From Pycnococcus provasolii (taxonomy: Eukaryota; Chlorophyta; Pseudoscourfieldiophyceae; Pseudoscourfieldiales; Pycnococcaceae): a stretch of DNA of 64,000 bases. The notes below the pieces were generated by a model, which searched no databases, was not told the origin of the DNA, and was given only the letters and a program-made list of their open reading frames with translations. Positions within the stretch are counted from its first letter, which is position 1; every line of letters starts with the position of its first letter. This document shows positions 1-64,000 of the stretch, in pieces. The translations under genes and the position numbers were made by a program. The stretch spans positions 124,001 through 188,000 of the forward strand of contig OW568886.1 of assembly GCA_938743325.2 (NCBI GenBank), in the 5' to 3' direction.

Positions 1-2870
1 TTGCGATGGGAACTCTTATGCGACTCCTCTCATCGATAAACTTTGATCCATCTCGTCTCTCCGAACGCCGTCTCTTCATTGACTACCTCTTCCCGGCGTT
101 GGCTACGCTTTCGTCTGACGCATCGGATCTCGTGCGCGTAGAGCAAGCAAAGCGACTTGGGGAACTTGCGGCATCATTCACCTCTGGTGATCGGCAGCGT
201 GCATCATCGCATACCTCAGAAGACAGCGGAGATGTGCCGAATGGAGGTGCGTCGCAAGATCTACGGGTGGCTTTTGTTAACCTGCTCGTTGAACTTTATA
301 CGGGATGTGGGTCCGTACACGATGCTTCGGTGCGCCGAATGGCTCTGCCAAACGTGCTATCGCTCTGTGCGTCTCTTGGTGCGAACGAGGTGTCGAGTGC
401 ACTACTTCCGCTCTTCATCACAACACTGAACGATCGCCCCTGGGAGTCTCGCCGTGCCTTCTTCGAGCATGCAGCGCACCTTGCAGCACCCCTTGGCATC
501 GCGAGCGTCTCATCATTTCTTCTACCATGCATTGAGCAAGCCTTGAACCACGAACCCGTGCACGAGGTTGTCACTGCAACTTGGCAGTGTATGTCGCATC
601 TCGTCACGAAGAATCTTTTGCGAACGAAAGTGAGCATGCACTACGCTGCCAAAGCGATCAGTCTTGCTTTTGGCCCGAAGCATGCTGTACACCACGCGTG
701 CCTTGGCTTTCTAGCAACCCTGTGCAGACATCTGGGAACTGCTGGCACCTTTGCATTCATAGCCCCCATGCTTCCTGATCTCTGTGACTTCGGACAGCGT
801 CATCCAAAACGAGGAGCAGGGGATCTTGATGCAATATCTGATCTGCAAACGCAGGAGGGGTGGGAAAGGCTTGTCGTCTCGCACATGCCTCGTGCGGAAA
901 GACCCATCGACGATGCGGCAGCGAATGCAATGCAAAGCGACGATACAGACGAACGCCTTGAGATAACCGGCGTTCCAATCTACAGCCTTCCTTCACAGCT
1001 TGACGATTCGTCAACGCCTTTGCCGCAGAGTGCGCACAAGCGCTCCGCGTCCGACGACGTGGTTGGTGTCACGGGTCTCATAGATAAGCATGAGATAGAT
1101 CACGCTCCTTCAGTGAAAGACTTTACGGAATGGCGTGCACTTGTAGAGTCGCGTGCGACGCACACCGCAACGCGCGCCTCTGCTACAGGCACGCCTCAGC
1201 AGACCCCGCACGGCGCCTTTGGTGCGTCGACCTCACGTTTAGGTGGATTGACAGGGCCAGTGCGTGCCGCGGCGATGGGCATTGCAGGAGGTGCGGGCAT
1301 CACCTCACCTGGCGTGTCGCGCAATTCGACACTGTTTCGCCCGCGTGGGACGCTTGTCGCGAACCTCTGCGAGCATCGTCGCCGCATCAACGCGATTGCA
1401 TCTGCAACACCAGGACGTCCATCCAATGGTGTGGGGGTTGCCGCTGCATCTTTCTTCCTTTCGGCGTCCGACGACGGCACCGTTAAGGTTTGGGATGGCC
1501 GCAGGCTTGAGAAAGATCTTGCATTTGCTTCAAGGGCAACATTTGACCACGCAAGCTCGCACGAAGCGTCAGGATCCACCGCCCTACTCGCGCGTGTTCT
1601 CTGCTGCACTGTGATGGACGCGGCACGTGGCATTTGTGCAAGCGGCACAGCTGGCGGAGAATTGCGAATTTGGCACGTAGATGCAACCAACGGCCCAGCT
1701 TGGGCTTCTCGAGCATTGACGCAATTCGAGCCTGGATTTTCCTCAGCGTATACTGGACTCTATGCACCTGAACCAAAGCAACAAAATCGGTCATTGAATG
1801 GCGGCATACGGGCTCTTTTTCCCATGTCCCAAGATGTCCTGGCTTACACAACTGCACGGCACGGACTTGCTCTTCATGATGTACGCGCGCCATCGAACTC
1901 GCCTGCCATGGCATTGCCATTTGATCCAAGCGGCGGTGCGATTGAGCACATCGCGGGATTGCCCTACACGTCGGTGCCGCTCACGGCGTCATCAGATGCA
2001 CTACTGCATGCGTCGAATTCGACGCCTTTCCTCGTCACCGGCTCGTCTCGCGGTATGGTTGAGGTTTGGGACGTGCGATACGGCTTGTCAGTATACCGCA
2101 TGCAGCATCCGAAAGGTGCCCGAGTTGACGCGCTTGCGCTGTGCTCTGGAGCTCATGCAGAGCGTGCTGGTCTTCTGTCATCTGACGCGGAGGCGCCAGT
2201 CGCCGACAACGTCGTCAATGGCTTGAGCATTTACGTGTCACATGGGGGAAGCAATCAGGTTCTGCTTTACGATCTGGTGGGTGCAGGGGGCGTGCCACGC
2301 CTGCTTCGCGTATTTCGCTCGCTTGCTGTGGGCGAGCCTCACGGTGCAGAGGAGGAGGCACCGCAAGCTCTCTCGTCATCTCCGGTCGTCTGGCACACCG
2401 ACGGAGAGTCGTCCTCGGGTATCTTCACGCCGTCGAGCGAGGCGTCACGCACGGTGGTTGGTGCGCTGTTGCCTTCGCCCGATGGATCGTTGCTCACGGG
2501 TGGATCGGATTGCTCTCTACGGCTCTGGGACGGCCGCCGGCCAATGCGCAGCTACATGGTTGCGGCACCACGCGTGCCGTCGTTCGCGCCGGGCACAAAT
2601 GGCGATAGCGCGGCCGTACTTGTTGGCGACCCTGCAGTGCGCTACGAGGGCAGGATGTTCAGCGCCGCAGGCGGTTCCGCGTCGGTTGTCACCGAGGTGC
2701 CAAACACGAGCGTCTCGCTGGCAGGAGGACGCTCTGGCGGACGTGGTGGTGGCGCCGCTCCCACAACGGGCCACGCCGATGCCGTTACCAGCCTCGCTTG
2801 GATTGAGGGTGGTGGAGACACCATGCTTGCATCTGGCGACCGCGAAGGCTTGGTGAAGGTCTGGCGATAG
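1..2870 (+). CDS. VPS15: VPS15/PIK3R4-like regulatory subunit of class III PI3-kinase, C-terminal part (5' end outside window)
   Basis: The frame is open to the left window edge, so the N-terminal kinase domain lies outside; the first ATG at 6 is probably internal. The first ~300 residues are helical HEAT-like repeats, beginning with a stretch (FIDYLFPALATL) typical of VPS15. From about residue 440 to the end come WD40 blades, including FLSASDDGTVKVWDGRR, LVTGSSRGMVEVWDVRYG and LLTGGSDCSLRLWDGRRP, ending in LASGDREGLVKVWR. HEAT followed by a C-terminal WD40 propeller is the VPS15 layout. In the family this subunit anchors VPS34 and Beclin/ATG6 in the complex that makes PI3P for autophagy and endosomal sorting. 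The stop is a TAG at 2868-2870. The next gene is convergent and starts 35 bp away. Confidence 0.82.
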   Translation, partial: AMGTLMRLLSSINFDPSRLSERRLFIDYLFPALATLSSDASDLVRVEQAKRLGELAASFTSGDRQRASSHTSEDSGDVPNGGASQDLRVAFVNLLVELYTGCGSVHDASVRRMALPNVLSLCASLGANEVSSALLPLFITTLNDRPWESRRAFFEHAAHLAAPLGIASVSSFLLPCIEQALNHEPVHEVVTATWQCMSHLVTKNLLRTKVSMHYAAKAISLAFGPKHAVHHACLGFLATLCRHLGTAGTFAFIAPMLPDLCDFGQRHPKRGAGDLDAISDLQTQEGWERLVVSHMPRAERPIDDAAANAMQSDDTDERLEITGVPIYSLPSQLDDSSTPLPQSAHKRSASDDVVGVTGLIDKHEIDHAPSVKDFTEWRALVESRATHTATRASATGTPQQTPHGAFGASTSRLGGLTGPVRAAAMGIAGGAGITSPGVSRNSTLFRPRGTLVANLCEHRRRINAIASATPGRPSNGVGVAAASFFLSASDDGTVKVWDGRRLEKDLAFASRATFDHASSHEASGSTALLARVLCCTVMDAARGICASGTAGGELRIWHVDATNGPAWASRALTQFEPGFSSAYTGLYAPEPKQQNRSLNGGIRALFPMSQDVLAYTTARHGLALHDVRAPSNSPAMALPFDPSGGAIEHIAGLPYTSVPLTASSDALLHASNSTPFLVTGSSRGMVEVWDVRYGLSVYRMQHPKGARVDALALCSGAHAERAGLLSSDAEAPVADNVVNGLSIYVSHGGSNQVLLYDLVGAGGVPRLLRVFRSLAVGEPHGAEEEAPQALSSSPVVWHTDGESSSGIFTPSSEASRTVVGALLPSPDGSLLTGGSDCSLRLWDGRRPMRSYMVAAPRVPSFAPGTNGDSAAVLVGDPAVRYEGRMFSAAGGSASVVTEVPNTSVSLAGGRSGGRGGGAAPTTGHADAVTSLAWIEGGGDTMLASGDREGLVKVWR

Positions 2871-2904
2871 AAATTCTGTGCTGTAAAAAAGACATATACT
2901 GTAG

Positions 2905-3552
2905 TTACTTCGAAGGTCGTCTTCTCGACTTGTTGTTCGTCTTTTTCTTTTTGGTTTGAGGGCCTTGCCTTCGACGATTCTTCGGCTTTGCGTTCGTGCC
3001 TCTCGCGCCACCGTCGTCGTCTGCTTTAGATGTGTCAGCGGCGAGGTCTGCACCACGCAAGGACCCTCTCAAATTCCCGAGCGTCGACTGCCAACCTCCC
3101 ACCTCAGCTCCGTCCGACGCATTCTCTGCGAGAACGCGAGGAGGCGCAGTAGGCTGTTTGGAACGACGGTCTAGTGTTTTCACCTCAGCATCCACTTTCA
3201 CCCGCCTGCGTATGGGAGAACGTATTGGCGTTGGGTTATTTCCCAGGCTCTGTCGAAACTCCGATCTCCGTCTCTCCATCTCCTGTATGACATCCTCGTC
3301 GGTGGCATCCTCCGCGAGCCCGAGTCTCTCAGCGCTTTGCCTTCTCATTTCTTCTCTTCCGACGCCGCCTTTACCTCCCCCGTACAGATGCGCGTTTCTA
3401 TCTTTTTTGGGTGCCGGTCCTCGTTTGGACGTGTTGGAGCCGTTCTTCTTGGTTGACCCCTGTGGCTCGAAGAACCAGTCAACGGTGACCCCCTGAACTT
3501 CATCGTCGTCGTCAGGAACCGACGACGTAGGAGGTTTTGAAGTGATCATCAT
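2905..3552 (-). CDS. Hypothetical small basic protein (215 aa)
   Basis: I do not recognise a family. The start is set at the double ATG at 3552 (MMITSKPP); the frame stays open upstream to 3771, but that part is G- and P-runs over a CCA microsatellite and looks like 5' UTR. The N-terminal acidic patch (DDDDEVQGVTVDWFFEPQG) is the most conserved-looking part. A Glu/Arg-rich helix follows (EEMRRQSAERLGLAEDATDEDVIQEMERRR), then a very basic tail rich in K, R and N. This could be a nuclear or nucleolar RNA-associated protein, by composition only. Confidence 0.5.
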   Translation of the reverse strand: MMITSKPPTSSVPDDDDEVQGVTVDWFFEPQGSTKKNGSNTSKRGPAPKKDRNAHLYGGGKGGVGREEMRRQSAERLGLAEDATDEDVIQEMERRRSEFRQSLGNNPTPIRSPIRRRVKVDAEVKTLDRRSKQPTAPPRVLAENASDGAEVGGWQSTLGNLRGSLRGADLAADTSKADDDGGARGTNAKPKNRRRQGPQTKKKKTNNKSRRRPSK

Positions 3553-3666
3553 CGTCTCAGTCTCACGCGACGGAGGGTTGCATGAGACGTGCACAAAAGG
3601 GCGCCGACTTCTCCATAGAGGTAGTCCTCTAACCCACCCCATAAGATGGGTAGGAGCAGGAGCAGG

Positions 3667-3695
3667 TCCACCACCACCACCACCACCACCACCAC
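3667..3695. repeat. (CCA)n microsatellite in 5' flank
   Basis: Roughly nine tandem CCA triplets lie just upstream of the hypothetical gene that starts at 3552. The rest of 3553-4129 holds no supportable gene; it has short AT-rich stretches and an ATATTCAG duplication near 3786. Confidence 0.85.
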
Positions 3696-4129
3696 GAACA
3701 CACACGCACCGTGGTTGAAAGCGGGCGGACATTTCAACCGGGAAAGATATTCGGGACTTTCTCGGCCACACAGATTGAGCGACAGATATTCAGATATTCA
3801 GATTTCGGGAATTCGGGGGAAGTTTAGGGGTTTCGCCATCCCCTACCTTTAATTAAAAACCTTTACCCTAGCTAGAACCCCTAAACTTGATTCTGCTGAT
3901 CTGATGGGGGTGGGAACGAACGAACGGACCCACGTCATGTGCATGTGTGCTGTGCAAGGTATAATACGTACGGTACGGTACGTTCAAGAACATGTAACTT
4001 ATGTATATATATAGACTATACGGTATGATGAAGTAGATCAGAAGGATCATGATCATCGGTGCCCAGGTGCCTCCTTTGGGCAACCTTGTGAATGAATGTC
4101 CACGGGTCCCGAATGTGTCGACATAAATG

Positions 4130-5239
4130 TCACCTGGGACCACAGGCCACAGGCATGGTTCCCGTCGGCTCGACGACGCGCACGCCGGCACGTTCGAACG
4201 ACTCGAGCATGCGAATGTTAATCCGGTGCTGCATCTGCTTGAACTCAACCAAAGTCAGACCCAAGCCGAAGTAGATGATCTCGCAAGCGATACCAGACGC
4301 CGCGCTGAATCCATCCCCCAGTATGGTACAACACTGGAACTCGCCCGCAGACTCCTTCGCCACCGCCTTCGCCACGACGTCGGGCAGCTCTTTCAGAAAA
4401 GACACCGGCGTGTCCTTGCTGAAGTGCACGGTGAACTTCGTGCGCCGACGAGACATGTCCTTGTAATTGGAGAGGCGGCTCTTCGCGACGTCCGAGTTGG
4501 TGAACACCATAGTCTCGCCGTCAAGCGCGCGAACGCGCGTTGTCTTCCAGCCTATGCTAATCACCTTGCCCATCTTCGCGCCGGCTACCTTAACGAAGTC
4601 GCCCACCTCAAACGGCTTATCTAAACTCACGGCTAGGTACGAGATGGCGTCAGTGAGCACCGCCTGGCTGCTGAGCGTTCCTGAAATGCTGAGCACGCCG
4701 AAGGTGGTGAGCAGGCTGTGAACGCTCACGCCAAGGTTGTCGCACACGAAGAGCGCGGCTGTGCAGAGAAGGCCGAGCTGCGTTGCTTTCAAGACCACTT
4801 CCACCGCCCTTCTATTTTCTCCCTTGCCGCCATCGGAGTCGCTGCTTAAGGTGGCGGCGATGATGCCGTACACGACCGCCGAAGCTCTCCAGCTTGCGAG
4901 TAGCAGCACGAGGCCGCGCACCGCCGGCTCAACGTTTGCGACAGGCGAGTCTGCAAGGTCCAGTCCAGCTGCGTGAGCTGCAAGCCAAGCCGATATGATG
5001 CCGTACGAGAATACGAGCGTGCTTTCTTTTCCCTCGCGCTCCAGCACCGCGACGATGCGGTCGTCGAGGTCCGTCGAGGTTTTGCGCGCCCAGGAACGCA
5101 GCTGGTGGCTTACGAGCGTTCGCAACATTCTGAGTGCGAACACCAGCATGGTGAAGTAGAGCACTGCGGATAGCACAGGCCGCTCCTTCAGAGCACCCAT
5201 AACATCGCGAATCTGCGGCTCGAATCCCATGTCGAGCAT
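4130..5239 (-). CDS. MscS-family mechanosensitive channel, with a DEAD-box helicase fragment at its start
   Basis: The body is a small-conductance mechanosensitive channel: several hydrophobic helices, then the pore helix and beta domain ([79 protein letters not shown]), then the C-terminal alpha/beta domain. In plants and algae such proteins release ions under membrane tension in plasma, plastid or mitochondrial membranes. The first ATG (5239) lies inside a stretch that is unmistakably DEAD-box motif II: the open frame from 5296 reads [20 protein letters not shown] and then IRDVM before the channel sequence begins. A stop codon precedes 5296. The start is therefore uncertain: either the helicase-derived residues are translated, or a later Met (for example in [10 protein letters not shown]) is used. 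Confidence 0.75.
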
Positions 5240-5748
5240 GCGATCCGCCTCGTCGAGCACGACGAATGAGACGCGCCACAGGTTAGTGTCGGGCACTCAG
5301 GTCGTGCTTCCAAGAAATACTCTCCTGATATAACGGGCGATTTAGTCTGCACCAGTAAATGCACCAGTAAATTTTCGGTAGTAATTTTCCCGTTATTCTG
5401 GGGACCCGGTGTTGGTCTTGCACCACTACCACTGTGATCATCTCGCCATTATCCCCCTCAGAAATCCCCCTCTCGTTCTAGGTTGTCAGATTCGGGATTC
5501 GGGATAACTATTCGGGATCTGCTCGGGAGACTTAGGAGGGCACACGCGGAACTCAGCAAAGCGGCGAACGCCTTATTTTCACCACAACCACCCACTTTTA
5601 CGTGCACCGCCTCCACGTTCGTCTTGCCCTTCCTCTTCCTCGTCATCTTCCTCTTCCTCGTCTTCTTCATCAACGTGCTCATTCATTGTCAACTTCCTCC
5701 TCCTGCTGCCCATCCTCCTCCTCGCCGTCCTGGTCACCGTCCTCTTCC
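5240..5748. other. Intergenic region, purine-rich on the minus strand
   Basis: This stretch holds the DEAD-box fragment up to 5296 and then no clear gene. Between about 5600 and 5770 the minus strand is GA-rich, and in frames not used by the neighbouring gene it would encode acidic tracts of E and D (see the entry for 5749-6873). Confidence 0.5.
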
Positions 5749-6873
5749 TCATCCTCTTTCTCGTTCTCCGTGCGCCTTGCGCCCGCGCACGACTTCGGCC
5801 AACTCCTCGGCACGATTGCTCTGCACAGTCTCCGAGTGCGTGTTGAGCAAGTCGATGATCGCTTCGAGCTTCTCGGTGGACAAGAGCTTATACTTCTCCC
5901 ACCGCTGGGACATCGGCGGTGCCGGCTCCGTGGTCACGAACGGCGCGTCGAGCGACTCCACCACCTTCGTGGCCTTCTCGACATCACCTTCGCGCAGAAC
6001 CCAAATCGATAAGGTGGCATATGTCACCTCGCCTGGCAGCGCGGGGCTTCCCCCATACGTGCTTTTTCTGTCGTGGGCACGCTCATCCCACATGAGCGTG
6101 GTCGTCGAGGAGGCGAGCGGCTTCAGCACATCCTGTACCGCCCATTCGACGTCCGCGCTGTTCTGCGAGAGCGTCGTGTCGTACATGTTCCAGCATTTCA
6201 GCAAGTAGATCTCGCTCGGCATTCCGTCGCGCCACGACACGCCCTGTCGCTTCTTGAGCGTCTTCGCCTCGTACCAGGGCCCTCCGCCCCACGACCGTGA
6301 CTGCTGCACTCCGATTCCAATGCCCGTGCCCTCGAGGCGTCCGACCGCTCCGACGAGCAACCGGACGAAGTTCTCGGCGGCCTTCGCAATCGTCTCCACC
6401 TGCTCCTGCAGAATCGGCACATCGACTTGCAAGTCACCAGCCACAATTCGCTGAATCTCCCGCGAAAGAATTCCACTCCGCTCCTTGCTTGCGAGCCTGT
6501 GGCGCTCCTTGAGCTTCGCCACGTGCTCCGCTTTTTCTCCGCCCGCCGCGATGACGGCTGCTGCGCCAGCCCCTACGGTGTTGTAATCGTTCCTGTTTTT
6601 TTTCGCGACAGTTTCTGGGCAAGCGTTCGTCCACCGTATATGTGCTTGTTTATCCTTGGAGCTCGCTCCCGCCCCGTGCGCGCACCGTATCGAGCAATAG
6701 ACGTGCGCGCGGGCGTCGTCGGCGAACCTTGGCTTTTTCAAGCAACCAGCTCCGTCGCACGTCGCGCTGCGATTCGGCACGTCGCGAATTGCAGGAAACT
6801 TCGGCTTGTCGCCTTCCCGAAGCGCCGATCGTTTCTCTGCGGCGAGCCTCTTGTTCAGCTTTGTGGGCGCCAT
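5749..6873 (-). CDS. Hypothetical protein with an N-terminal Cys cluster (374 aa)
   Basis: No family is recognised. The start is taken at the ATG at 6873 (MAPTKLNKRLAAEKR); upstream in-frame codons lie over a short duplicated AACAATCTGATGAAACAAC sequence and look non-coding. Residues ~40-75 have Cys spaced CDGAGC ... YCSIRCAHG, a possible zinc-binding knuckle. The remainder is mixed alpha/beta with conserved-looking segments such as SWGGGPWYEAKTLKKRQGVS and PSEIYLLKCWNMYDTTLSQ. The C-terminus (RKAHGERERG) ends at a TGA, but a +1 frame continues through a strongly acidic tail of E, D and Q for about 28 codons. A single-base indel or a small intron near the end is therefore possible. Confidence 0.55.
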   Translation of the reverse strand: MAPTKLNKRLAAEKRSALREGDKPKFPAIRDVPNRSATCDGAGCLKKPRFADDARAHVYCSIRCAHGAGASSKDKQAHIRWTNACPETVAKKNRNDYNTVGAGAAAVIAAGGEKAEHVAKLKERHRLASKERSGILSREIQRIVAGDLQVDVPILQEQVETIAKAAENFVRLLVGAVGRLEGTGIGIGVQQSRSWGGGPWYEAKTLKKRQGVSWRDGMPSEIYLLKCWNMYDTTLSQNSADVEWAVQDVLKPLASSTTTLMWDERAHDRKSTYGGSPALPGEVTYATLSIWVLREGDVEKATKVVESLDAPFVTTEPAPPMSQRWEKYKLLSTEKLEAIIDLLNTHSETVQSNRAEELAEVVRGRKAHGERERG

Positions 6874-7033
6874 CAAGAACAATCTGATGAAACAACAAAC
6901 AACAACAATCTGATGAAACAACAACAATCTCGACCCTCGGCGGGAAATTTGAAAGATCCGGAGACGCAAGGGGAAATCCGGGGAAAAAAGGAAAAAGGAG
7001 GGCCATACACAGGAATCGGATCCTGTATGGTAG

Positions 7034-7166
7034 GGGTCATGGTAGTGTAAGGTGTCTGCTCCGTGCGCGCGGCCTAAGGCTCCATACCGGGGCGCGCAAG
7101 GCGCGCGCCCCGGTGTTCCCGCCTTGTGCCGTGCTCCTCCGCAGACACCTTACACTACCATGACCC
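7034..7166. repeat. 133-bp element with perfect 26-bp terminal inverted repeats
   Basis: Bases 7034-7059 are the exact reverse complement of 7141-7166. The interior is itself palindromic and GC-rich (CCGGGGCGCGC ... GCGCGCCCCGG), so the unit could fold into a long hairpin. It has no coding content. No target-site duplication is evident, so it may be a fold-back or MITE-like element, or a structured 5' region of the gene at 7337. Confidence 0.75.
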
Positions 7167-7222
7167 AAAACGGAGCCATAAACCGGAGAACAGCCACTCC
7201 TAGAACTTCCTCCCTTCCTCTC

Positions 7223-7274
7223 TCCTTCCTTCCTTCCTTCCTTCCTTCCTTCCTTCCTTCCTTCCTTCCTTCCT
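7223..7274. repeat. (TTCC)n microsatellite
   Basis: About thirteen tandem copies of a CTTC/TTCC tetramer run up to about 60 bp before the ATG at 7337. Confidence 0.95.
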
Positions 7275-7336
7275 CCCCTCTTCCGGCGGCCAAAGTTTCT
7301 AACAATTTCTAACCCTGACAAAAAAACTACAAAGGC

Positions 7337-7762
7337 ATGGACACCGTGAACAAGATTCGCCTGGATCGCTTTCAAGCGAAACTAAGGGAAGGCCACGCCA
7401 ACGTCACCAACGTCGAATCAGTGTCGAAGATTTACATGAGTATGCACGGAATCGGCAACGAGTCGAACGAGATGCAGGATGCCGCGGATATGAATATCCT
7501 GGCGGAGGCGTACTGGAAAGTTGCGAGCAAGCGCTACATCGACAATGTTAGCATGGTGATGATGAACGACATCCTCGGGCAACTGCCGAATCGTATCGAG
7601 TCTCGCTTGATGGAGGTTGTTGTTGGCGGCGAAATCATGACGTTCTTTGCTCAGTCTGCGGCCGATGTCTCTCGTCGCAAGCGACTGGAGGAGAAGATTG
7701 TGCGTTTGAAGAAGGCGAGCCAAACGCTGCGCTCGTGCCTGCTCGGCGAAGGAGGCGTTTAA
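7337..7762 (+). CDS. Stand-alone dynamin GTPase effector domain (GED) protein
   Basis: The 141-residue protein looks like the C-terminal GED of dynamin-related proteins. It has the YWKVASKRYIDNVSMVMMND helix, a second helix (LPNRIESRLMEVVV), then FFAQSAADVSRRKRLEEKIV, matching the usual tail in which a short acidic or Ser-rich linker precedes RxxLExxIxRLxxA. GED folds back on the GTPase and stalk to stimulate hydrolysis and self-assembly. Here no GTPase domain is present and the 5' flank is repeats, so this is either a GED-only protein or the last piece of a disrupted dynamin gene. The start is the first ATG after the microsatellite (GGCATGG). Confidence 0.65.
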   Translation: MDTVNKIRLDRFQAKLREGHANVTNVESVSKIYMSMHGIGNESNEMQDAADMNILAEAYWKVASKRYIDNVSMVMMNDILGQLPNRIESRLMEVVVGGEIMTFFAQSAADVSRRKRLEEKIVRLKKASQTLRSCLLGEGGV

Positions 7763-7912
7763 GCCAGCTCCGCCGTCTCTCCCTCCATGGTTTGTTGATG
7801 AATATGGAATAGACGAAGGACTTGTTGCTTGAGGAGGTTGGACAAAAAAAACAAAGGGGAATCAACAAAGGGGGAACGGGAAAGTGGAAAGTAAATGAAC
7901 CCGGTAATAAAG

Positions 7913-8179
7913 TTAACACCTAAGTTGAACCTCAGCTTCACGGCGAGCGTCGCGTTCCCTTAACAACGACAGCTCCAACTCCTTAATCTTCTCAGCAGCC
8001 GCTGTCGATCCAGACTCCAGCGCGGCCAATCGTCCGGCGAGAACCTCCACAGAGACAGGAGAAGGCAAGGGAGTAGGAATCTTCTCTTCTTCCTTTTCTT
8101 CTCCTTCAGCCTGCGCAGCAGCGTCCTTAAATTCTTCTTCGCCTCCTTGCGAGGCGGTTGCGTCGTCCTCTGACGACAT
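7913..8179 (-). CDS. Small acidic coiled-coil protein (88 aa)
   Basis: The ORF starts at ATG 8179 (MSSEDDATASQGGEEE), with an acidic and Pro-rich first half (EEKEEEKIPTPLPSPV) and a heptad-like second half (LAGRLAALESGSTAAAEKIK, ELELSLLRERDARREAEVQL). It is too short to assign. Composition and codon use are gene-like and differ from the flanking AT-rich DNA. It could be the 5' exon of a spliced gene, but no clear acceptor is seen downstream. Confidence 0.45.
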   Translation of the reverse strand: MSSEDDATASQGGEEEFKDAAAQAEGEEKEEEKIPTPLPSPVSVEVLAGRLAALESGSTAAAEKIKELELSLLRERDARREAEVQLRC

Positions 8180-8597
8180 AAGTTAATCTCTTATCTTCTT
8201 AATCACTGATTAAGGGTCAATTGTCACTCAGGTAAAGTGTGCGTCCACCCGTACTACTAGTAGTCGGAGGCTTCGTGAGTGTGCTCACGAAAGCCGGAAG
8301 CCGGCTTCATAAATAAGACGTTCCTTAGAGGCTTAGACTAGGGTGGTACTTACCAGCAAGAATACAATACGAATAGTTGAAAATAGGGACCCGAACGCCA
8401 ATTCACCTGGAAAGCTCACCTTGATGAAAGCCCTTTCCCAGAACTTTCCCAGAACTTTGCAAGCTCTTGCAAGGAGCTTGGCAACCACACCTTGAGGAGG
8501 GTTTGGCTTGTACATAGTCAACGGCACGCCTTTGAGAACTCACCTTGTAGTCAACACCAGGTTTCTTGTTGTCACTCAGAGCACGTCACAATCAGTC
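8180..8597. other. Intergenic spacer with hairpins
   Basis: There is no gene in this 418-bp stretch. A small stem-loop (TTCGTGAG ... CTCACGAA, 8272-8291) and an adjacent AAGCCGGAAGCCGGCTT imperfect palindrome are visible. It separates a divergent pair and probably holds both promoters. Confidence 0.4.
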
Positions 8598-9899
8598 ATG
8601 CACACGCACGGTGTCAACCAGCACACAACCTTGTCTTGCACACGGAGCGTGGGAAGACAAGTTGCTGGGGAGAGATGCAAGTACTGTGGTGCCTGCGTGA
8701 GTACCTCGGCGGCACCTCCGTGGCTCCAAACAAGGATACAAACATCACGCACAACAAACAAATGGAGAGCACCGCGAGCGGCCAAGTCAACGCGGTGCCA
8801 ATCCAACCTCGCGCGCACGCTCGCCAACGCGGCGGCAGCAGCCGCAGCCGCCGCGGCCGCAGTTATGGTGACACCTGAGGTTGCGGGCATGTGCAAGCGC
8901 AACCTCCCGCGCCTCTACAACCGCGTGATACCCGCCGCGTGGTCCGATGCCGCGTTCGACAAGTTCTTAAGGTCTGTGGTCGTTCCCGCCGCGCAGTCGG
9001 AGGGCATACCGCAGAGAACGTTGCGCTCAACCATGCTTCGTGTCGAGCGTCAGCAACGAGACGAGGACGCCACGGCTCGCGCGGCAGCGCCCCCTGAGCG
9101 CGCACAGGGGCCAAACTCCGCCGCTGCCTACGTGAGTGCTTTGGCGTGCGACAAGCGCACGTCGAGCGGCGTGAAGCGCCTGGCGGAGTTGGCAGCGCCG
9201 CTCGAGGATATAGAGGCGCGCACTGGCGTTCCACGAGAAGTTCTGGTCGCTATCTGGGGCGTGGAAAGCGCATACGGAGGCTTCACAGGGCAGCATTACA
9301 CTTGTCGGGCGCTTGCAACACTGGCCTACGAAGCAGAGCGGGAGGAAGATCATGTGCGTGCACACTTCTTTACCACCGAGCTGGTGGCGGCAATGCGACT
9401 TGAGGTGCAGGGCATTGTGCGCAATGCCGCAGAGGACCTCATGGGAAGTTACTCGGGCGCGATTGGCCAGCCGCAGTTCATGCCGAGCAACTACTTCCGT
9501 TTCGCGCAGCGCTACAAAGACGTCGAGCCAAACGGCAACGAGATGGGCAGCGTCGAGGGTATCGGCGCGCCTGTCGTCGTCGACGATGTGCAGAGAAATG
9601 GCCCTCTGCTGGAATCAGCGCGCTACCAAGGATGGCCTGATATCTGGGGCAACGAGGAGGACACGCTGATGTCTATTGCAAACTTTCTCGTTGAACATGG
9701 GTGGCCGACGCACAGCTCGTCCTGGCGCGCATCTGCCGCCGTCCTTGGCGACGCCGCGGCGAGGCAGTGCGAGCCTCCTTGGGAAGCGGTGCGATCATCC
9801 GCGGCATTCAAAAGCGTGCGGCGGTACAATCCGAGCGACCGCTATGCCGCCGCCGTGCTCACGCTCGCGCACAGAATCTCCGTTGGCAGTGAAAGGTGA
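8598..9899 (+). CDS. MltB-type lytic murein transglycosylase (SLT_2 family), probably plastid-targeted
   Basis: Residues ~200-400 match bacterial membrane-bound lytic transglycosylase B proteins: VLVAIWGVESAYGG with the catalytic Glu at about residue 223, LATLAYEAEREEDHVRAHFF, then the signature AIGQPQFMPSNYFRFA and DIWGNEEDTLMSIANFLVEHGW. Bacterial members cleave the MurNAc-GlcNAc bond of peptidoglycan, forming 1,6-anhydro-MurNAc. The first ATG (8598) gives an N-terminal extension of ~90 residues rich in S, T, R and A with few acids, then an Ala run. That is typical of a plastid transit peptide and absent from bacterial enzymes. A shorter start at MVTPEVAGM is possible. No intron is needed. 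Peptidoglycan enzymes are known from plastids of mosses and some prasinophytes, so a plastid-wall role is the likely reading. Confidence 0.85.
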   Translation: MHTHGVNQHTTLSCTRSVGRQVAGERCKYCGACVSTSAAPPWLQTRIQTSRTTNKWRAPRAAKSTRCQSNLARTLANAAAAAAAAAAAVMVTPEVAGMCKRNLPRLYNRVIPAAWSDAAFDKFLRSVVVPAAQSEGIPQRTLRSTMLRVERQQRDEDATARAAAPPERAQGPNSAAAYVSALACDKRTSSGVKRLAELAAPLEDIEARTGVPREVLVAIWGVESAYGGFTGQHYTCRALATLAYEAEREEDHVRAHFFTTELVAAMRLEVQGIVRNAAEDLMGSYSGAIGQPQFMPSNYFRFAQRYKDVEPNGNEMGSVEGIGAPVVVDDVQRNGPLLESARYQGWPDIWGNEEDTLMSIANFLVEHGWPTHSSSWRASAAVLGDAAARQCEPPWEAVRSSAAFKSVRRYNPSDRYAAAVLTLAHRISVGSER

Positions 9900-9937
9900 C
9901 AACGTGCGTCGACTCTCTCTTGTTTGTGAACGTGTAT

Positions 9938-11224
9938 TTACACAAGATTAATGTGGCCCTCGAGCGCGAGAATGCGCAGGAAGAGGTATGTAAGTTTGTC
10001 CGGCGTCACGTCATCCTCCATGGCGGCAAAGTTCCCAGACGACCGCTCGTAGTACAGCTGCGCCGGCGCCCCAACACCCTTCACGTCGCCTGATGTGGTG
10101 GTGGACTCGGCGCCGCTCGGCTCAAATCCGTACACAACCACCTTGTTGCACACCTGCATGAGAAAGAGGATACACTCCACGCCTGGTGGCATCGTGGACG
10201 CCGGCAATTCTGCTGCACCCTCGCCGTCGGCACGAGCTCCTCGCGCGACGCCGGTTCCTCGCGGCCCACCTCGCACGCCGCGCGGGGGAAAGGGGCCCTC
10301 GCCGAGGCTCTCGAGTCGCTCCGCCACGCGACGGTACATGGAGGCCGCCGTATGTGTCACCTCTGGGGCCACGTAGTATATGATGTTTGCCGGGTACTTT
10401 TGCCGCATCTCGTTGTACATGTTCAGTGGCGTGGTTCCGAACATGAGCAGCGTCTTCGCGCCAGGCTTGTACATCTTCTCGCGGCCGCTCTGTTTCTGCT
10501 GCACGCTGCCGTCCATGGGCGCTCCACGGTGAAGGAGCAGCTGCGTCCACCGCAGGTTGTTTGCGCGGAACGTGCACCTCCGGCCGACGTACGTCTCAAA
10601 TCCCTTTGTGGGAGCGTCGTTGAAGCGCAGCACGGCATCGTGCGAGTCGATCTGCGCGCCGTACTGCGACGTGAGCAGCTTCGGCGAGTTCCCGACGACA
10701 GCGCACGTGCTGTACTTTCGCGTGAAGTCCTCCTCGGGCAGCACCTCGTTGAGTCGTATGAGCGTCGAGTCGTCGATGCCGAGCCACTGGTCCATCGAGG
10801 ATGCCTCTTCTTGCGTGAGAACCCCGTTCAGCACAAGCCTGGACGTGTTAATGTGCGGCAGCGGCACGCCTCGCAGGAGGTATCGCGTGAGCAGAGGCTT
10901 CGGTCCGTCCACGACCATGTCGTGCGTGAGTCTTCCGTTGTGCATGGCGCTCATGAGTTTGTGCATGACGGAGGTTCGTCCTACCGAGTTTGAACCCGAA
11001 CCCGGTGCCCCCTTAACGCCATCCTGTAAGGCTGCGGCCGATGATTGGTCTTGCAGCCATCCGGAGTTTACGGCAGGTACACCTGGTATGGTGTACCGAG
11101 CCACGAGTGAATTTTGTATCATGAGTTCAAGACCAAATACACTTAATAAAACAACTAACAGCAGTTTCTCCGACGAACGCGATGGCAACAGAGGCAACAT
11201 CATCGAAGGCATGATGAACGGCAT
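9938..11224 (-). CDS. GT29 sialyltransferase-like type II Golgi protein
   Basis: Start ATG 11224. A signal anchor (LLLVVLLSVFGLELM) at residues ~20-35 is followed by a stem and the GT29 catalytic domain. Sialylmotif L is clear at residues 174-220 (CAVVGNSPKLL, then IDSHDAVLRFNDAPTKGFE, then VGRRCTFR). Motif S is recognisable as CILFLMQVCNKVVVYGFEPSG near residue 360, with a following YYE motif. Animal members move sialic acid from CMP-sialic acid to galactose or GalNAc in the Golgi. Green algae and plants carry GT29 relatives whose donors are mostly unknown (plant members act on Kdo or on unresolved substrates), so activity should not be assumed. It is convergent with the transglycosylase gene, 38 bp apart. 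Confidence 0.85.
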   Translation of the reverse strand: MPFIMPSMMLPLLPSRSSEKLLLVVLLSVFGLELMIQNSLVARYTIPGVPAVNSGWLQDQSSAAALQDGVKGAPGSGSNSVGRTSVMHKLMSAMHNGRLTHDMVVDGPKPLLTRYLLRGVPLPHINTSRLVLNGVLTQEEASSMDQWLGIDDSTLIRLNEVLPEEDFTRKYSTCAVVGNSPKLLTSQYGAQIDSHDAVLRFNDAPTKGFETYVGRRCTFRANNLRWTQLLLHRGAPMDGSVQQKQSGREKMYKPGAKTLLMFGTTPLNMYNEMRQKYPANIIYYVAPEVTHTAASMYRRVAERLESLGEGPFPPRGVRGGPRGTGVARGARADGEGAAELPASTMPPGVECILFLMQVCNKVVVYGFEPSGAESTTTSGDVKGVGAPAQLYYERSSGNFAAMEDDVTPDKLTYLFLRILALEGHINLV

Positions 11225-11393
11225 GATGCAGCGAGATGAGCGAGGGATGAATGAAGGGCAATGAGGAGGAGGGAGAGGAGAGGGGAAGCCATTTCCAGCA
11301 ATAAAAACCTGGGGGTGAGTGGCAAGGACGGATCCCCAACTAAATATTAGCCTAGCCCTCCCTTCCCCGAGGGATTAGTTTTCTCTTTTATCT

Positions 11394-11458
11394 GGGGTTT
11401 TGGGGTTTTGGATTAGGGTTTGGGTTTGGGGTTTTGGATTAGGGTTTGGGTTTCTTGG
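11394..11458. promoter_or_regulatory. Telomere-like GGGTTT/TTAGGG tract just upstream of XAP5
   Basis: Repeats of GGGGTTTT and GGATTAGGGTTTGGG run for ~65 bp and end about 38 bp before the XAP5 ATG. Similar short CCCTAA/TTAGGG tracts occur upstream of other genes here (see findings), suggesting a telo-box-like promoter or 5' UTR element and not a chromosome end. Confidence 0.55.
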
Positions 11459-11495
11459 GACCCGCCGCCTCTCCCCAAGTTCCCTCATCAGGACT

Positions 11496-12428
11496 ATGTC
11501 GTCGTCCAAGCGCTCGGACACCTCAGGCTTGTCGTTGAAGTCGTTCGAGGCGGCCACCTTACCCCAGGCTGAAGCGAAGTTCGCGAACGATACCGTCGGA
11601 CTCGTACCACACGCAGCATTCGTGAACTCTCGTGCGAAAGCTGTAGAACATACAGCAAAACTACAACAGCAGGAAAAACAGCAAAAAAAAGAATCATTAG
11701 ACCGGCAGCGCATCAACGAAAAGAGACGCAGAGAAGCTCTACTCAAAAAGAGACAAGCAAAGCTCACATTCGGATCCGACGACGAAGAGGATGACGACGA
11801 CGACGACGACGACACAACAAGAGCTGCACCGCCGCCGGCGGAGAAGCGCCAGAGACTTGGATTTTGCCCTGGCGTGGAGACGAGCTTTTTGCCGGACCGT
11901 GATCGTGAGGCAGACGAGGCGGCTCTGCGTGAACAGCTAAAACAAGAGTACGCCCTTGAGACGGCGCGCGTCAAGGCAGAGCCTCTCGACATAACGTACA
12001 GCTACTGGGACGGCTCGGGTCACCGTCGGCGTGTTTCCGTTACCAAAGGCTCAACAGTTGGGGAGTTCCTCGCGGCGTGCCAAGCTCAGCTCAAGGGCGA
12101 CTTTCGTGCCGTGCGCTCAGCACGCGTGGAAAATCTCATGTACGTCAAGGAGGACCTCATTTTGCCTCACCACGTTACCTTCTTTGACTTGATTTCCAAC
12201 AAGGCGAGAGGAAAGAGTGGTCCGCTCTTTCACTTCGACGTGCACGACGACATCCGGTTGCTGAACGACGCAACTCGTGAGAAGGAGGAAAGTCACGCTG
12301 GAAAAGTTTGTGATCGCTCGTGGTACGAACAAAACAAGCACATATTCCCCGCGTCGCGGTGGGAGACGTTCGACGAGCGAACGGGATACAGCGCGCCGTA
12401 CAGCATTCACGGCCATGTCGTTCGCTGA
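11496..12428 (+). CDS. XCT: XAP5/FAM50 family protein (XAP5 circadian timekeeper homologue)
   Basis: The start is ATG 11496 ([13 protein letters not shown]); codons upstream translate the telomere-like tract and are excluded. The N-terminal half is a charged coiled coil ([20 protein letters not shown]) followed by an acidic D/E run. The C-terminal half is the XAP5 domain: [58 protein letters not shown] and [19 protein letters not shown]. At 310 aa the length is normal for the family. FAM50/XCT is a nuclear protein tied to spliceosome function and, in Arabidopsis, to clock, light and small-RNA pathways. A nuclear RNA-processing role is expected here. Confidence 0.92.
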
Positions 12429-12485
12429 TTCATTTCCGCGATTCACGTGTAATAAATAACTACGAGTAGAATCTAAAACACTTTG

Positions 12486-12486
<1 letters not shown>

Positions 12487-12565
<79 letters not shown>
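12487..12565. repeat. (GA)n microsatellite, ~78 bp
   Basis: An uninterrupted AG dinucleotide run of about 39 units lies ~60 bp after the XAP5 stop. Confidence 0.97.
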
Positions 12566-12567
<2 letters not shown>

Positions 12568-13216
12568 CTTCCCCCACAGCCCTCTCGTCTGCCACGTGCC
12601 GGACTTGACCATCGTTCGCGCGTATGCGAGCGTATGGGGGCATGCCAGTTGTGGATCCACGGCACCTCTCCATTTCTCTGTGATGACAATACAATAGTAC
12701 TACGATACGGTATGACCACCTCTCACCAAGGCCGGTGTAAGACAAATGCGTCAACAAGACGAGATGGACCCATACATTGTGTACATACATGCCAATAATC
12801 TATGCCAATATGTAAAGTTATTGGACCCGTGTGTAAGGCCGTGTGTAAGGCTTAAAGGCTCGAACTCCTCCTCCTCCTCCTCGTAAAAACTAAAAAGAGT
12901 GGTAACATAGTGGTAAAGTGGAAAAACGAATATTGGCGGCGGCTACCATTGAGTAGTGAGTGTTGTGGATTGACCACCAGTTGTGTATTCAGCGAATCAT
13001 GTTGAGGTTGTCCATGTAAAGTTACACCAAAGCTCCAAAGCTCCATACAAGCAGGTTCGTCCAGTCGTCGAAGTTGAGTCAAGTTGGTCAAAGGATTAAT
13101 ATTCGGTGCAAGTGTCAACCGTGCCCCTCTCCTTGAGTCATTTCTCATTTCTCATTTCTCATTTCCAACTCCAACTCCAACTTCTTGGCGTAACCGTAGT
13201 TCAGTAGTTGTTAGTT
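12566..13216. other. Intergenic region before the giant polycystin gene
   Basis: No gene is supportable. The end (13141-13185) has short tandem CATTTCT and CCAACT repeats, probably in the 5' UTR or promoter of the next gene. Confidence 0.4.
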
Positions 13217-16200
13217 ATGCCGCGCGTCAAAGTAGGTGGCGCGCTGTCGAAGAGGAAGTCGCAGTCCTCGCGCCGCGCAATCGCCAGGCAGCACCTCGCC
13301 GCGGAAGGCGTGGCGTCGAAACGCGCCTTGGCTCGCAAGGACATCACAGACGGGCTCAACGCGGAGGTACTTGAAAATTGTACCATGGAGGACGTGCACG
13401 AGTCGATGCGCTTGGAGTCCATAACGCTCGTCAGAAGATATCGGGAAGGGCTGAAAGCTGTTTTGTGGGCCGTCATATTGATCGCGTACGTCGGCTTTCT
13501 GTTCGTGCAGCAAAGGCCTGACGTGCAATACGAGCACACGAAGGGAGCCTCGAAGTTCATGCTAGAGAGCTTGCCAAAGTACACAGGGGAGCTCACGGAC
13601 GTGACTTCGTGGCTGAAGTACGCTATCATCAACAAGTGGAAAGACCCGGTGTGCGGTGACGGAGTGTGCGAGGCGCCATACGAGTTTCCGGCGTATGCGG
13701 GGTTCGGGTGCAAACCGGACTGCGGAGTCGAAAAGAACACAGTCAACGCTTTCGTACATATGGCGGCCAACTTTGTGCACCCTCGTATAGCAACGCACAA
13801 ACTCCTTCCCATCTCGTCCTGGAACGTGTGCAAACGCGACGACTTCAGGCAGTCGATTGGCTTGGATGACGTATGTTACTACGAAAACGACCAGCTCTTC
13901 GAAACGACGCAGAGCAGAACGTCACTCAAGGCGATTTTTAAGCCTGGCGAGTATTACCTTCGCGTTCACGGCGACGTGACCGGGCGAACAACCGCTTACA
14001 TGGTGGACGGTGACGTGGTTGCGGAGAACGGGACGAGAAAGGCGTACGACGCCGCTCACTTAAATGGCAGTGACATGGGCGCCGTTCACCTCGCATCTTC
14101 GAATTCGCCGCACTCCGTGTGTGATACGCCCCCCAAAGCTGCTTGGATCTACGAAGCGCGCACGCCAGTGCAGCAGCTCTACGCGATCACCGTGGCTCGC
14201 CGTAGCGCTCAGCCTGGTGCACCTGGAGCCAAGCGCCGGAAGCTGACACAATGTCCGTTCTCTTGCCCGAATGCTGCTCTCGCTACGGTCCAGTGCCCAT
14301 GTGATGCGTGTGTGCAGGATGATTCCTCTGCGTTATGCGCGATGGTAGCACAGGCATATTGTGCTGCGCCAGACGGCATGGGCATCGTACGCAGCCCTCC
14401 ACCGCCATTTCCTGATTCACCGCCACCGCCATTTCCTGATTCACCACCACCGCCGTTTCCTGATTCACCGCCACCGCCATTTCCTAATTCAACGTCAGCG
14501 CTGTTCCCTGATTCACCACCACCGCCATTTCCTAATTCAACGTCAGCGCTGTTCCCTGATTCACCACCACCGCCGTTTCCTAATTCAACGTCAGCGCTGT
14601 TCCCTGATTCACCACCACCGCCGTTTCCTGATTCAACGTCAGCGCTGTTCCCTGATTCACCACCACCGCCGTTTCCTGATTCACCGCCACCGCCATTTCC
14701 TGATTCAACGTCAGCGCTGTTCCCTGATTCACCGCCACCGCCATTTCCTGATTCACCACCACCGCCGTTCCCTGATTCACCGCCACCGCCGTTTCCTGAT
14801 TCAACGTCAGCGCTGTTCCCTGATTCACCACCACCGCCATTTCCTGATTCACCACCACCGCCGTTTCCTGATTCACCACCACCGCCGTTGCCGGGTGCTC
14901 CCTCCCCGACGACGACGACGATACCGGCGCCGCCACCTTCGCCACCACCAGGAACGACGCTACTTTATGTTCGCCGGCTCATGACTTGGAAGGATGCAAA
15001 AGATCACTGCGAGTTGCTGGGCGGAATATTGGCTCCAATCCAGAACGAATGGAATTGGACAAATCTGAAAGCCTTTCAGAATTTCCCAACGAGCGACCCA
15101 GATTTTGTTCATGCGGTGTGGGTGCACGCATCAAATACAGCTTCTCCAAGCAATTGGATGTCAATCTCGGGGGCAGTTCACAGCAGCGCTTGGAAGGCTG
15201 GCGAGCCATCGCTAACATATGGCTGTGGAGCTTTCATACACTCAAATGATAGGGAACACCTATCTTCGTTTGAATGCCAGTACAAGTTTGCATCGCTGTG
15301 TGACCTCGGCTCCGCCGCTCAAGTGCAAAATACGATGTCGCCGCCGCCACCACCACCGCCACAAGAAGATGTTACATCTAGCAATCTGCAGATCATAGCA
15401 GCCGACAACAGTGACTTGACGTACGACGTAATCAATGGCAGAAAAGATTTCTTTTCGCACAAGGCAAGATGCGCAGATTCAGGTGGCGTGGCATATGCGG
15501 GAAATGATACAAATGTTTCGAAAGAATGGATGGATGACCTGGCGAGCGAGTCGAGTCAGGTTCCACTTTGTTCGGCAGGCGTCTTCGCAGCATGGATCGG
15601 GTGGAATGATATATTACGAGAGGGCGTATATCAGAACGACGACTTTTTCACCACAATGTCAGTGCCCGGAGCAGCACGCAGGGATCATGATGACTCAACT
15701 CCGCCTACTATAGTACCAATGGTGGACTTGTTATACAACGTGTTGAGGTATTCGTCTGCCATAGAGAGAGCCGACAATGACTGCTTTGTCTACGTCGCAT
15801 GCTATTATGACGGGCCCGCGATTTCGCCACCACCGCCTGGATTGTGGCCACCGCCACCGCCACCCGGAGGTTCCCGCAGGGGCCATCCTGAGTATCCTAT
15901 GTACTCGAAAATCGAAAATTATAACTGCAGTGCTACCAGTTACGTGGAACCAGCAAGAACCTATAGCTGGTTGTGTCCGGATGAAGGAGCTTCGCGCAGG
16001 GGTCATGAGGATGATAATAACCCGTACAATTACCCTTCGAGAAGGATGCTCCTTGCTCATGACGATGATGCCCCACTGCCACCGCCACCGCCAGATCCGG
16101 TGAACTGCACATGCGACGGTGATGGAGCTGATTCAAACAGCACGAGCGCTACCACTATGCCTGGAGCTACTACGATGCCTCCTAACAATTCTACCTGCAA

Positions 16201-16270
16201 CTGCAGTGCTATCTCGCCGCCGCCGCCGCCGCCGGTGGCAGCACTACAGCCCACGCCGCCGCCATGGGTA

Positions 16271-16303
<33 letters not shown>

Positions 16304-19300
16304 GATTGCATTGATCCATTTCGTCCGGGGACAATGTCTTCTGATATTGCCAGCTTTTGCCTGGGTGGCGCTTTTGCACCTTCTACTCCACCTGCAAGGA
16401 AGAAGCGAAGGAGCCTACTCAACCACGTGCCACGTGCTTCCATTTATGAGCCTGACCCTCACTGCTCGACTGTCAGCTACACCAACACCGTGCTTTCTAC
16501 AATACTGCCAGGTGAGGCTGCGACCATCGGCGGGGGCCCCGGTTCGCCCGGAATCGGGTCACTATATGCCGCCATTTCTTTGCCCCCAGCAGCCACAGAG
16601 TTCTTTGGCGCAGGTGGAGTGTCCATTGGAATGGCATCTCTTTCACCATCGAACATCAGCACCACCGCGGCCGCGGCGGTGCAGGATAATCTCGCCAGTC
16701 CGTTAGTTTCTCTACTGCCCCGAGATTTAACCCTTGGCGCCAACTTCGCGGTGCAAGTTCCCTTCAGTCCCACGATAAGTGGGGCTCGGCGACGTAGCAC
16801 GTCTGCACTTGTGCCTCAGATGAGTTTCATGGCCGATGAAGGATCAAACATGTGGAGCACGCTGCCGTCGTTAGGCGACGCGCAATGCACATCGGACGGG
16901 TGCCTCCTTACCGCCTTGGCTAACACCTTCGGTATATACGCTGTGGTGTACGGCGAACCGCCGTCTCCGCCTCCTCCTCCTGTCGGAAGACCACCACCGC
17001 CACCAGAATTGCCGCCGCCGCCTTATCCACCGCCTCAACCTCCGTCACCGCCGCCATTTCCTCCTCCACCTCATCCGCAGCCACCGCCTCATCCGCAGCC
17101 ACCGCCTCATCCGCAACCTCCTCCTACGCCACCACCTCCAGCGCCGCCCGGTCCGCCACCACGCCCAATTGGAGCACCAGATCTTCCACCCTCGCCACCG
17201 CCGCCCTCGCCACCACCGAATGCCCCTTCATCGCCACCATCCCATCCTCCTCCACCATCCCATCCTCCTCCACATCCCGATGTTCCGGTGCCGCTGTCTC
17301 CACCCCCTCCGCCGCAGCCATTGAGTCCCATACCACCGCCTCCACCAATCCCAAACTACCCGACTTACGAACCGATCGTCGAAACGGCATCGTTGCCTCC
17401 ACCGCCGCCAACGCTGGTGCCCGAGCCTTCCACACCACCTCCGCCCATTCCCGGACTTGCCGTCGAAGTCTCTGAGGAAGTGCTTCGAACTACTACGGAT
17501 GCCCCAGAAGAAATTCCAATCTTTGCTGATTTTGTCGAGGGTGTGTCGCCACCGCCACCGCCACCGCCACCTGACACGGAGCCTCCAGTAATAACCCTTG
17601 TGGGCAGTCCGGATGTGGAAGTGATGCAGCTCGGACGCTACAAAGACGAAGGGGCGACGTGCGTTGATAATCGCGATGGCCTGATCGTAGTAGAGAATAC
17701 TGCAGGTTTGGAAGGCATAGATACCACACAACCAACCTTGATCGGAATTCCTATCGTGCTCACTTATAATTGCACAGATTCCGCTGGCAACAGTGGTCGT
17801 GCCGAGCGGAGGATTCACGTTCTGGACGCTTGCGTCGATGCTTCACGTGCAACCGGTCAGAAGGAAATACTTTGCCTGGATTTTGATCCTCCTTCATGCA
17901 GTTCGTATGGCATTTGCCTCTTGGATACGCCGGATGTGGTTGAGGACGTCAATGACGAGGAAGTTGGCAAACAAATCAGCGCATTTGTGCCTGTGGTTGA
18001 TAACAATGCGCCGGTGATTAAGCTTGTTCAGTATGATCCTAGCAGCGTGCTCGCGCGCACAGAAGATGGCTCTCTTGCGCTGCGCGAGACAATCATGCAA
18101 GGTGACACTTACGAAGAGCCTGGCTACGTTGCAATCGACGATGTGGATGGAGACATTTCTTCGCATGTGAGCGTCTACGGTGGAGGCTTAGTTGACGCAA
18201 GGCAACCTACGGAAGAAGGCTCATACATAATCATCCAGTACAGTGTGCAAGATAGTGCTGGAAATCGAGCTGACCCAATTCAACGATGGATTTCGGTGAA
18301 GGCAAAATGCGATGTTGACGAAGAATTGTGCCCAAGCGGGGTGTGCGCTCCACTTGGCTTTTGTGCAGCTGGGCAGGATGACGTTTCTCTTGAGAGCGTT
18401 GTCAATGCGGCTGCTGGCGACGATGCAGGTATCACGACAACGATAACACCGACGAATCCTGATCCTGTGATGATGTTGCGAGGACCTGCACAAGTCGAAG
18501 TGTCGATTAAGAATGGCTATCGTCGGTGTCCGGCGAACGTCGAGCTCGATGCAATTTGCGATCGTGGCGTGAACGCAAATGATGAAATGGACGGAGATCT
18601 CTCCTTTGCTGTTGAGGCGTGTGGAGCAAATTTTGACAGCATGGGTCTCGAAGGATGTGGATTGGATCAGGTTGGCAAACACATTGTACATTTTACGGTG
18701 ATGAACAGCAGAGGAAGAGTTGCAGAAGCTTTTCGCACAGTCATTTTGATTCCACAGTGCCCCCCTGGAGAGTCGCTGTGCCCTGATGGTGTGCAGTGTA
18801 CGCCAAACTGTCAGCTTCTTGAGGAAATTGAAGAGGTTGCGGAAGTCGCTCCTGTCTTCACAGCCCCAAAACTCACACTTCGAGGACCCAAATCAGTCAC
18901 TATCAAGCGTTTTAAGCCCTACGATGCGTGCGCTCCTGGAGTCACATCAACTCCCGACTCTCCATGCGAACTTGGCGCGAAAGCTGTTGACAGCGAGGGT
19001 GTTGACTTGGAGGACTCGCTGCTCTCATGCCCGCCAGATGATTGCTTGGACACCGGCTGCCCTGGCCATGCATTCAAATCCAAAGGTTTATCTGGGTGCC
19101 TCAACACAAGTACCACGGTTGGTACAGTATTCATTATTCCGTTCACAGCATTCGATACTCGCGGTGTATATGCCTCAGATTCACGCGTTGTTACCATCGC
19201 AGAACCTTGCGCCGAAGGGCAGCACTGGTGCCCTGCTGATGATCCCAGTGGTGCGTGCGAGACAGTTCCGTGTGATACACTAGCTGAACTCTCACAAGTC

Positions 19301-22300
19301 GCGGATGTGGTCACGGATGTTGATTTGGTTGGTCCCCGAATCGATTTGCGCGCTCCGCCGACCTTCGAGATGCCCTTCGTTTTCGTCTTTGGGAGCATAC
19401 CCGTGAACGACTCGCCATTTGCCGCCGGGCCCTTGGAGCCTTGTTCTGGTTTTCTCTCCAATGAGCGCTTTCCCTATTGCATTGCCAAGGCAACGGATGC
19501 CGTGGACGGTGATGTATCACGGTCAATATTGGTGACCAGTGACTCAGCTGGCTGCACGCCTAAAGCTCTCAGGGAAGGATCGTGCGTTCCTGGTACCCAC
19601 AATTTCGAGTTGTCAGCATTAGATGACGATGGCAACGTTGGGAAATTCAATCGCCTCATTTCTATCAAGATTGTTGAAGGTCGTGAAGATCGCTTCGTGC
19701 TGTTTCAAACCATGCATGCGGAAGTACCTGGCACTGAGCAGTGCCGCCGTGTAGTGGATCCTCTTGAGCCTGAAAGCGGTGATGTTCGTGAAAGTGTGGC
19801 TGGTTCGTTGGGTGTTGGCACTACACGTGGCCACGTTCGCGTAAAAAGTTGCATTCCGTCTGTGAACGATGGCAAGGACGTTTTACGCATCGTGGTATCT
19901 GTGGTGGTTGAGCGCGACTCAGTCGTCACTGGTGGAACGCGACATCTCCTGCAGGGAGGGGCGTCTTTGGTAGCGCTGAAGAAGGGAAAAGAAGGGCCCT
20001 CGGCAACCGGTCCAGAGGCTGACGCGGTTCGTCTTCGAGGGCTTATTACGTCTGCAAATGATCTTGTTGATCGGCTGACCACACCTGAATATGACGTCAA
20101 AGCATCCGCTCAAGCAGCGACGGACATTGAAGCCCAGGCTGCAAGTTCAAGCGAACTGGCCAATCACATTACAAATGTCACCGGTAATGTGCGCTCGGGA
20201 TTGGATGCAGCGGATAAATCCGCTGAGATGTTGCGTGAGCTCACAGAGCTCCTTGTCCGCGAAGAGAATGCCGCGCGTGAGGCACAGATGGAACCCCAAA
20301 GTGTTCTCACTCTGCAGGAGCGGGCAGACCGCCTAGAGGCTTCTCTGCGTACCTTCATCGAATCGGCGAATTTCATAACTTACGGTGAAGGCTCACGACG
20401 GGATCGCAAGATATGCGATCGAGGTGTCGACGGCTCACGGATGACGTACTATAATCTGAAAGCACTGATGTCACAGTCTGAGGGAGACCGCAACGACAGC
20501 GATGATGACGATGTGCAGGTACAAAAGGAAGATGGCGCGTCAGATCCTTCGCGCCGATCTTTTCAGCCAGGCCGCAAGCTTCTTCGAGTTGCTGCAAAAG
20601 GCAAGAAGGCAGCCGTTGAACAGATAAAAAGTGACGGAGTTACCAGCCTGCCAGATAGCATTTGGGCAGGATATAATGCGCTTTCTTCACAATTAGCGGA
20701 CATTGAGGCGCAACTAGATTCAGATTCTAAGAATGTCCTGTACGATGGGTACACGCGTGCAAGATACATAGGTGCGACAGATAAACTTCGTATCATCGGT
20801 GGCATTCACATCTCACAGCGACGCCATGAGATTCCCAACGGCTGTCCGCGCGAAAAGCGAGGGACTCGATTTAATCATCTTGTGCGCAGTGAATTCTGCG
20901 GAAACAAGAGCGCAGGAATCGGATACGGTCGAGAACCATTCGTATCTAAGCTAGAAGTCCCGCCGATTGTCCTATCCGCGCTTGAGGGATTAGTCCCTCC
21001 GCAAGCCGACGCCACCAATGTCGGTTTGTACCAACCAGCTTTGGGTGCTTTCGTCGATGCATTCTATCGTGAAACAGAGCTTGCGCCCGATAATACATCA
21101 TATGCATTCTACCGAAGCGACTACGAGCCGTCTCAATGGCAGCAATGGCAGAAGCAGACGAGTCATCAAGATGCCTCTTTCGATGTGTACCTTTCCACGA
21201 CGCTAATGCGAAATCGTGCTGATCTGCTAATGTGGTACCTTCTCTTAGCTCGATATGTTGATCCCTACACAAGGGATGTCACGATTCGCATACCCATGCA
21301 TAGCACGAACGACAACATGCTTGTCGATGTGAAGATTACTTTCAAGTATCTTAAATCTGGCAAATTTGTCACTTCGTCCGTCGTGAGGAGGATCAACATT
21401 AATTACTGGTTTGACGGGCAACTCAAGAATCTGCTGATGTTCCTGGGCGAGATGATGGTGGCGATCGTCGCAACAAAGCTAGCGTACGATCTTGGACGCT
21501 CCACGATACGCGAGTTACATGAAGCCGCCAACGCCCTCGAGAGGCAGGCGAGAATGCGCGTGCATGTCAATCTTCGTCTGATTCACATCACAGACCAGTA
21601 CTGGGACGCCGTTATCCAGCTTTTCAATGCGTTCGTGCCAATGCTTCTGGTCCTTGCCATGGCCCTTCGGTGCTTCGTCATGTTTACTCATTTGCGCAAA
21701 TTCCAATACGCGAATCATTACAAGTGGTATGACGGAGAAGGTTCTTCTCAGATGCGTATTCTATTACCGAAACGCGACGCGCCTCTTGAAAGTCCGCCTG
21801 AAGGTTATCCTCGTGGCTCTTTTCGCCACACGCTTGCGCCGGATCCGTCAGAGAAAGATGCAAACCTTAAGATGATCGATGATATCGACACGATAGGCAG
21901 GTATGCCGACTTTGGCACATTCATGGCGGTGCCTGTGTTTGTGTTCGCATTGATACTGCTAATGAACAGCCTTGGTCGAATGCCAGGGTTTATGCCGTTC
22001 ATCGGCTCGATTTCGCGCGGGGCTCCGGCGTTGATAGCGCTGGCCATCGTTTTCGCCATTTGTCTTTTGGTGTGCGCCGCCGGCATGCATTTCACGCTCG
22101 GCACAGATATTGAAGTTCATTCTAGATATCTTTCGTCGTTTGATGGCCTTGCTGCTTTCATCTTCGGTGATCCTGAGGCGATGTTGTACGCCACTCTAAC
22201 AAGGAAAGAGGATGGACATTTGCCAATGGTGATCGAGAACGTGACGATTTTTGTGTACATCATCATCTTTTCCATACTGACGGTATTCATTTTGTTCCAG

Positions 22301-24001
22301 TTTGTTTTGGCAATTATCACCGATTCCTTTGGGGCGGAAAGATTGAATCGCGAAAGACGCGTGAATTTCCTTGCAAGCAACGAGACGAAGCAGGATGTTA
22401 TCGCGAAGTCGACTCTCGAAGACATGACTCTTCCCCGTCACCTTCACGCATTGCTTTACGCTATGGGTCTGAATCGTCTTTCTGCCTATGTGATTCAGCC
22501 AAAGGCAAAGAAGCGGACTGCTCGACCAGTTAAAAGAAGATATTCGGCAGAGGAGGTGTTTGGTCCAGATTCCTCGTATATCAAGAAGCAAGGCGGTGGT
22601 ATGAAGTCATTCTCTGCAGCAGCGCACACGCTTATAGACGCCATGAGATTTGCTCGCAAGCTAGAAGGATTACTAGCCGGAGAGGATCTGGAGCAAAAGA
22701 GCATTGCGCAACTCCATTCGAATATTCTATTTTCTGAGAAGAATTCTGAGAATGCTAACGAGCCATCGACTGATAAAGTGCCTGACTCGACTGAAAGTGA
22801 CGATCTCTTTTCTGAGAAGAATTCTGAGAAGGATAACGAGCCATCGACTGATAAAATGACTGACTCGACTGAAAGTGTCGTCGTCGATACTCACGTGATT
22901 TCTGTGAAGGTGGATGATGATCGTGATGATGATCATGATCGTGATCGTGATGTTCCAATTATCATGGATGTGTTGACCAAATCGGACATTGGCGCCACGC
23001 CTCAAAATAAAGTCGATGATTCAGAGGAGACAATGCAAGATGCGAAGGAGACAATGCAAGATGCAAAGAAGACGACGCAGAACCTCGCGACCACGACAGG
23101 GCATTCCGTTAACGAAAAGCGGAGAAGTCGACGTATGAGGAGGTTGACGTTAGGATCTTCGTTTGCAGAGATGCCTTTCTGGCGCTATATGAATATAAAT
23201 GAGGTGAACCGCTACGAAGTGAGCATTCCAAACTTGCCTGCACTTGGCAATGTCGGTGTTCGTTTAATGGGCAAGATCCTCGAAAAGGTGCACGAGACAT
23301 CAGCTGTTATCGAGCATAACGAGCACGCTGTTGCATGGGCCACTCACAAGTCCGAAACGGCCGGCTTTATTCGGCAATTGATCTCATCGTGGAACAAAAT
23401 GGCTACCAAAACGTTGGGTGGCGGCAGCTTGGGCACAGTAGAGCAGCTTCTGTTTCTATTTGCTTTGCAGAACGATCGCTTCGATCTTCGCAGGTACCAC
23501 ACCCTTAAGCATGCCCATCTGCAGCAAATTGTGGAACGCACATTCGTGCTTTTAGCAGACCGTGTTGTCCACGATCTTGGTGGAAATCCTGGCTCAGAAT
23601 TAGAAGGCGATAATGTAAGTAGAGTTGTGAAGGCGTGTCTCATCCGTGCGCGCGACAATACGAGAGGCATCACGTTGTCGACGCGCATGATGATGGAGCA
23701 TGGCGCAATTTTGAAGACTGCCGTGAAAAGCAGAAAGGCATTCCGTCTACTTGAAGCAAAGCGTGGTGCACGACTGAAGCCGCTGCGCCGTGCGAATTCC
23801 ATGGAGATGACACTTTTAGATATATGGCGCGACTTGAAAAAAGTTTTTTGTGGAGTGGAAAGAATTGAGTACCATGAACGCCAAGTGATGGCGGAAAAGA
23901 CGTACCACATGTGGGCGGAAGACGAGGAGGCTGATTACGACGATGTGATTATATCGTCGCGCATTGCAAGATCTCGTGGTGTAGCATTGCATAATAAATA
24001 G
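13217..24001 (+). CDS. Giant polycystin-like (PKD2/TRPP) channel with multidomain extracellular loop, ~3,594 aa, single exon
   Basis: The start is ATG 13217 (MPRVKVGGALSKRK). One uninterrupted reading frame of 10.8 kb runs to TAG 23999-24001. Residues ~81-101 form a first membrane helix followed by polycystin-like sequence (SKFMLESLPKYTGELTDVTS, WLKYAI), then an LNR-like Cys motif (CGDGVCEAPYEFPAYAGFGC). Next come a PPPPFPDS repeat tract (~390-560), a C-type lectin-like domain (~583-697), a second lectin-like module (FFSHKARCADSGG ... AWIGWNDI), further Pro-rich linkers, and about five Ig/HYR-like beta modules (~1450-2150, for example EPPVITLVGS and YSVQDSAGN). A coiled segment follows. The polycystin TOP-like region (YTRARYIGATDKLRIIGGIH) comes next, then membrane helices from ~2736, a pore region (FDGLAAFIFGDPEA, ~2975) and a last helix (~3006-3040). 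The tail is charged and cytosolic. Polycystins are Ca2+-permeable cation channels of cilia and cell surfaces; the lectin and Ig modules suggest ligand or matrix sensing. Confidence 0.88.
14390..14888. repeat. Coding minisatellite (24-bp PPPPFPDS units)
   Basis: Tandem 24-bp units encode PPPPFPDS, alternating irregularly with STSALFPD/N units, inside the polycystin reading frame. Units are nearly identical at DNA level, indicating recent expansion; all changes keep the frame. Confidence 0.9.
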
Positions 24002-24062
24002 TAATTAATTGTAATCACGATCGTTAAACAGATTATACATTCCATTACCTGCTTGAAACAGC

Positions 24063-24103
24063 AACAAACAAACAAACAAACAAACAAACAAACAAACAAA
24101 CAA
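24063..24103. repeat. (CAAA)n microsatellite
   Basis: About ten CAAA tetramers lie in the 120-bp gap between the convergent polycystin and J-protein genes, in their 3' UTR region. Confidence 0.95.
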
Positions 24104-24121
24104 TTATTACACAACTTTTTA

Positions 24122-26146
24122 TTAACGAACTTGGATAATACCCGAGTTGACGAGCTTCTGTATCTTCGCAGCCACGCCAGGGTCCTGCATATGTGTCTGT
24201 GCAGCCTTGGGATCCTCCTGCTGCATATCATCAAGAACCTGCCGCATTTCCGGGTCACTCAGAATGTTCTGCACCTCAGGTTTTGCCATCGCACGCTCCT
24301 GCATCGAGCAGATCTCCTCCTCGCTCATCTCGCCGCGGTTCGCCTTGTTGATGTGCTCGACGCAACGACGAACTCCATCCTTGCACTCTTCGTTCGACAC
24401 GTCGATATCAAGCCCATTTTGGTACGATGCGAGCGCGTCGTCGTAGTCCTTCAGAAAGAACTCGGCGGCAGCCTTACGCGAGTATCCCTTGACGAAGTCA
24501 GGCGCAATCTCGATGCACAGGTCTGCATCCTTCAGCGCCTCGTTGAGCGAGAACATCTTCGTGTAGCACGCCGCGCGATTGCTGTAGATGAGGTGGCGAC
24601 CTTCGCCGTCTGGCCCGAGACGCTTGAGAGCCTCGGTGTAGTGCTCCACGGCGGCGGGGTAGTCGGCACCCTTGAAGCACTCATTTCCCTTCGCCTTCTC
24701 CTCCGCCGCCAGCTCCGGATTAATGTACGTCTTCTCCTCCGCAGGCACATGTACAGGCGGATTGTCGTGCGAGCTGGCGATTGTCGCCACTGGCGCAGTG
24801 TCAAGCACATCCTTCGCCTGTGGCGCCAGCGTCCACCGGCGATTCTCGCTTGGTGGTGCGCACCGCAGCATAAGCATCATTGCTCCTCTCAGGGAGACGT
24901 TTGCAGCGTCTGCCGGGTCTGGCATTCCTTCGCCCACTATCGCCATCTCCTCAACACCCCCGCATCCTCCGCGGCGCAGCCCACCGGCAAGAACGTTGAA
25001 GACGGCGCGTCGGGCGTGCTTCGATCCGCCGTCCGCGCCGCCGTCACGGAAAGAAGGCGCGCGGAAAGCGGCGCCGCCAGACGCCTGTGAGTCCGCCTGA
25101 AATGACGCGCTGCGGCTGAGCACCACCACGTCCCTCCAGCAGAGCACATCCTCCGCGCACTCGCCGTGCGCCGAAGAAGGCCAAGCCGTCAGCCTCACCT
25201 CCAGGTCCCTCGTACCGCGCCTCTTAAAGTACGCGTGCCTTGCACTTCGCAGCGTGAAGCTCGCGTCGCCAGGCAGCGTGTCAACGTACTCGTTGCCCTC
25301 CCCGGGGAAGTCGAGGCACTGCCCGTCTACCGCGCCTTTCCTCACAACCAGGTGAAACTGCTTCCGCTCCTCGTACGACTGGCCCGTCGAGTCCACCTGC
25401 TGCCTGTTTTTCTCCACCGTGATGGTAACGCCGTCGTGCATCTCCTCGAGGGACAGCTGCACCTCCGCGGTGATGGTTGGAGGCTTTACAGTCTTCTGCT
25501 TCGCGCGGCGAAGGCGCGACATCTCACCCGCCCCGCGCGACATGAGCCGCTGCTCTTCCGCGCTGAGAACTGGCCGACTTCCAGGTCCGTGCGTCTCGAT
25601 GTGGTCGCGCGTTTTGTCGTAGAGCGCGCGCATAGCATCGTCGACGAGTACGTCGTGCGCGACTTGCAGCTTCTGGAACTGCTCGCGCATGAAGGTGCGC
25701 TGCTCGTCGCTCGCGTTCGGAGGCGCCTTGTCTGGGTGGTATGCGAGCGCGTGCTTTCGGAACGCGCGGCGAATTTCCTCGGTGCTGCACGCACGATCAA
25801 GCTGCAGGAGCTTGTAGTAGTCGACGTCGGGGTCGAAGCGGTCGACGATGCGCCTCGCTTCGCCGCTCGCCTCGAGCTCCGCCTTGGCAGCCTCCGCGTC
25901 CTTCTTGCGCTGCTCCGGCGTTCTGTAGTTGCTCCCCTCTCTCTTCCTCCGTTCCGCCTCCCTCTCATCTTCCTTCGCCTTCGCCTTGGCCGCCTCTCGT
26001 GCCGCCTCCTCCATGAACCTGCGAAAGGCGTCCGGGTCGATGACGCGCGCGACGTGGTTTCCGCCGCTGCGCGCATGCCTGCGCCTGTTGATTTCCTCGT
26101 TGCGTTCCGCGACTGACAAGTTGTCGTCCAGTAGAGTGAGGGACAT
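24122..26146 (-). CDS. J-domain protein fused to HOP/STI1 C-terminal TPR-DP2 region
   Basis: Start ATG 26146 (MSLTLLDDNLSVAERNEEIN), 674 aa; the in-frame stretch upstream to 26242 looks non-coding. A charged N-terminal helix (residues ~35-100) precedes a J domain (109-180) with the HPD motif at ~137-139 (HALAYHPDK). A DnaJ C-terminal-like beta domain follows (~225-345, for example VQLSLEEMHDGVTITVEKNR and ARHAYFKRRGTRDLEVRL). The last ~190 residues are TPR2B plus DP2 of the Hsp70-Hsp90 organising protein: EEKAKGNECFKGADYPAAVE, LIYSNRAACYTKMF, FVKGYSRKAAAEFFLKDYDD, then AKPEVQNILSDPEMRQVLDD and VAAKIQKLVNSGIIQVR, which is how HOP proteins end. The protein joins an Hsp70 ATPase stimulator to an Hsp70/Hsp90 tail-binding and client-transfer module. 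It is probably cytosolic. Confidence 0.9.
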   Translation of the reverse strand: MSLTLLDDNLSVAERNEEINRRRHARSGGNHVARVIDPDAFRRFMEEAAREAAKAKAKEDEREAERRKREGSNYRTPEQRKKDAEAAKAELEASGEARRIVDRFDPDVDYYKLLQLDRACSTEEIRRAFRKHALAYHPDKAPPNASDEQRTFMREQFQKLQVAHDVLVDDAMRALYDKTRDHIETHGPGSRPVLSAEEQRLMSRGAGEMSRLRRAKQKTVKPPTITAEVQLSLEEMHDGVTITVEKNRQQVDSTGQSYEERKQFHLVVRKGAVDGQCLDFPGEGNEYVDTLPGDASFTLRSARHAYFKRRGTRDLEVRLTAWPSSAHGECAEDVLCWRDVVVLSRSASFQADSQASGGAAFRAPSFRDGGADGGSKHARRAVFNVLAGGLRRGGCGGVEEMAIVGEGMPDPADAANVSLRGAMMLMLRCAPPSENRRWTLAPQAKDVLDTAPVATIASSHDNPPVHVPAEEKTYINPELAAEEKAKGNECFKGADYPAAVEHYTEALKRLGPDGEGRHLIYSNRAACYTKMFSLNEALKDADLCIEIAPDFVKGYSRKAAAEFFLKDYDDALASYQNGLDIDVSNEECKDGVRRCVEHINKANRGEMSEEEICSMQERAMAKPEVQNILSDPEMRQVLDDMQQEDPKAAQTHMQDPGVAAKIQKLVNSGIIQVR

Positions 26147-26368
26147 GGTATGGTAGACTACTGTGATGACTGATGAATGGTAACGGCGGGGCGTAGAATG
26201 CATGCATTGTAACGGACAACGCAATAAAAAAAGAAAAGGCAAGTCTGGGTTTGTTTTTTTTTGGGGGGGGGGGGGGGTTGCGGGACCGGGAATTTATTAG
26301 GGCCTACTTAGTGTAGAAGGAGCCCTCGGGATTCACGTCTTCGGTCCTCGCCTCCCTCCGAGTCATTG

Positions 26369-27337
26369 ATGAGTCTCGCGTACGATGCCCTGCGTGTCTT
26401 CGTCAACTGGCAGCGTGAACGTAGATTACACAAGGTGCGGGAGCGGAAACAAGCCGCGCGAAAAGCAACTGGACTGCTCGCAGCTGCAGGTGGCGGCTAT
26501 TTTGACGTAGGAGGTACCTCGTCAGCGATACGAGTCGACGGCAGTATCGCGTGCTGGGGCCACAACGATCGCGGCCAGGCGCCTCGTGCTGGCGGCGTTC
26601 CGGGCAACTTCGTCGCAATCGCTGCGGGTGCGCACCACTCTTTGGCGCTACGAGTCGACGGCAGCATCGCGTGCTGGGGAGACAACAATCGCGGCCAGGC
26701 GCCTCGTGCTGGCGTTCCGGGCAACTTCGTCGCAATCGCTGCGGGTGCTGCGCACTCTTTGGCGCTACGAGTCGACGGCAGTATCGCGTGTTGGGGAGAC
26801 AACGATCGCGGCGAAGCCCCTCCCGACGGCATTCCGGGCAACTTCGTCGCAACCGCGGCGGGTGCTGCGCACTCTTTGGCGCTACGAGTCGACGGCAGTA
26901 TCGCGTGCTGGGGCCGCAACGATCTCGGCCAGGCACCTCCCGACGGCGTTCCAGGCAACTTCGTCGCAATCGCCGCGAGTGACATCCACTCTTTGGCGCT
27001 ACGAGTCGACGGCAGTGTCGCGTGCTGGGGATATAACGAGAACGGCCAAGCACCTCCCGACGGCGTTACGGGCGACTTCGTCGCAATCGCTGCCGGTATT
27101 TGGCACTCCTTAGCGCTACGAGTCGACGGCAGTGTCGCGTGCTGGGGAGACAACAGGTTTGGCCGGGCACCTCCCGCTGGCGTTCCGGGCAACTTCGTCG
27201 CAATCGCGGCGGGTGCTGCGCACTCTTTGGCGCTAGGAGCCGACGGCAGTATCGCGTGTTGGGGAGACAACGATCGCGGCCAGGCCCCTCCCGACGGCGT
27301 CTCTGGTCCATTCAGGGTTACGCACGCGAATTTGTAA
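26369..27337 (+). CDS. RCC1-type seven-repeat protein, copy 1
   Basis: Start ATG 26369 (MSLAYDALRVF). A short N-terminal helix (VNWQRERRLHKVRERKQAAR) is followed by seven ~39-residue repeats, each with the pattern SLALRVDGSIACWGDN, then GQAPP, GVPGNFVAIAAG and H. WG at a fixed place and the G-rich turns are typical of RCC1 beta-propeller blades (short RCC1_2 form), so a seven-bladed propeller is likely. Repeat units are almost identical at DNA level, evidence of recent tandem expansion. Function is unknown; RCC1 propellers serve as exchange factors or protein-binding scaffolds. A diverged relative with the same layout is at 40852-41913. Confidence 0.8.
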   Translation: MSLAYDALRVFVNWQRERRLHKVRERKQAARKATGLLAAAGGGYFDVGGTSSAIRVDGSIACWGHNDRGQAPRAGGVPGNFVAIAAGAHHSLALRVDGSIACWGDNNRGQAPRAGVPGNFVAIAAGAAHSLALRVDGSIACWGDNDRGEAPPDGIPGNFVATAAGAAHSLALRVDGSIACWGRNDLGQAPPDGVPGNFVAIAASDIHSLALRVDGSVACWGYNENGQAPPDGVTGDFVAIAAGIWHSLALRVDGSVACWGDNRFGRAPPAGVPGNFVAIAAGAAHSLALGADGSIACWGDNDRGQAPPDGVSGPFRVTHANL

Positions 27338-27517
27338 AACGGATTTTTGTTGACTCAACACCTCTTAGGCATGGAGAGTATGTAGTCTAAGGAATATGTG
27401 ACCTTTGCGGTAGGGAAGGAGTGAGTCTACGTTGATAGATTCTGATGCGCGTTGCGCGTTGCTCGACGTTGCTGCGCGTAGGCAACGTCTGTGAGAACAT
27501 TATTAGTGAGTGGCCTA

Positions 27518-28468
27518 CTACACTGTCTTCGTCCCAGCCACCTCCCACATAAGCATACTGCCCAACGATCTGTACGGGCGCCAGTGTTCAGTCGCCTCTA
27601 CCAACAACTTCTGACTGCGAGTGTCCACAGCCTTGTCCTTGACGGGAACGCCGTACAGCTTCGCTATCCCACGAGCGACGACGAGGTCGCCGACGGGAAG
27701 CACGTCCGCGTGGCCTAGCGTGAACATCAAAAACATGTGCACAGTCCACGGACCTATCCCACGGATCTTCACGAGCTTTTCGAACGCTTCGTCGGCACCC
27801 ATCGCACGCAGCGACGCGTCGTCGAGGTGGCTGGCGCCGCCACTCGGCACGAATTCCTCCGCGAGCGCACCGATGTATTCCAACTTGCGCTGCGACAAGC
27901 CAGCGGCACGCAGCTCGGCTTCCCTTGTCGAGCACGCAGTCTTCACGTGCGTCGGCGTGACACTGTTGTGACCACCAAGCGTCGCGACGACGCGTGTGTG
28001 AATGGTATTCGCCGCTGCGCCTGCCAACTGCTGGTAGACGACGGACCTAACGAGCGCACGGAAGCACCTATGTTCGCCGTCGTCAGCATTGGTGCCGTCT
28101 GCGTCGATTTGCTTCCCGTTGGTGCCAGCTTCTGTTTTCCCCCACCGCACGAGCAAGCGATGTGGCACACCGCACTTCTTGACAACTTCTCGCATTTTGG
28201 GGCACACCTCGCTGAGCTTCGCGATTCCCTTTCTGACAAACTCTTCGCAGTCGAGCGTCTCCTGCGAGGTTGATGGCTTACTCGTATGCAGAGCGCGTGA
28301 CGGAGGCGCGTCACCTGCACCCCCCAGCGCGCGTTCTGTCTGCGTAGTCGTCTCGGTTCGCGCACACAACCGAGTTCGTTTTGCGGGTCGCGTGGGCGTG
28401 TTTTCGAGCACTTGAGAACTCGCGGACTTGACAGCGCGCTTGACGGGCGTTGCGAGCGCCTTCATCAT
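27518..28468 (-). CDS. DNA-3-methyladenine glycosylase II (AlkA-like, HhH-GPD)
   Basis: Start ATG 28468, 316 aa. The N-terminal ~90 residues are basic and Ser/Thr-rich (possible nuclear or organelle targeting). The HhH-GPD glycosylase fold follows: FRALVRSVVYQQLAGAAANT, AGLSQRKLEYIGALAEEFV, the helix-hairpin-helix VKIRGIGPWTVHMFLMF, and GHADVLPVGDLVVARGIAKL, which holds the catalytic Asp position. Members excise alkylated purines such as 3-methyladenine, starting base excision repair. No iron-sulfur Cys cluster is seen, consistent with the AlkA/Mag group. Confidence 0.9.
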   Translation of the reverse strand: MMKALATPVKRAVKSASSQVLENTPTRPAKRTRLCARTETTTQTERALGGAGDAPPSRALHTSKPSTSQETLDCEEFVRKGIAKLSEVCPKMREVVKKCGVPHRLLVRWGKTEAGTNGKQIDADGTNADDGEHRCFRALVRSVVYQQLAGAAANTIHTRVVATLGGHNSVTPTHVKTACSTREAELRAAGLSQRKLEYIGALAEEFVPSGGASHLDDASLRAMGADEAFEKLVKIRGIGPWTVHMFLMFTLGHADVLPVGDLVVARGIAKLYGVPVKDKAVDTRSQKLLVEATEHWRPYRSLGSMLMWEVAGTKTV

Positions 28469-28608
28469 CGCTTAAGTGAGTGCGAGTTGTGACACCGGGA
28501 GGACGGGAAGGGAACAAGGCGAGAAGACAGGAAGAGGAAAAGGACGTGAGTTTGATTAGGGGTTCGATTTAGTTTAGATCTTGATTAGGGGTTCGCCGCT
28601 CCTGGTGC

Positions 28609-29034
28609 ATGCCTGACGTCACTCACTCGTCGCGTGTTTGTTTCCCCCCCCCCCATCCTCTCCATCATCCGTTCCCCTCTCGTGTGGATCCAGACGCCAT
28701 TGGTGTGTCGCCTCCTCAGCCACTCAGCATTTCTCCCTCACAATCACAAACCACCCTCAAGCCTACGCCGTTGACGGCTCCGGCTCCGGCGACGGCGAAG
28801 AAGGCGTCGCAAGACCTCGCGACCACAACACCTCCAGTGAGTGAGCCTGCAGTCACTCTGGAAGAGAAGCCGTCCGTCTGCCTCACGCAAGTGCTCGAAC
28901 TCATCAACTGCGTCACGTCGCCGAAGTACGACGAACCAGCCTGCGTCAACAAACTGAGGGCGCTGCGCGAGTGCGCGCTGAAACACGGAATCAAGCAATT
29001 CTCCACGCAGAAAAACAAAAGTCAGCAAACGTAG
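28609..29034 (+). CDS. Twin CX9C (CHCH-domain) protein, probably mitochondrial
   Basis: Start ATG 28609, 141 aa. The N-terminal half is P, S and T-rich low complexity. Near the C-terminus two helices carry exact CX9C spacing: CLTQVLELINC and CVNKLRALREC. This coiled-coil-helix fold is oxidised in the mitochondrial intermembrane space by Mia40/Erv1. Family members include respiratory-complex assembly factors and a mitoribosome subunit (mS37); the subtype is not clear. The stop lies only 6 nt before the ATG of the next gene on the same strand. Confidence 0.75.
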   Translation: MPDVTHSSRVCFPPPHPLHHPFPSRVDPDAIGVSPPQPLSISPSQSQTTLKPTPLTAPAPATAKKASQDLATTTPPVSEPAVTLEEKPSVCLTQVLELINCVTSPKYDEPACVNKLRALRECALKHGIKQFSTQKNKSQQT

Positions 29035-29040
29035 ACAGAC

Positions 29041-29424
29041 ATGTCGTGGATCTACGAGTCAAGCCCGCTGTGGAGGAGACTCGTTCACACGACGCGCGAG
29101 TCAGCCGTTAATATGGCGGCGTTCGTGGTCATCACAGGCGTTGGATCCGCATATCTCGGACAGTTCGTGATGAATCTGACGAACCCTCATGGAGCAGAGT
29201 CGCCACACCTGCGCGCTATGCTCGACAACGCGCCGCTCGACCAGCAGGTTGCTGTGCGCGTGAAGCGGGAGCGCCTTCAGGTGCTCCTCGACGACGCGCG
29301 TAGAGCAACCGAGGAGAAGGACAACTCGTCACTCACCACTCGGTGGCGAGCTGCACTGCTTGGGCGAGAGCACGGAACGGCTGGGCCTGGGACGACACTA
29401 GGCAAGACGGCGATCGATAAGTGA
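29041..29424 (+). CDS. Small single-pass membrane protein, downstream cistron of a tight pair
   Basis: 127 aa starting at ATG 29041. One hydrophobic helix (MAAFVVITGVGSAYLGQFVM) at residues ~25-45, then a charged region (VAVRVKRERLQVLLDDARRA). No family is recognised. The N-terminus (MSWIYESSPLWRRLVHTTRE) is basic and aromatic, and organellar inner-membrane location is plausible. With only 6 nt between the upstream stop and this ATG, an independent promoter would have to lie inside the upstream coding sequence; a shared bicistronic mRNA is more likely. The call of a real gene rests on codon quality, the membrane helix and the tight placement. Confidence 0.6.
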   Translation: MSWIYESSPLWRRLVHTTRESAVNMAAFVVITGVGSAYLGQFVMNLTNPHGAESPHLRAMLDNAPLDQQVAVRVKRERLQVLLDDARRATEEKDNSSLTTRWRAALLGREHGTAGPGTTLGKTAIDK

Positions 29425-29489
29425 GACTTTTGATGTAACTGAAGAAATTCGCTGAATTGAACTATATTTTATCTTTACCACGACGCACC

Positions 29490-31469
29490 CTAGTAGTACC
29501 CGCCAGCTGCAGGGCTCACCGTGGGTGTTGGCTCCGCCGTGTTGTAGTAGCCGGCATAAGCCGGGTTGGCGTATGAGTATTCGTCGATACCGCCTTGTAC
29601 GCTCACGGTTGGTGCCGGAACGGCGGGAGGCGGCGCGTTCGCGTAAGCAGTTTCGCGAAGCCGTTCGAGCCCCGATCGACGAGGCGGCGCGGCACCGTTC
29701 GTATAGCCGTCGTACCCACCATCGTACACGACTCCGTTTCCATAACCGTCGTCGTATCCCTGCCCTTCGTATCCGTACGGGTCCTCCTGAACTGGAGGCG
29801 CGGCCATCGGGAGAGATCGAGGCGGAGGTGGCGGTGGCGGAAGCCGTTCGAGCCCCGATCGACGAGGCGGCGCGGCACCGTTCGTATAGCCGTCGTACCC
29901 ACCATCGTACACGACTCCGTTTCCATAACCGTCGTCGTATCCCTGCCCTTCGTATCCATACGGGTCCTCCTGAACTGGAGGCGCGGCCATTGGGAGAGAT
30001 CGAGGCGGAGGTGGCGGTGGCGGGCGTCCGCCAAATGCCGTGCTAAGCCTTCGGCCGAAATCCCGAAACAGCGTGTTTTGCTTCGCCTGGCCGCGCGGGT
30101 TGCTCGCCTCGTCAAGCTTGACGAGAAGGCTCGGTAGGAGAGCACAGAGCGCACCAAAGCCAATCCCAAGAACAACACAAATGACGAACCATCCGCTCGC
30201 GCTCATGCCAGCGATGTCGTCGTCGTCCGGCGGCTGTGTGCTGGTCGTCGTCATCGCACCCTTCATACCAAAGCCGCCATCCTCGACCGCCCATCCGCTG
30301 CCGCCGATCGCACCATTCGCGAGGCTGATGTCGAGATTGCTCTTGATCCTGTCCTTCTTTCCCTGCGAGATGGAGTCCAGGCGAGTGCGCGGGTTGTTCC
30401 TGTCGTAAGGCAGGATGTGCACCTCAACCTTCGGGCGATTGCCGTCCACGACGGACACCACGTCCACCTCCTGCGGCACGAGGCCGAGCGCGCTGGCAAA
30501 CTCCAGACCAACCTGCTTCGCGCTGCGACTCACACCGCTGTTGCGCTTCTTCAGATAAAGCTTCGCGACGAGCGGCTCCACGCAGCAGCATTCAAAATTT
30601 GGCGGTGGCGGCGGGCTCGGCGGGGTGGGGGGTAGTGGTGGACTCGGCGGCGGTGGCGGCGGCGGGCTTGGTGGTCGCGGCGGTGGACTCGTCGGCGCAT
30701 TCGGTGGAGACGGCGGCCCGCAAGCTGAAGCTTCGCAGATGAAGTCCTTTTGATTGAAGCAAGTGCCTGTTCGATCTGGGAAACACTCACCCAACGGCCA
30801 CCTATTCGCGGGCGGAAGGTTGGGCAGTGGTGGTGGCGGCATTGGCGGCGACGGCGGAGGTGGTGGAACCGGTGGTGGAGAAGGTGACGGGCAGATTATG
30901 CACACTTTTGTTTCCGTGTTGTAGCACTTTGCCACCTCGTTTGTCAGGCATCTCAGCGCATCCGTAGGTGGCGGTGGTGACGGAGGTGGTGGCGGCGGTG
31001 GAGACGGGTCGTCCGGATAGCAGGCAGCCACGCCATTTCTCACGTCCCACACAGGTCTGTTCGGTGGGCACTGCAGAGGCGGCGGCGGAATTGGCCTCGG
31101 CGGAGGGTTCGGCGGCGGACTCGGCGGGAGCAGCGGAACTGGCGGAGGTGCGAGAGGTCCCACGTACGGGCAGTACACCTCCGCCGATTCGCAGGGCGCG
31201 CATGCGAGGCATATGGTTCCTCCGGTTAGTTCGCTCGAGTACCCCCGCGGGCAAAAGCCAGAGTTTGGCGGCGGAGGGCTCGGCGGAGACGGTGGATGTG
31301 GCGGAGGTGACTGCTGCGCCGTCACCGCGCACATCCCCGCCCACGCTACAGCAGCACATAGCATCCCCGCTAAAACCTGCTGAGAAGACGTGCGCTTCCC
31401 TTGCCGAACAAAGTGTTTGTTGTACCTCCTTAAGGGTCGACAGAGGACCCTTAAGGCCTCTGACGCCAT
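29490..31469 (-). CDS. Pro-rich, Cys-rich type I membrane protein (wall or matrix-associated), 659 aa
   Basis: Start ATG 31469. A hydrophobic signal (LAGMLCAAVAWAGMCAVTAQ) is followed by four short Cys-containing blocks (such as CPRGYSSELTGGTICLACAPC and CFPDRTGTCFNQKDFIC) separated by SPPPPP linkers, as in volvocine pherophorin or extensin-like proteins. A small folded domain (PLVAKLYLKKRNSGVSRSAK ... PKVEVHILPYDRN) precedes one membrane helix (FVICVVLGIGFGALCALLPS). The cytosolic tail is Tyr/Gly/Pro-rich and holds an exact 61-residue duplication (RSLPMAAPPVQEDPYGYEGQ ...). No function is known; the layout suggests a cell-surface protein linking wall material to the cytoplasm. Confidence 0.75.
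   Translation of the reverse strand: MASEALRVLCRPLRRYNKHFVRQGKRTSSQQVLAGMLCAAVAWAGMCAVTAQQSPPPHPPSPPSPPPPNSGFCPRGYSSELTGGTICLACAPCESAEVYCPYVGPLAPPPVPLLPPSPPPNPPPRPIPPPPLQCPPNRPVWDVRNGVAACYPDDPSPPPPPPPSPPPPTDALRCLTNEVAKCYNTETKVCIICPSPSPPPVPPPPPSPPMPPPPLPNLPPANRWPLGECFPDRTGTCFNQKDFICEASACGPPSPPNAPTSPPPRPPSPPPPPPPSPPLPPTPPSPPPPPNFECCCVEPLVAKLYLKKRNSGVSRSAKQVGLEFASALGLVPQEVDVVSVVDGNRPKVEVHILPYDRNNPRTRLDSISQGKKDRIKSNLDISLANGAIGGSGWAVEDGGFGMKGAMTTTSTQPPDDDDIAGMSASGWFVICVVLGIGFGALCALLPSLLVKLDEASNPRGQAKQNTLFRDFGRRLSTAFGGRPPPPPPPRSLPMAAPPVQEDPYGYEGQGYDDGYGNGVVYDGGYDGYTNGAAPPRRSGLERLPPPPPPPRSLPMAAPPVQEDPYGYEGQGYDDGYGNGVVYDGGYDGYTNGAAPPRRSGLERLRETAYANAPPPAVPAPTVSVQGGIDEYSYANPAYAGYYNTAEPTPTVSPAAGGYY
29657..30022. 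repeat. Two tandem 183-bp coding repeats
   Basis: The units begin at 29657 and 29840 (GAAGCCGTTCGAGCCCCGAT) and are almost identical; 183 bp equals 61 codons, so the duplication keeps the reading frame of the 29490-31469 gene. Confidence 0.9.
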
Positions 31470-32335
31470 GTTCGCGACGTGTGTGCGTGTGCGTGCGAGC
31501 AGTGCAAGTTGGCCAGGCGCGGTGGAGTCGGCCCCTGAGGCGTTGTTGGGTTGGCGTTGGCGTTGACGTTGACGTGCTGGACGTCGTCGAGCCTGTGCTG
31601 TGCTGTCGTCTTATTAGGACGTCGGGCGGTCACGGTCGGGGAGGTCGGTCGGGGTTGCCAATCCATTTTTCATTGCATTGCATTGCGGTGCCCGGTGCAT
31701 TGCGGTCCCACTTCCCACGTCCCACGTCCCACTTCCCACGTGCAAGTTGACCCATAAAGCAGTCTGGCAGAGTGGCAGGGAGTGTTACGGTCGGTCGGTC
31801 CAGACGGTCGGTTGAGTCATGGGTCGCCGCATTGCAATTTGCATTCGCATTGGCATTGGCATTCGCATGGCACATGGCTGGATGGAAAAGAAAAGGAAAC
31901 GCGAGGTGGAAACGCGGGTCCCGACAGCCCGGCCGATTTCATGAGTTAACCGACAACAAGAAGTCGCTTCGCCTCTCAGGCATCTGCGCCAGTGTGGTGT
32001 TACTCGGTGTTACTACCAGTACCAGGCTTGCCACGGGGGCGTACTGTACAGTACTAACCTTATGTACTCCTTACCACCCCCTCCCCCAGGGACACACAAC
32101 CAGACTATTCAAATCTCGTCAGCGTTACAAACACGTGTCGTGTGATCATCCATGTAACACCATCCTCCCAGATAGCTCCCCCAGTGCTGCCTACTGCCCT
32201 ATAAGGTTAGCAAAGCAACACAAGCTCACTTAGTCTATCCACCTCTCCTCCAACGCAACAAATGCAGCGAAGAAACACGTACCACCGGTGGGGAACGTTC
32301 TTCGTTGGCGCTCACAGCTTCGCCCGTCCCGCGGT
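31470..32335. other. Intergenic region, short tandem repeats only
   Basis: No gene is supported over 866 bp. Visible simple sequence includes GGCGTT repeats (31553-31573), CCCACGT/CCCACTT repeats (31708-31741) and CATTCG/CATTGG hexamers (31843-31868). This contains the promoter of the Pro-rich protein gene and the 3' UTR of the isocitrate dehydrogenase gene. Confidence 0.5.
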
Positions 32336-34597
32336 TCAAAAGGAAATAGCCTTCGCCTTAGCGATGATGGAGTTGAACACGGGGCTCGGGTTCATCGCCA
32401 AAGATGCCTTGGACGGGTCGGGGTAGTAGTACCCGCCAACGTCCTGTTTCGTACCCTGGCACTTGATAAACTCCTGCGTAATCGTACGCTCGTTGGACTC
32501 GAGCTCGTCCGCGATAGGAGCGAAAGCCTTCGCAACACTCTCGTCAGTCTTCTGGTCCGCGAGAGCGCGCGCCCAGTAGCGAGCGAGCCAGTAGTGCGTG
32601 CCACGGTTGTCGATCTGGTTCACCTTGCGGCTCGGCGACTTGTTGTCGAGCAGAACCTGCTGCGTCGCAATGTCGAGCGCGTCGCCAAGGAGCTTGGCGC
32701 GCAAGTCGCCTGTCTTCTCATTGATGAAGCCGAGCGCCGAGCCGAGCGCGAGGTACTCGCCCAGGCTGTCCCAGCGCAGGTGGCCTTCCTTCTCGAACTG
32801 CTGCACGTGCTTCGGTGCGGATCCTCCCGCACCTGTCTCGAACAGGCCGCCGCCATTCATCAGCGGCACGATCGAAAGCATCTTCGCGGACGTTCCCACC
32901 TCGATGATGGGGAAGAGGTCCGTGAGGTAGTCACGCAGCACGTTGCCCGTGGCGCTGATGATGTCGCGACCAGACTTGATCGCCTTGCACGACTCTATCG
33001 TCGCCTCGGCGGGCGGGAGGATGCGTGCCGACGCGGTGCCGCTCGCCTTGATGGCGGGTGCCACGCTCTTGATGAGCTCGGCATCGTGCGCACGCTCGGA
33101 GTTGAGCCAGAAGATGATGTCATTTCCGCTCAGCTTGCTGCGGCGCAGCGCTAGCTGGATCCAGTCGGCGATCGCGTCCGCGCGCACGATGGACATGCGG
33201 AAGATGTCGCCGTTCTCCACACTCTGCTCCATCAGTGTCGCGCCCGTGTCGGCGTCCACCACCTTGATGAAGCCCGTTCCCTGGCTCACCTCGTACGTCT
33301 TGTCGTGCGAGCCGTACTCCTCAGCTTTCTTCGCCATGAGGCCGACGTTGTTGACCGATCCCATCGTCACCGGGTCGAACGCGCCATTCTTGATGCAGAA
33401 CTTGATCGTCTCGTCGTACACGGCGGCGTAGCTCGAGTCGGGGATCGTGCACTTGCAGTCGAGCATGCCTCCGTCCCTCGCGTACATCTTGCCTCCCGCG
33501 CGGATCATCGCCGGCACGGACGCGTCGATGATGACGTCGCTCGGCACGTGCAGGTTGGTGACGCCGTTGTCGCTGTCCACGTAGGCGATGTGAGGGCATC
33601 CATCCATCTTCCTGATCGCAGCAGCCACGGTCGCAGCTCGCTTCTTGTGCTCAGCAGGCGCGGCGTCGAGTCCGCTGAGAATTCCAGCCACGCCGTTGTT
33701 CGGGCTCAGGCCGAGCGTCTTCTCGATGAAGTCGCCGTGGGCATTCCAAACAGCCTTGTGGAACGAGCGCACGGCATGCCCGAAGATGATGGGATCGCTC
33801 ACCTTCATCATCGTCGCCTTCATGTGCAGCGAGAAGAGGAAGTTGTCACCCATCGCCTTGGCGTCAGCCACCTGCGCGTCGAGGAAGGCGGTGAGAGCCT
33901 TCTTGGACATGCGCGAGCAGTCGGCGATGTCGCCGGCGTCGAGCTGAATACCCTTGTCCTTGAGGATGGTCACCTCGCCCGTCGACGTGTTGTGGTGCTC
34001 GATGCGAGCGTTCGTCTTCTTCGAGGCTGTTATGCTCTTCTCGGAGTGGTGGAAGTCTCCGTCGGACATGGTCGCGACGTGCGTCTTGCTGTCTTTGGAC
34101 CACGCACCCATGGAGTGCGGGTGCGCGCGCGCGTACTCCTTGACAGCCTTCGGCGCACGTCGGTCGCTGTTTCCCTCGCGCAGCACGGGGTTGACCGCCG
34201 ATCCCTTCGCCCTGTCGTACTTAGCCTTGATGGCCTCCTCCTCGGGCGTCTTGGGTGCCTCGGGGTAGTCGGGGATGGTGAACCCAGCAGCCTGCAGCTC
34301 CTTGACCGCCGCCTTGATCTGTGGCACGGATGCGGAGATGTTCGGCGTCTTGATGATGACGGTATCCGGCTTGGTGGCAAGCGTGCCGAGCTCGGTGAGT
34401 GCGTCGTGCACCTTCTTGTCGCCCGACTGCGTGTCCGCAAACTGGCACGCAAGACGCGCGGCGAGCGAGATGTCGCGCGTGTCCACCTCGATGCCGACGG
34501 GAGCGGAGAACGCCTCGACGATAGGCAGGAGCGCGTACGTCGCGAGCATGGGCGCTTCGTCGCAGAGCGTGTAAATGATTTTCGGCTTTTTTGACAT
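32336..34597 (-). CDS. Monomeric-type NADP-dependent isocitrate dehydrogenase
   Basis: From ATG 34597 ([20 protein letters not shown]) the 753-residue product aligns in length and motifs with the ~740-residue monomeric IDH family: [40 protein letters not shown]-type sequence, [52 protein letters not shown], and a C-terminal [19 protein letters not shown]. It converts isocitrate to 2-oxoglutarate with NADP. This class is common in bacteria and unusual in eukaryotes, which normally use the dimeric type. The frame is open upstream without any ATG, including a basic, Ser/Ala-rich stretch that resembles an organelle presequence ([20 protein letters not shown]), so a small upstream exon encoding targeting is possible. 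Confidence 0.93.
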
Positions 34598-35340
34598 GTT
34601 AGCGAAACGACGAACGATCAGGCCAAGAGCTGCGGAAGCGCTGATAGCCGCGCCTGCGGCGAGTGCGGTGCGTGCGTTTGAGGACGGAATCTTGCCTGAC
34701 AGTGAGAAGCCTAAGCGAGGAAGGATCGAATTACTCACGAGAGCAGGAGCAGTGAGTACAACAACGACAAATGCGGAGTCAGGGACACACACTACGATAG
34801 TGAGTGTGCACAGACAGACAGGGGCGAGAGTGTTGTTGTTTCTGTTGAGGAGGGGGGGGGGGGGTGCGTGTTGGGGAGGCGTGGAGCAGGCTTTCGCCTG
34901 GGACAGTTCCTGGGCGGCTGCTTGAGAGTGCTTGAGAAGTCTGACTGGGAAAGGGAAGGGGCACCCATTGGGAATCACGTCCAGACGTGCATTCCAGGCG
35001 TTTGCGTCGATGATCCCCGATAAGAACAGGGGGCCGTCTGCGCTTTTTTGCTTTTGCAGGTTTAGAAATGCCACGATGGCAGGCGACGAACTCGACCAGA
35101 CCGGCGACCAAACTCCCCTCGACTCTGCCGAGATCTTTTTTCTCGCTCCTTCCCTTAGTCAGTGTTTACATCCAACGGGGGATCCCCATCTTACTAGTGT
35201 TTTTATCCCAGTGGGCTTTTTCAATGGGGACAGCAACTCTGTTTTGGAGTTTTCGGGGTTTCACCCGGACCACACAACTCGTCCCTCCATTCGGCAGGAT
35301 TGTTTTCCTGAAAAGAGACGCACCACCATACCATCATCAC
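34598..35340. promoter_or_regulatory. Divergent promoter region between IDH and TatD genes
   Basis: The 743-bp gap separates two head-to-head genes. Both frames read through part of it, but no ATG supports coding. It may hide a 5' exon of the IDH gene: on the minus strand a GTGAGT donor-like site lies near 34735. Confidence 0.4.
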
Positions 35341-36303
35341 ATGATGGCTGCCCAAGTCCGCTGCGCCATACGCTGCAGGTCAATCAACTGCCTTAGCACA
35401 AACGCGCGCAGAAGGATCCTGACGTCTGCGGCGGCGTCAACGACCATGGCGGCGCCTCCTTCCTTGGCGGGGTTTGTCGACACGCACACGCACCTGGACC
35501 TCATCATGAAGCGCATGAAAGGATTCGCCGGCGAATCGCCGGCGACGACGGACGCCAACGCGTGGTACACAGCCTTCAAGTCTGCACTGCCGAAAGAACA
35601 GATGTTCGAAAAGGCAATCACGGTCGGATGCTCGGTGGACACATTCGACGCCGTCGAGAACTTCATACAAAACCAGGACGACGTATACGGCGCGTTTGGC
35701 ATACACCCACTCAACGCTGCAGACTGGTCGGACGAAACCGAGGCGCGAATCAAAAGCATCTTCGAGCGCAATCCTGCCAAGGCGGTGGCGTGGGGGGAGT
35801 GCGGGTTGGACTATCACTACTGCGACGAGCCTGAGGAAAAAAGCAAACAGCGCGACGTGTTCGTGCGTCAGCTTGACATCGCCGCGGAACTTGGCCTGCC
35901 TCTCGTCGTGCACACGCGCGAGGCGGAGGAAGATACGCTCGCGCTTATGAGTGAGCACTTGCCACGTGACCAGAGAATTCACGTGCACTGCTTCACGAGC
36001 AGTGTCTCGATGGCGAAATCGCTGCTGGACCTCTTCCCCACGAATCTGTGCATTGGCTTCACGGGTGTCATCACGTTCAAAAACGCTTCGGAAGTCCGCG
36101 ACGTGGTTGCCGAGGTGCCCCTTGATAGGATTCTGCTCGAGACAGACGGGCCGTACATGGCACCCACGCCATTCCGTGGCAAGGTGGCACATCCTGGACA
36201 CGTGTACTACGTCGCACAAAAGGTGAGCGAGGTGAAAGGTGCACCACTGGAGGAGGTGCTGGCTACGTGTCGCGCCAACACAACGCGTGTTTATGGCATC
36301 TAA
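35341..36303 (+). CDS. TatD-family metal-dependent hydrolase/DNase
   Basis: The start is taken at the double ATG at 35341 (MMAAQVRCAIRCRSINCLST), giving a basic, Ser/Arg-rich leader of ~35 residues resembling a mitochondrial or plastid presequence; MAAPPSLAGF at 35446 is an alternative. The core shows TatD motifs: FVDTHTHLDLI (HxH metal ligands), AVAWGECGLDYHY, LPLVVHTREAEEDT, HVHCFTSSVS and RILLETDGPYM (Asp ligand). The fold is a TIM barrel with two metals. Family members act as 3'-5' exonucleases in DNA repair, apoptosis-like DNA turnover or quality control. At 320 aa it is somewhat longer than bacterial TatD (~260) because of the leader and one insertion. Confidence 0.9.
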   Translation: MMAAQVRCAIRCRSINCLSTNARRRILTSAAASTTMAAPPSLAGFVDTHTHLDLIMKRMKGFAGESPATTDANAWYTAFKSALPKEQMFEKAITVGCSVDTFDAVENFIQNQDDVYGAFGIHPLNAADWSDETEARIKSIFERNPAKAVAWGECGLDYHYCDEPEEKSKQRDVFVRQLDIAAELGLPLVVHTREAEEDTLALMSEHLPRDQRIHVHCFTSSVSMAKSLLDLFPTNLCIGFTGVITFKNASEVRDVVAEVPLDRILLETDGPYMAPTPFRGKVAHPGHVYYVAQKVSEVKGAPLEEVLATCRANTTRVYGI

Positions 36304-36381
36304 TGTATAGCCAGCGGCCTTCTCTCATCGATTCTTCCTCTTCTTCTTCTTTTAAATATATGTAAAACAAATTATGTTGTC

Positions 36382-37698
36382 TTACTTTTGCGTGGCTGCT
36401 GCCGCAACCGCAATCGCATCGACGAGACGGCCGTGCCAGCTTTGGCTGCTTCCCGCGCAGATGCCACCACCTAGATCCTCTGGAAGAAACCTGCCTTCGT
36501 TCACTCGAAGCTTTCGTCCCTTCGCATCACTCACAACACCCCCAGCTTCCTCAACCACGCATATGCCCGCAACGTGGTCCCAGATTTTCTCGCGGTACTT
36601 CGACGGCGGGAATCTCATGTAGATGTCCGCAATCCCTCCCATCGCCAGCAAGCCGTACTTGCACTGCGAGTCGACGCGAAGCGGCGGTGGAGCAGACTTT
36701 CCGTCGAAGATTGTGCTTGCGACGACGCCGGAGAAGCTGTGGTCGCTGTGACGAGCGTCGTAGCTCTCCATGAATGCGGGCGGCGCGTCCTCCTCCGACT
36801 GGCGTGCTTTTGCGCCGATGGCGACGAAAGGCGCACTTCCGTCGAGAGGGCCGACGTACGTTCCCTTTCCCTTCGCGGCAAAGAACACGGAACCTGCGAC
36901 GCCCTGTTCCGATCGCGCCTCCGCGGCAAGCACGCTGTCGAGTCCTCCCTGTCCGTCTGACAGGCGCATGACGTCGCCACCTCGGAATGGCAGGTTGGGA
37001 CAACCAAGAACGCCGAGGAGGACGTCGCCCGTTTTTGCGTCCACGTATCCCAGGCAAACGGCGTACTGCCTTCTGCCCACGAATCCTCTCGTTCCGTCGA
37101 TGGGGTCAAGGACCCAGAAGTTTCCTCCTTGGTCGCCACCCTCGTACAGCCCAACGTCGATGGCGTCGCAAACTTGCGCGTTCGTAAGTTCACCGTCGTC
37201 CATGGCAGTTCGCACGAGGTTGGCAACCGCCTCTGTCAACCTTCCTCCATCCCTGAGTTCGTTCGCGTCCTCCTCGGCGACCAGCCGGACATTTTCGGAG
37301 CCGCCTTTGCTATTCTGCATGAGTGTCAACGCGATGACAGCCTGCGCGGCGTAGTCTGCAATCGTGACAGGGCTGTCATCTTGCTTGGCCTTCGTGTCCT
37401 CTTCCGCGAGTCCTCTCTGCACGCCGTGGCACATGTCCGACGCGCGCTTGACGGCATCAATAGCCGTTCTGTACAGGCTCCTGTTCTCTTCGTCTGCGTC
37501 GTCTGCGCACGTCACGTCCAGGAGCGCGGCGACGTGTTCGTTCATGGATTGCACCTTCGCGGCCATGGATCGCGCGCGTGGTAAGCTGCGACCTGCTCGT
37601 ATTCTCCCTTGCCGCCGTTGCTGCACGGGAGACCTAACCCTGCTGCAAGTTTTGTTGCGTTCTTGAGAGTTTCTTGAGAGTTGAGTGCACTGCGCCAT
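36382..37698 (-). CDS. SAL1: 3'(2'),5'-bisphosphate nucleotidase (SAL1/HAL2-like, inositol monophosphatase superfamily)
   Basis: The first ATG is 37698 (MAQCTQLSRNSQERNK), giving a basic leader that could target an organelle; the conserved part starts near ATG 37566 (MAAKVQSMNEH). Superfamily motifs are clear: SPVTIADYAAQAVIALTLM, RLVAEEDANELR, FWVLDPIDGTRGFVGRRQYA (the DPIDGT metal site), and KIWDHVAGICVVEEAGGVVS. SAL1/HAL2 removes the 3' phosphate of PAP (from sulfation reactions) and PAPS; in plants it is dual-targeted to chloroplasts and mitochondria and controls PAP retrograde signalling under stress. It needs Mg2+ and is inhibited by Li+/Na+. Confidence 0.88.
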   Translation of the reverse strand: MAQCTQLSRNSQERNKTCSRVRSPVQQRRQGRIRAGRSLPRARSMAAKVQSMNEHVAALLDVTCADDADEENRSLYRTAIDAVKRASDMCHGVQRGLAEEDTKAKQDDSPVTIADYAAQAVIALTLMQNSKGGSENVRLVAEEDANELRDGGRLTEAVANLVRTAMDDGELTNAQVCDAIDVGLYEGGDQGGNFWVLDPIDGTRGFVGRRQYAVCLGYVDAKTGDVLLGVLGCPNLPFRGGDVMRLSDGQGGLDSVLAAEARSEQGVAGSVFFAAKGKGTYVGPLDGSAPFVAIGAKARQSEEDAPPAFMESYDARHSDHSFSGVVASTIFDGKSAPPPLRVDSQCKYGLLAMGGIADIYMRFPPSKYREKIWDHVAGICVVEEAGGVVSDAKGRKLRVNEGRFLPEDLGGGICAGSSQSWHGRLVDAIAVAAAATQK

Positions 37699-38024
37699 GA
37701 AAGCCGGTTGGGCGACCTTCAAGGAGCGCGTGATCTGTCACAAACATCCGTTGCGATCCCGAGGGGTCCTCTCAACCCCGAAGAAAAAGAAACACAAAAG
37801 AAGAGAAGGGGAGGAGAGCGGGAGGGAGGGGAAGGGAACCCTACTCGGTGCAAGGAGGGATCCCCACCCCTGGGGATATAGGCTCCCTATTTGTGGCCCA
37901 GGGCTGTTCTCCGGGTCCCCCTGGAGGTTTCCCCTTCCCCTTCCCCTTCCCCTTCCGCCACCTTATCCTCCCCTCCCCCAGGTCCCAGGGATTGATTTAG
38001 CAACCTTTATTTGCTCCCGGAACC
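37699..38024. other. Spacer between SAL1 and bL35c
   Basis: A 326-bp spacer between divergent genes with a purine-rich tract and a CCCCTT repeat (37932-37956). No gene is seen. Confidence 0.4.
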
Positions 38025-38665
38025 ATGGCGATGGCGATGAGGATGGCGGTCAGGAACACCTCCGTGAAGCGCGCAGCACCCCCCGCAGCAGCGGCATCCC
38101 GCACAGTGCGCTACCACCCGCGCAGTGTAAGGAACACCCGCGTCGTCACGATGGCCGCGGCATCGTCCTCCTTCTGCGCGGGGGATGTCGCACGCACGAT
38201 GATGGTACGGGAACGGTTATGTTAGTTTCGTCTGCGCGGACTTACGTATGGACGGATGGGATGGGTCGAAGGTTTCTCTTCAAGCTCTGCTTTGTTCCAT
38301 GACGTGAAATCCCGTACTCCTTCAACGAACGTACTGTATCAACACAAATCTCACAAAACAACAACATCTCACACACAACACAGGCGACCGGTGTCACAGC
38401 ACCTAAGGCTCCGAAGGCGGCGTCGCGCGCCGTCGTGACGGAGTGCAAGTACAAAATGAAAACCAAGCGAGCGGCAGCAAAGCGTTTCCGCGTGACGTCG
38501 AACGGTAAGGTGGTGATGCGCAAGCCGTTCAAGGGACACTTGCTCGGACACAAGAGCTCGAACCGCAAGCGCCGCCTTTCGAGGTTTGAGACTGCGAAGA
38601 GGTGCGACCGTAACCTGCTCCGGAAAATGTTGCCGTACGATGGCGTGAAGTGCCTGAACAAGTAA
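38025..38665 (+). CDS. RPL35: Plastid ribosomal protein bL35c, two exons
   Basis: Exon 1 is 38025-38204, exon 2 is 38384-38665, with a 179-nt phase-0 intron starting GTACGG and ending ACACAG. The joined product is 153 aa. Exon 1 encodes almost only the transit peptide (MAMAMRMAVRNTSVKRAAPP ..., rich in A, S and R). Exon 2 encodes bL35: KYKMKTKRAAAKRFRVTSNG, KGHLLGHKSSNRKRRLS and a C-terminal RNLLRKMLPYDG. bL35 sits in the large subunit of bacterial-type ribosomes near the exit region. Because exon 2 has no ATG before the conserved domain except inside it, the splice is needed. This is one of only two introns I can support in the window. Confidence 0.9.
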
Positions 38666-38863
38666 GTAATTCGTTTGTGATTGAACGACGATACGTAAAC
38701 TGTATGGCTGCTGAACGATGGCACAAGGTTGAATAATCGTGTAGCCAAAAAGTGACCTTACCAAACAAACCCTTTCTTGGGGTGTCCACAGACACAACAG
38801 CTACGTTATTTTGTTGAAAGTACTTTTTCTTTGTGACAAAGGAGAGAAGTAGTTACCATATGC

Positions 38864-39304
38864 TTACGCAACGAGCTCGACGGCACCGCCAACCTCCTTG
38901 ATCTTCTTCTCTGCCAACTTCGAGACGTACTTCGCCTTCACGAGCAGCGGCTGCTCTGGCAGCTGTCCCTTGCCAAGCACCTTGAAGTATCCGTGCTTAG
39001 TGACGTCGATCACCACAGCCTGACCACTCGCCTTTGCAGATGTACGCGCATCCTCGCCGACGAGCGTCCACAGCTTGTCGGTATTGATGACTGGGCAGTG
39101 GAACAAGTTCTTCAGCTTGTGGAAGTAGCGCATACCCACCTTACCGAAGTAACCAGGGTGAAACTTATCGAACAGGATACGGTGGTGGTGCTGACCACCG
39201 GCGTTACCGCGTCCGCCAGGGTGCTTCCTGTGCTTACCGATACGTCCGTGTCCGTGCGAGACGTTTCCGCGCGCCTTGCGTGTCTTCTTAAACCTCGCCG
39301 TCAT
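38864..39304 (-). CDS. RPL27A: Cytosolic 60S ribosomal protein uL15 (RPL27A)
   Basis: Start ATG 39304, 146 aa, normal length. The family signature is complete: [58 protein letters not shown] and the C-terminal [17 protein letters not shown]. The protein belongs to the large subunit of 80S ribosomes. It is convergent with bL35c, 198 bp away. Confidence 0.97.
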
Positions 39305-40165
39305 TTTGAAGTACTGTGAATATCGTTTTGGGTTGTAGGGTTCGTGCGTTAGTTTCGATCTTGGCAGGATTCGACAAACACCCCCCGCGACACGACAAAC
39401 TCGCCGCCAGTTTCACTCCTAAGAACCAAAACAAAGCGCATCCATCATCTCACTCGCTTCCTCCCGCCCCTCTCACTAACCCGCCGCCGACAAGCGCCAA
39501 ACGAAGTCTGCTCATCGAGCGAGTGCACAGACGCGTTCTGTCGCACAAAGACGCCACGAACGCAGTGTGTATTGTGGCGCTCCGTTCCCCTCCCTCACCC
39601 GTCCCACGCGCAGTAGACCCGCCACGAGACGTGCACTTACCTCAGGTACGAATGGGCGTGGAGATGCCCCCGGGAGGCGACGACGAACGCCGCCGGGGTC
39701 GCGAAGGGGATACCCCTTCGGATTCACGGGGATTCTACCTTTAGTGTTTCGGGGTTCCTTTTTTTGTGTGTGGTGTGTTTGGGGGTTCCAAAAAAAAATT
39801 TCCAAGAGGTGTCATTCTGTGTTGGGGTTGACGTTGAGGGTCAACCCCCTACGATAGAACCCTTCGTCAGATGTCCGAGTCCTGGAATGCGCGGAATCAA
39901 TCTCCTCTGGACTCTGGGGAAGGAGATTGATTGATGGCTAGGATAGGAGGCCACCTCGCAGCATCAGTGGACAGAGAGAAAAAGCGGGACTATGAGGTAC
40001 ATACTGGAGGAGCCGAGGAGGGAGGCTCCAGACAGGCTGCTCCCGCCTAATTCACGGCGCCTTTCCCCTTTCCCTTTCCCCTTCCCATTCCCATCCTGGT
40101 CAGACGACTGTCAGAGTGCAGAGTGCAGTCCAGGTGTTCCGTCAAAGCTACCCCGAAACGGTACT
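39305..40165. other. Long gene-poor stretch with small hairpins
   Basis: Short open frames exist but none has convincing composition or homology. A 12-bp perfect stem (AATCAATCTCCT at 39895-39906 with its complement at 39921-39932, 14-nt loop) and a 9-bp stem at 39826-39850 (GGGGTTGAC ... GTCAACCCC) are visible. Confidence 0.5.
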
Positions 40166-40167
40166 TA

Positions 40168-40439
40168 CAGTCATTTGTTCTCAGTTGGCCAGACTTTGGA
40201 CTTTTTGGGAACTCAAATCGTCGAACTTTTGGCCGAATTTTTGGTCGGTGGGCTCGAACTCGATTAGAACTATTGGCAAACTTTTCGAGAACAAAAGGTT
40301 GTTGAATAGGAGATTTTGGTCGCAAAAATGCGGCATTGAGGGCCTCGACCAAATCTGCCGACCAAAAAAGTTCGACGATTTGCAAAAGTTATTTTAATGA
40401 AGAGCCTCAAAAGTCAGGCCAACTGAGAACAAATGACTG
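40168..40439. mobile_element. 272-bp MITE, Tc1/mariner-like, flanked by TA
   Basis: The ends are inverted repeats: the first 23 bases from 40168 (starting CAGTCATTTGTTCTCAGTTG) match the reverse complement of the last 23, and the match continues past one mismatch to ~30 bp. Both ends are flanked by TA (40166-40167 and 40440-40441), the classical Tc1/mariner target duplication, and the terminal CAGT is typical of that superfamily. Inner 16-bp arms at 40215-40230 and 40366-40381 are also inverted. No transposase is encoded, so it is a non-autonomous element. Confidence 0.8.
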
Positions 40440-40851
40440 TACCTACGCGAAAGTACAGTAACCGCAGGAGAGGAGACGGGCTTGGTAAGGGTAACCTGGT
40501 AAGGTCAGGGTATCGCCGCTCGTCCCGCCCCCCTTCCTCCTCGCTCAAGTGTGGTGACACGCTTGTGTCCTGACTGGGTACATACTGCAAGTCGCAGGAT
40601 AGGTAGCGTTTAGACGCGCGAATAGACGGTACCTGTAGTGGGCAAGTGGCTCCCCTCCCGCTTGGGCTTGGTGGGCTTGATGTCATTCATTCCGTGGAGT
40701 CGTTCGTAGTATCGTGCAAGGAAACTTGTGTCGATCGACACTATTTTGGGGTTGCCAGTTGGTTCGCCTCGGCGGCGAGACGACGCACGGTTGGTACCGT
40801 TACTGCTGGTCGCGGCGGGCGGTCCGACGGTCGAGGGACGACTGACTTGCA
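40440..40851. other. Upstream region of the second RCC1-repeat gene
   Basis: No gene is supported in these 412 bp; it probably contains the promoter and 5' UTR of the gene that starts at 40852. Confidence 0.35.
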
Positions 40852-41913
40852 ATGGGTCAGCGATGGTCAAGGACAGCAGTTCACGAGAAAACGCACGCGG
40901 AAGAAGCCAGAAACGCATCCACGACAACAAACACCGCGGAACGAGCGATAGCCATCTGGATCTTGTGGCAGAGAGCGAGGAGGTTGAAAAAACTGAAGAA
41001 ACGAAAAGAAAGTGCACGCGGAAAGACGACACGACAGGGACTGATTGCAGGAGGATACGCACACTCGCTTGCGCTGAGGAGAGACGGAAGCATACACTCC
41101 TGGGGCAGAAACAACTTCGAACAAGCGCCACCCGAAGGCTTTGCTGGCAACTTCGTAAGCCTCGCCGCCAGAGTCGACTTCTCAATCGCTCTGCGAAGCG
41201 ATGGCACGGTCGCTTGCTGGGGCCGAAACAACGACGGCCAAGCACCGCCAGGCGGCGTGCGTGGCGCGTTCGTCGCCATCGACGCCGGTTTCCAACACTC
41301 GCTCGCACTAACGCGCGAAGGCAAGGTCGTGTGCTGGGGTAATAACGTGTACGGGCAAGCGCCACGCGGCGGCGTGCAAGGTGACTTCGTCAGTATTGCC
41401 GGTGGAGGAAACCACTCGCTCGCTCTTGGAAGGGACGGCAGCGTCACCTGCTGGGGTGCAAACGACTTTGGGCAGGCGCCTTCGGAGGGTGTGCGAGGAG
41501 ATTTCGTCGCAATCGCTGGTGGATACTGGCACTCGCTTGCGCTGCGTCGTGATGGACGCGTCGTGTGCTGGGGCAGGAACACACACGGTCAGGCGCCCCC
41601 GGAAGGTTTTCCTGACGACGACTTCGTGGCCATCGCAACGGGAGCTGAGCACTCGCTTGCGCTTCGGCGCACTGGCAGCATAAAGTTTTGGGGGAGAAAC
41701 GACGAAGGCCAGGCACCTCGCCATGACGTTGGCACCCACAAGTTCGTTGCGATTGCCGGCGGACGCGCGCACTCGTTGGCGCTGGTGAGCCAAGACGGGC
41801 ACACGGCGGTCGCGTGCTGGGGCTCCAACTGGTTCGGCGAGGCGCCACGCGAACACGTCAAAGGCACGTTCGAAGTACCGACCTTGACCCGGACAGACGG
41901 GGAGAACTTGTAA
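40852..41913 (+). CDS. RCC1-type seven-repeat protein, copy 2
   Basis: Start ATG 40852, 353 aa. It has the same layout as the protein at 26369: an N-terminal helix with WQRARRLKKLKKRKESARGK, then seven ~39-residue blades with HSLALRRDGS, CWGRNN and GQAPP motifs. Repeats here are more diverged from each other than in copy 1, so this is the older or more constrained copy. A propeller scaffold is likely; the partner is unknown. The upstream 250 bp are open in other frames but not convincing. Confidence 0.78.
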   Translation: MGQRWSRTAVHEKTHAEEARNASTTTNTAERAIAIWILWQRARRLKKLKKRKESARGKTTRQGLIAGGYAHSLALRRDGSIHSWGRNNFEQAPPEGFAGNFVSLAARVDFSIALRSDGTVACWGRNNDGQAPPGGVRGAFVAIDAGFQHSLALTREGKVVCWGNNVYGQAPRGGVQGDFVSIAGGGNHSLALGRDGSVTCWGANDFGQAPSEGVRGDFVAIAGGYWHSLALRRDGRVVCWGRNTHGQAPPEGFPDDDFVAIATGAEHSLALRRTGSIKFWGRNDEGQAPRHDVGTHKFVAIAGGRAHSLALVSQDGHTAVACWGSNWFGEAPREHVKGTFEVPTLTRTDGENL

Positions 41914-42041
41914 GTTAAGATACTGTTAAGTTAAAGGTTTAGTGGTATGTTGGGAATGATTAGGGTTTAAGGGCGACCAACTAGGGTTACCAGACCAGTC
42001 TTCTTCCTGACCTTGCGCTCGTGTCATGCCCGCACGCACGC

Positions 42042-43739
42042 ATGAGGCACTCGTACCCTTACCTGTGTCACACCCGCTTGACTTCATTATGCGCTGTGCT
42101 TTATTCGACAGCGCTTTTATGCTCGAGTCACGCGTCTTCATTGGCGTTAACACCTGAGAAGAAGTCACCTTGCCCGTTTCCTTTCAGCCTCGTCTCGCGC
42201 AAGTGGAGCTACGTCCCTCGCGGCGCATTCCAAGGCAGTTCGTGGAACAACTACCACGGGTGCCTCTACACGTTCACGCAAATCGGTGACGACAATGTGC
42301 TCAACCTCGAAAACACCAAGGGATGCCTCGACGATACGTTCGTACGCGCAAGAGCCACGTGGCACAAGAACAACAACTCTATAGACATCACGTTCGAAAT
42401 CGACAAGGGAACGTACACCACCACCACCGCGACGTTCGCGGCCGACTGCTCGCTCCTCGACACGGCAGATGGTGGAATGTACGTCGGCGGACACGACGGC
42501 GGGAGAGACCACCCCATGGACTTCGCACCACACGAGTGGCTCGAGGCTGCAACCGCGTGGGTCGTTCGAGCAGCCACCGTCACGCCTCAGCAAACAAAAG
42601 GACTGCCGCGACACATAACACCGGGCATTCCCGTCGCACCGGGAGCTCCGCCGGCATACCAGGCGATATACATGCGTGATGGATACTACGGAATCAAGCA
42701 CGCGTTCGACCTCGTGAATGCCAGCATGCGACAAGACTGGCTCGCGTCGTTCGAATACCTTCTTGAGCGCCCGCGTGCCGACGGCGTGCTGCCAGTGTCT
42801 TGTCATCCCGACGATAGCGCGAGAGGGCCGTACTGCGAGTACGGCGCCGCCTTGATGTGCAACGACACCGTCGGACATCCTGGTTGGAGCACGTGTCGCA
42901 CGCTTGATAGCGGGCCGTTCGCGGCACTGCTCGCTGCTCACGTCTACGACAACTTCTTCGCATCGAACGAGCAGGCTGTCGCGTGGTACGAAAAGTGGTC
43001 GTTTACGCTGATTGAGGGCCTCATGCAGACGACACGCAACCCCGATGGCTGTGGGCTGGTGTGGTCGAACACTACGCAGCCGAACGTGGGATACGGGTTC
43101 CAAGACACGGTGCGCAAGAGCGGCGACGTGCTGTACTCGTCAATATTGTTTTGGCAAGCCTGCGCGGAACTGTCGCGAATCGCCGAATCTTCCGGTGACG
43201 TGAAGACGTCGACGTGGTTGTGTGGGCTTGCCGAGGGCATGCGCGAGGCTGCATCCGCACGCCTTTGGGACAGCTCGGTGGGCGCCTTCCGCGCATCGAC
43301 GAAAGTTGAATCTGATCATGTCGACGTGTGGGGCAACGCGCTTGCAGCACACTTGCACTTCGCGACAGAGGAGCAGGAGACGTCTATCTTTGCACTCTTC
43401 CAACGAAGGGAGCGAGACATCTTCTACGAAGGTCAGGTGCGCGAGATTTTGTTCCCTGAGCAGTGGTCAGAAGCATGGCCAGATTGGAGTGTGCGGAGCT
43501 ATCAGAATGGTGGATATTGGGCGACACCTCATCACCACGTGCTTCCCTTCCTCGCTCGACATGATCGCGCGATGGCGTGCCGCCTCCTAAACGCGACGAT
43601 TTCTTCCTTTCGCGGACATGGCATATGGGAGTGGGTCGGTCCGTTCTGGCCATCGGTTGCGCACGGCGCACCTGGATACGTGGCGAGCGCCGCGAACACG
43701 CGCGCAGCCAGCAGGGAGCTCGCGTGCATGACCTTGTAA
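42042..43739 (+). CDS. Secreted six-hairpin glycosidase-like protein
   Basis: First ATG 42042 opens with a signal-like leader (MRHSYPYLCHTRLTSLCAVL), then an N-terminal beta-rich part with Cys (YHGCLYTFTQIGDDNVLNLE) and a C-terminal (alpha/alpha)6-barrel-like domain: AYQAIYMRDGYYGIKHAFDL, DGVLPVSCHPDDS, CGLVWSNTTQPNVGYGFQDT, FWQACAELSRIAES, VDVWGNALAAHL and NGGYWATPHHHVLPFLARHD. Repeating aromatic and acidic motifs at helix ends are typical of six-hairpin glycosidases such as glycogen-debranching, trehalase or glucosylamidase groups, but the exact family is unclear. N-glycosylation sites and Cys support the secretory route. Confidence 0.65.
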   Translation: MRHSYPYLCHTRLTSLCAVLYSTALLCSSHASSLALTPEKKSPCPFPFSLVSRKWSYVPRGAFQGSSWNNYHGCLYTFTQIGDDNVLNLENTKGCLDDTFVRARATWHKNNNSIDITFEIDKGTYTTTTATFAADCSLLDTADGGMYVGGHDGGRDHPMDFAPHEWLEAATAWVVRAATVTPQQTKGLPRHITPGIPVAPGAPPAYQAIYMRDGYYGIKHAFDLVNASMRQDWLASFEYLLERPRADGVLPVSCHPDDSARGPYCEYGAALMCNDTVGHPGWSTCRTLDSGPFAALLAAHVYDNFFASNEQAVAWYEKWSFTLIEGLMQTTRNPDGCGLVWSNTTQPNVGYGFQDTVRKSGDVLYSSILFWQACAELSRIAESSGDVKTSTWLCGLAEGMREAASARLWDSSVGAFRASTKVESDHVDVWGNALAAHLHFATEEQETSIFALFQRRERDIFYEGQVREILFPEQWSEAWPDWSVRSYQNGGYWATPHHHVLPFLARHDRAMACRLLNATISSFRGHGIWEWVGPFWPSVAHGAPGYVASAANTRAASRELACMTL

Positions 43740-44163
43740 ATAGATTTTGTCTCCGAATCTCCAACCTTCCAAGTTCCAACACACCTCCCCGTGGTGAGTA
43801 ACTGAGTAACGTGCGTCTGGAAAAATCAGGCGAGGCCTTGAACGAGGCCTCATCACCGAGGCGAGGGGTGAGAGTCCTCGCGTGGTTTTCGAGCTCTATG
43901 TGACCTTTACAATAGCAAAGTACAAGTGTGCAGTGTGCAGTGTGCCAGCCCTAATACCAAGGCGTATCCCCAGAAGAGGCCACCCCTAGGCTTCCCCCCC
44001 GGGTAAACCCGGACCCCGTTGGCCCCAGAGTTGCCCCACCTTTCAAAGGAACAAATCCTCTCCTCTACGCGCCTCTTCTTCCGCGTCTCTTCTCTCTCCC
44101 CCCGGGTGCCGGGCCCGGTGTCGTCCGTCCACTCCATTTCCGATCATAGGCGATCTCAGCGTC
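43740..44163. other. Intergenic region with hairpins
   Basis: No gene. GAGGCC-type inverted pieces (43831-43851, AGGCCTTGAACGAGGCCT) form a small stem-loop after the glycosidase-like gene, possibly in its 3' UTR. Confidence 0.4.
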
Positions 44164-46650
44164 ATGGCCCGCCGTCACGCGCACGGAAGTAATGGCAGTG
44201 GCTCTGGATCGGAAGAGGGAGGAGGAGCGGTTAGTCCCCGTCTCTCCCGCTCCTACTCCTCGTACGAAGACCTGAAAAATATCAGGTCATCGGTCTCCTT
44301 GTATCTTGCCTCTAATAGGCTCTATAAGCGTATCTTTTTGGTCATCTTTGGATTATTCGCGTCATTGTTTCTCTTGGTGTTCTTGGAGGGAATCGCGCGG
44401 GTCATAACAGGTGTGCCGTCGCAGGCGATCCCACAACCTGCGCTTGGGCCTAACTGGGTGGAAAATAGGAAAAGGGCAAGTAACGCGGTCACGCCGCGGG
44501 CACCGCCAGTCAAGCCGACGACGCTGCCTAACACCAAAAACACCAAAAAGAGAAGTTCCACGACAAACGGACCAGGAGCAAACGGAAACGAAAACGAACC
44601 GACACACAGAATACTCATCGTCACGGGAGCGTACAACCACATCGTCGACGGAGTCGCGCTCACGCTCAACCGACTCACGGACTACCTGCTCAGAAAAGGA
44701 CACGACGCGCTCATCATCGCACCTACCACAGCCGTGCCCGCACTCAGGCACGTCGGGAACCTACTGCCCGTGCCATCCATCGCCGCGCCGTTTCGATCGG
44801 ACTACCGCATGAGCCTCGGGCTAACAACCGCGGTGGCCAAAGTCGTGTCGGACTTCGACCCCACCATCGTACACATCGCAACGCCTGACATTCTCGGATT
44901 CCAGGCGCAGAGCTGGGCAATCGAGCGCGACCTACCTGTCGTGTGCTCATACCACACGAGGTTTAACACGTACCTCAAGTACTACAACCTCGCGATGATG
45001 GAAGGACTTCTGTGGTCCATCTTTGGCAGCTTCTATTCCAAGTGCAGGCACATCTACGTACCCAGCTACACTGTGCGCGACGAGCTGTCCGAGCACATTG
45101 CAAACATGCGCCCAGATGCGCTCAAGTTCTGGCTCAGAGGCGTGGACAGCCAGCTGTTCCATCCCATGCGACGAAGCCGAGAGTGGCGCCGTGCGATGCT
45201 CGGTATCTCGCACGTTCCCGATTTGGAGACGAACACGCAGGCGGCGGCGGCGGAGGAGGACGCTGAAGCGGAGGCCGATGGAGAGGTCGAGGAGGCGGCA
45301 GCCGCGGCGGAGGCGGAGGCGGCGGCGGCGGCGGCGGCGGCGGCCACCGGCGGCGAGTCGGCGAGTCGGCGACTCGCAGATTCTGGTGAGATACGCAGGA
45401 GACAACGACGACGACGACAGCTGCTGGGAAAACCTGAGAAGAAGAAAAAGACCGAGGCTGCACACACCGAAGATGCGGAAGACTTTTTGGATCAAGATGA
45501 CTACACGTCGCGTGCCATGGAGAAAGGCGTTGACGAGATAGCGTCGATGACCGCGAGCCTTGGTGAGCTGCCGTTGTCATCGTCATCTCTGTCTTCGTCT
45601 GCGAATGGTCTGACGTCCAACGGCGAATCTAACAGTGGCGGTGTCGGCGGAACGCCGTCGTTCTACTACTCGTCGTCCAACGCGTGGTCCAATGCATTGC
45701 ACTCCTTCTTCGGTGGCGGAGGTAGCACTGCTGGATCATCGGATGCGGCAGGGTCATTATCGTCGACGGCTGCGGGATCCGATGACGGCAACGGTGCCGA
45801 TGATGCAGATGGCAATGAGATTGCAGCTCCGCCCGTCAGCGCGCATCCCATGCCTCCGCCGTTCGCTTCTCAGGGATCGTTCCTTCTCGCGTCAGCCTCC
45901 TCGTCGTCCACAGGAGACGACGAAACAAGCGACACCGCGGCTGAGGTGAGCATTAACGCCGCCCCCGCCGGCGTATTCATTCCGTCGCATCACCATGCCG
46001 CGCAGACGAGCGCATTCATGGCAGCCTCGATGAAACGCCGCAAGATCAAGCCGGGTTCTGTGCCGATCGTGCTTCTTGTGTCGCGAATCGTGTGGGAGAA
46101 AGCTCTCGACGTCTTCGTCGACGTCGTTACCGAACTCGAGCGACGGGGCGTAAATCATGCGAGTGCTGTGGTAGGCGATGGGCCAGCTCTCGACCAGATG
46201 CGTCGTCTCCTGCCCAACACGCAGTTTCTCGGACGTCTGCGCGGAACGCGCCTTGCCATGGCATATGCAAGTGCGGACCTCCTGCTGTTCCCGAGCCGCT
46301 CAGAAACGTTTGGCACGGTGATCCTCGAGGCGTTGGCAAGCGGAATCCCCGTGGTTGCAGCCGAAGGTGCCAGCTCGATGATTATTCGCAATGGCACCGA
46401 CGGCTACGTGCTGCCTCCGGACGACAGGAGCAGCTTCGTGCATCACACGGAAATGTTGCTTCGAAACCACGACAAACGAAGATTTCTCGGAAAGCAAGGA
46501 CGCGCGCGTGCTTCGAGCGAATTCCAGTGGGACAGCGTGCTAGAGACGCTCATGGGTCATTACAAAGAACTCGCAGACGAGGTGGACAGCCACCATTCAG
46601 GTGTTGGTGCTAACGTGAAGCGCGCTTTGCGAAGCATCTTGCGATTGTAA
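44164..46650 (+). CDS. GT4 glycosyltransferase with N-terminal membrane anchor (SQD2-like), large low-complexity insert
   Basis: Start ATG 44164, 828 aa. A membrane anchor (FLVIFGLFASLFLLVFLEGI) at residues ~55-80 is followed by a GT-B fold split in two. The N-terminal Rossmann half is RILIVTGAYNHIVDGVALTL, VPSIAAPFRSDYRMSLGL, IVHIATPDILGFQAQSWA and VVCSYHTRFNTYLKYYNL. The C-terminal nucleotide-binding half is PIVLLVSRIVWEKALDVFVD, ASAVVGDGPALDQMRRL and LLFPSRSETFGTVILEALAS (the GT4 EX7E motif). Between them lies a ~260-residue insert of Ala, Glu, Ser and Gly runs. Closest in motif pattern are plastid sulfoquinovosyltransferase SQD2 and bacterial mannosyltransferases; the acceptor cannot be fixed. 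The N-terminal anchor suggests Golgi, ER or plastid envelope. Confidence 0.8.
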   Translation: MARRHAHGSNGSGSGSEEGGGAVSPRLSRSYSSYEDLKNIRSSVSLYLASNRLYKRIFLVIFGLFASLFLLVFLEGIARVITGVPSQAIPQPALGPNWVENRKRASNAVTPRAPPVKPTTLPNTKNTKKRSSTTNGPGANGNENEPTHRILIVTGAYNHIVDGVALTLNRLTDYLLRKGHDALIIAPTTAVPALRHVGNLLPVPSIAAPFRSDYRMSLGLTTAVAKVVSDFDPTIVHIATPDILGFQAQSWAIERDLPVVCSYHTRFNTYLKYYNLAMMEGLLWSIFGSFYSKCRHIYVPSYTVRDELSEHIANMRPDALKFWLRGVDSQLFHPMRRSREWRRAMLGISHVPDLETNTQAAAAEEDAEAEADGEVEEAAAAAEAEAAAAAAAAATGGESASRRLADSGEIRRRQRRRRQLLGKPEKKKKTEAAHTEDAEDFLDQDDYTSRAMEKGVDEIASMTASLGELPLSSSSLSSSANGLTSNGESNSGGVGGTPSFYYSSSNAWSNALHSFFGGGGSTAGSSDAAGSLSSTAAGSDDGNGADDADGNEIAAPPVSAHPMPPPFASQGSFLLASASSSSTGDDETSDTAAEVSINAAPAGVFIPSHHHAAQTSAFMAASMKRRKIKPGSVPIVLLVSRIVWEKALDVFVDVVTELERRGVNHASAVVGDGPALDQMRRLLPNTQFLGRLRGTRLAMAYASADLLLFPSRSETFGTVILEALASGIPVVAAEGASSMIIRNGTDGYVLPPDDRSSFVHHTEMLLRNHDKRRFLGKQGRARASSEFQWDSVLETLMGHYKELADEVDSHHSGVGANVKRALRSILRL

Positions 46651-46843
46651 GTATTATTAGATTAGTACATTTTTCTTACTATTTCGTTTATCCTTAAGCG
46701 ACGTGGCGTTCACCGGTGCGCGTGCTTCGTCCAATCAGCCCTAATCCTTATTGAAGTCCCAGGGTTGGGGTTAGGGTTACTCGTTTTTGCCCATACAATC
46801 TACGGCTTTGTCCGCTCACCTCATTTCTGAAAAATCTTACCCC

Positions 46844-48106
46844 ATGTCCTTGGCGTCAGCTGGCGGTGGCGCTCGTGGTGGCGCTCCTCGTGGTGCACCT
46901 CGTGGTGGTGCACCTCGTGGTGGTGCTCCTCGTGGTGGTGCTCCTCGTGGTGCGCCTTGTGGTGGTGCTCTTGGTGGCGCTCGCCGTAGCTCGCTCCATG
47001 TTCGTCCTCATCGGTGCAGTTCCTCGTCGCAGCCGGCGGCGTCGTCGCAGCCGCCGCCCCCCCTGTCAACGGAACCTACGCCGATGGCTGCGCGTGTGCT
47101 CGACGGCGTGATTGGAGCAACGTCGACGCCGGTGGGAATGTATGTGGAGCCGGGTGATCGCCCGTCGTTCGTGTACCGCCTGCACCCGATCACCAAGCAG
47201 GTGTGGGCACTCGCGCTCGTGCTGGTTCCAGCATTCTTCCCACAGCACGGTAGCCTGGGAGAGCCGTGGGGCGTGCTGCCTTTCCCGCGCATCATTGCCA
47301 TGGGGTCTGTGCTGCTTGCCACTGCCGTGAGCCTGCCACCGCGCTTGTACGTCCCACAACTTCGACGACTGCTGCTGTTGAGCATGCTTGCTTTCTTCGC
47401 AGTCGCATTTGTCTCCGACGCCGTGAGCCCGAACGTGTACGTGCCGTTTGCGCCGCCGGACGGCGTGCCACTTGCAAGCCTTGGCGCATCGCCCTCGACA
47501 ATTGCAAGTCCAGACGGCGACAACGCGCCCTTCTGCTACGTCATGTTGGAGGCGGGGATCGTCAAGGTGACGCGCAAGAGCCTGAAACTTGCCATATCAG
47601 CGGCGTCCATCGCGCTTACCGTTCTGCTCGCGTCGAATCTTTGCCTCACGACAACAACGCCAGAGGCGTCAGCATCGGCGCTGCGAGGCGTGCTCGCGCC
47701 GGTGCGAAGAATTTTACCGTGGCGTCCGGCACGCCAATTCGTGGACGATGTGTGCCTCGGCCTGCTCCTTGCGCTGCGCTTCATCGCGCTCGTCTTTGAG
47801 GAGGCGAACGCGCTCGCGCTTGGTCTTGCAACGAAGGACGTGCCTTGGAGGTCGCTTGGTCCCATGCGTGCTATCGGTGTTGGCGCGGGTGTGCTCGGCA
47901 AGCTCGTGCGCAATCTTCTCGGCCACGCCGAGAAGATTGCCGTGGCAATGCATGACCGCGGCTTCCGTGGCGCGTCGACGTTCCACGCGTACACGCCTGG
48001 CGGTGCGAAGGACTTGCGCTGGGGTGTAGGTGACGCCGTGGCGCTCGCCGTGCTTGCGGGGGCGGTGTATTTAGCCACGTATGCGCGTTCTCACGCGTTG
48101 GTGTAG
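46844..48106 (+). CDS. EcfT/CbiQ-type transmembrane protein (plant ABCI12-like), plastid
   Basis: The first ATG is 46844 (MSLASAGGGARGGAPRG); upstream codons cross a telomere-like GGGTTAGGG tract and are excluded. The ~75-residue leader is basic and Gly/Ala/Pro/Arg-rich, encoded by a 12-15-bp minisatellite, and suits a plastid transit peptide. The body is an EcfT transporter component: FVYRLHPITKQVWALALVLV, hydrophobic helices, then the Ala-Arg coupling region (VDDVCLGLLLALRFIALVFE, EEANALALGLATKD) and KIAVAMHDRGFRG. In ECF transporters EcfT couples ATPases to a substrate-binding S component for vitamins or metals; plant ABCI12 is chloroplast inner-envelope located. Confidence 0.85.
   Translation: MSLASAGGGARGGAPRGAPRGGAPRGGAPRGGAPRGAPCGGALGGARRSSLHVRPHRCSSSSQPAASSQPPPPLSTEPTPMAARVLDGVIGATSTPVGMYVEPGDRPSFVYRLHPITKQVWALALVLVPAFFPQHGSLGEPWGVLPFPRIIAMGSVLLATAVSLPPRLYVPQLRRLLLLSMLAFFAVAFVSDAVSPNVYVPFAPPDGVPLASLGASPSTIASPDGDNAPFCYVMLEAGIVKVTRKSLKLAISAASIALTVLLASNLCLTTTTPEASASALRGVLAPVRRILPWRPARQFVDDVCLGLLLALRFIALVFEEANALALGLATKDVPWRSLGPMRAIGVGAGVLGKLVRNLLGHAEKIAVAMHDRGFRGASTFHAYTPGGAKDLRWGVGDAVALAVLAGAVYLATYARSHALV
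46868..46985. repeat. Minisatellite in the EcfT leader
   Basis: Tandem GGTGGTGCTCCTCGT-like units of 12-15 bp encode GGAPRGAPRGGAPRG. All length steps are multiples of three, so the frame is kept. Confidence 0.88.
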
Positions 48107-48163
48107 ATGTAGAGTTTGTTACATGTATATGTTTTTTTGTCTTGTGAAAGGCTGTGAAGTCAT

Positions 48164-48583
48164 TCATTCCTCCGTTTCAGGTAAACCTGACGCCGCAAAC
48201 CCCTGCGCTTGCATTCTTTCGTATTGTCTTTGTGCTTTTGCGTACTTGGTGTATTTTTTCTCTGGGTTTTTGGGCATTTTGAATGACGGTCTTTGAGGCG
48301 GCATGGGGAGTACCCCCGCTCGTCCGAGTAGGTATGCGACTCTGTCAGACGGCTGTGCGCCAACCGAGAGCCAGTACTTGATTCGTTCGATGTTGAGCGT
48401 GAGGTGTTTGTTGTTATCGATCTGCGGTATGGGGTCGAACGTGCCAACGATTTCGAGGTGTTTGCCGTCGCGCGGTGATTCCGAGTTGGCGACGTATATG
48501 CGGTAGAACGGCAGGTTGCGTCGTCCGAAGCGCGCGAGGCGTATGCGCAGGAGACGCGCGCCGAAGTGAGAGTTGCCACCCAT
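48164..48583 (-). CDS. RPS16: Organellar ribosomal protein bS16 (probably mitochondrial)
   Basis: Start ATG 48583, 139 aa. bS16 motifs: LLRIRLARFGRRNLPFYRIY, VANSESPRDGKHLEIVGTFD, NIERIKYWLSVGAQPSDRVA, LLGRAGVLP. The C-terminal extension (KNPEKKYTKYAKAQRQYERM) is typical of mitochondrial or eukaryotic organelle forms. The N-terminus lacks a clear plastid transit peptide, and nuclear bS16 is often mitochondrial or dual-targeted in plants. It is convergent with the EcfT gene, 57 bp apart. Confidence 0.93.
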   Translation of the reverse strand: MGGNSHFGARLLRIRLARFGRRNLPFYRIYVANSESPRDGKHLEIVGTFDPIPQIDNNKHLTLNIERIKYWLSVGAQPSDRVAYLLGRAGVLPMPPQRPSFKMPKNPEKKYTKYAKAQRQYERMQAQGFAASGLPETEE

Positions 48584-48940
48584 ATACCTGAGCGACCTGA
48601 GCTAGAACAGCAGACCGGTGGCACTTGACACGAAGCGTGTGGTAGGGTATGGCGGCCACCACACAGAAGAGAGAGAAGAGGGGCAGGGACAGGGAGGGAG
48701 GACAGCCGACAGCACCCGAAGCCCGAAACCGAAACCCTAACCCGAACCCGAGCACTAACCCTAGCCCAGCCCCAAACCCTAACATCTGCCTCTCCCCTCT
48801 GGAAGGTTGAGGGGGAGCCTTCCCGTGTTGCCGTCTTACTTTTCTTTCGTTGCAACGGGCGTGGCGGCGGCGGCGGCGGCGGCCTTGCACTTCCCTTCCC
48901 TTAACTTCTTCAGACAACTCCTGCAGGCTCCTCGAAAGAT
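48584..48940. promoter_or_regulatory. Divergent promoter with telomere-like CCCTAA motifs
   Basis: Between bS16 and the CCNDBP1-like gene, 48725-48785 holds several CCCTAA or near-CCCTAA units (AAACCCTAAC, CACTAACCCTAGCCC, AAACCCTAAC). The first and last contain the plant telo-box core AAACCCTAA. Confidence 0.55.
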
Positions 48941-49957
48941 ATGACCTCCTCCTCCTCTGACCAGGCTGTGTTCGCCATAAGGTCGTGTGTCGACATTATC
49001 GCACACGCACGAAACATCAAAGCACGAGCTGCTGATGCTGATGCTGATGGGGATGTTCATGGGAATGATGATAGTAGGGAAGCCTCGAAAGAACTCTCAC
49101 CAGCATCCGCCAGTGTGGTGCGTGACTCATGTTCAGCACTCTGTGACGACTTAGCGCGACTAGGTGTGCTCTGCTCGTCCACGTCAAGAAGCAGCAACCC
49201 TGACAGCGAAGTGCTCGCGTCGATGTTCGCACAAATCGAAGCCGCGTTCGTCAACACGGTCGCCTTGCTCGCACAGAACATGCCAGGCGCGTCCGAAGCA
49301 CGCCTGAAAGCAGTCAGCAAACTCGTCAGCGCCGCGGCGGGACCCGTCGAGGACGCGCTCAAGGCGGCGGAGAGCGGGGAAAGTGACCTCGTCAAAAAGG
49401 TCGCAGTGGCACGCGACCGCGTCGCGGCACTCGGTAAGGAGGTCCCGCACGACGACAAGGCGGCGGTAGGACGCGCGCTGGCGGCTGTGCTGAAGGAAGT
49501 CGCGGATGCAGGGCGCGAGGTGAAGGAAATGGCTCAGCAGGAACCAGCAGACGCCACAGTCGACGACGGTGCTCTCGACGACGAAGACGGCGTGTTCGAC
49601 GACGCGCTCGACGAGGAGGGGGTCGCGCTCGCACGCGAGGCGAGCGCCGCACTCGGAGCGAGCTTCGCGTGCCTCAAGGCGGCATACAAGGCGGTTCTCA
49701 AGTCGACGACCGACAACGTCACCGGCAGCCGCGTGACGACACTCGACGCGTGCCTGTCGCGCGCAGAGGAGGTTCGATTGGCGTGCGAGGATGCCGTGTT
49801 CGCGCTCTGCCCACCCGCCGACCGCGATGAGCTGGACGACGCGCTGCATCGCTGCCGCACGTCTGCGGCGGCGAGCGCGGCGGCGGGCGCGGACGTCTGC
49901 GACGACGTCGAGGTGAGCGGCGCCGCGCGAGACGCCGCCAACGCACTTTCACTGTAA
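48941..49957 (+). CDS. Cyclin-D1-binding protein 1 (CCNDBP1/GCIP)-like helical protein
   Basis: Start ATG 48941, 338 aa, all-helical and Ala-rich. The pattern of plant and animal GCIP-type proteins is visible: FVNTVALLAQNMPGASEARL, KLVSAAAGPVEDALKAAESG, the acidic linker DDGALDDEDGVFDDALDEEG, then VALAREASAALGASFACLKA and AYKAVLKS. Human CCNDBP1 binds cyclin D and GRAP2 and negatively affects cell-cycle entry; plant homologues are poorly known. The assignment is by pattern and helix order only. Confidence 0.5.
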   Translation: MTSSSSDQAVFAIRSCVDIIAHARNIKARAADADADGDVHGNDDSREASKELSPASASVVRDSCSALCDDLARLGVLCSSTSRSSNPDSEVLASMFAQIEAAFVNTVALLAQNMPGASEARLKAVSKLVSAAAGPVEDALKAAESGESDLVKKVAVARDRVAALGKEVPHDDKAAVGRALAAVLKEVADAGREVKEMAQQEPADATVDDGALDDEDGVFDDALDEEGVALAREASAALGASFACLKAAYKAVLKSTTDNVTGSRVTTLDACLSRAEEVRLACEDAVFALCPPADRDELDDALHRCRTSAAASAAAGADVCDDVEVSGAARDAANALSL

Positions 49958-49995
49958 CGTAACTCAATTTTCTACCAAAATAGTCCGACGGCGGA

Positions 49996-50025
49996 TTCCT
50001 ATAACCCTAACCCTAACCCTTCCCC
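49996..50025. promoter_or_regulatory. Telomere-like CCCTAACCCTAACCC motif upstream of REV1
   Basis: Three CCCTAA units lie about 70-90 bp before the REV1 ATG. Confidence 0.5.
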
Positions 50026-50090
50026 CTTCCATTCCTCTTATTCTTTTTGTGACACAGTCGTGCCCCCATTTTTTTCTATTGCTGCGCGCA

Positions 50091-51716
50091 ATGGCGTCTC
50101 TGCCCGCGCCCGCGGCGGACCACCAACCAGGGGCCCCTCCTCGCCAACGAGGCCGCTCGTCGAAGGAAGACCCGCACTTCGTCGAGCGCTTCTTTGCGTC
50201 GTCGCGTCTGCACTTCATTGGGTCGTGGCGACGGAGATACGCCACACTTCTAGCAGCCCTGCCACCGCCACCTCCTCTGCCGGCACCCTTTCCATGCACG
50301 TGCTCGACGTCAACTGTGTGCGTCGGGCACCGCATCATTTTACTCGTGGACATGGACGCGTTCTTCGCCGCTGTGGCAGTGCGCGAAAATCCAAGATTAA
50401 AGGGCAAGCCGGTCGCGGTGTGCTGGGGAGGAGGAAACAGCGCCGAGGTGAGTAGCTGTACGTACGAAGCACGAGCGTTGGGCGTGAAGAAGGGAATGTG
50501 GCTGCAGCAGGCACGACGCCTCTGCCCTTCCCTCGTGCTCGCGCCGTACAATTTTGACGCGTACCACGCTGCGGGCGAGTCGCTGCTCCGCGCCCTACGC
50601 AACATCTCTCCGCACACAGACGCCGTCAGTTGCGATGAGATGTTCGTCGACGTCACGCACGTCATCAGCGGAAACGGCGACGTGGACGCCGCTAGTGAGG
50701 CACTTGCGATACGCGTGCGCAGCGCGGTGGCAGAGGCAACAGGTGGCTTGCCGTGCTCGGTTGGCGTGGGTCCCAATCGCATGCTTGCGAAACTTGCAGC
50801 CACGCGAGCTAAGCCACCCGCGAGCGGAGTGCACGTCATCACCGCGAATGGCGCGATCGATGCCCTGGGCGATGGCGTTTCCGCACGAGATTTGCCAGGA
50901 GTTGGTCGTTCTACTGCAGAAGCGTTGCTGAAGCACTTCAACGCCACGACGGTGGTTGACCTACGCGCGATATCCGAAGCGAGGCTAGCTGCTCGATTTG
51001 GACCGAAGATTGCAAAGTCACTTTACTTGGCAAGTCGCGGGTGCGATCCACGTGCTGGCGCTGCAATCTCGGCGGGCGGCGGCGGCGGAGAAGGTTCCAA
51101 TGCAGAGGCAGCTTTGGGCAAAAGTGTTGGTGCGCAGGTGTCGTGGGGTGTCCGAATGGATACGGTCGATCAGGTGCACGACTTTATTGACAAGCTCGCA
51201 GCGGAGGCTGCAGGACGGCTTGTTCTGTACGGCGATGCCGCTGGTCCGAATGAGGCGCCTCCTGTACTTCATCGACGTGAAGCTCGAACTGTCAGTCTAC
51301 GTGTTTGGAGGGCTGTGAAAGGTGCCTCTGAAAGCATGCGGAAAGGCATGCTTGGTCATGGAGTATGCGATATTATCCAGAGAAGCGTGACTACGACGAC
51401 TGCGCTGAGATCTTCCATGGCGATTGCAGAACACGTGAGACGTCTGTGGACGGCTCTACGCATACCCCCCGAGGAGGTCAGAGGACTTGGAGTGCACTTG
51501 TCACGCCTGGAGTCGTCGTCGTCGTCGTCGTCATGGAACTTCGACGACGCTGCCACGGCGACAGCCGCGAAAAGTATAAAGCAGTTCTTCGCTGGAACTA
51601 CTTCTGCTGAGGATGCGACGTTCGTGGGAGACCCGGAGGCGGCTGCGGCAGCTTGGAATGCCATAGATTCGGGCGATGTGCTTTGCAACGCGTCTGTTGT
51701 ATTTTTCACCAGATGA
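50091..51716 (+). CDS. REV1: REV1-type Y-family DNA polymerase, compact (no BRCT, no C-terminal domain)
   Basis: First ATG 50091, 541 aa. Near the N-terminus DPHFVERFFASSRLHFIGSW is the REV1-specific N-digit motif that precedes the polymerase core. Catalytic residues are in place: VDMDAFFAAVAV (Asp ~87 and Asp ~89) and VSCDEMFVDVTHV (Asp ~182, Glu ~183); SCTYEARALGVKKGMWL and PCSVGVGPNRMLAKLAATRA are Y-family palm and finger motifs. Helix-hairpin-helix thumb (DLPGVGRSTAEALLKHF) and little-finger region follow. REV1 inserts dCMP opposite abasic sites and damaged G and organises translesion synthesis. The usual N-terminal BRCT, ubiquitin-binding motifs and the C-terminal domain that recruits other polymerases are missing; only 133 bp separate it from the upstream gene. 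Confidence 0.9.
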   Translation: MASLPAPAADHQPGAPPRQRGRSSKEDPHFVERFFASSRLHFIGSWRRRYATLLAALPPPPPLPAPFPCTCSTSTVCVGHRIILLVDMDAFFAAVAVRENPRLKGKPVAVCWGGGNSAEVSSCTYEARALGVKKGMWLQQARRLCPSLVLAPYNFDAYHAAGESLLRALRNISPHTDAVSCDEMFVDVTHVISGNGDVDAASEALAIRVRSAVAEATGGLPCSVGVGPNRMLAKLAATRAKPPASGVHVITANGAIDALGDGVSARDLPGVGRSTAEALLKHFNATTVVDLRAISEARLAARFGPKIAKSLYLASRGCDPRAGAAISAGGGGGEGSNAEAALGKSVGAQVSWGVRMDTVDQVHDFIDKLAAEAAGRLVLYGDAAGPNEAPPVLHRREARTVSLRVWRAVKGASESMRKGMLGHGVCDIIQRSVTTTTALRSSMAIAEHVRRLWTALRIPPEEVRGLGVHLSRLESSSSSSSWNFDDAATATAAKSIKQFFAGTTSAEDATFVGDPEAAAAAWNAIDSGDVLCNASVVFFTR

Positions 51717-51816
51717 TGTAAAACGAAAGATTGTTTTGACGGAGAAAAATGTCACAAAAAACATCTTTTCCAAACCCCCAAAAAAACTTTTTCTTTTTTC
51801 CTTCGGATGTTTTTGG

Positions 51817-52019
51817 GATGCAGGTCCCCCCCTTCTACCGTAGTTTAGGGACGCTGTTTAGACCCCAAAAAGCGGTTTAGGGACGCGTTTTTTCGTCCCT
51901 AAACTGTTTAGGGACGTTTTCTCGGAATAGCGGGGGAGGAGGTCGGCGCCTCTTGATTGGGGGTTAGGCGAGGTCGGCGCCCCCCTGCCCCCCCCCCCCC
52001 CCGTCCCCGTCGCCCGCCA
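51817..52019 (+). repeat. Left terminal inverted repeat
   Basis: Reverse complement of 59149-59351, differing mainly in the length of a C/G homopolymer. It contains a hairpin-forming CGTCCCTAAAC/GTTTAGGGACG set. Confidence 0.92.
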
Positions 52020-53088
52020 GGCGCGCATCACGCCGTGCAAGCGGTCGTTCCATATTTCGGAGCGCATCGGCAAGCTGCCTCGAAATATCCGCGCGGCACG
52101 ATAGCGCCGCGCCAATCAGCAAGTGCTCTTGATGCTTGAGAACGGCGCGCCAGTGCTCGTCGACGCTTAGCGTTGTCAGCGTGCTCACGCTGATCTGCCC
52201 GCACGCCTCCGTCCACGACCGGCCTCCCTGCTGAGCAGGCTTGTGCGTCACCTGCGCGAGCCGAATGAGGCTGTGTACAAACGAGTGAGCGGCGTGCCGT
52301 CTTGCAAGCTCTGCTTGCACCAGCGCACTTGGACGCAGGTTGGATGGCAGGTTCAGAAGGCGGCACAGTATGTACGTCGCGGCATGTGTCACCTCCATTT
52401 CCTGCATGCTCGCAACCTGCGCAGAGGAGGCGGACATGTACTGCACGCCACTCCCGCACGCGAGCGAGTCAGCGAGCGCAGCGACGAGCGAAATGACGCG
52501 CGTGCCCGGAGGAGCTTGAGCTTGGAGCTGCTGGCTGGAGCCGCCTTCGCCGGCGAACGATACCATAAAGTCCAAGCCGACTTGCGTTGCCGCTAAGCCG
52601 GCAAGCGCCGCGATGGCGGACACCTGGACGAGCCCGAGTCGTCGCTGGCGCACGAGTCCGCAGATGCCGTTCAGCAGCGCGCGTCCCTCGACGCAAAGCC
52701 GCGGCTTGCCCTTGTCGTCCACGTTCGCGTGGTGAAACCCTCTCCACGCACCGTGCAGGCTGTTCCCCGCAATCGCGCTTGAGCCGCGCAGAACGACGTC
52801 GAGGGACGCCTCCCCAGCTTCGAGAATCGCGGGTGGAATGGCAGTCGTATCGCCGTCTCGTCTCGGCTGGTCCGCGAACGTCGCGAGCGCGAGCATGCAC
52901 TCCGCCAGCGCCGCCACCGCCGCCTGACTGCGTGCAATGCAGAAGCAGTTCGTGGAGCTCGCGCTGGCGGCGTTGCGCAGCACTGTCACTGCGGCGGCCA
53001 CCGTCTGGTGCGCGTGCTCGTGCTCCGACTCCTCTTCGAACAGCTCCGGCTCGAGGTCCCACCACCAGACGAGGCGTATTTTATCATT
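51964..53088 (-). pseudogene. ARM/HEAT-like host-gene fragment captured in the transposon
   Basis: A long frame with gene-like codon use encodes an all-helical, Ala/Leu-rich protein (FCIARSQAAVAALAECMLAL, ALLNGICGLVRQRRLGLVQV, MEVTHAATYILCRLLNLPSN). It has no proper start: the frame is open upstream through DLEPELFEEESEHEHAHQ and ends at a stop at 53089-53091 with no ATG. Its last residues (DGDGGGGGQGGADLA) are encoded by the left TIR itself. A 5'-truncated piece of a host gene caught between TIR and interior is the simplest reading. I cannot name the parent family; helical repeats suggest an ARM or nucleoporin-like protein. Confidence 0.55.
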
Positions 53089-53275
53089 TCAGGGCACTGC
53101 GAGATATTGAAAGACTATAATATTGAGTATCACACGGGCATGAAGACGGCGCTCCTGTTCCCACGGGCGAAGGCCATCCTTTGGAAGAGGAACTCACGCT
53201 CGTCGTCACGCGCGCCAAGCCGAAGAAGTTCTACGACTGTAAAAGTGTAAGATAAATTCTTGATTACTAAAATGT

Positions 53276-53827
53276 TTACTTCGTGAACCTCCCATGACTG
53301 TCCCTTTTTTGTTTGCACGGTCGCCCCTGACGACGTGGTTCTCGTGTCACACGTGGTGGTGAAATTTGGGCTGGTTCCCAACCCGTGTTCTTCGCGGTGA
53401 AGTTCGCCCCGTATCCGAGGCACAGGAACTGGTCAGGTTGGAGGTCCTTCATCTGCTCCAGGTACGCTCCACGGTTCGACGCCTTAAGCTTGCAGTTCCT
53501 TCCGGCTCCCGTACCCCAGGCCGCGAGCTGGGGTCCACACCTCTCTGGGAGTAGTATCGTATCTTCTGCCAGGCGCACGACGTCTCCCTTGTTCACGAGG
53601 TGGTCCAAGGTCTCCTCTTCCGACCTGCTCACCCTGCCTCGCCACTCCATGAGCCTGCGAAACTTCTTCGGCGTGTAGAGCGTCTCCTTCTTCACCACTG
53701 CTTTCAGCACATCCTTACCTATGTACTTCAAGCCGAGTCCAGGCACCCCTGGCTGCTTGGCTGTGACAAACCTCACACCACCAGGCAGGTTCACAAAACG
53801 CGGCGAACGCCTTAGCTTCTTCTCCAT
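53276..53827 (-). CDS. Hypothetical protein inside the transposon (183 aa)
   Basis: Start ATG 53827 (MEKKLRRSPRFVNLPGGVRF). No family is recognised. It is basic at both ends (C-terminus RREPRRQ-like, RDSHGRFTK), with a middle rich in conserved-looking segments (LKYIGKDVLKAVVKKETLYT, LAEDTILLPERCGPQLAAW, QFLCLGYGANFTAKNTG). The last segment faintly recalls the end of SET-type folds but the key motifs are absent. Upstream sits a 30-bp stem-loop (53872-53901) plus CCCTAA repeats. Confidence 0.4.
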   Translation of the reverse strand: MEKKLRRSPRFVNLPGGVRFVTAKQPGVPGLGLKYIGKDVLKAVVKKETLYTPKKFRRLMEWRGRVSRSEEETLDHLVNKGDVVRLAEDTILLPERCGPQLAAWGTGAGRNCKLKASNRGAYLEQMKDLQPDQFLCLGYGANFTAKNTGWEPAQISPPRVTREPRRQGRPCKQKRDSHGRFTK

Positions 53828-53871
53828 GGCAATGTTGTCCACCGTGAATCTATTCCGTCCCCTTCTTGGAT

Positions 53872-53925
53872 AGGTGTCTTTTTACCCCAAAAAAGACACC
53901 TAACCCTAACCCTAACCCCAAACCG
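53872..53925. repeat. Stem-loop followed by CCCTAA repeats (diverged copy of the 164-bp unit)
   Basis: AGGTGTCTTTTT and AAAAAGACACCT arms enclose a short loop (53872-53901), followed by four telomere-like CCTAACCC units. The same arms and the adjoining telomere-like sequence recur in each 164-bp repeat at 54631-55205. Confidence 0.75.
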
Positions 53926-54191
53926 CACCAACACCGGATCCCTGACACCTCCTTGCACCTTGCGATGGCCGACCGGCCAGGCCGCGCACCTAATACTTTC
54001 GGCCATGGCCTTGCCACGCAGGCCGCGCACCTAACTAATACTTTCGGCCATGCCCTTGCCATGGCCTTGCATAAGAGGTGATGCCGTCACCGTCACCGGC
54101 TAGTACGAGTACACCAAAGTGTAACAAGGTGTCATGTGTGTGTTTTGTTTGTAATATCAATGTGTTCAAGTAACAAAAAAAAAAACTCTTC

Positions 54192-54527
54192 TCACCCCTC
54201 GAAGGCATGATGTAGAACAGCTAACGCGACGTCCGCATTTGTCTCGACCAAGAACTCCAACTCCCTGCACATGTGTTCTATTTCCCAGTCGTCGTCAGAA
54301 AGAGGCACATTAACAAAAAAGTGGGCATCACTTTTATAATAGTGCGGCAACACTCCGCCTTTATTTATTAAAAACGCGACAACTTCTGCTTGGTTGTAGT
54401 AGTAGCTGTTGGGTTCGAGCGCGCGCAGCAGTGGCTGATAGCCGTCCTCCCACTCGTTCACGTCGCCACCTTTTTCGACGAGGCAAACGAGGTCGTGCAG
54501 GTCACAGTACTTGGCCGCTTCATTCAT
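54192..54527 (-). CDS. Small ankyrin-like protein inside the transposon (111 aa)
   Basis: Start ATG 54527 (MNEAAKYCDLHDLVCLVEKG). The sequence follows the ankyrin pattern: KYCDLHDLVCLVEKGGDVNE, then GYQPLLRALE, EVVAFLINKGGVLPHY and LEFLVETNADVALAVLHHAF, about three diverged repeats. It is too short to be a full ankyrin array, so it may be a captured fragment or a small binding protein. The upstream GTGAATCTAT..TTCCGTCCCC sequence is shared with the gene at 53827. Confidence 0.45.
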   Translation of the reverse strand: MNEAAKYCDLHDLVCLVEKGGDVNEWEDGYQPLLRALEPNSYYYNQAEVVAFLINKGGVLPHYYKSDAHFFVNVPLSDDDWEIEHMCRELEFLVETNADVALAVLHHAFEG

Positions 54528-54630
54528 CGTGGCCACCTCCACAACCCGGACGGAACAATGTACCCCGGGAAGGCGGGAACAGTGTACTGTGAATCTATAT
54601 TCCGTCCCCTGCTCGAGGATGAACGACCAT

Positions 54631-55205
54631 GACCCGCTTTGACCGGCCCCGTGGTCGTGCATTCAAGGAGCAATCCAAAGTTTGTTGTTTCTCTCGAGAG
54701 CACTTACTACGGGGGGGGAGGTGTCTTTTTAAGCTTAAAAAGACACCTAGCCCTAACCCCCGGCACCCCGGTTGATGCCACCTCCTTGCTCCTTGACCCG
54801 CTTTGACCGGCCCCGTGGTCGTGCATTCAAGGAGCAATCCAAAGTTTGTTGTTTCTCTCGAGAGCACTTACTACGGGGGGGGAGGTGTCTTTTTAAGCTT
54901 AAAAAGACACCTAGCCCTAACCCCCGGCACCCCGGTTGATGCCACCTCCTTGCTCCTTGACCCGCTTTGACCGGCCCCGTGGTCGTGCATTCAAGGAGCA
55001 ATCCAAAGTTTGTTGTTTCTCTCGAGAGCACTTACTACGGGGGGGGAGGTGTCTTTTTAAGCTTAAAAAGACACCTAGCCCTAACCCCCGGCACCCCGGT
55101 TGATGCCACCTCCTTGCTCCTTGACCCGCTTTGACCGGCCCCGTGGTCGTGCATTCAAGGAGCAATCCAAAGTTTGTTGTTTCTCTCGAGAGCACTTACT
55201 ACGGG
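54631..55205. repeat. Tandem 164-bp repeats (3.5 copies) built on a perfect 30-bp palindrome
   Basis: Units start at 54631, 54794, 54958 and 55122 (TGACCCGCTTTGACCGG); the last is partial. Each full unit has a perfect palindrome (54719-54748, 54883-54912, 55047-55076; centre TTTTTAAGCTTAAAAA) followed by a telomere-like CCTAGCCCTAACCCC. Copies are almost identical, so the array is young. Confidence 0.93.
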
Positions 55206-55389
55206 TGAGCTTTTCCTCCTTGCTCCTCCTCCCGTCTGCCCGTTGTTACCCCGTTGTTAACGGATAATTACCCCGTTTACGCCTGTTTACGCCTTTCCCG
55301 CCTCCCCCCCCCCAGGGGTCGCGTTGTACCAAGGGAACTAAAACATAGTTTGACACATGGGTGTTTAACTCCCCTTGCCTATAGCCACC

Positions 55390-57297
55390 ATGCCGCGATG
55401 CCAATCGCGGACGACGCACGCAGCGAGCTGCGCCGCCGGCAATGCCAGTCAACTGCCGACACCGTGCTCGTGTTGCCACGCCGCCGGCAATGCCAGTCAA
55501 CCGCCGACGATGCACGCACCGTCCTCCACCGCCGGCAATGTGGGCCAACCGCCGACGGCAAAGAGGGCGCGTAAGCTGAAGTTGTGCCCTTCGTGCCGAA
55601 CCATGGCAAGTAGCAACCGCCAGTTGACTTGCTCCAATTGCAGCAAAGGTTTTGACGAAGAACGCCGTGCTCTTGAAACGTACACGTCAGTTCCCGCAAG
55701 AGCTCCTGTAGGGAGCTCGCGTGGAGGTGCGTTTTCGCGGCGCGGGAACGCACCTGCGGCAAATCTCTCGGGCGTTGCACAAGAGCATGCGGGATATGAC
55801 GACGACGACGACGCGCATGGTTTTGTGCCACCAGCAAGCCCTGGAATCGATGCATACGGTGGAGTAGCAGAAACGGGTGCTACGTACTCGCAGAACGTGA
55901 CGTACAAAGGTCTCTCCGCGAGACACCTTGCGAGCAACGCAACGCGCACTGCGTTCATATACGCGGTCCCTGAACTTGGAGGAGAAACAGAACGCGGTTG
56001 TCACGAACACGTGCTCCTCATAAAGCTTCCTGGTGGTGACGTGCACCTCGCGTGTACATGCACAGGTCACGAAGAGGTTGTGTGTGGTGTCTATTGGGGT
56101 GACGTGGACAAGTTCAACGAAGTTGAAGTTCGTGACTCATGCGCCAAGTGCAAGCACACTGAGGTCGTGATGAATGCCGCCTTCAAACACGACGACTCTG
56201 TCTGCTCTTATCAACACGGAAAGCTCGACTTGAGCGCGTCGAACTGGCAAGGGGAGGACGACGTGACGTTGCCAGTGCAAGTGGGCCGAACGGACGACGT
56301 ATGGCTCATTCACCAACCTGAGTCGAACGTTCACGTGCCTGCGAGTCTTTCGGTGGCGAAGTCATCTGACGGCCACGTGTGGCCGCGGGCTTGCGTCACA
56401 TCCGGGTCAGTACCAAACCGATCCAGGGAAGACGAGGTATGGATTTGCTGCTCGTGCAGCACGAAGTACAAGTGCAGCCACGTTGCACTAGCCGCGAATG
56501 CGGTTGACGACGTCTTCGCATGCATTGACGAGAGCACCATGCTTGAAGATAACTTCGCTTCATGCTTTTTGTTTTCTGACGTATGCACCAAGGAAACGCT
56601 GGACACGTTACCTGCTTCGACGAGTGACGTGTGCAGCGTTTCCCCTGGAGTCTCGAGACAAGATGTTCCAACATCGTATTTGTGGCCGCATTCTCTTGCT
56701 CGAAGCGAGAACCTGATACGTGGAGGTGGCATCATACATCCGTGCTCTTCATGCGCAGCCATTGGCCAAAAGTGCGCGCACCTTACGGACGCGAAGCCTG
56801 AGGACGCCCCTTCGTGCTGCAATGGATGGAAATTGAGAATCGCCGAAAGCGACGCAGTGCTCCTGCACGAAACCTGCGTGGCGTCCGTTGTTGTTCATGA
56901 ATGGGCGTGCGAGTGCGGCAAGCACGTTGTGCCGTTCGACGGGAAATCCAGCGGTATCTTCAATTGGTCAAACAAAACGTTGGCGACACATGAATTGTGC
57001 CTTGATTTCTACAACCAGTTCGTTCTGGACGGACGAACCTTCACATCGCATTGGAGGTCACAAAACAGGAAGATGGAGCGCGCAGGATTCCAAGGATTTG
57101 TGGGAAGGCGTGTCTACAACCCCGAATCGGTATTTTTTGACCTTTTTAACCCCGAATTCAAGAATAACGTTTTTCACGAATTGTTTCTTCGTACGCGTGT
57201 ACTACGTTTGCTTAAGGACGTCTTCGACCTTGCATACGTGAAAACTCGCCCCGTAAGTGCCGTACGAATAACGTGTCATCTCCATGTTTTCGTGTAG
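55390..57297 (+). CDS. Cys/SWIM-rich transposon protein resembling the N-terminal part of KDZ-type transposases
   Basis: First ATG 55390 (MPRCQSRTTHAASC). The start is a small coding minisatellite (CAAGNASQ.PPT units). A CPSC ... CSNC zinc knuckle follows (~60-85), then two SWIM-like Cys/His groups (HLACTCTGHEEVVCG; WICCSCSTKYKCSHVALAAN) and a third Cys block (HPCSSCAAIGQKCAH). Residues ~500-600 (EWACECGKHVVPFDGKSSGI, FNWSNKTLATHELCLDFYNQ, TFTSHWRSQ) are the pattern I associate with the CxC and linker region of Kyakuja-Dileera-Zisupton transposases. The catalytic core that should follow is missing. A perfect donor-like GTAAGT at 57253 and continued reading in the same frame after 57310 suggest the frame originally continued, by intron or after loss of the core. 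Confidence 0.5.
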   Translation: MPRCQSRTTHAASCAAGNASQLPTPCSCCHAAGNASQPPTMHAPSSTAGNVGQPPTAKRARKLKLCPSCRTMASSNRQLTCSNCSKGFDEERRALETYTSVPARAPVGSSRGGAFSRRGNAPAANLSGVAQEHAGYDDDDDAHGFVPPASPGIDAYGGVAETGATYSQNVTYKGLSARHLASNATRTAFIYAVPELGGETERGCHEHVLLIKLPGGDVHLACTCTGHEEVVCGVYWGDVDKFNEVEVRDSCAKCKHTEVVMNAAFKHDDSVCSYQHGKLDLSASNWQGEDDVTLPVQVGRTDDVWLIHQPESNVHVPASLSVAKSSDGHVWPRACVTSGSVPNRSREDEVWICCSCSTKYKCSHVALAANAVDDVFACIDESTMLEDNFASCFLFSDVCTKETLDTLPASTSDVCSVSPGVSRQDVPTSYLWPHSLARSENLIRGGGIIHPCSSCAAIGQKCAHLTDAKPEDAPSCCNGWKLRIAESDAVLLHETCVASVVVHEWACECGKHVVPFDGKSSGIFNWSNKTLATHELCLDFYNQFVLDGRTFTSHWRSQNRKMERAGFQGFVGRRVYNPESVFFDLFNPEFKNNVFHELFLRTRVLRLLKDVFDLAYVKTRPVSAVRITCHLHVFV

Positions 57298-57309
57298 TAA
57301 TTACACGAA

Positions 57310-57852
57310 ATGAAGAATCGGTCAGTGACGAACGGCGACAACAAGCGCTGGCACTTGGAGCCTGCTGGTGGGTGCACGGCGACTGCGAAAAGTACACTGA
57401 ACATGTTCATGAAAAGCCTGCCGGTCACGCACGGCATCGCCACGCCGAGTGTGAAGCAGCCTACTTGGCTGCACAGTGAGAAAGGATGCCTTGCGGGGCC
57501 AGGGCACTTCGACTACTCCAAGGACAACAGGAACGCCGGCAAGTACGGCATGGTTGCGGCGCTGTCACCACAGGGCGCAACCTTCGAGTACAAGAAGGAT
57601 AGGAACGCGGAAGTATGGGAGCGGGTGGAGCTGAAGAAGGGCGATTCACCGCTGGCGTCAGAGACGGACGTGACTGCGAGCTCACCCGAGGTGGTCAAAC
57701 ACACCCACGACGACACCTCACCAACTACTGCTAGAACCGCCAGCATTACCGACGACAACATCTCCCAACGCGACGGACCCGGCGACAACCACTACTACAT
57801 TGCAGGCGCTGCCACTTCCCCCACCGCCCCCACCACCACAAACTTCAGCTGA
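57310..57852 (+). pseudogene. Continuation of the transposon reading frame (unknown domain)
   Basis: It lies in the same frame as the Cys-rich protein, 12 nt after its stop. It reads a compact segment (KQPTWLHSEKGCLAGPGHFD, YSKDNRNAGKYGMVAALSPQ) then a Ser/Thr-rich linker. No family is recognised. At ~57800-57850 it overlaps, in a C-rich run, the frame that encodes the chromodomain, so a one-base frameshift separates the two. Confidence 0.45.
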
Positions 57853-58177
57853 CGACGATACGTTCGAGGTCACGGATGTCCTGTGTTGGAGATGGGTGCG
57901 TGGCCGCAAGGCCTATCTGGTGCAATGGATTGGCAGCGCGCCGGACAGTTGGCACTTCGGCGAGGACTTAGCGGCGCTCGGCGACAGGCTCAGCGAGGTG
58001 CCAGAACTCGACGAAGCCATCTGCGACGTCTGCGCTTCACTCGACGCACGACACCCGCAATTCGGCGCAATGCTACTCTGCTCCACAGACGGCTGCGGAG
58101 GCGCGCGGCATGTGAAGTGCGACAATCGCACTCGAGTACCCAGCGGCACCTGGTGGTGCATCCAGTGCCGCGAGTAA
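57803..58177 (+). pseudogene. Chromodomain plus PHD finger, no start codon of its own
   Basis: FEVTDVLCWRWVRGRKAYLV, then QWIGSAPDSWHFGEDLAAL, is a chromodomain (aromatic cage residues W/Y/W visible). ICDVCASLDARHPQFGAMLL, then CSTDGCGGARHVKCDN and TWWCIQC, is a PHD-type C4HC3 zinc finger. Neither has an ATG upstream in frame, so it must be joined to the preceding frame by splicing or by correcting a frameshift in the C-rich run at 57810-57840. Chromodomains at transposase or integrase C-termini direct insertion to modified chromatin. Confidence 0.65.
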
Positions 58178-58387
58178 CGCACGGTGGATCCGGTTCCAAC
58201 TGTTTCGTGGGATCCGGTTCCCCGCCAGACCAGGTTCTGACACCCACGGCGGATCCGGATCCGCAACCCCCCACTCTTCTCTCGTCTCGGCCGCTGGGCG
58301 CCCGCCTGCCTGCCCCTCCGCACTCTCTCCCTCGCGCGTTGCCTGCCCCGGCGGGCGCCCCGAAAGGAGGTGGTAAAGAAAGGCGAT

Positions 58388-58464
58388 GGTGAAGACCGTT
58401 CCCGTGAATACGGGCTGACGCCCGCATACCACCTCCTTTCGGGGGGCGTTGCTGCCCTGAGAAA
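58388..58464. repeat. 77-bp direct repeat, copy 1
   Basis: Matches 58703-58779. It contains a CCCGTGAATACGGG palindrome. Together with CCCCGAAAGGAGGTGG (58357-58372) its CCACCTCCTTTCGGGG end forms a further hairpin. Confidence 0.9.
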
Positions 58465-58482
58465 GGCCCACATTTCCAGTGT

Positions 58483-59094
58483 TCACACGGAAATTTGGGG
58501 TTTTCTACAGGGGGCACGCCGAGAAGGGAGGTTCCCTTCACGCCCCATGGAAAGGCCGCCCGGGGGGCGGCCTTTCCCTTGCTCCTCCTCCTTCCCGCCC
58601 GACCCGTCCGAACCTCCATCACTCTTGAGAAGAGAACGGACGGGCGACTGACGGGGATAGGCGTAGGAGACCGGGAAGGGTCGCCGAAAAATTTTTTTTT
58701 TCGGTGAAGACCGTTCCCGTGAATACGGGCTGACGCCCGCATACCACCTCCTTTCGGGGGGCGTTGCTGCCCTGAGAAAAAAATTAGCAACTCTTGTAAG
58801 CACATCCACAACTCCAGGATTCGCAGATACATATTCGTTAATACTCTTCCCGTTCCGAGCAAGTTCTTGCAGTAAGGCAAGTTCTTCGCTATTAAGTTCA
58901 GGCGCCAGTGAATCACGAAACACACCTATGCGGTTAGAAATCTTTCGCTTCCGCGACCACGCACCGCTGCTCGTGTGCGAAACGCGGGGGCCTTCAGGAG
59001 ACAGTTGAAGTACTAAACCTTTACGGTCGTCTACAGGTACTGAAGAAGTTTGGGCAAGGGCGCGTAGTCGCGCCAAGTCACCTCTTGAGCACAT
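58483..59094 (-). CDS. Hypothetical ORF near the right transposon end
   Basis: First ATG 59094 (MCSRGDLARLRALAQTSSVP). About 105 residues look gene-like (KISNRIGVFRDSLAPELNSE, ELALLQELARNGKSINEYVS); after LTRVANFFLR the frame runs into the 77-bp repeat and low-complexity sequence. It may be the 5' end of a gene truncated by the repeat. No family is recognised. Confidence 0.35.
   Translation of the reverse strand: MCSRGDLARLRALAQTSSVPVDDRKGLVLQLSPEGPRVSHTSSGAWSRKRKISNRIGVFRDSLAPELNSEELALLQELARNGKSINEYVSANPGVVDVLTRVANFFLRAATPPERRWYAGVSPYSRERSSPKKKIFRRPFPVSYAYPRQSPVRSLLKSDGGSDGSGGKEEEQGKGRPPGGLSMGREGNLPSRRAPCRKPQISV
58703..58779. repeat. 77-bp direct repeat, copy 2
   Basis: Second copy of 58388-58464, adjoining a T-run (58691-58700). 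Confidence 0.9.
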
Positions 59095-59148
59095 GATGGA
59101 GTCAGTCTTATACCTCAAGCGATACTGTCAGACTGTGGTAGTCTAATA

Positions 59149-59351
59149 TGGCGGGCGACGGGGACGGGGGGGGGGGGGGGCAGGGGGGCGCCGACCTCGC
59201 CTAACCCCCAATCAAGAGGCGCCGACCTCCTCCCCCGCTATTCCGAGAAAACGTCCCTAAACAGTTTAGGGACGAAAAAACGCGTCCCTAAACCGCTTTT
59301 TGGGGTCTAAACAGCGTCCCTAAACTACGGTAGAAGGGGGGGACCTGCATC
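59149..59351 (-). repeat. Right terminal inverted repeat
   Basis: Reverse complement of 51817-52019; followed by the 8-bp duplication GTTTTTGG at 59352-59359. Confidence 0.92.
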
Positions 59352-59412
59352 GTTTTTGGGCCTGATTCCATTCCCCTGTCTTTGTCCCTTCCCCCTCTGG
59401 TGTTTTCCCGCC

Positions 59413-60075
59413 ATGCCCTTGGGTGCGGTGGTTCCGTGCGCGCTCACGCCCCTGGAGACGTCGTCAGCCACGCAGCCGTGCAGCTCCCTGCAAGTTCACA
59501 ACTCGCAAGGGTACCAAGGACGCGCGTACCTCGACGTCCGGTTCCGTCGACCCGCGCGAGCACGCTTCCTCGCGCTACGCAACCGCTACGCGCATTCCAT
59601 CACAATCAAAGCGCGCATCGCGTCCGCGACAGATGAGGCGCACGCAAACATACAGGAAACCACCAGCATGCCATGGAATCTCGTTTCACCGAGCCTGCAG
59701 CTGATGGCGAACGCACACGCCGAAGATGACGCGCAGAGGTTTCACGTCATCGACCTCGCGGAGGTTGCTATCAACGGATACGACAAGGAGGACATCAGGA
59801 GACGTGGGATGTGTTTCTTTGCGCTAAGAATATATGTTGAGCAGCCTAGTCCGAGGTGGAGGCACGTTCCGCCACGCGTGGAGGCGGTGACGTGCTACGC
59901 GGGGAACGGTGCAAGTCGCGAGGACGTTGCGGAGCACCACAAGCTCATGGCTGTTGGGTTCAAGGATCCCTTAGCAAGCTCGACGCCAACAGCTTCTGAG
60001 TCGTCGGCAGCTCCATCGTCGACGAGCGCACTCACCGACGCTTTCGTCGCTGCGGGGCGTGCGCTCGCTCTGTAA
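59413..60075 (+). CDS. Nicolin-1 (NICN1)-like protein
   Basis: Start ATG 59413 (MPLGAVVPCALTPLE), 220 aa, close to animal nicolin-1 (~213). Similar order of features: a beta-rich start with GYQGRAYLDVRFRRP, ARFLALRNRYAHSITIKARI, and the C-terminal LRIYVEQPSPRWRHVPPRVE, which parallels the ILRQPSPLW region of NICN1. Nicolin-1 is a subunit of the tubulin polyglutamylase complex (TTLL1 complex) acting on axonemal and cytoplasmic microtubules. If correct, it hints that the organism makes flagella at some stage. The transposon ends 61 bp before the ATG and so replaces most of its promoter. Confidence 0.6.
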   Translation: MPLGAVVPCALTPLETSSATQPCSSLQVHNSQGYQGRAYLDVRFRRPARARFLALRNRYAHSITIKARIASATDEAHANIQETTSMPWNLVSPSLQLMANAHAEDDAQRFHVIDLAEVAINGYDKEDIRRRGMCFFALRIYVEQPSPRWRHVPPRVEAVTCYAGNGASREDVAEHHKLMAVGFKDPLASSTPTASESSAAPSSTSALTDAFVAAGRALAL

Positions 60076-60207
60076 AGCAGGAAGAGAAGGGGGAAAACCA
60101 CACTCTTTTATTTTATTTTTATGTATATTGTAATCACCGTAAGTAACTACAACATGTGCAAACCAATCTCCCTCGTCAAGAGCGCTTCATAACAAGCTGC
60201 TGCGCGT

Positions 60208-60657
60208 CTACTTCACCAGCAGGCCAGTCATCGTGAGCGGGTCCGGGAAGTAGCGGTTGACCTCGATGATGCTGTTTTGTGTTGGTTTGTGTAGGGGTAT
60301 TTTGTGCGTTGTTAGATACCGTTGTGTTTTAGGTCCCAGTGCGAATATCGAGGGAAATCTGAAACGAAAGACGTACAGTCCGCTCATGAAGATGAGGAAG
60401 GCAAACGTGACGACCGGCGCGGTGGACAGGTACGTCGTGAAGGACACCATGCCTGGGGGCGGGGCTTTTTTCGCCGCCATCATAACGACAGACGAACGAC
60501 GCGCGGACACCACGACAGACGACGCCGGGGACGCCGGGGAAGAGGCCGAGCGAGCAGGCGCACGCATATTCGCCCGCACCTTCACGGAGCGAGAGCGAAC
60601 CGCACCACAAGCCTTGACAGGTCGCGTGAGTGCTTTGAGTCCGAGAGCGAGCGCCAT
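60208..60657 (-). CDS. PSAJ: Nuclear-encoded photosystem I subunit IX (PsaJ), two exons
   Basis: Exon 1 is 60657-60377, exon 2 is 60271-60208, intron 60272-60376 (105 nt; GTACGT ... AAACAG). The spliced product is 114 aa. The first ~69 residues are a plastid transit peptide (MALALGLKALTRPVKACGAV ..., A/S/R/V-rich, few acids). The mature part reads MVSFTTYLSTAPVVTFAFLI, a single membrane helix, then GLIIEVNRYFPDPLT, which is the PsaJ C-terminus (GLLIEINRFFPDxL in plants). Unspliced reading inserts an out-of-place basic segment between the two halves. PsaJ is normally plastid-encoded and helps stabilise PsaF and plastocyanin docking; here it is a nuclear gene. Confidence 0.85.
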   Translation of the reverse strand: MALALGLKALTRPVKACGAVRSRSVKVRANMRAPARSASSPASPASSVVVSARRSSVVMMAAKKAPPPGMVSFTTYLSTAPVVTFAFLIFMSGLYVFRFRFPSIFALGPKTQRYLTTHKIPLHKPTQNSIIEVNRYFPDPLTMTGLLVK

Positions 60658-61142
60658 GATCGTTGTATTTGGGTATGAAGAGAAGCGAGGAGTTGGAGGG
60701 CGGAGCGCTGCGGGGGAAGGGGAAGGGTTCGCAAAAAGAGATAAGATGAAAGATTGCAACGATGGATTTCTCGAACTGGGGGGGCAGGGGAACAGACCCG
60801 TACACGGGGGAAAAGGCCGGGGGCAGGCCGGGGGAGGATACCGGTTCCTGTTCGGGGTTTGGTTGGGGTTTGGGGGTTTTACTGGTTTTCGGGTTTCGCA
60901 GTCAGGTCTCGCAGTCCGTCTCTCGTTCGGGGTCGGGATCCACACGTTTGCGCAAACACACAACCACTGTCACGTGTGTTTGCGCAAGCCCAGCCCTAGG
61001 GAGCCGGTAGCCCGAGCACCCTCCTCCCCTCCTCCCCTCCCCGGGCCCACTTGCACCGCCTTGCCTAAGGTTACGGTAGCACGCCTGAAAACGGCACGCC
61101 GACGACGCCTCACACTTCACTCTTCCCGGGAGAGTGCTCGTC
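60658..61142. promoter_or_regulatory. Divergent promoter region (PsaJ / vWA protein)
   Basis: 485 bp between head-to-head genes. G-rich GGGTTTGG/GGGGTTT repeats at 60855-60900 resemble the telomere-like motifs seen upstream of other genes. CACGTTTGCGCAAACACA at 60943-60960 and its near-complement at 60972-60988 form an imperfect palindrome. Confidence 0.4.
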
Positions 61143-64000
61143 ATGGCGGCGGTGTTATTATCATCTCGCAATACGAATATGCCGCTCTCTGCCACCTTAA
61201 CAACAACACTGGTACTGCTTGTATTAATCTTGAGCCTATTCATAAACTTGCAAGGTGTGTCTGCTGACAACGTGCGCAGCGGTTGTCTCGCGGACTGCGC
61301 GGACGTTGGCAGCTACGGAAGGCAGTACAAAAATCCAACACTTCTCACGAACCTGTGTGCGGGACAGAAAGTTTTCGCAGGAACCATCCTATTAAAGGGT
61401 GCCGTAGCCTCCGGAGACACGAAAATGCGCATGTTAATGAAGGATGTCAAAACCGATATGTGGGGCATCGTTGGCTACAGCGACAACTTTGGAACGGAGG
61501 AGTTCGGGTACTCGTACGGAAGTCTCATGGAGTGGAACGTCGCGCCGACAGACGAGGCGAAGCAGTGCAAGGGAGAAGTTAAGGTGGAAATGTACTGCGC
61601 AGATAAACAAACGTGCTCGATGAAGGGTATTTTCGAAGTCATCACGCCGCTTCGAGGTAAAGGAGACGCTTCAAAAGGACTCTTCCTGTGGGACGACGCG
61701 ATCGTTGATCGGCACTCGCCCGTTGGCCACCTCGTCGCGCTCGACGTCGACCATGTCTCAAACGAAGTACTCAGGATGGGGCGTCCAGAGCGCTCGCTCG
61801 ACGTCGCTGACCTGCGAAGTATTGACAAATCTCCGCGCCCCTTCGTCGTCATACCTCCCATGCGCGCGTCGTCAGAATTCGCGGCGCAGCTCGGCGAATC
61901 CGGCTTCGATTCTCTGCGCACCTACGTGAAAAATGGCGGCCGCGTCATTCTCCTCGCCGATAACGGTATGAGGTACGTTGACGTTGCCAACGCCATTCTC
62001 GGCACGAACATGAAGCCGCGCGATAAGTCCACATTCCGCGGCGAGAATGGACGCGAACCTGAAATCAGGGGTGACGGCGAATACCGGCGTCTTGAAATGA
62101 AAAAACAACCGCAGGCTGACGGCTCGAAGGCGAGCCTGCTTGACGCTAACGGAGCGTGGGCCGACGCGCCGAAGGTTGCGTCGTTTGCTGACCATATGAA
62201 ATTTGTCGACGTGTATTCTCTCCAGGACGGCATGCACTGCGTGTACGCATTCTACCACGGGTGCGCCGTCGTCTCCGCCGGTTACGGCAAGGGCAGCGTC
62301 ACGATCCTGGGTATGATATGGCTTACCACGAAGGATGGCGACCAAAGCTACGTCACTCGCCTCGAGTGGCCAACCATTATGAAGCACGCGATGCAGTGGA
62401 CACCATCGAGATCCGTGAACACAGATGTGGTCACCAAGCCGTCGCCGCCGCCGCCACCTGCTCTGCCACCTTCTCCTGGCAATCCCTGCAAGGCAACTGA
62501 GAAAATTGCCGACTTTGTTTTCGTTGTTGGAAACAACTTCAAGGCTCCAAAGGATGCGATCCGCAAGGTGCGCGCGGCTCTGCCAGCTCTCGCTGACAAA
62601 TTGACCGCCGACGGCATTTCCGCGCGGTTTGCTCTCGTCACGTACGCTTGGTTGATGTACGACGAACCCATGATTGAGCTCGACTACACGGATCCAGGCG
62701 ATAACGCCCTCGGGGCGAGCTATCTGGTCCAGGCGATGGAGAATCTGATGATGCTTGGATCTGGCGTAAGCCCTTCTCTGGATGCCACCAAGGCCGCGGT
62801 GTCCATGCGACAGACAGTGAACTTTGCCGGCCAAAGCCGCGGCATATCTCCATTTCGATTGGGCGCACGTCCCATCGTTGTTCTCATCGCTTCAGAGGCA
62901 TCATCGACCGCTGGGGCAAAGAGTGGTCAGGCGCCACCAGAACCTGATCAGTTTACAGATAAGTGGATCAAGGAGGTGAGATCCGCGGCTGGTTCGCTGA
63001 AGGTTGCCGGTGCCATGTTGACTGTGCTATTCGACCCTTCAAAGGGAAGCTCCAAGCTACAGTTTGGAGATCCCTCCGCTCGAGGAGATGTGGCTGACTG
63101 GCCTTACGATCGTGAGAAGCGAGCGCAGACGCTTGCAAAGCTCAAACAGACGTATCCCAATTCACTCGAGGCTACTTTCCTTGAGAGGGGACTACCTGTG
63201 CGCACGTACGACGTGAACAAGTTCACCTTTGCCGATGCCTTAAGCATGCTCACAAGCTTGGCGAATGATCACCGCTTCTTTTCCAAATTGGAATGTAGGT
63301 TGGAGCCGCTGACGGCGGGGAGGAGGATACTGCTAAATACAACAATCGATGATGAAGAAGAAGAAGATACGACAACAACAGCAACACCAACAACAACAAC
63401 TACTACTACTAAGACGAGCGAGGGCGGAGGCCTCCTTAACGGAACAGGGTTAGGTGACTTGTTTAACACCCTTCCGTTCTTCCAGCAGTTCTTTTCGGGA
63501 TTGCTTGACGACATAGATGTGGCGGTAACAGCTGGTTTCGAGGATATTGCCGTGAGCGACGAGAACGCCGATGCCGATGTGATGGCACAGCGTCGATACA
63601 TCAAATTCAACGACAGCCTTTATGTCGACTACTTCAACAACGAGGGGTGCAAAGAGAATCAAGACGACGCGATGAAAAATGCGACGAGCGGCACGGAGAA
63701 GAAGGTTGTGCTAGATGATGGAGGGTGCAAGTCTGAGTATGACGTTTGGAGTGCATCCAACGTTGGCATGATGTTCGCCATATCTCTGCTGACGACGCTG
63801 TTCACAAGCGTTTCGTTGGGTCTTATACTGACGTACTTTGCCAGCATGACGAAGAAGAGTGAGCCATCATACATAGGGTCAGAAGGAGCAGTGGAGAAGA
63901 AGAGCACTGCCCATAGACCTGAGACGTCAGAGACGGTTCACGTGCGCCTGAGCGGCGAAGGCGAGCCTCCCGTCATGGGTGTGACAACAGGACCTAAATA
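61143..64000 (+). CDS. Secreted/type I membrane protein with vWA-like domain, runs to window end
   Basis: Start ATG 61143; 952 codons are open and the last two bases (TA) could begin a stop, so the gene ends at or beyond 64001. A signal peptide (LTTTLVLLVLILSLFINLQG) precedes a Cys-containing beta domain (SGCLADCADVGSYG), a region with FVVIPPMRASSEFAAQLGES and VKNGGRVILLADNGM (Rossmann-like), and a short Pro-rich linker. A vWA-like segment follows (IADFVFVVGNNFKAPKDAIR, ARFALVTYAWLMYDE). Near the end are Thr repeats, then one membrane helix (VGMMFAISLLTTLFTSVSLG) and a short cytosolic tail. The MIDAS DxSxS motif is not intact (VVGNN), so metal binding is doubtful. A cell-surface adhesion or matrix role is inferred. 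Confidence 0.72.
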   Translation, partial: MAAVLLSSRNTNMPLSATLTTTLVLLVLILSLFINLQGVSADNVRSGCLADCADVGSYGRQYKNPTLLTNLCAGQKVFAGTILLKGAVASGDTKMRMLMKDVKTDMWGIVGYSDNFGTEEFGYSYGSLMEWNVAPTDEAKQCKGEVKVEMYCADKQTCSMKGIFEVITPLRGKGDASKGLFLWDDAIVDRHSPVGHLVALDVDHVSNEVLRMGRPERSLDVADLRSIDKSPRPFVVIPPMRASSEFAAQLGESGFDSLRTYVKNGGRVILLADNGMRYVDVANAILGTNMKPRDKSTFRGENGREPEIRGDGEYRRLEMKKQPQADGSKASLLDANGAWADAPKVASFADHMKFVDVYSLQDGMHCVYAFYHGCAVVSAGYGKGSVTILGMIWLTTKDGDQSYVTRLEWPTIMKHAMQWTPSRSVNTDVVTKPSPPPPPALPPSPGNPCKATEKIADFVFVVGNNFKAPKDAIRKVRAALPALADKLTADGISARFALVTYAWLMYDEPMIELDYTDPGDNALGASYLVQAMENLMMLGSGVSPSLDATKAAVSMRQTVNFAGQSRGISPFRLGARPIVVLIASEASSTAGAKSGQAPPEPDQFTDKWIKEVRSAAGSLKVAGAMLTVLFDPSKGSSKLQFGDPSARGDVADWPYDREKRAQTLAKLKQTYPNSLEATFLERGLPVRTYDVNKFTFADALSMLTSLANDHRFFSKLECRLEPLTAGRRILLNTTIDDEEEEDTTTTATPTTTTTTTKTSEGGGLLNGTGLGDLFNTLPFFQQFFSGLLDDIDVAVTAGFEDIAVSDENADADVMAQRRYIKFNDSLYVDYFNNEGCKENQDDAMKNATSGTEKKVVLDDGGCKSEYDVWSASNVGMMFAISLLTTLFTSVSLGLILTYFASMTKKSEPSYIGSEGAVEKKSTAHRPETSETVHVRLSGEGEPPVMGVTTGPK

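Follow-up and report, generated by a model that had tools for sequence, protein, structure and literature searches.

Pack-TYPE transposons, namely Pack-MULE, Pack-CACTA and Pack-TYPE hAT elements, are tied to known plant superfamilies. They consist of terminal inverted repeats (TIRs) and a target-site duplication around host-gene fragments, lack a recognised transposase, and occur as copies with common ends and differing interiors. Target duplications of MULEs are usually 9–11 bp long. One report describes Pack-TYPE hAT elements with 8-nt duplications as well as DNA acquisition through element fusion (PMC8903248).

A second point of comparison is the Kyakuja-Dileera-Zisupton (KDZ) group. According to PMC12730594, Zisupton and Dileera have target duplications of 8 bp, two fungal Kyakuja families lack TIRs and have duplications of 7 bp, and a TET/JBP dioxygenase may be part of fungal KDZ elements. 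Zisupton and Kyakuja were also reported from Chlamydomonas (PMC8226300).

A stretch of 64,000 nucleotides from Pycnococcus provasolii (the window) contains an element that resembles the Pack-TYPE transposons in its TIRs and target duplication around host-gene DNA, in the lack of a known transposase domain in the ORFs scanned, and in having relatives with the same ends and other interiors. Its 8-bp duplication is like that of Zisupton and Dileera and, together with the TIRs, unlike the two fungal Kyakuja families. It differs from Pack-TYPE transposons in that no autonomous partner was found for the Pycnococcus elements and in that a set of uncharacterised open reading frames (ORFs A–D) has been kept in both of two diverged groups. 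The window element is probably a non-autonomous, Pack-TYPE-like copy of a cut-and-paste DNA transposon that is moved in trans and has a rebuilt interior, with the KDZ group as the likeliest source of the transposase. If true, Pack-TYPE gene capture would also occur in a prasinophyte green alga, whose 32-Mb genome allows donors, copies and patches to be aligned at single-base level.

Structure and relatives of the element

The element occupies positions 51817–59351 of the window, and comparison of its two 203-bp TIR arms showed 100% complementarity (Table 1). As originally predicted, a perfect 8-bp duplication follows immediately beyond both ends, and the palindromic array in the interior was found as well. 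The names proposed for the flanking genes fared differently: 'REV1' is a Y-family polymerase by Pfam (IMS, E=2.3e-44), whereas the Pfam scan gave no support for 'NICN1'.

Table 1. Features in and directly around the transposon (window positions)
Feature	Position	Strand	Comment
Left target-site duplication, 8 bp, GTTTTTGG	51809..51816	.	directly outside left end
Left TIR, 203 bp; GTTTAGGGACG motif repeated, 3 direct and 1 inverted	51817..52019	+	
Captured host-gene fragment (the predicted 'ARM-like' gene)	52038..53072	-	98.8% over 1,036 bp to C12:42810-43845
ORF B, 201 aa, stop to stop	53276..53881	-	conserved in second group
ORF D, 156 aa, weakly ankyrin-like	54192..54662	-	conserved in C2 element
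Tandem array, 164-bp unit, 3.5 copies, 30-bp palindrome in each	54630..55205	.	
642-aa Cys-rich ORF; CxC4 (PF18717) at residues 478-578, one SWIM-like pattern at residue 361	55369..57297	+	Pfam scan, pattern
Dispersed repeat that supplies the 3' end of the 642-aa ORF	57118..57317	+	100% to C4:427683-427882
ORF C remnant, presumed HFD motif, ends abruptly at 57703	57301..57702	+	489-aa relative in C22 element
3' end of another, retroelement-like repeat, with PHD-like segment	57703..58784	+	recurrence elsewhere in genome
ORF A, N-terminal part	58780..59094	-	longer in C9 (342 aa), C2 (408 aa), P0002 (364 aa)
Right TIR, 203 bp	59149..59351	-	
Right target-site duplication, 8 bp, GTTTTTGG	59352..59359	.	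directly outside right end

The TIR is not unique. Seven matches were found genome-wide; six belong to three complete elements, at whose ends they lie, and the seventh is a 95-bp fragment on contig C4. Besides the window copy (contig C26), complete elements lie on C9 (3,250 bp) and C44 (1,169 bp), flanked by the perfect 8-bp duplications ACACTGTT and CTGGGTAC, respectively. As the same TIR thus ends two further complete elements with duplications of their own, the window element is a real transposon, in line with the original prediction of a complete TIR element. These three copies form the first group. The window and C9 elements are 100% identical over 2,111 bp and differ over another 574 bp by a single 2-bp gap, so that these 2,685 bp contain no substitution. 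The C44 element matches at 100% over 620 bp, and over 176 bp of TIR it has one mismatch. Three insertions with different duplications and the lack of substitutions between the C26 and C9 copies support the predicted recent movement.

A genome search for the terminus pattern gave 24 sites, compared to none for a control pattern. Sixteen of these pair to form eight elements of 0.4–10.9 kb, and eight termini, on C1, C4, C5, C8, C20, C22, C27 and C29, are without a partner. The perfect TIR stretches of the paired elements measure 29–203 bp (150 bp in the C2 element), and the family termini carry GATGCAGGTC. Two related groups of elements have the terminus GATGCAGGTCNNCCCCTTC in common, which in this search was common only to elements without a recognised transposase; no autonomous element was identified among the elements found.

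The TIRs and the matching 8-mer might also stem from segmental duplication or an assembly artefact and not from transposition, and one of the eight paired elements, the second on C31, indeed has no target duplication. However, the other seven have perfect 8-bp duplications that differ between elements and lie exactly at the element ends. Segmental duplication was rejected on these grounds, and such an explanation is very improbable. The original prediction had allowed for an 8-mer match within a longer duplicated context; the C9 and C44 duplications differ from GTTTTTGG, which counts against this.

The Cys-rich ORF and the source of the transposase

The least certain step of the favoured reading is which transposase, supplied in trans, would bind the TIRs and mobilise the DNA between them. 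An enzyme of the KDZ group appears most likely, because of the 8-bp duplications and the CxC4/SWIM-type protein in the window copy. A profile check of the window proteins for KDZ and CxC families confirmed the CxC4 cluster (PF18717, E=6.8e-13, scoring 49 bits where the cut-off is 26.9), and the pattern in the same ORF is presumably a SWIM motif. The KDZ flavour seen in the original prediction has its basis in the CxC4 match and the SWIM-like pattern. The KDZ core model (PF18758) had no match in the genome, but the 14 control genomes gave no positive either (0/14). In the window ORFs scanned with Pfam, no known transposase domain was found, and to this extent the predicted non-autonomy is supported. 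If the KDZ assignment were confirmed, algae would have a gene-capturing KDZ group that, like its fungal counterparts, possibly includes an oxygenase gene.

Within the genome, the only CxC4 match outside the window copy is a sub-threshold fragment on C30. The ORF is single-copy, a search of the protein database returned nothing but its own record, and a comparison with the 1,540-aa ORF described below gave no relation. As CxC4 is lacking in the second group and present in the window copy only, this ORF may be captured DNA as well.

A single-copy ORF that runs into a dispersed repeat would also suit a Pack-MULE- or Pack-hAT-like element, moved by a MULE or hAT transposase that another locus encodes, with the CxC4 ORF as a captured piece of an unrelated KDZ element. 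Long TIRs (203 bp in the window, 150 bp perfect in C2), 8-bp duplications and gene capture fit this scenario, and so do the reported Pack-TYPE hAT elements with their 8-nt duplications. However, Pfam gave no MULE or hAT domain in the element ORFs scanned, and the duplications are shorter than is usual for MULEs, so that this origin is considered unlikely.

ORFs common to both groups

All four of ORFs A–D recur in both groups, and for A, B and D the comparison of the groups suggests constraint. The ankyrin-like ORF of the original prediction exists as conserved ORF D, but its ankyrin identity was not supported, with an Ank_4 match below the Pfam cut-off (E=0.074). ORF D was also considered as the C-terminus of ORF A; this was dropped, as the two are fused only in C4 and P0002 ends differently. 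ORF C has a weak match to 2OG-Fe(II) oxygenases and a motif that we take to be HFD. It is at most a candidate TET/JBP enzyme, which would be a possible parallel to the dioxygenase of fungal KDZ elements.

A further open frame extends for 1,540 aa in the C2 element and for 1,536 aa in the C4 element, both of which have the shared terminus. When residues 560–1540 were compared to the protein database, none of 7,993 scored candidates reached E<=0.001. Neither a domain nor a relative of solved structure was found for this ORF or for ORFs A–D; PDB searches with three proteins had a best E of 0.41, and viral contigs scanned with five proteins contained no relative. AlphaFold models calculated without an alignment had mean pLDDT values of 35.9 for ORF B and 35.6 for P0002.

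Either the 1,540-aa ORF or ORFs A–D could be a transposase of an undescribed type, which would make the second group autonomous and able to mobilise the window's group too. The long open frame within elements of shared terminus and the constraint on ORFs A, B and D speak for this. However, in the absence of a domain or solved relative nothing points to transposase activity, and the 1,540-aa ORF has no counterpart seen in the window's group and may be composite, as part of it resembles a captured ZIP-like fragment. Autonomy of the second group is thus unlikely. Just as unlikely is a broader version, an undescribed superfamily with 8-bp duplications run by the orphan ORFs A–D and the 1,540-aa protein, in which a 2OG-Fe(II) dioxygenase possibly acts against silencing and host genes are taken up again and again beside one TIR. 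Should ORFs A–D or the 1,540-aa protein be the machinery, they would represent a transposase of a new type.

Captured host DNA and other repeats

According to the favoured reading of a KDZ-mobilised, Pack-TYPE-like element, the interior would be rebuilt between rounds of movement, by interrupted repair or fusion, so that the ends stay the same and the middles come to differ, drawing on a host gene and on other repeats. With near-identical ends and different middles at hand, such rebuilding is directly testable. A fragment of one host gene is present in the window, C9 and C44 elements, and a longer copy of this gene exists as an ORF on C12. Judged by the alignment to C12, the likely donor, the window element carries host-gene cargo, a trait of Pack-TYPE transposons. 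The prediction of a truncated host gene with its stop in the TIR was accurate (ORF 51964–53088, over the captured fragment), but the ARM label was not supported, as the ORF matches no Pfam family. In the second group, a ZIP-like fragment is carried (Pfam E=0.0013, below the cut-off), of which C29 (236.2–237.6 kb) is the likely donor.

The chromodomain-PHD module, predicted as cargo of the element, had to be abandoned. Its PHD matches are below the Pfam cut-off, the Pfam scan reported no chromodomain, and the segment is the 3' end of a different repeat family that recurs at seven other places in the genome with the same 3' end (58779–58784). The recurring repeats start at 57703, 58070, 58254 or 58461–58465 (four copies), and a shorter match lies on C28. 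The repeat family may be of the non-LTR or the LTR type. What had been predicted as one gene set thus combines conserved ORFs of the element with captured host DNA and with other repeats.

This retroelement-like 3' end belongs to the copy-specific middle of the window element. The C44 element has a different one of about 370 bp, which matches no Pfam family and may be transposase-like. It was rejected as the transposase of the window family, as it is related to DNA on C20 (97% at the amino acid level, residues 37–124) and C40.

Element copies and termini

The transposon in the window (C26 element) is real and has recently moved. Its terminal inverted repeats (TIRs), predicted at about 203 bp, were measured at 203 nt and are complementary throughout, and the predicted perfect 8-bp duplication immediately abuts the outer edge of both arms. 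In the genome (32.33 Mb in 46 contigs, the window being C26:124001-188000), a search with the left TIR, as proposed in the original prediction, gave seven matches, six of which are the termini of three complete elements, on C26, C9 and C44; the seventh lies on C4 as a 95-bp fragment. C26 and C9 have 2,111 bp in common at 100% on the left side and 574 bp on the right side without mismatches and with one 2-bp gap. C44 has 620 bp in common at 100% and, at the opposite end, 176 bp with one mismatch. Because these stretches are nearly identical, movement was recent, as had been claimed. The chromosome table of P. provasolii CCAP190/2 lists two organelle sequences in addition to 44 chromosomes (PMC11130579).

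The terminus pattern GATGCAGGTCNNCCCCTTC was found at 24 sites genome-wide (22 exact, two with one mismatch) versus none in the control. Sixteen sites pair into eight elements and eight are unpaired. Perfect 8-bp duplications flank seven of the paired elements, all except the second C31 element. The two bases after GATGCAGGTC split the elements into two groups, with CC in C26, C9 and C44 (first group) and AG in all others (second group). The end region of the C22 element has an inverted copy further inside, and this element looks composite.

Elements and window features
Feature	Position	Length	Duplication	Remark
C26 element	window 51817-59351	7,535 bp	GTTTTTGG	complete, both TIRs
Left TIR arm	window 51817-52019	203 nt		full complementarity to right arm
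Right TIR arm	window 59149-59351	203 nt		full complementarity to left arm
Host-gene ORF	window 51964-53088 (-)
Differing interior	window 53928-58779			matches C9 on both sides
Recurrent segment	window 57703-58784
C9 element		3,250 bp	ACACTGTT	complete, both TIRs
C44 element		1,169 bp	CTGGGTAC	complete, both TIRs
C2 element		10,889 bp	CGAGCTTG
C22 element		8,516 bp	AGAAATCG
C17 element		400 bp	CTCAAATC
C31 first element		4,236 bp	GTCTACAC	ends alone read
C31 second element		2,900 bp	no 8-bp duplication

Conserved reading frames and the transposase

ORFs A, B, C and D are present in both groups; ORF A adjoins the TIR opposite the one near which the captured fragments lie, and only its first part is kept in the window copy. 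By codon position, ORFs A, B and D vary as would be expected of constrained coding sequence, and ORF C is not clear-cut.

ORFs A-D compared between groups
ORF	Protein identity (codons)	BLASTP, longer stretch	Identity at codon positions 1/2/3
A	44% (272)	36%	0.56/0.66/0.46
B	54% (177)	52-53%	0.66/0.70/0.40
C	37% (99)	36%	0.46/0.59/0.48
D	67% (76)	59%	0.83/0.80/0.66

ORF A has two relatives in the protein database (source ENA), P0002 (20 member sequences, longest contig 1,481 bases) and P0003 (8 member sequences, 1,509 bases), which may be transcripts. C22 ORF C carries an HFD motif; its PHROG matches, to a 2OG-Fe(II) oxygenase (E=0.011) and to endonuclease V (E=0.015), are weak, as is its sole Pfam match (RecC_C, E=0.086).

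A Cys/SWIM-rich protein of KDZ (Kyakuja-Dileera-Zisupton) flavour had been predicted. The 642-aa window ORF indeed matches the CxC4 cysteine cluster (E=6.8e-13) and has one SWIM-like pattern; the KDZ core PF18758 had no match in the genome, nor in 14 control genomes. In the KDZ layout the core would come next, a place occupied in this ORF by a dispersed repeat. Outside the window copy, CxC4 was detected only as one sub-threshold fragment on C30. For the largest second-group ORF (C2, 1,540 aa; C4, 1,536 aa), searches for domains and structures and a protein-database search with residues 560-1540 found no known relative. KDZ is the likeliest superfamily, though unproven, and the window element is apparently non-autonomous. 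The CxC4 ORF has a 540-aa database record (P0001), whose longest contig measures 704,272 bases against 616,396 for C26, which suggests that the ORF is also present in a different assembly.

Captured genes and exchanged interiors

The predicted truncated host gene was borne out: C12 carries a longer open frame, of 585 aa, that the window ORF matches at 98.8% over 1,036 bp; the 'ARM-like' label has no Pfam support. Over donor codons 200-541, seven non-synonymous and three synonymous differences, small numbers, are compatible with absent protein selection. Near one TIR, second-group elements carry another captured fragment, either 1,468 bp long or reduced to a 931-1,228-bp part. It occurs eight times with about 100% identity and, at C29:236332-237443, with 98% over 1,131 bp. 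Because the genome-wide search showed no terminus pattern near the C29 locus, it is the likely donor. The match behind a ZIP label for this fragment is below the Pfam cut-off.

The differing interior holds ORF D, a 164-bp array (3.5 units) in agreement with the predicted satellite, the CxC4 ORF, an ORF C remnant, the recurrent segment 57703-58784, and a 200-bp dispersed repeat of which C4:427683-427882 is an identical copy. Of the proposed chromodomain-PHD module, the PHD matches stayed below Pfam cut-offs (best E=0.00019); segment 57703-58784, which carries them, recurs at seven further genomic places, all ending at the same 3' end.

What was observed comprises the element ends with their duplications, a number of recent insertions, the likely donors and the exchange of interiors. 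A transposase supplied in trans would act on the TIRs, and the interior may be patched by interrupted repair or element fusion. Fusion is proposed as a DNA-acquisition route for Pack-TYPE elements (PMC8903248). The C44 element shows interior patching: its filler (about 370 bp) is related to C20 and C40 DNA and is joined in frame to the captured piece of the host gene, the two giving one 280-aa open frame (1729-2571 of the genomic stretch L025). No prior description of such a pair of gene-capturing groups was found in searches of an open-licence literature library.

Additional observations

A palindrome whose tails are of the TAACCC type is present as a single copy at window 53872-53912 and within the 164-bp array at 54719-55087, with short matches on C1, C4, C12 and C19. 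Two genomic stretches, L049 (C12:291001-301000) and L050 (C4:842001-852000), each contain one copy of a region duplicated over some 6.7 kb (96%). The region includes a tandem array of ~196-bp units and adjoins copies of the window 57179-57287 repeat and of the window palindrome. Positions 5997-8296 of the C22 element (stretches L051 and L058) hold two ORFs (522 and 251 aa), which we take to resemble parts of a tyrosine-recombinase retroelement. Beside the window element, a further ORF (window 60208-60969, minus strand) matches PsaJ (PF01701, E=1.8e-8, profile 1-25 of 37) and bears a long extension at its N-terminus; PsaJ is plastid-encoded as a rule, and this ORF lies on a nuclear-sized chromosome.
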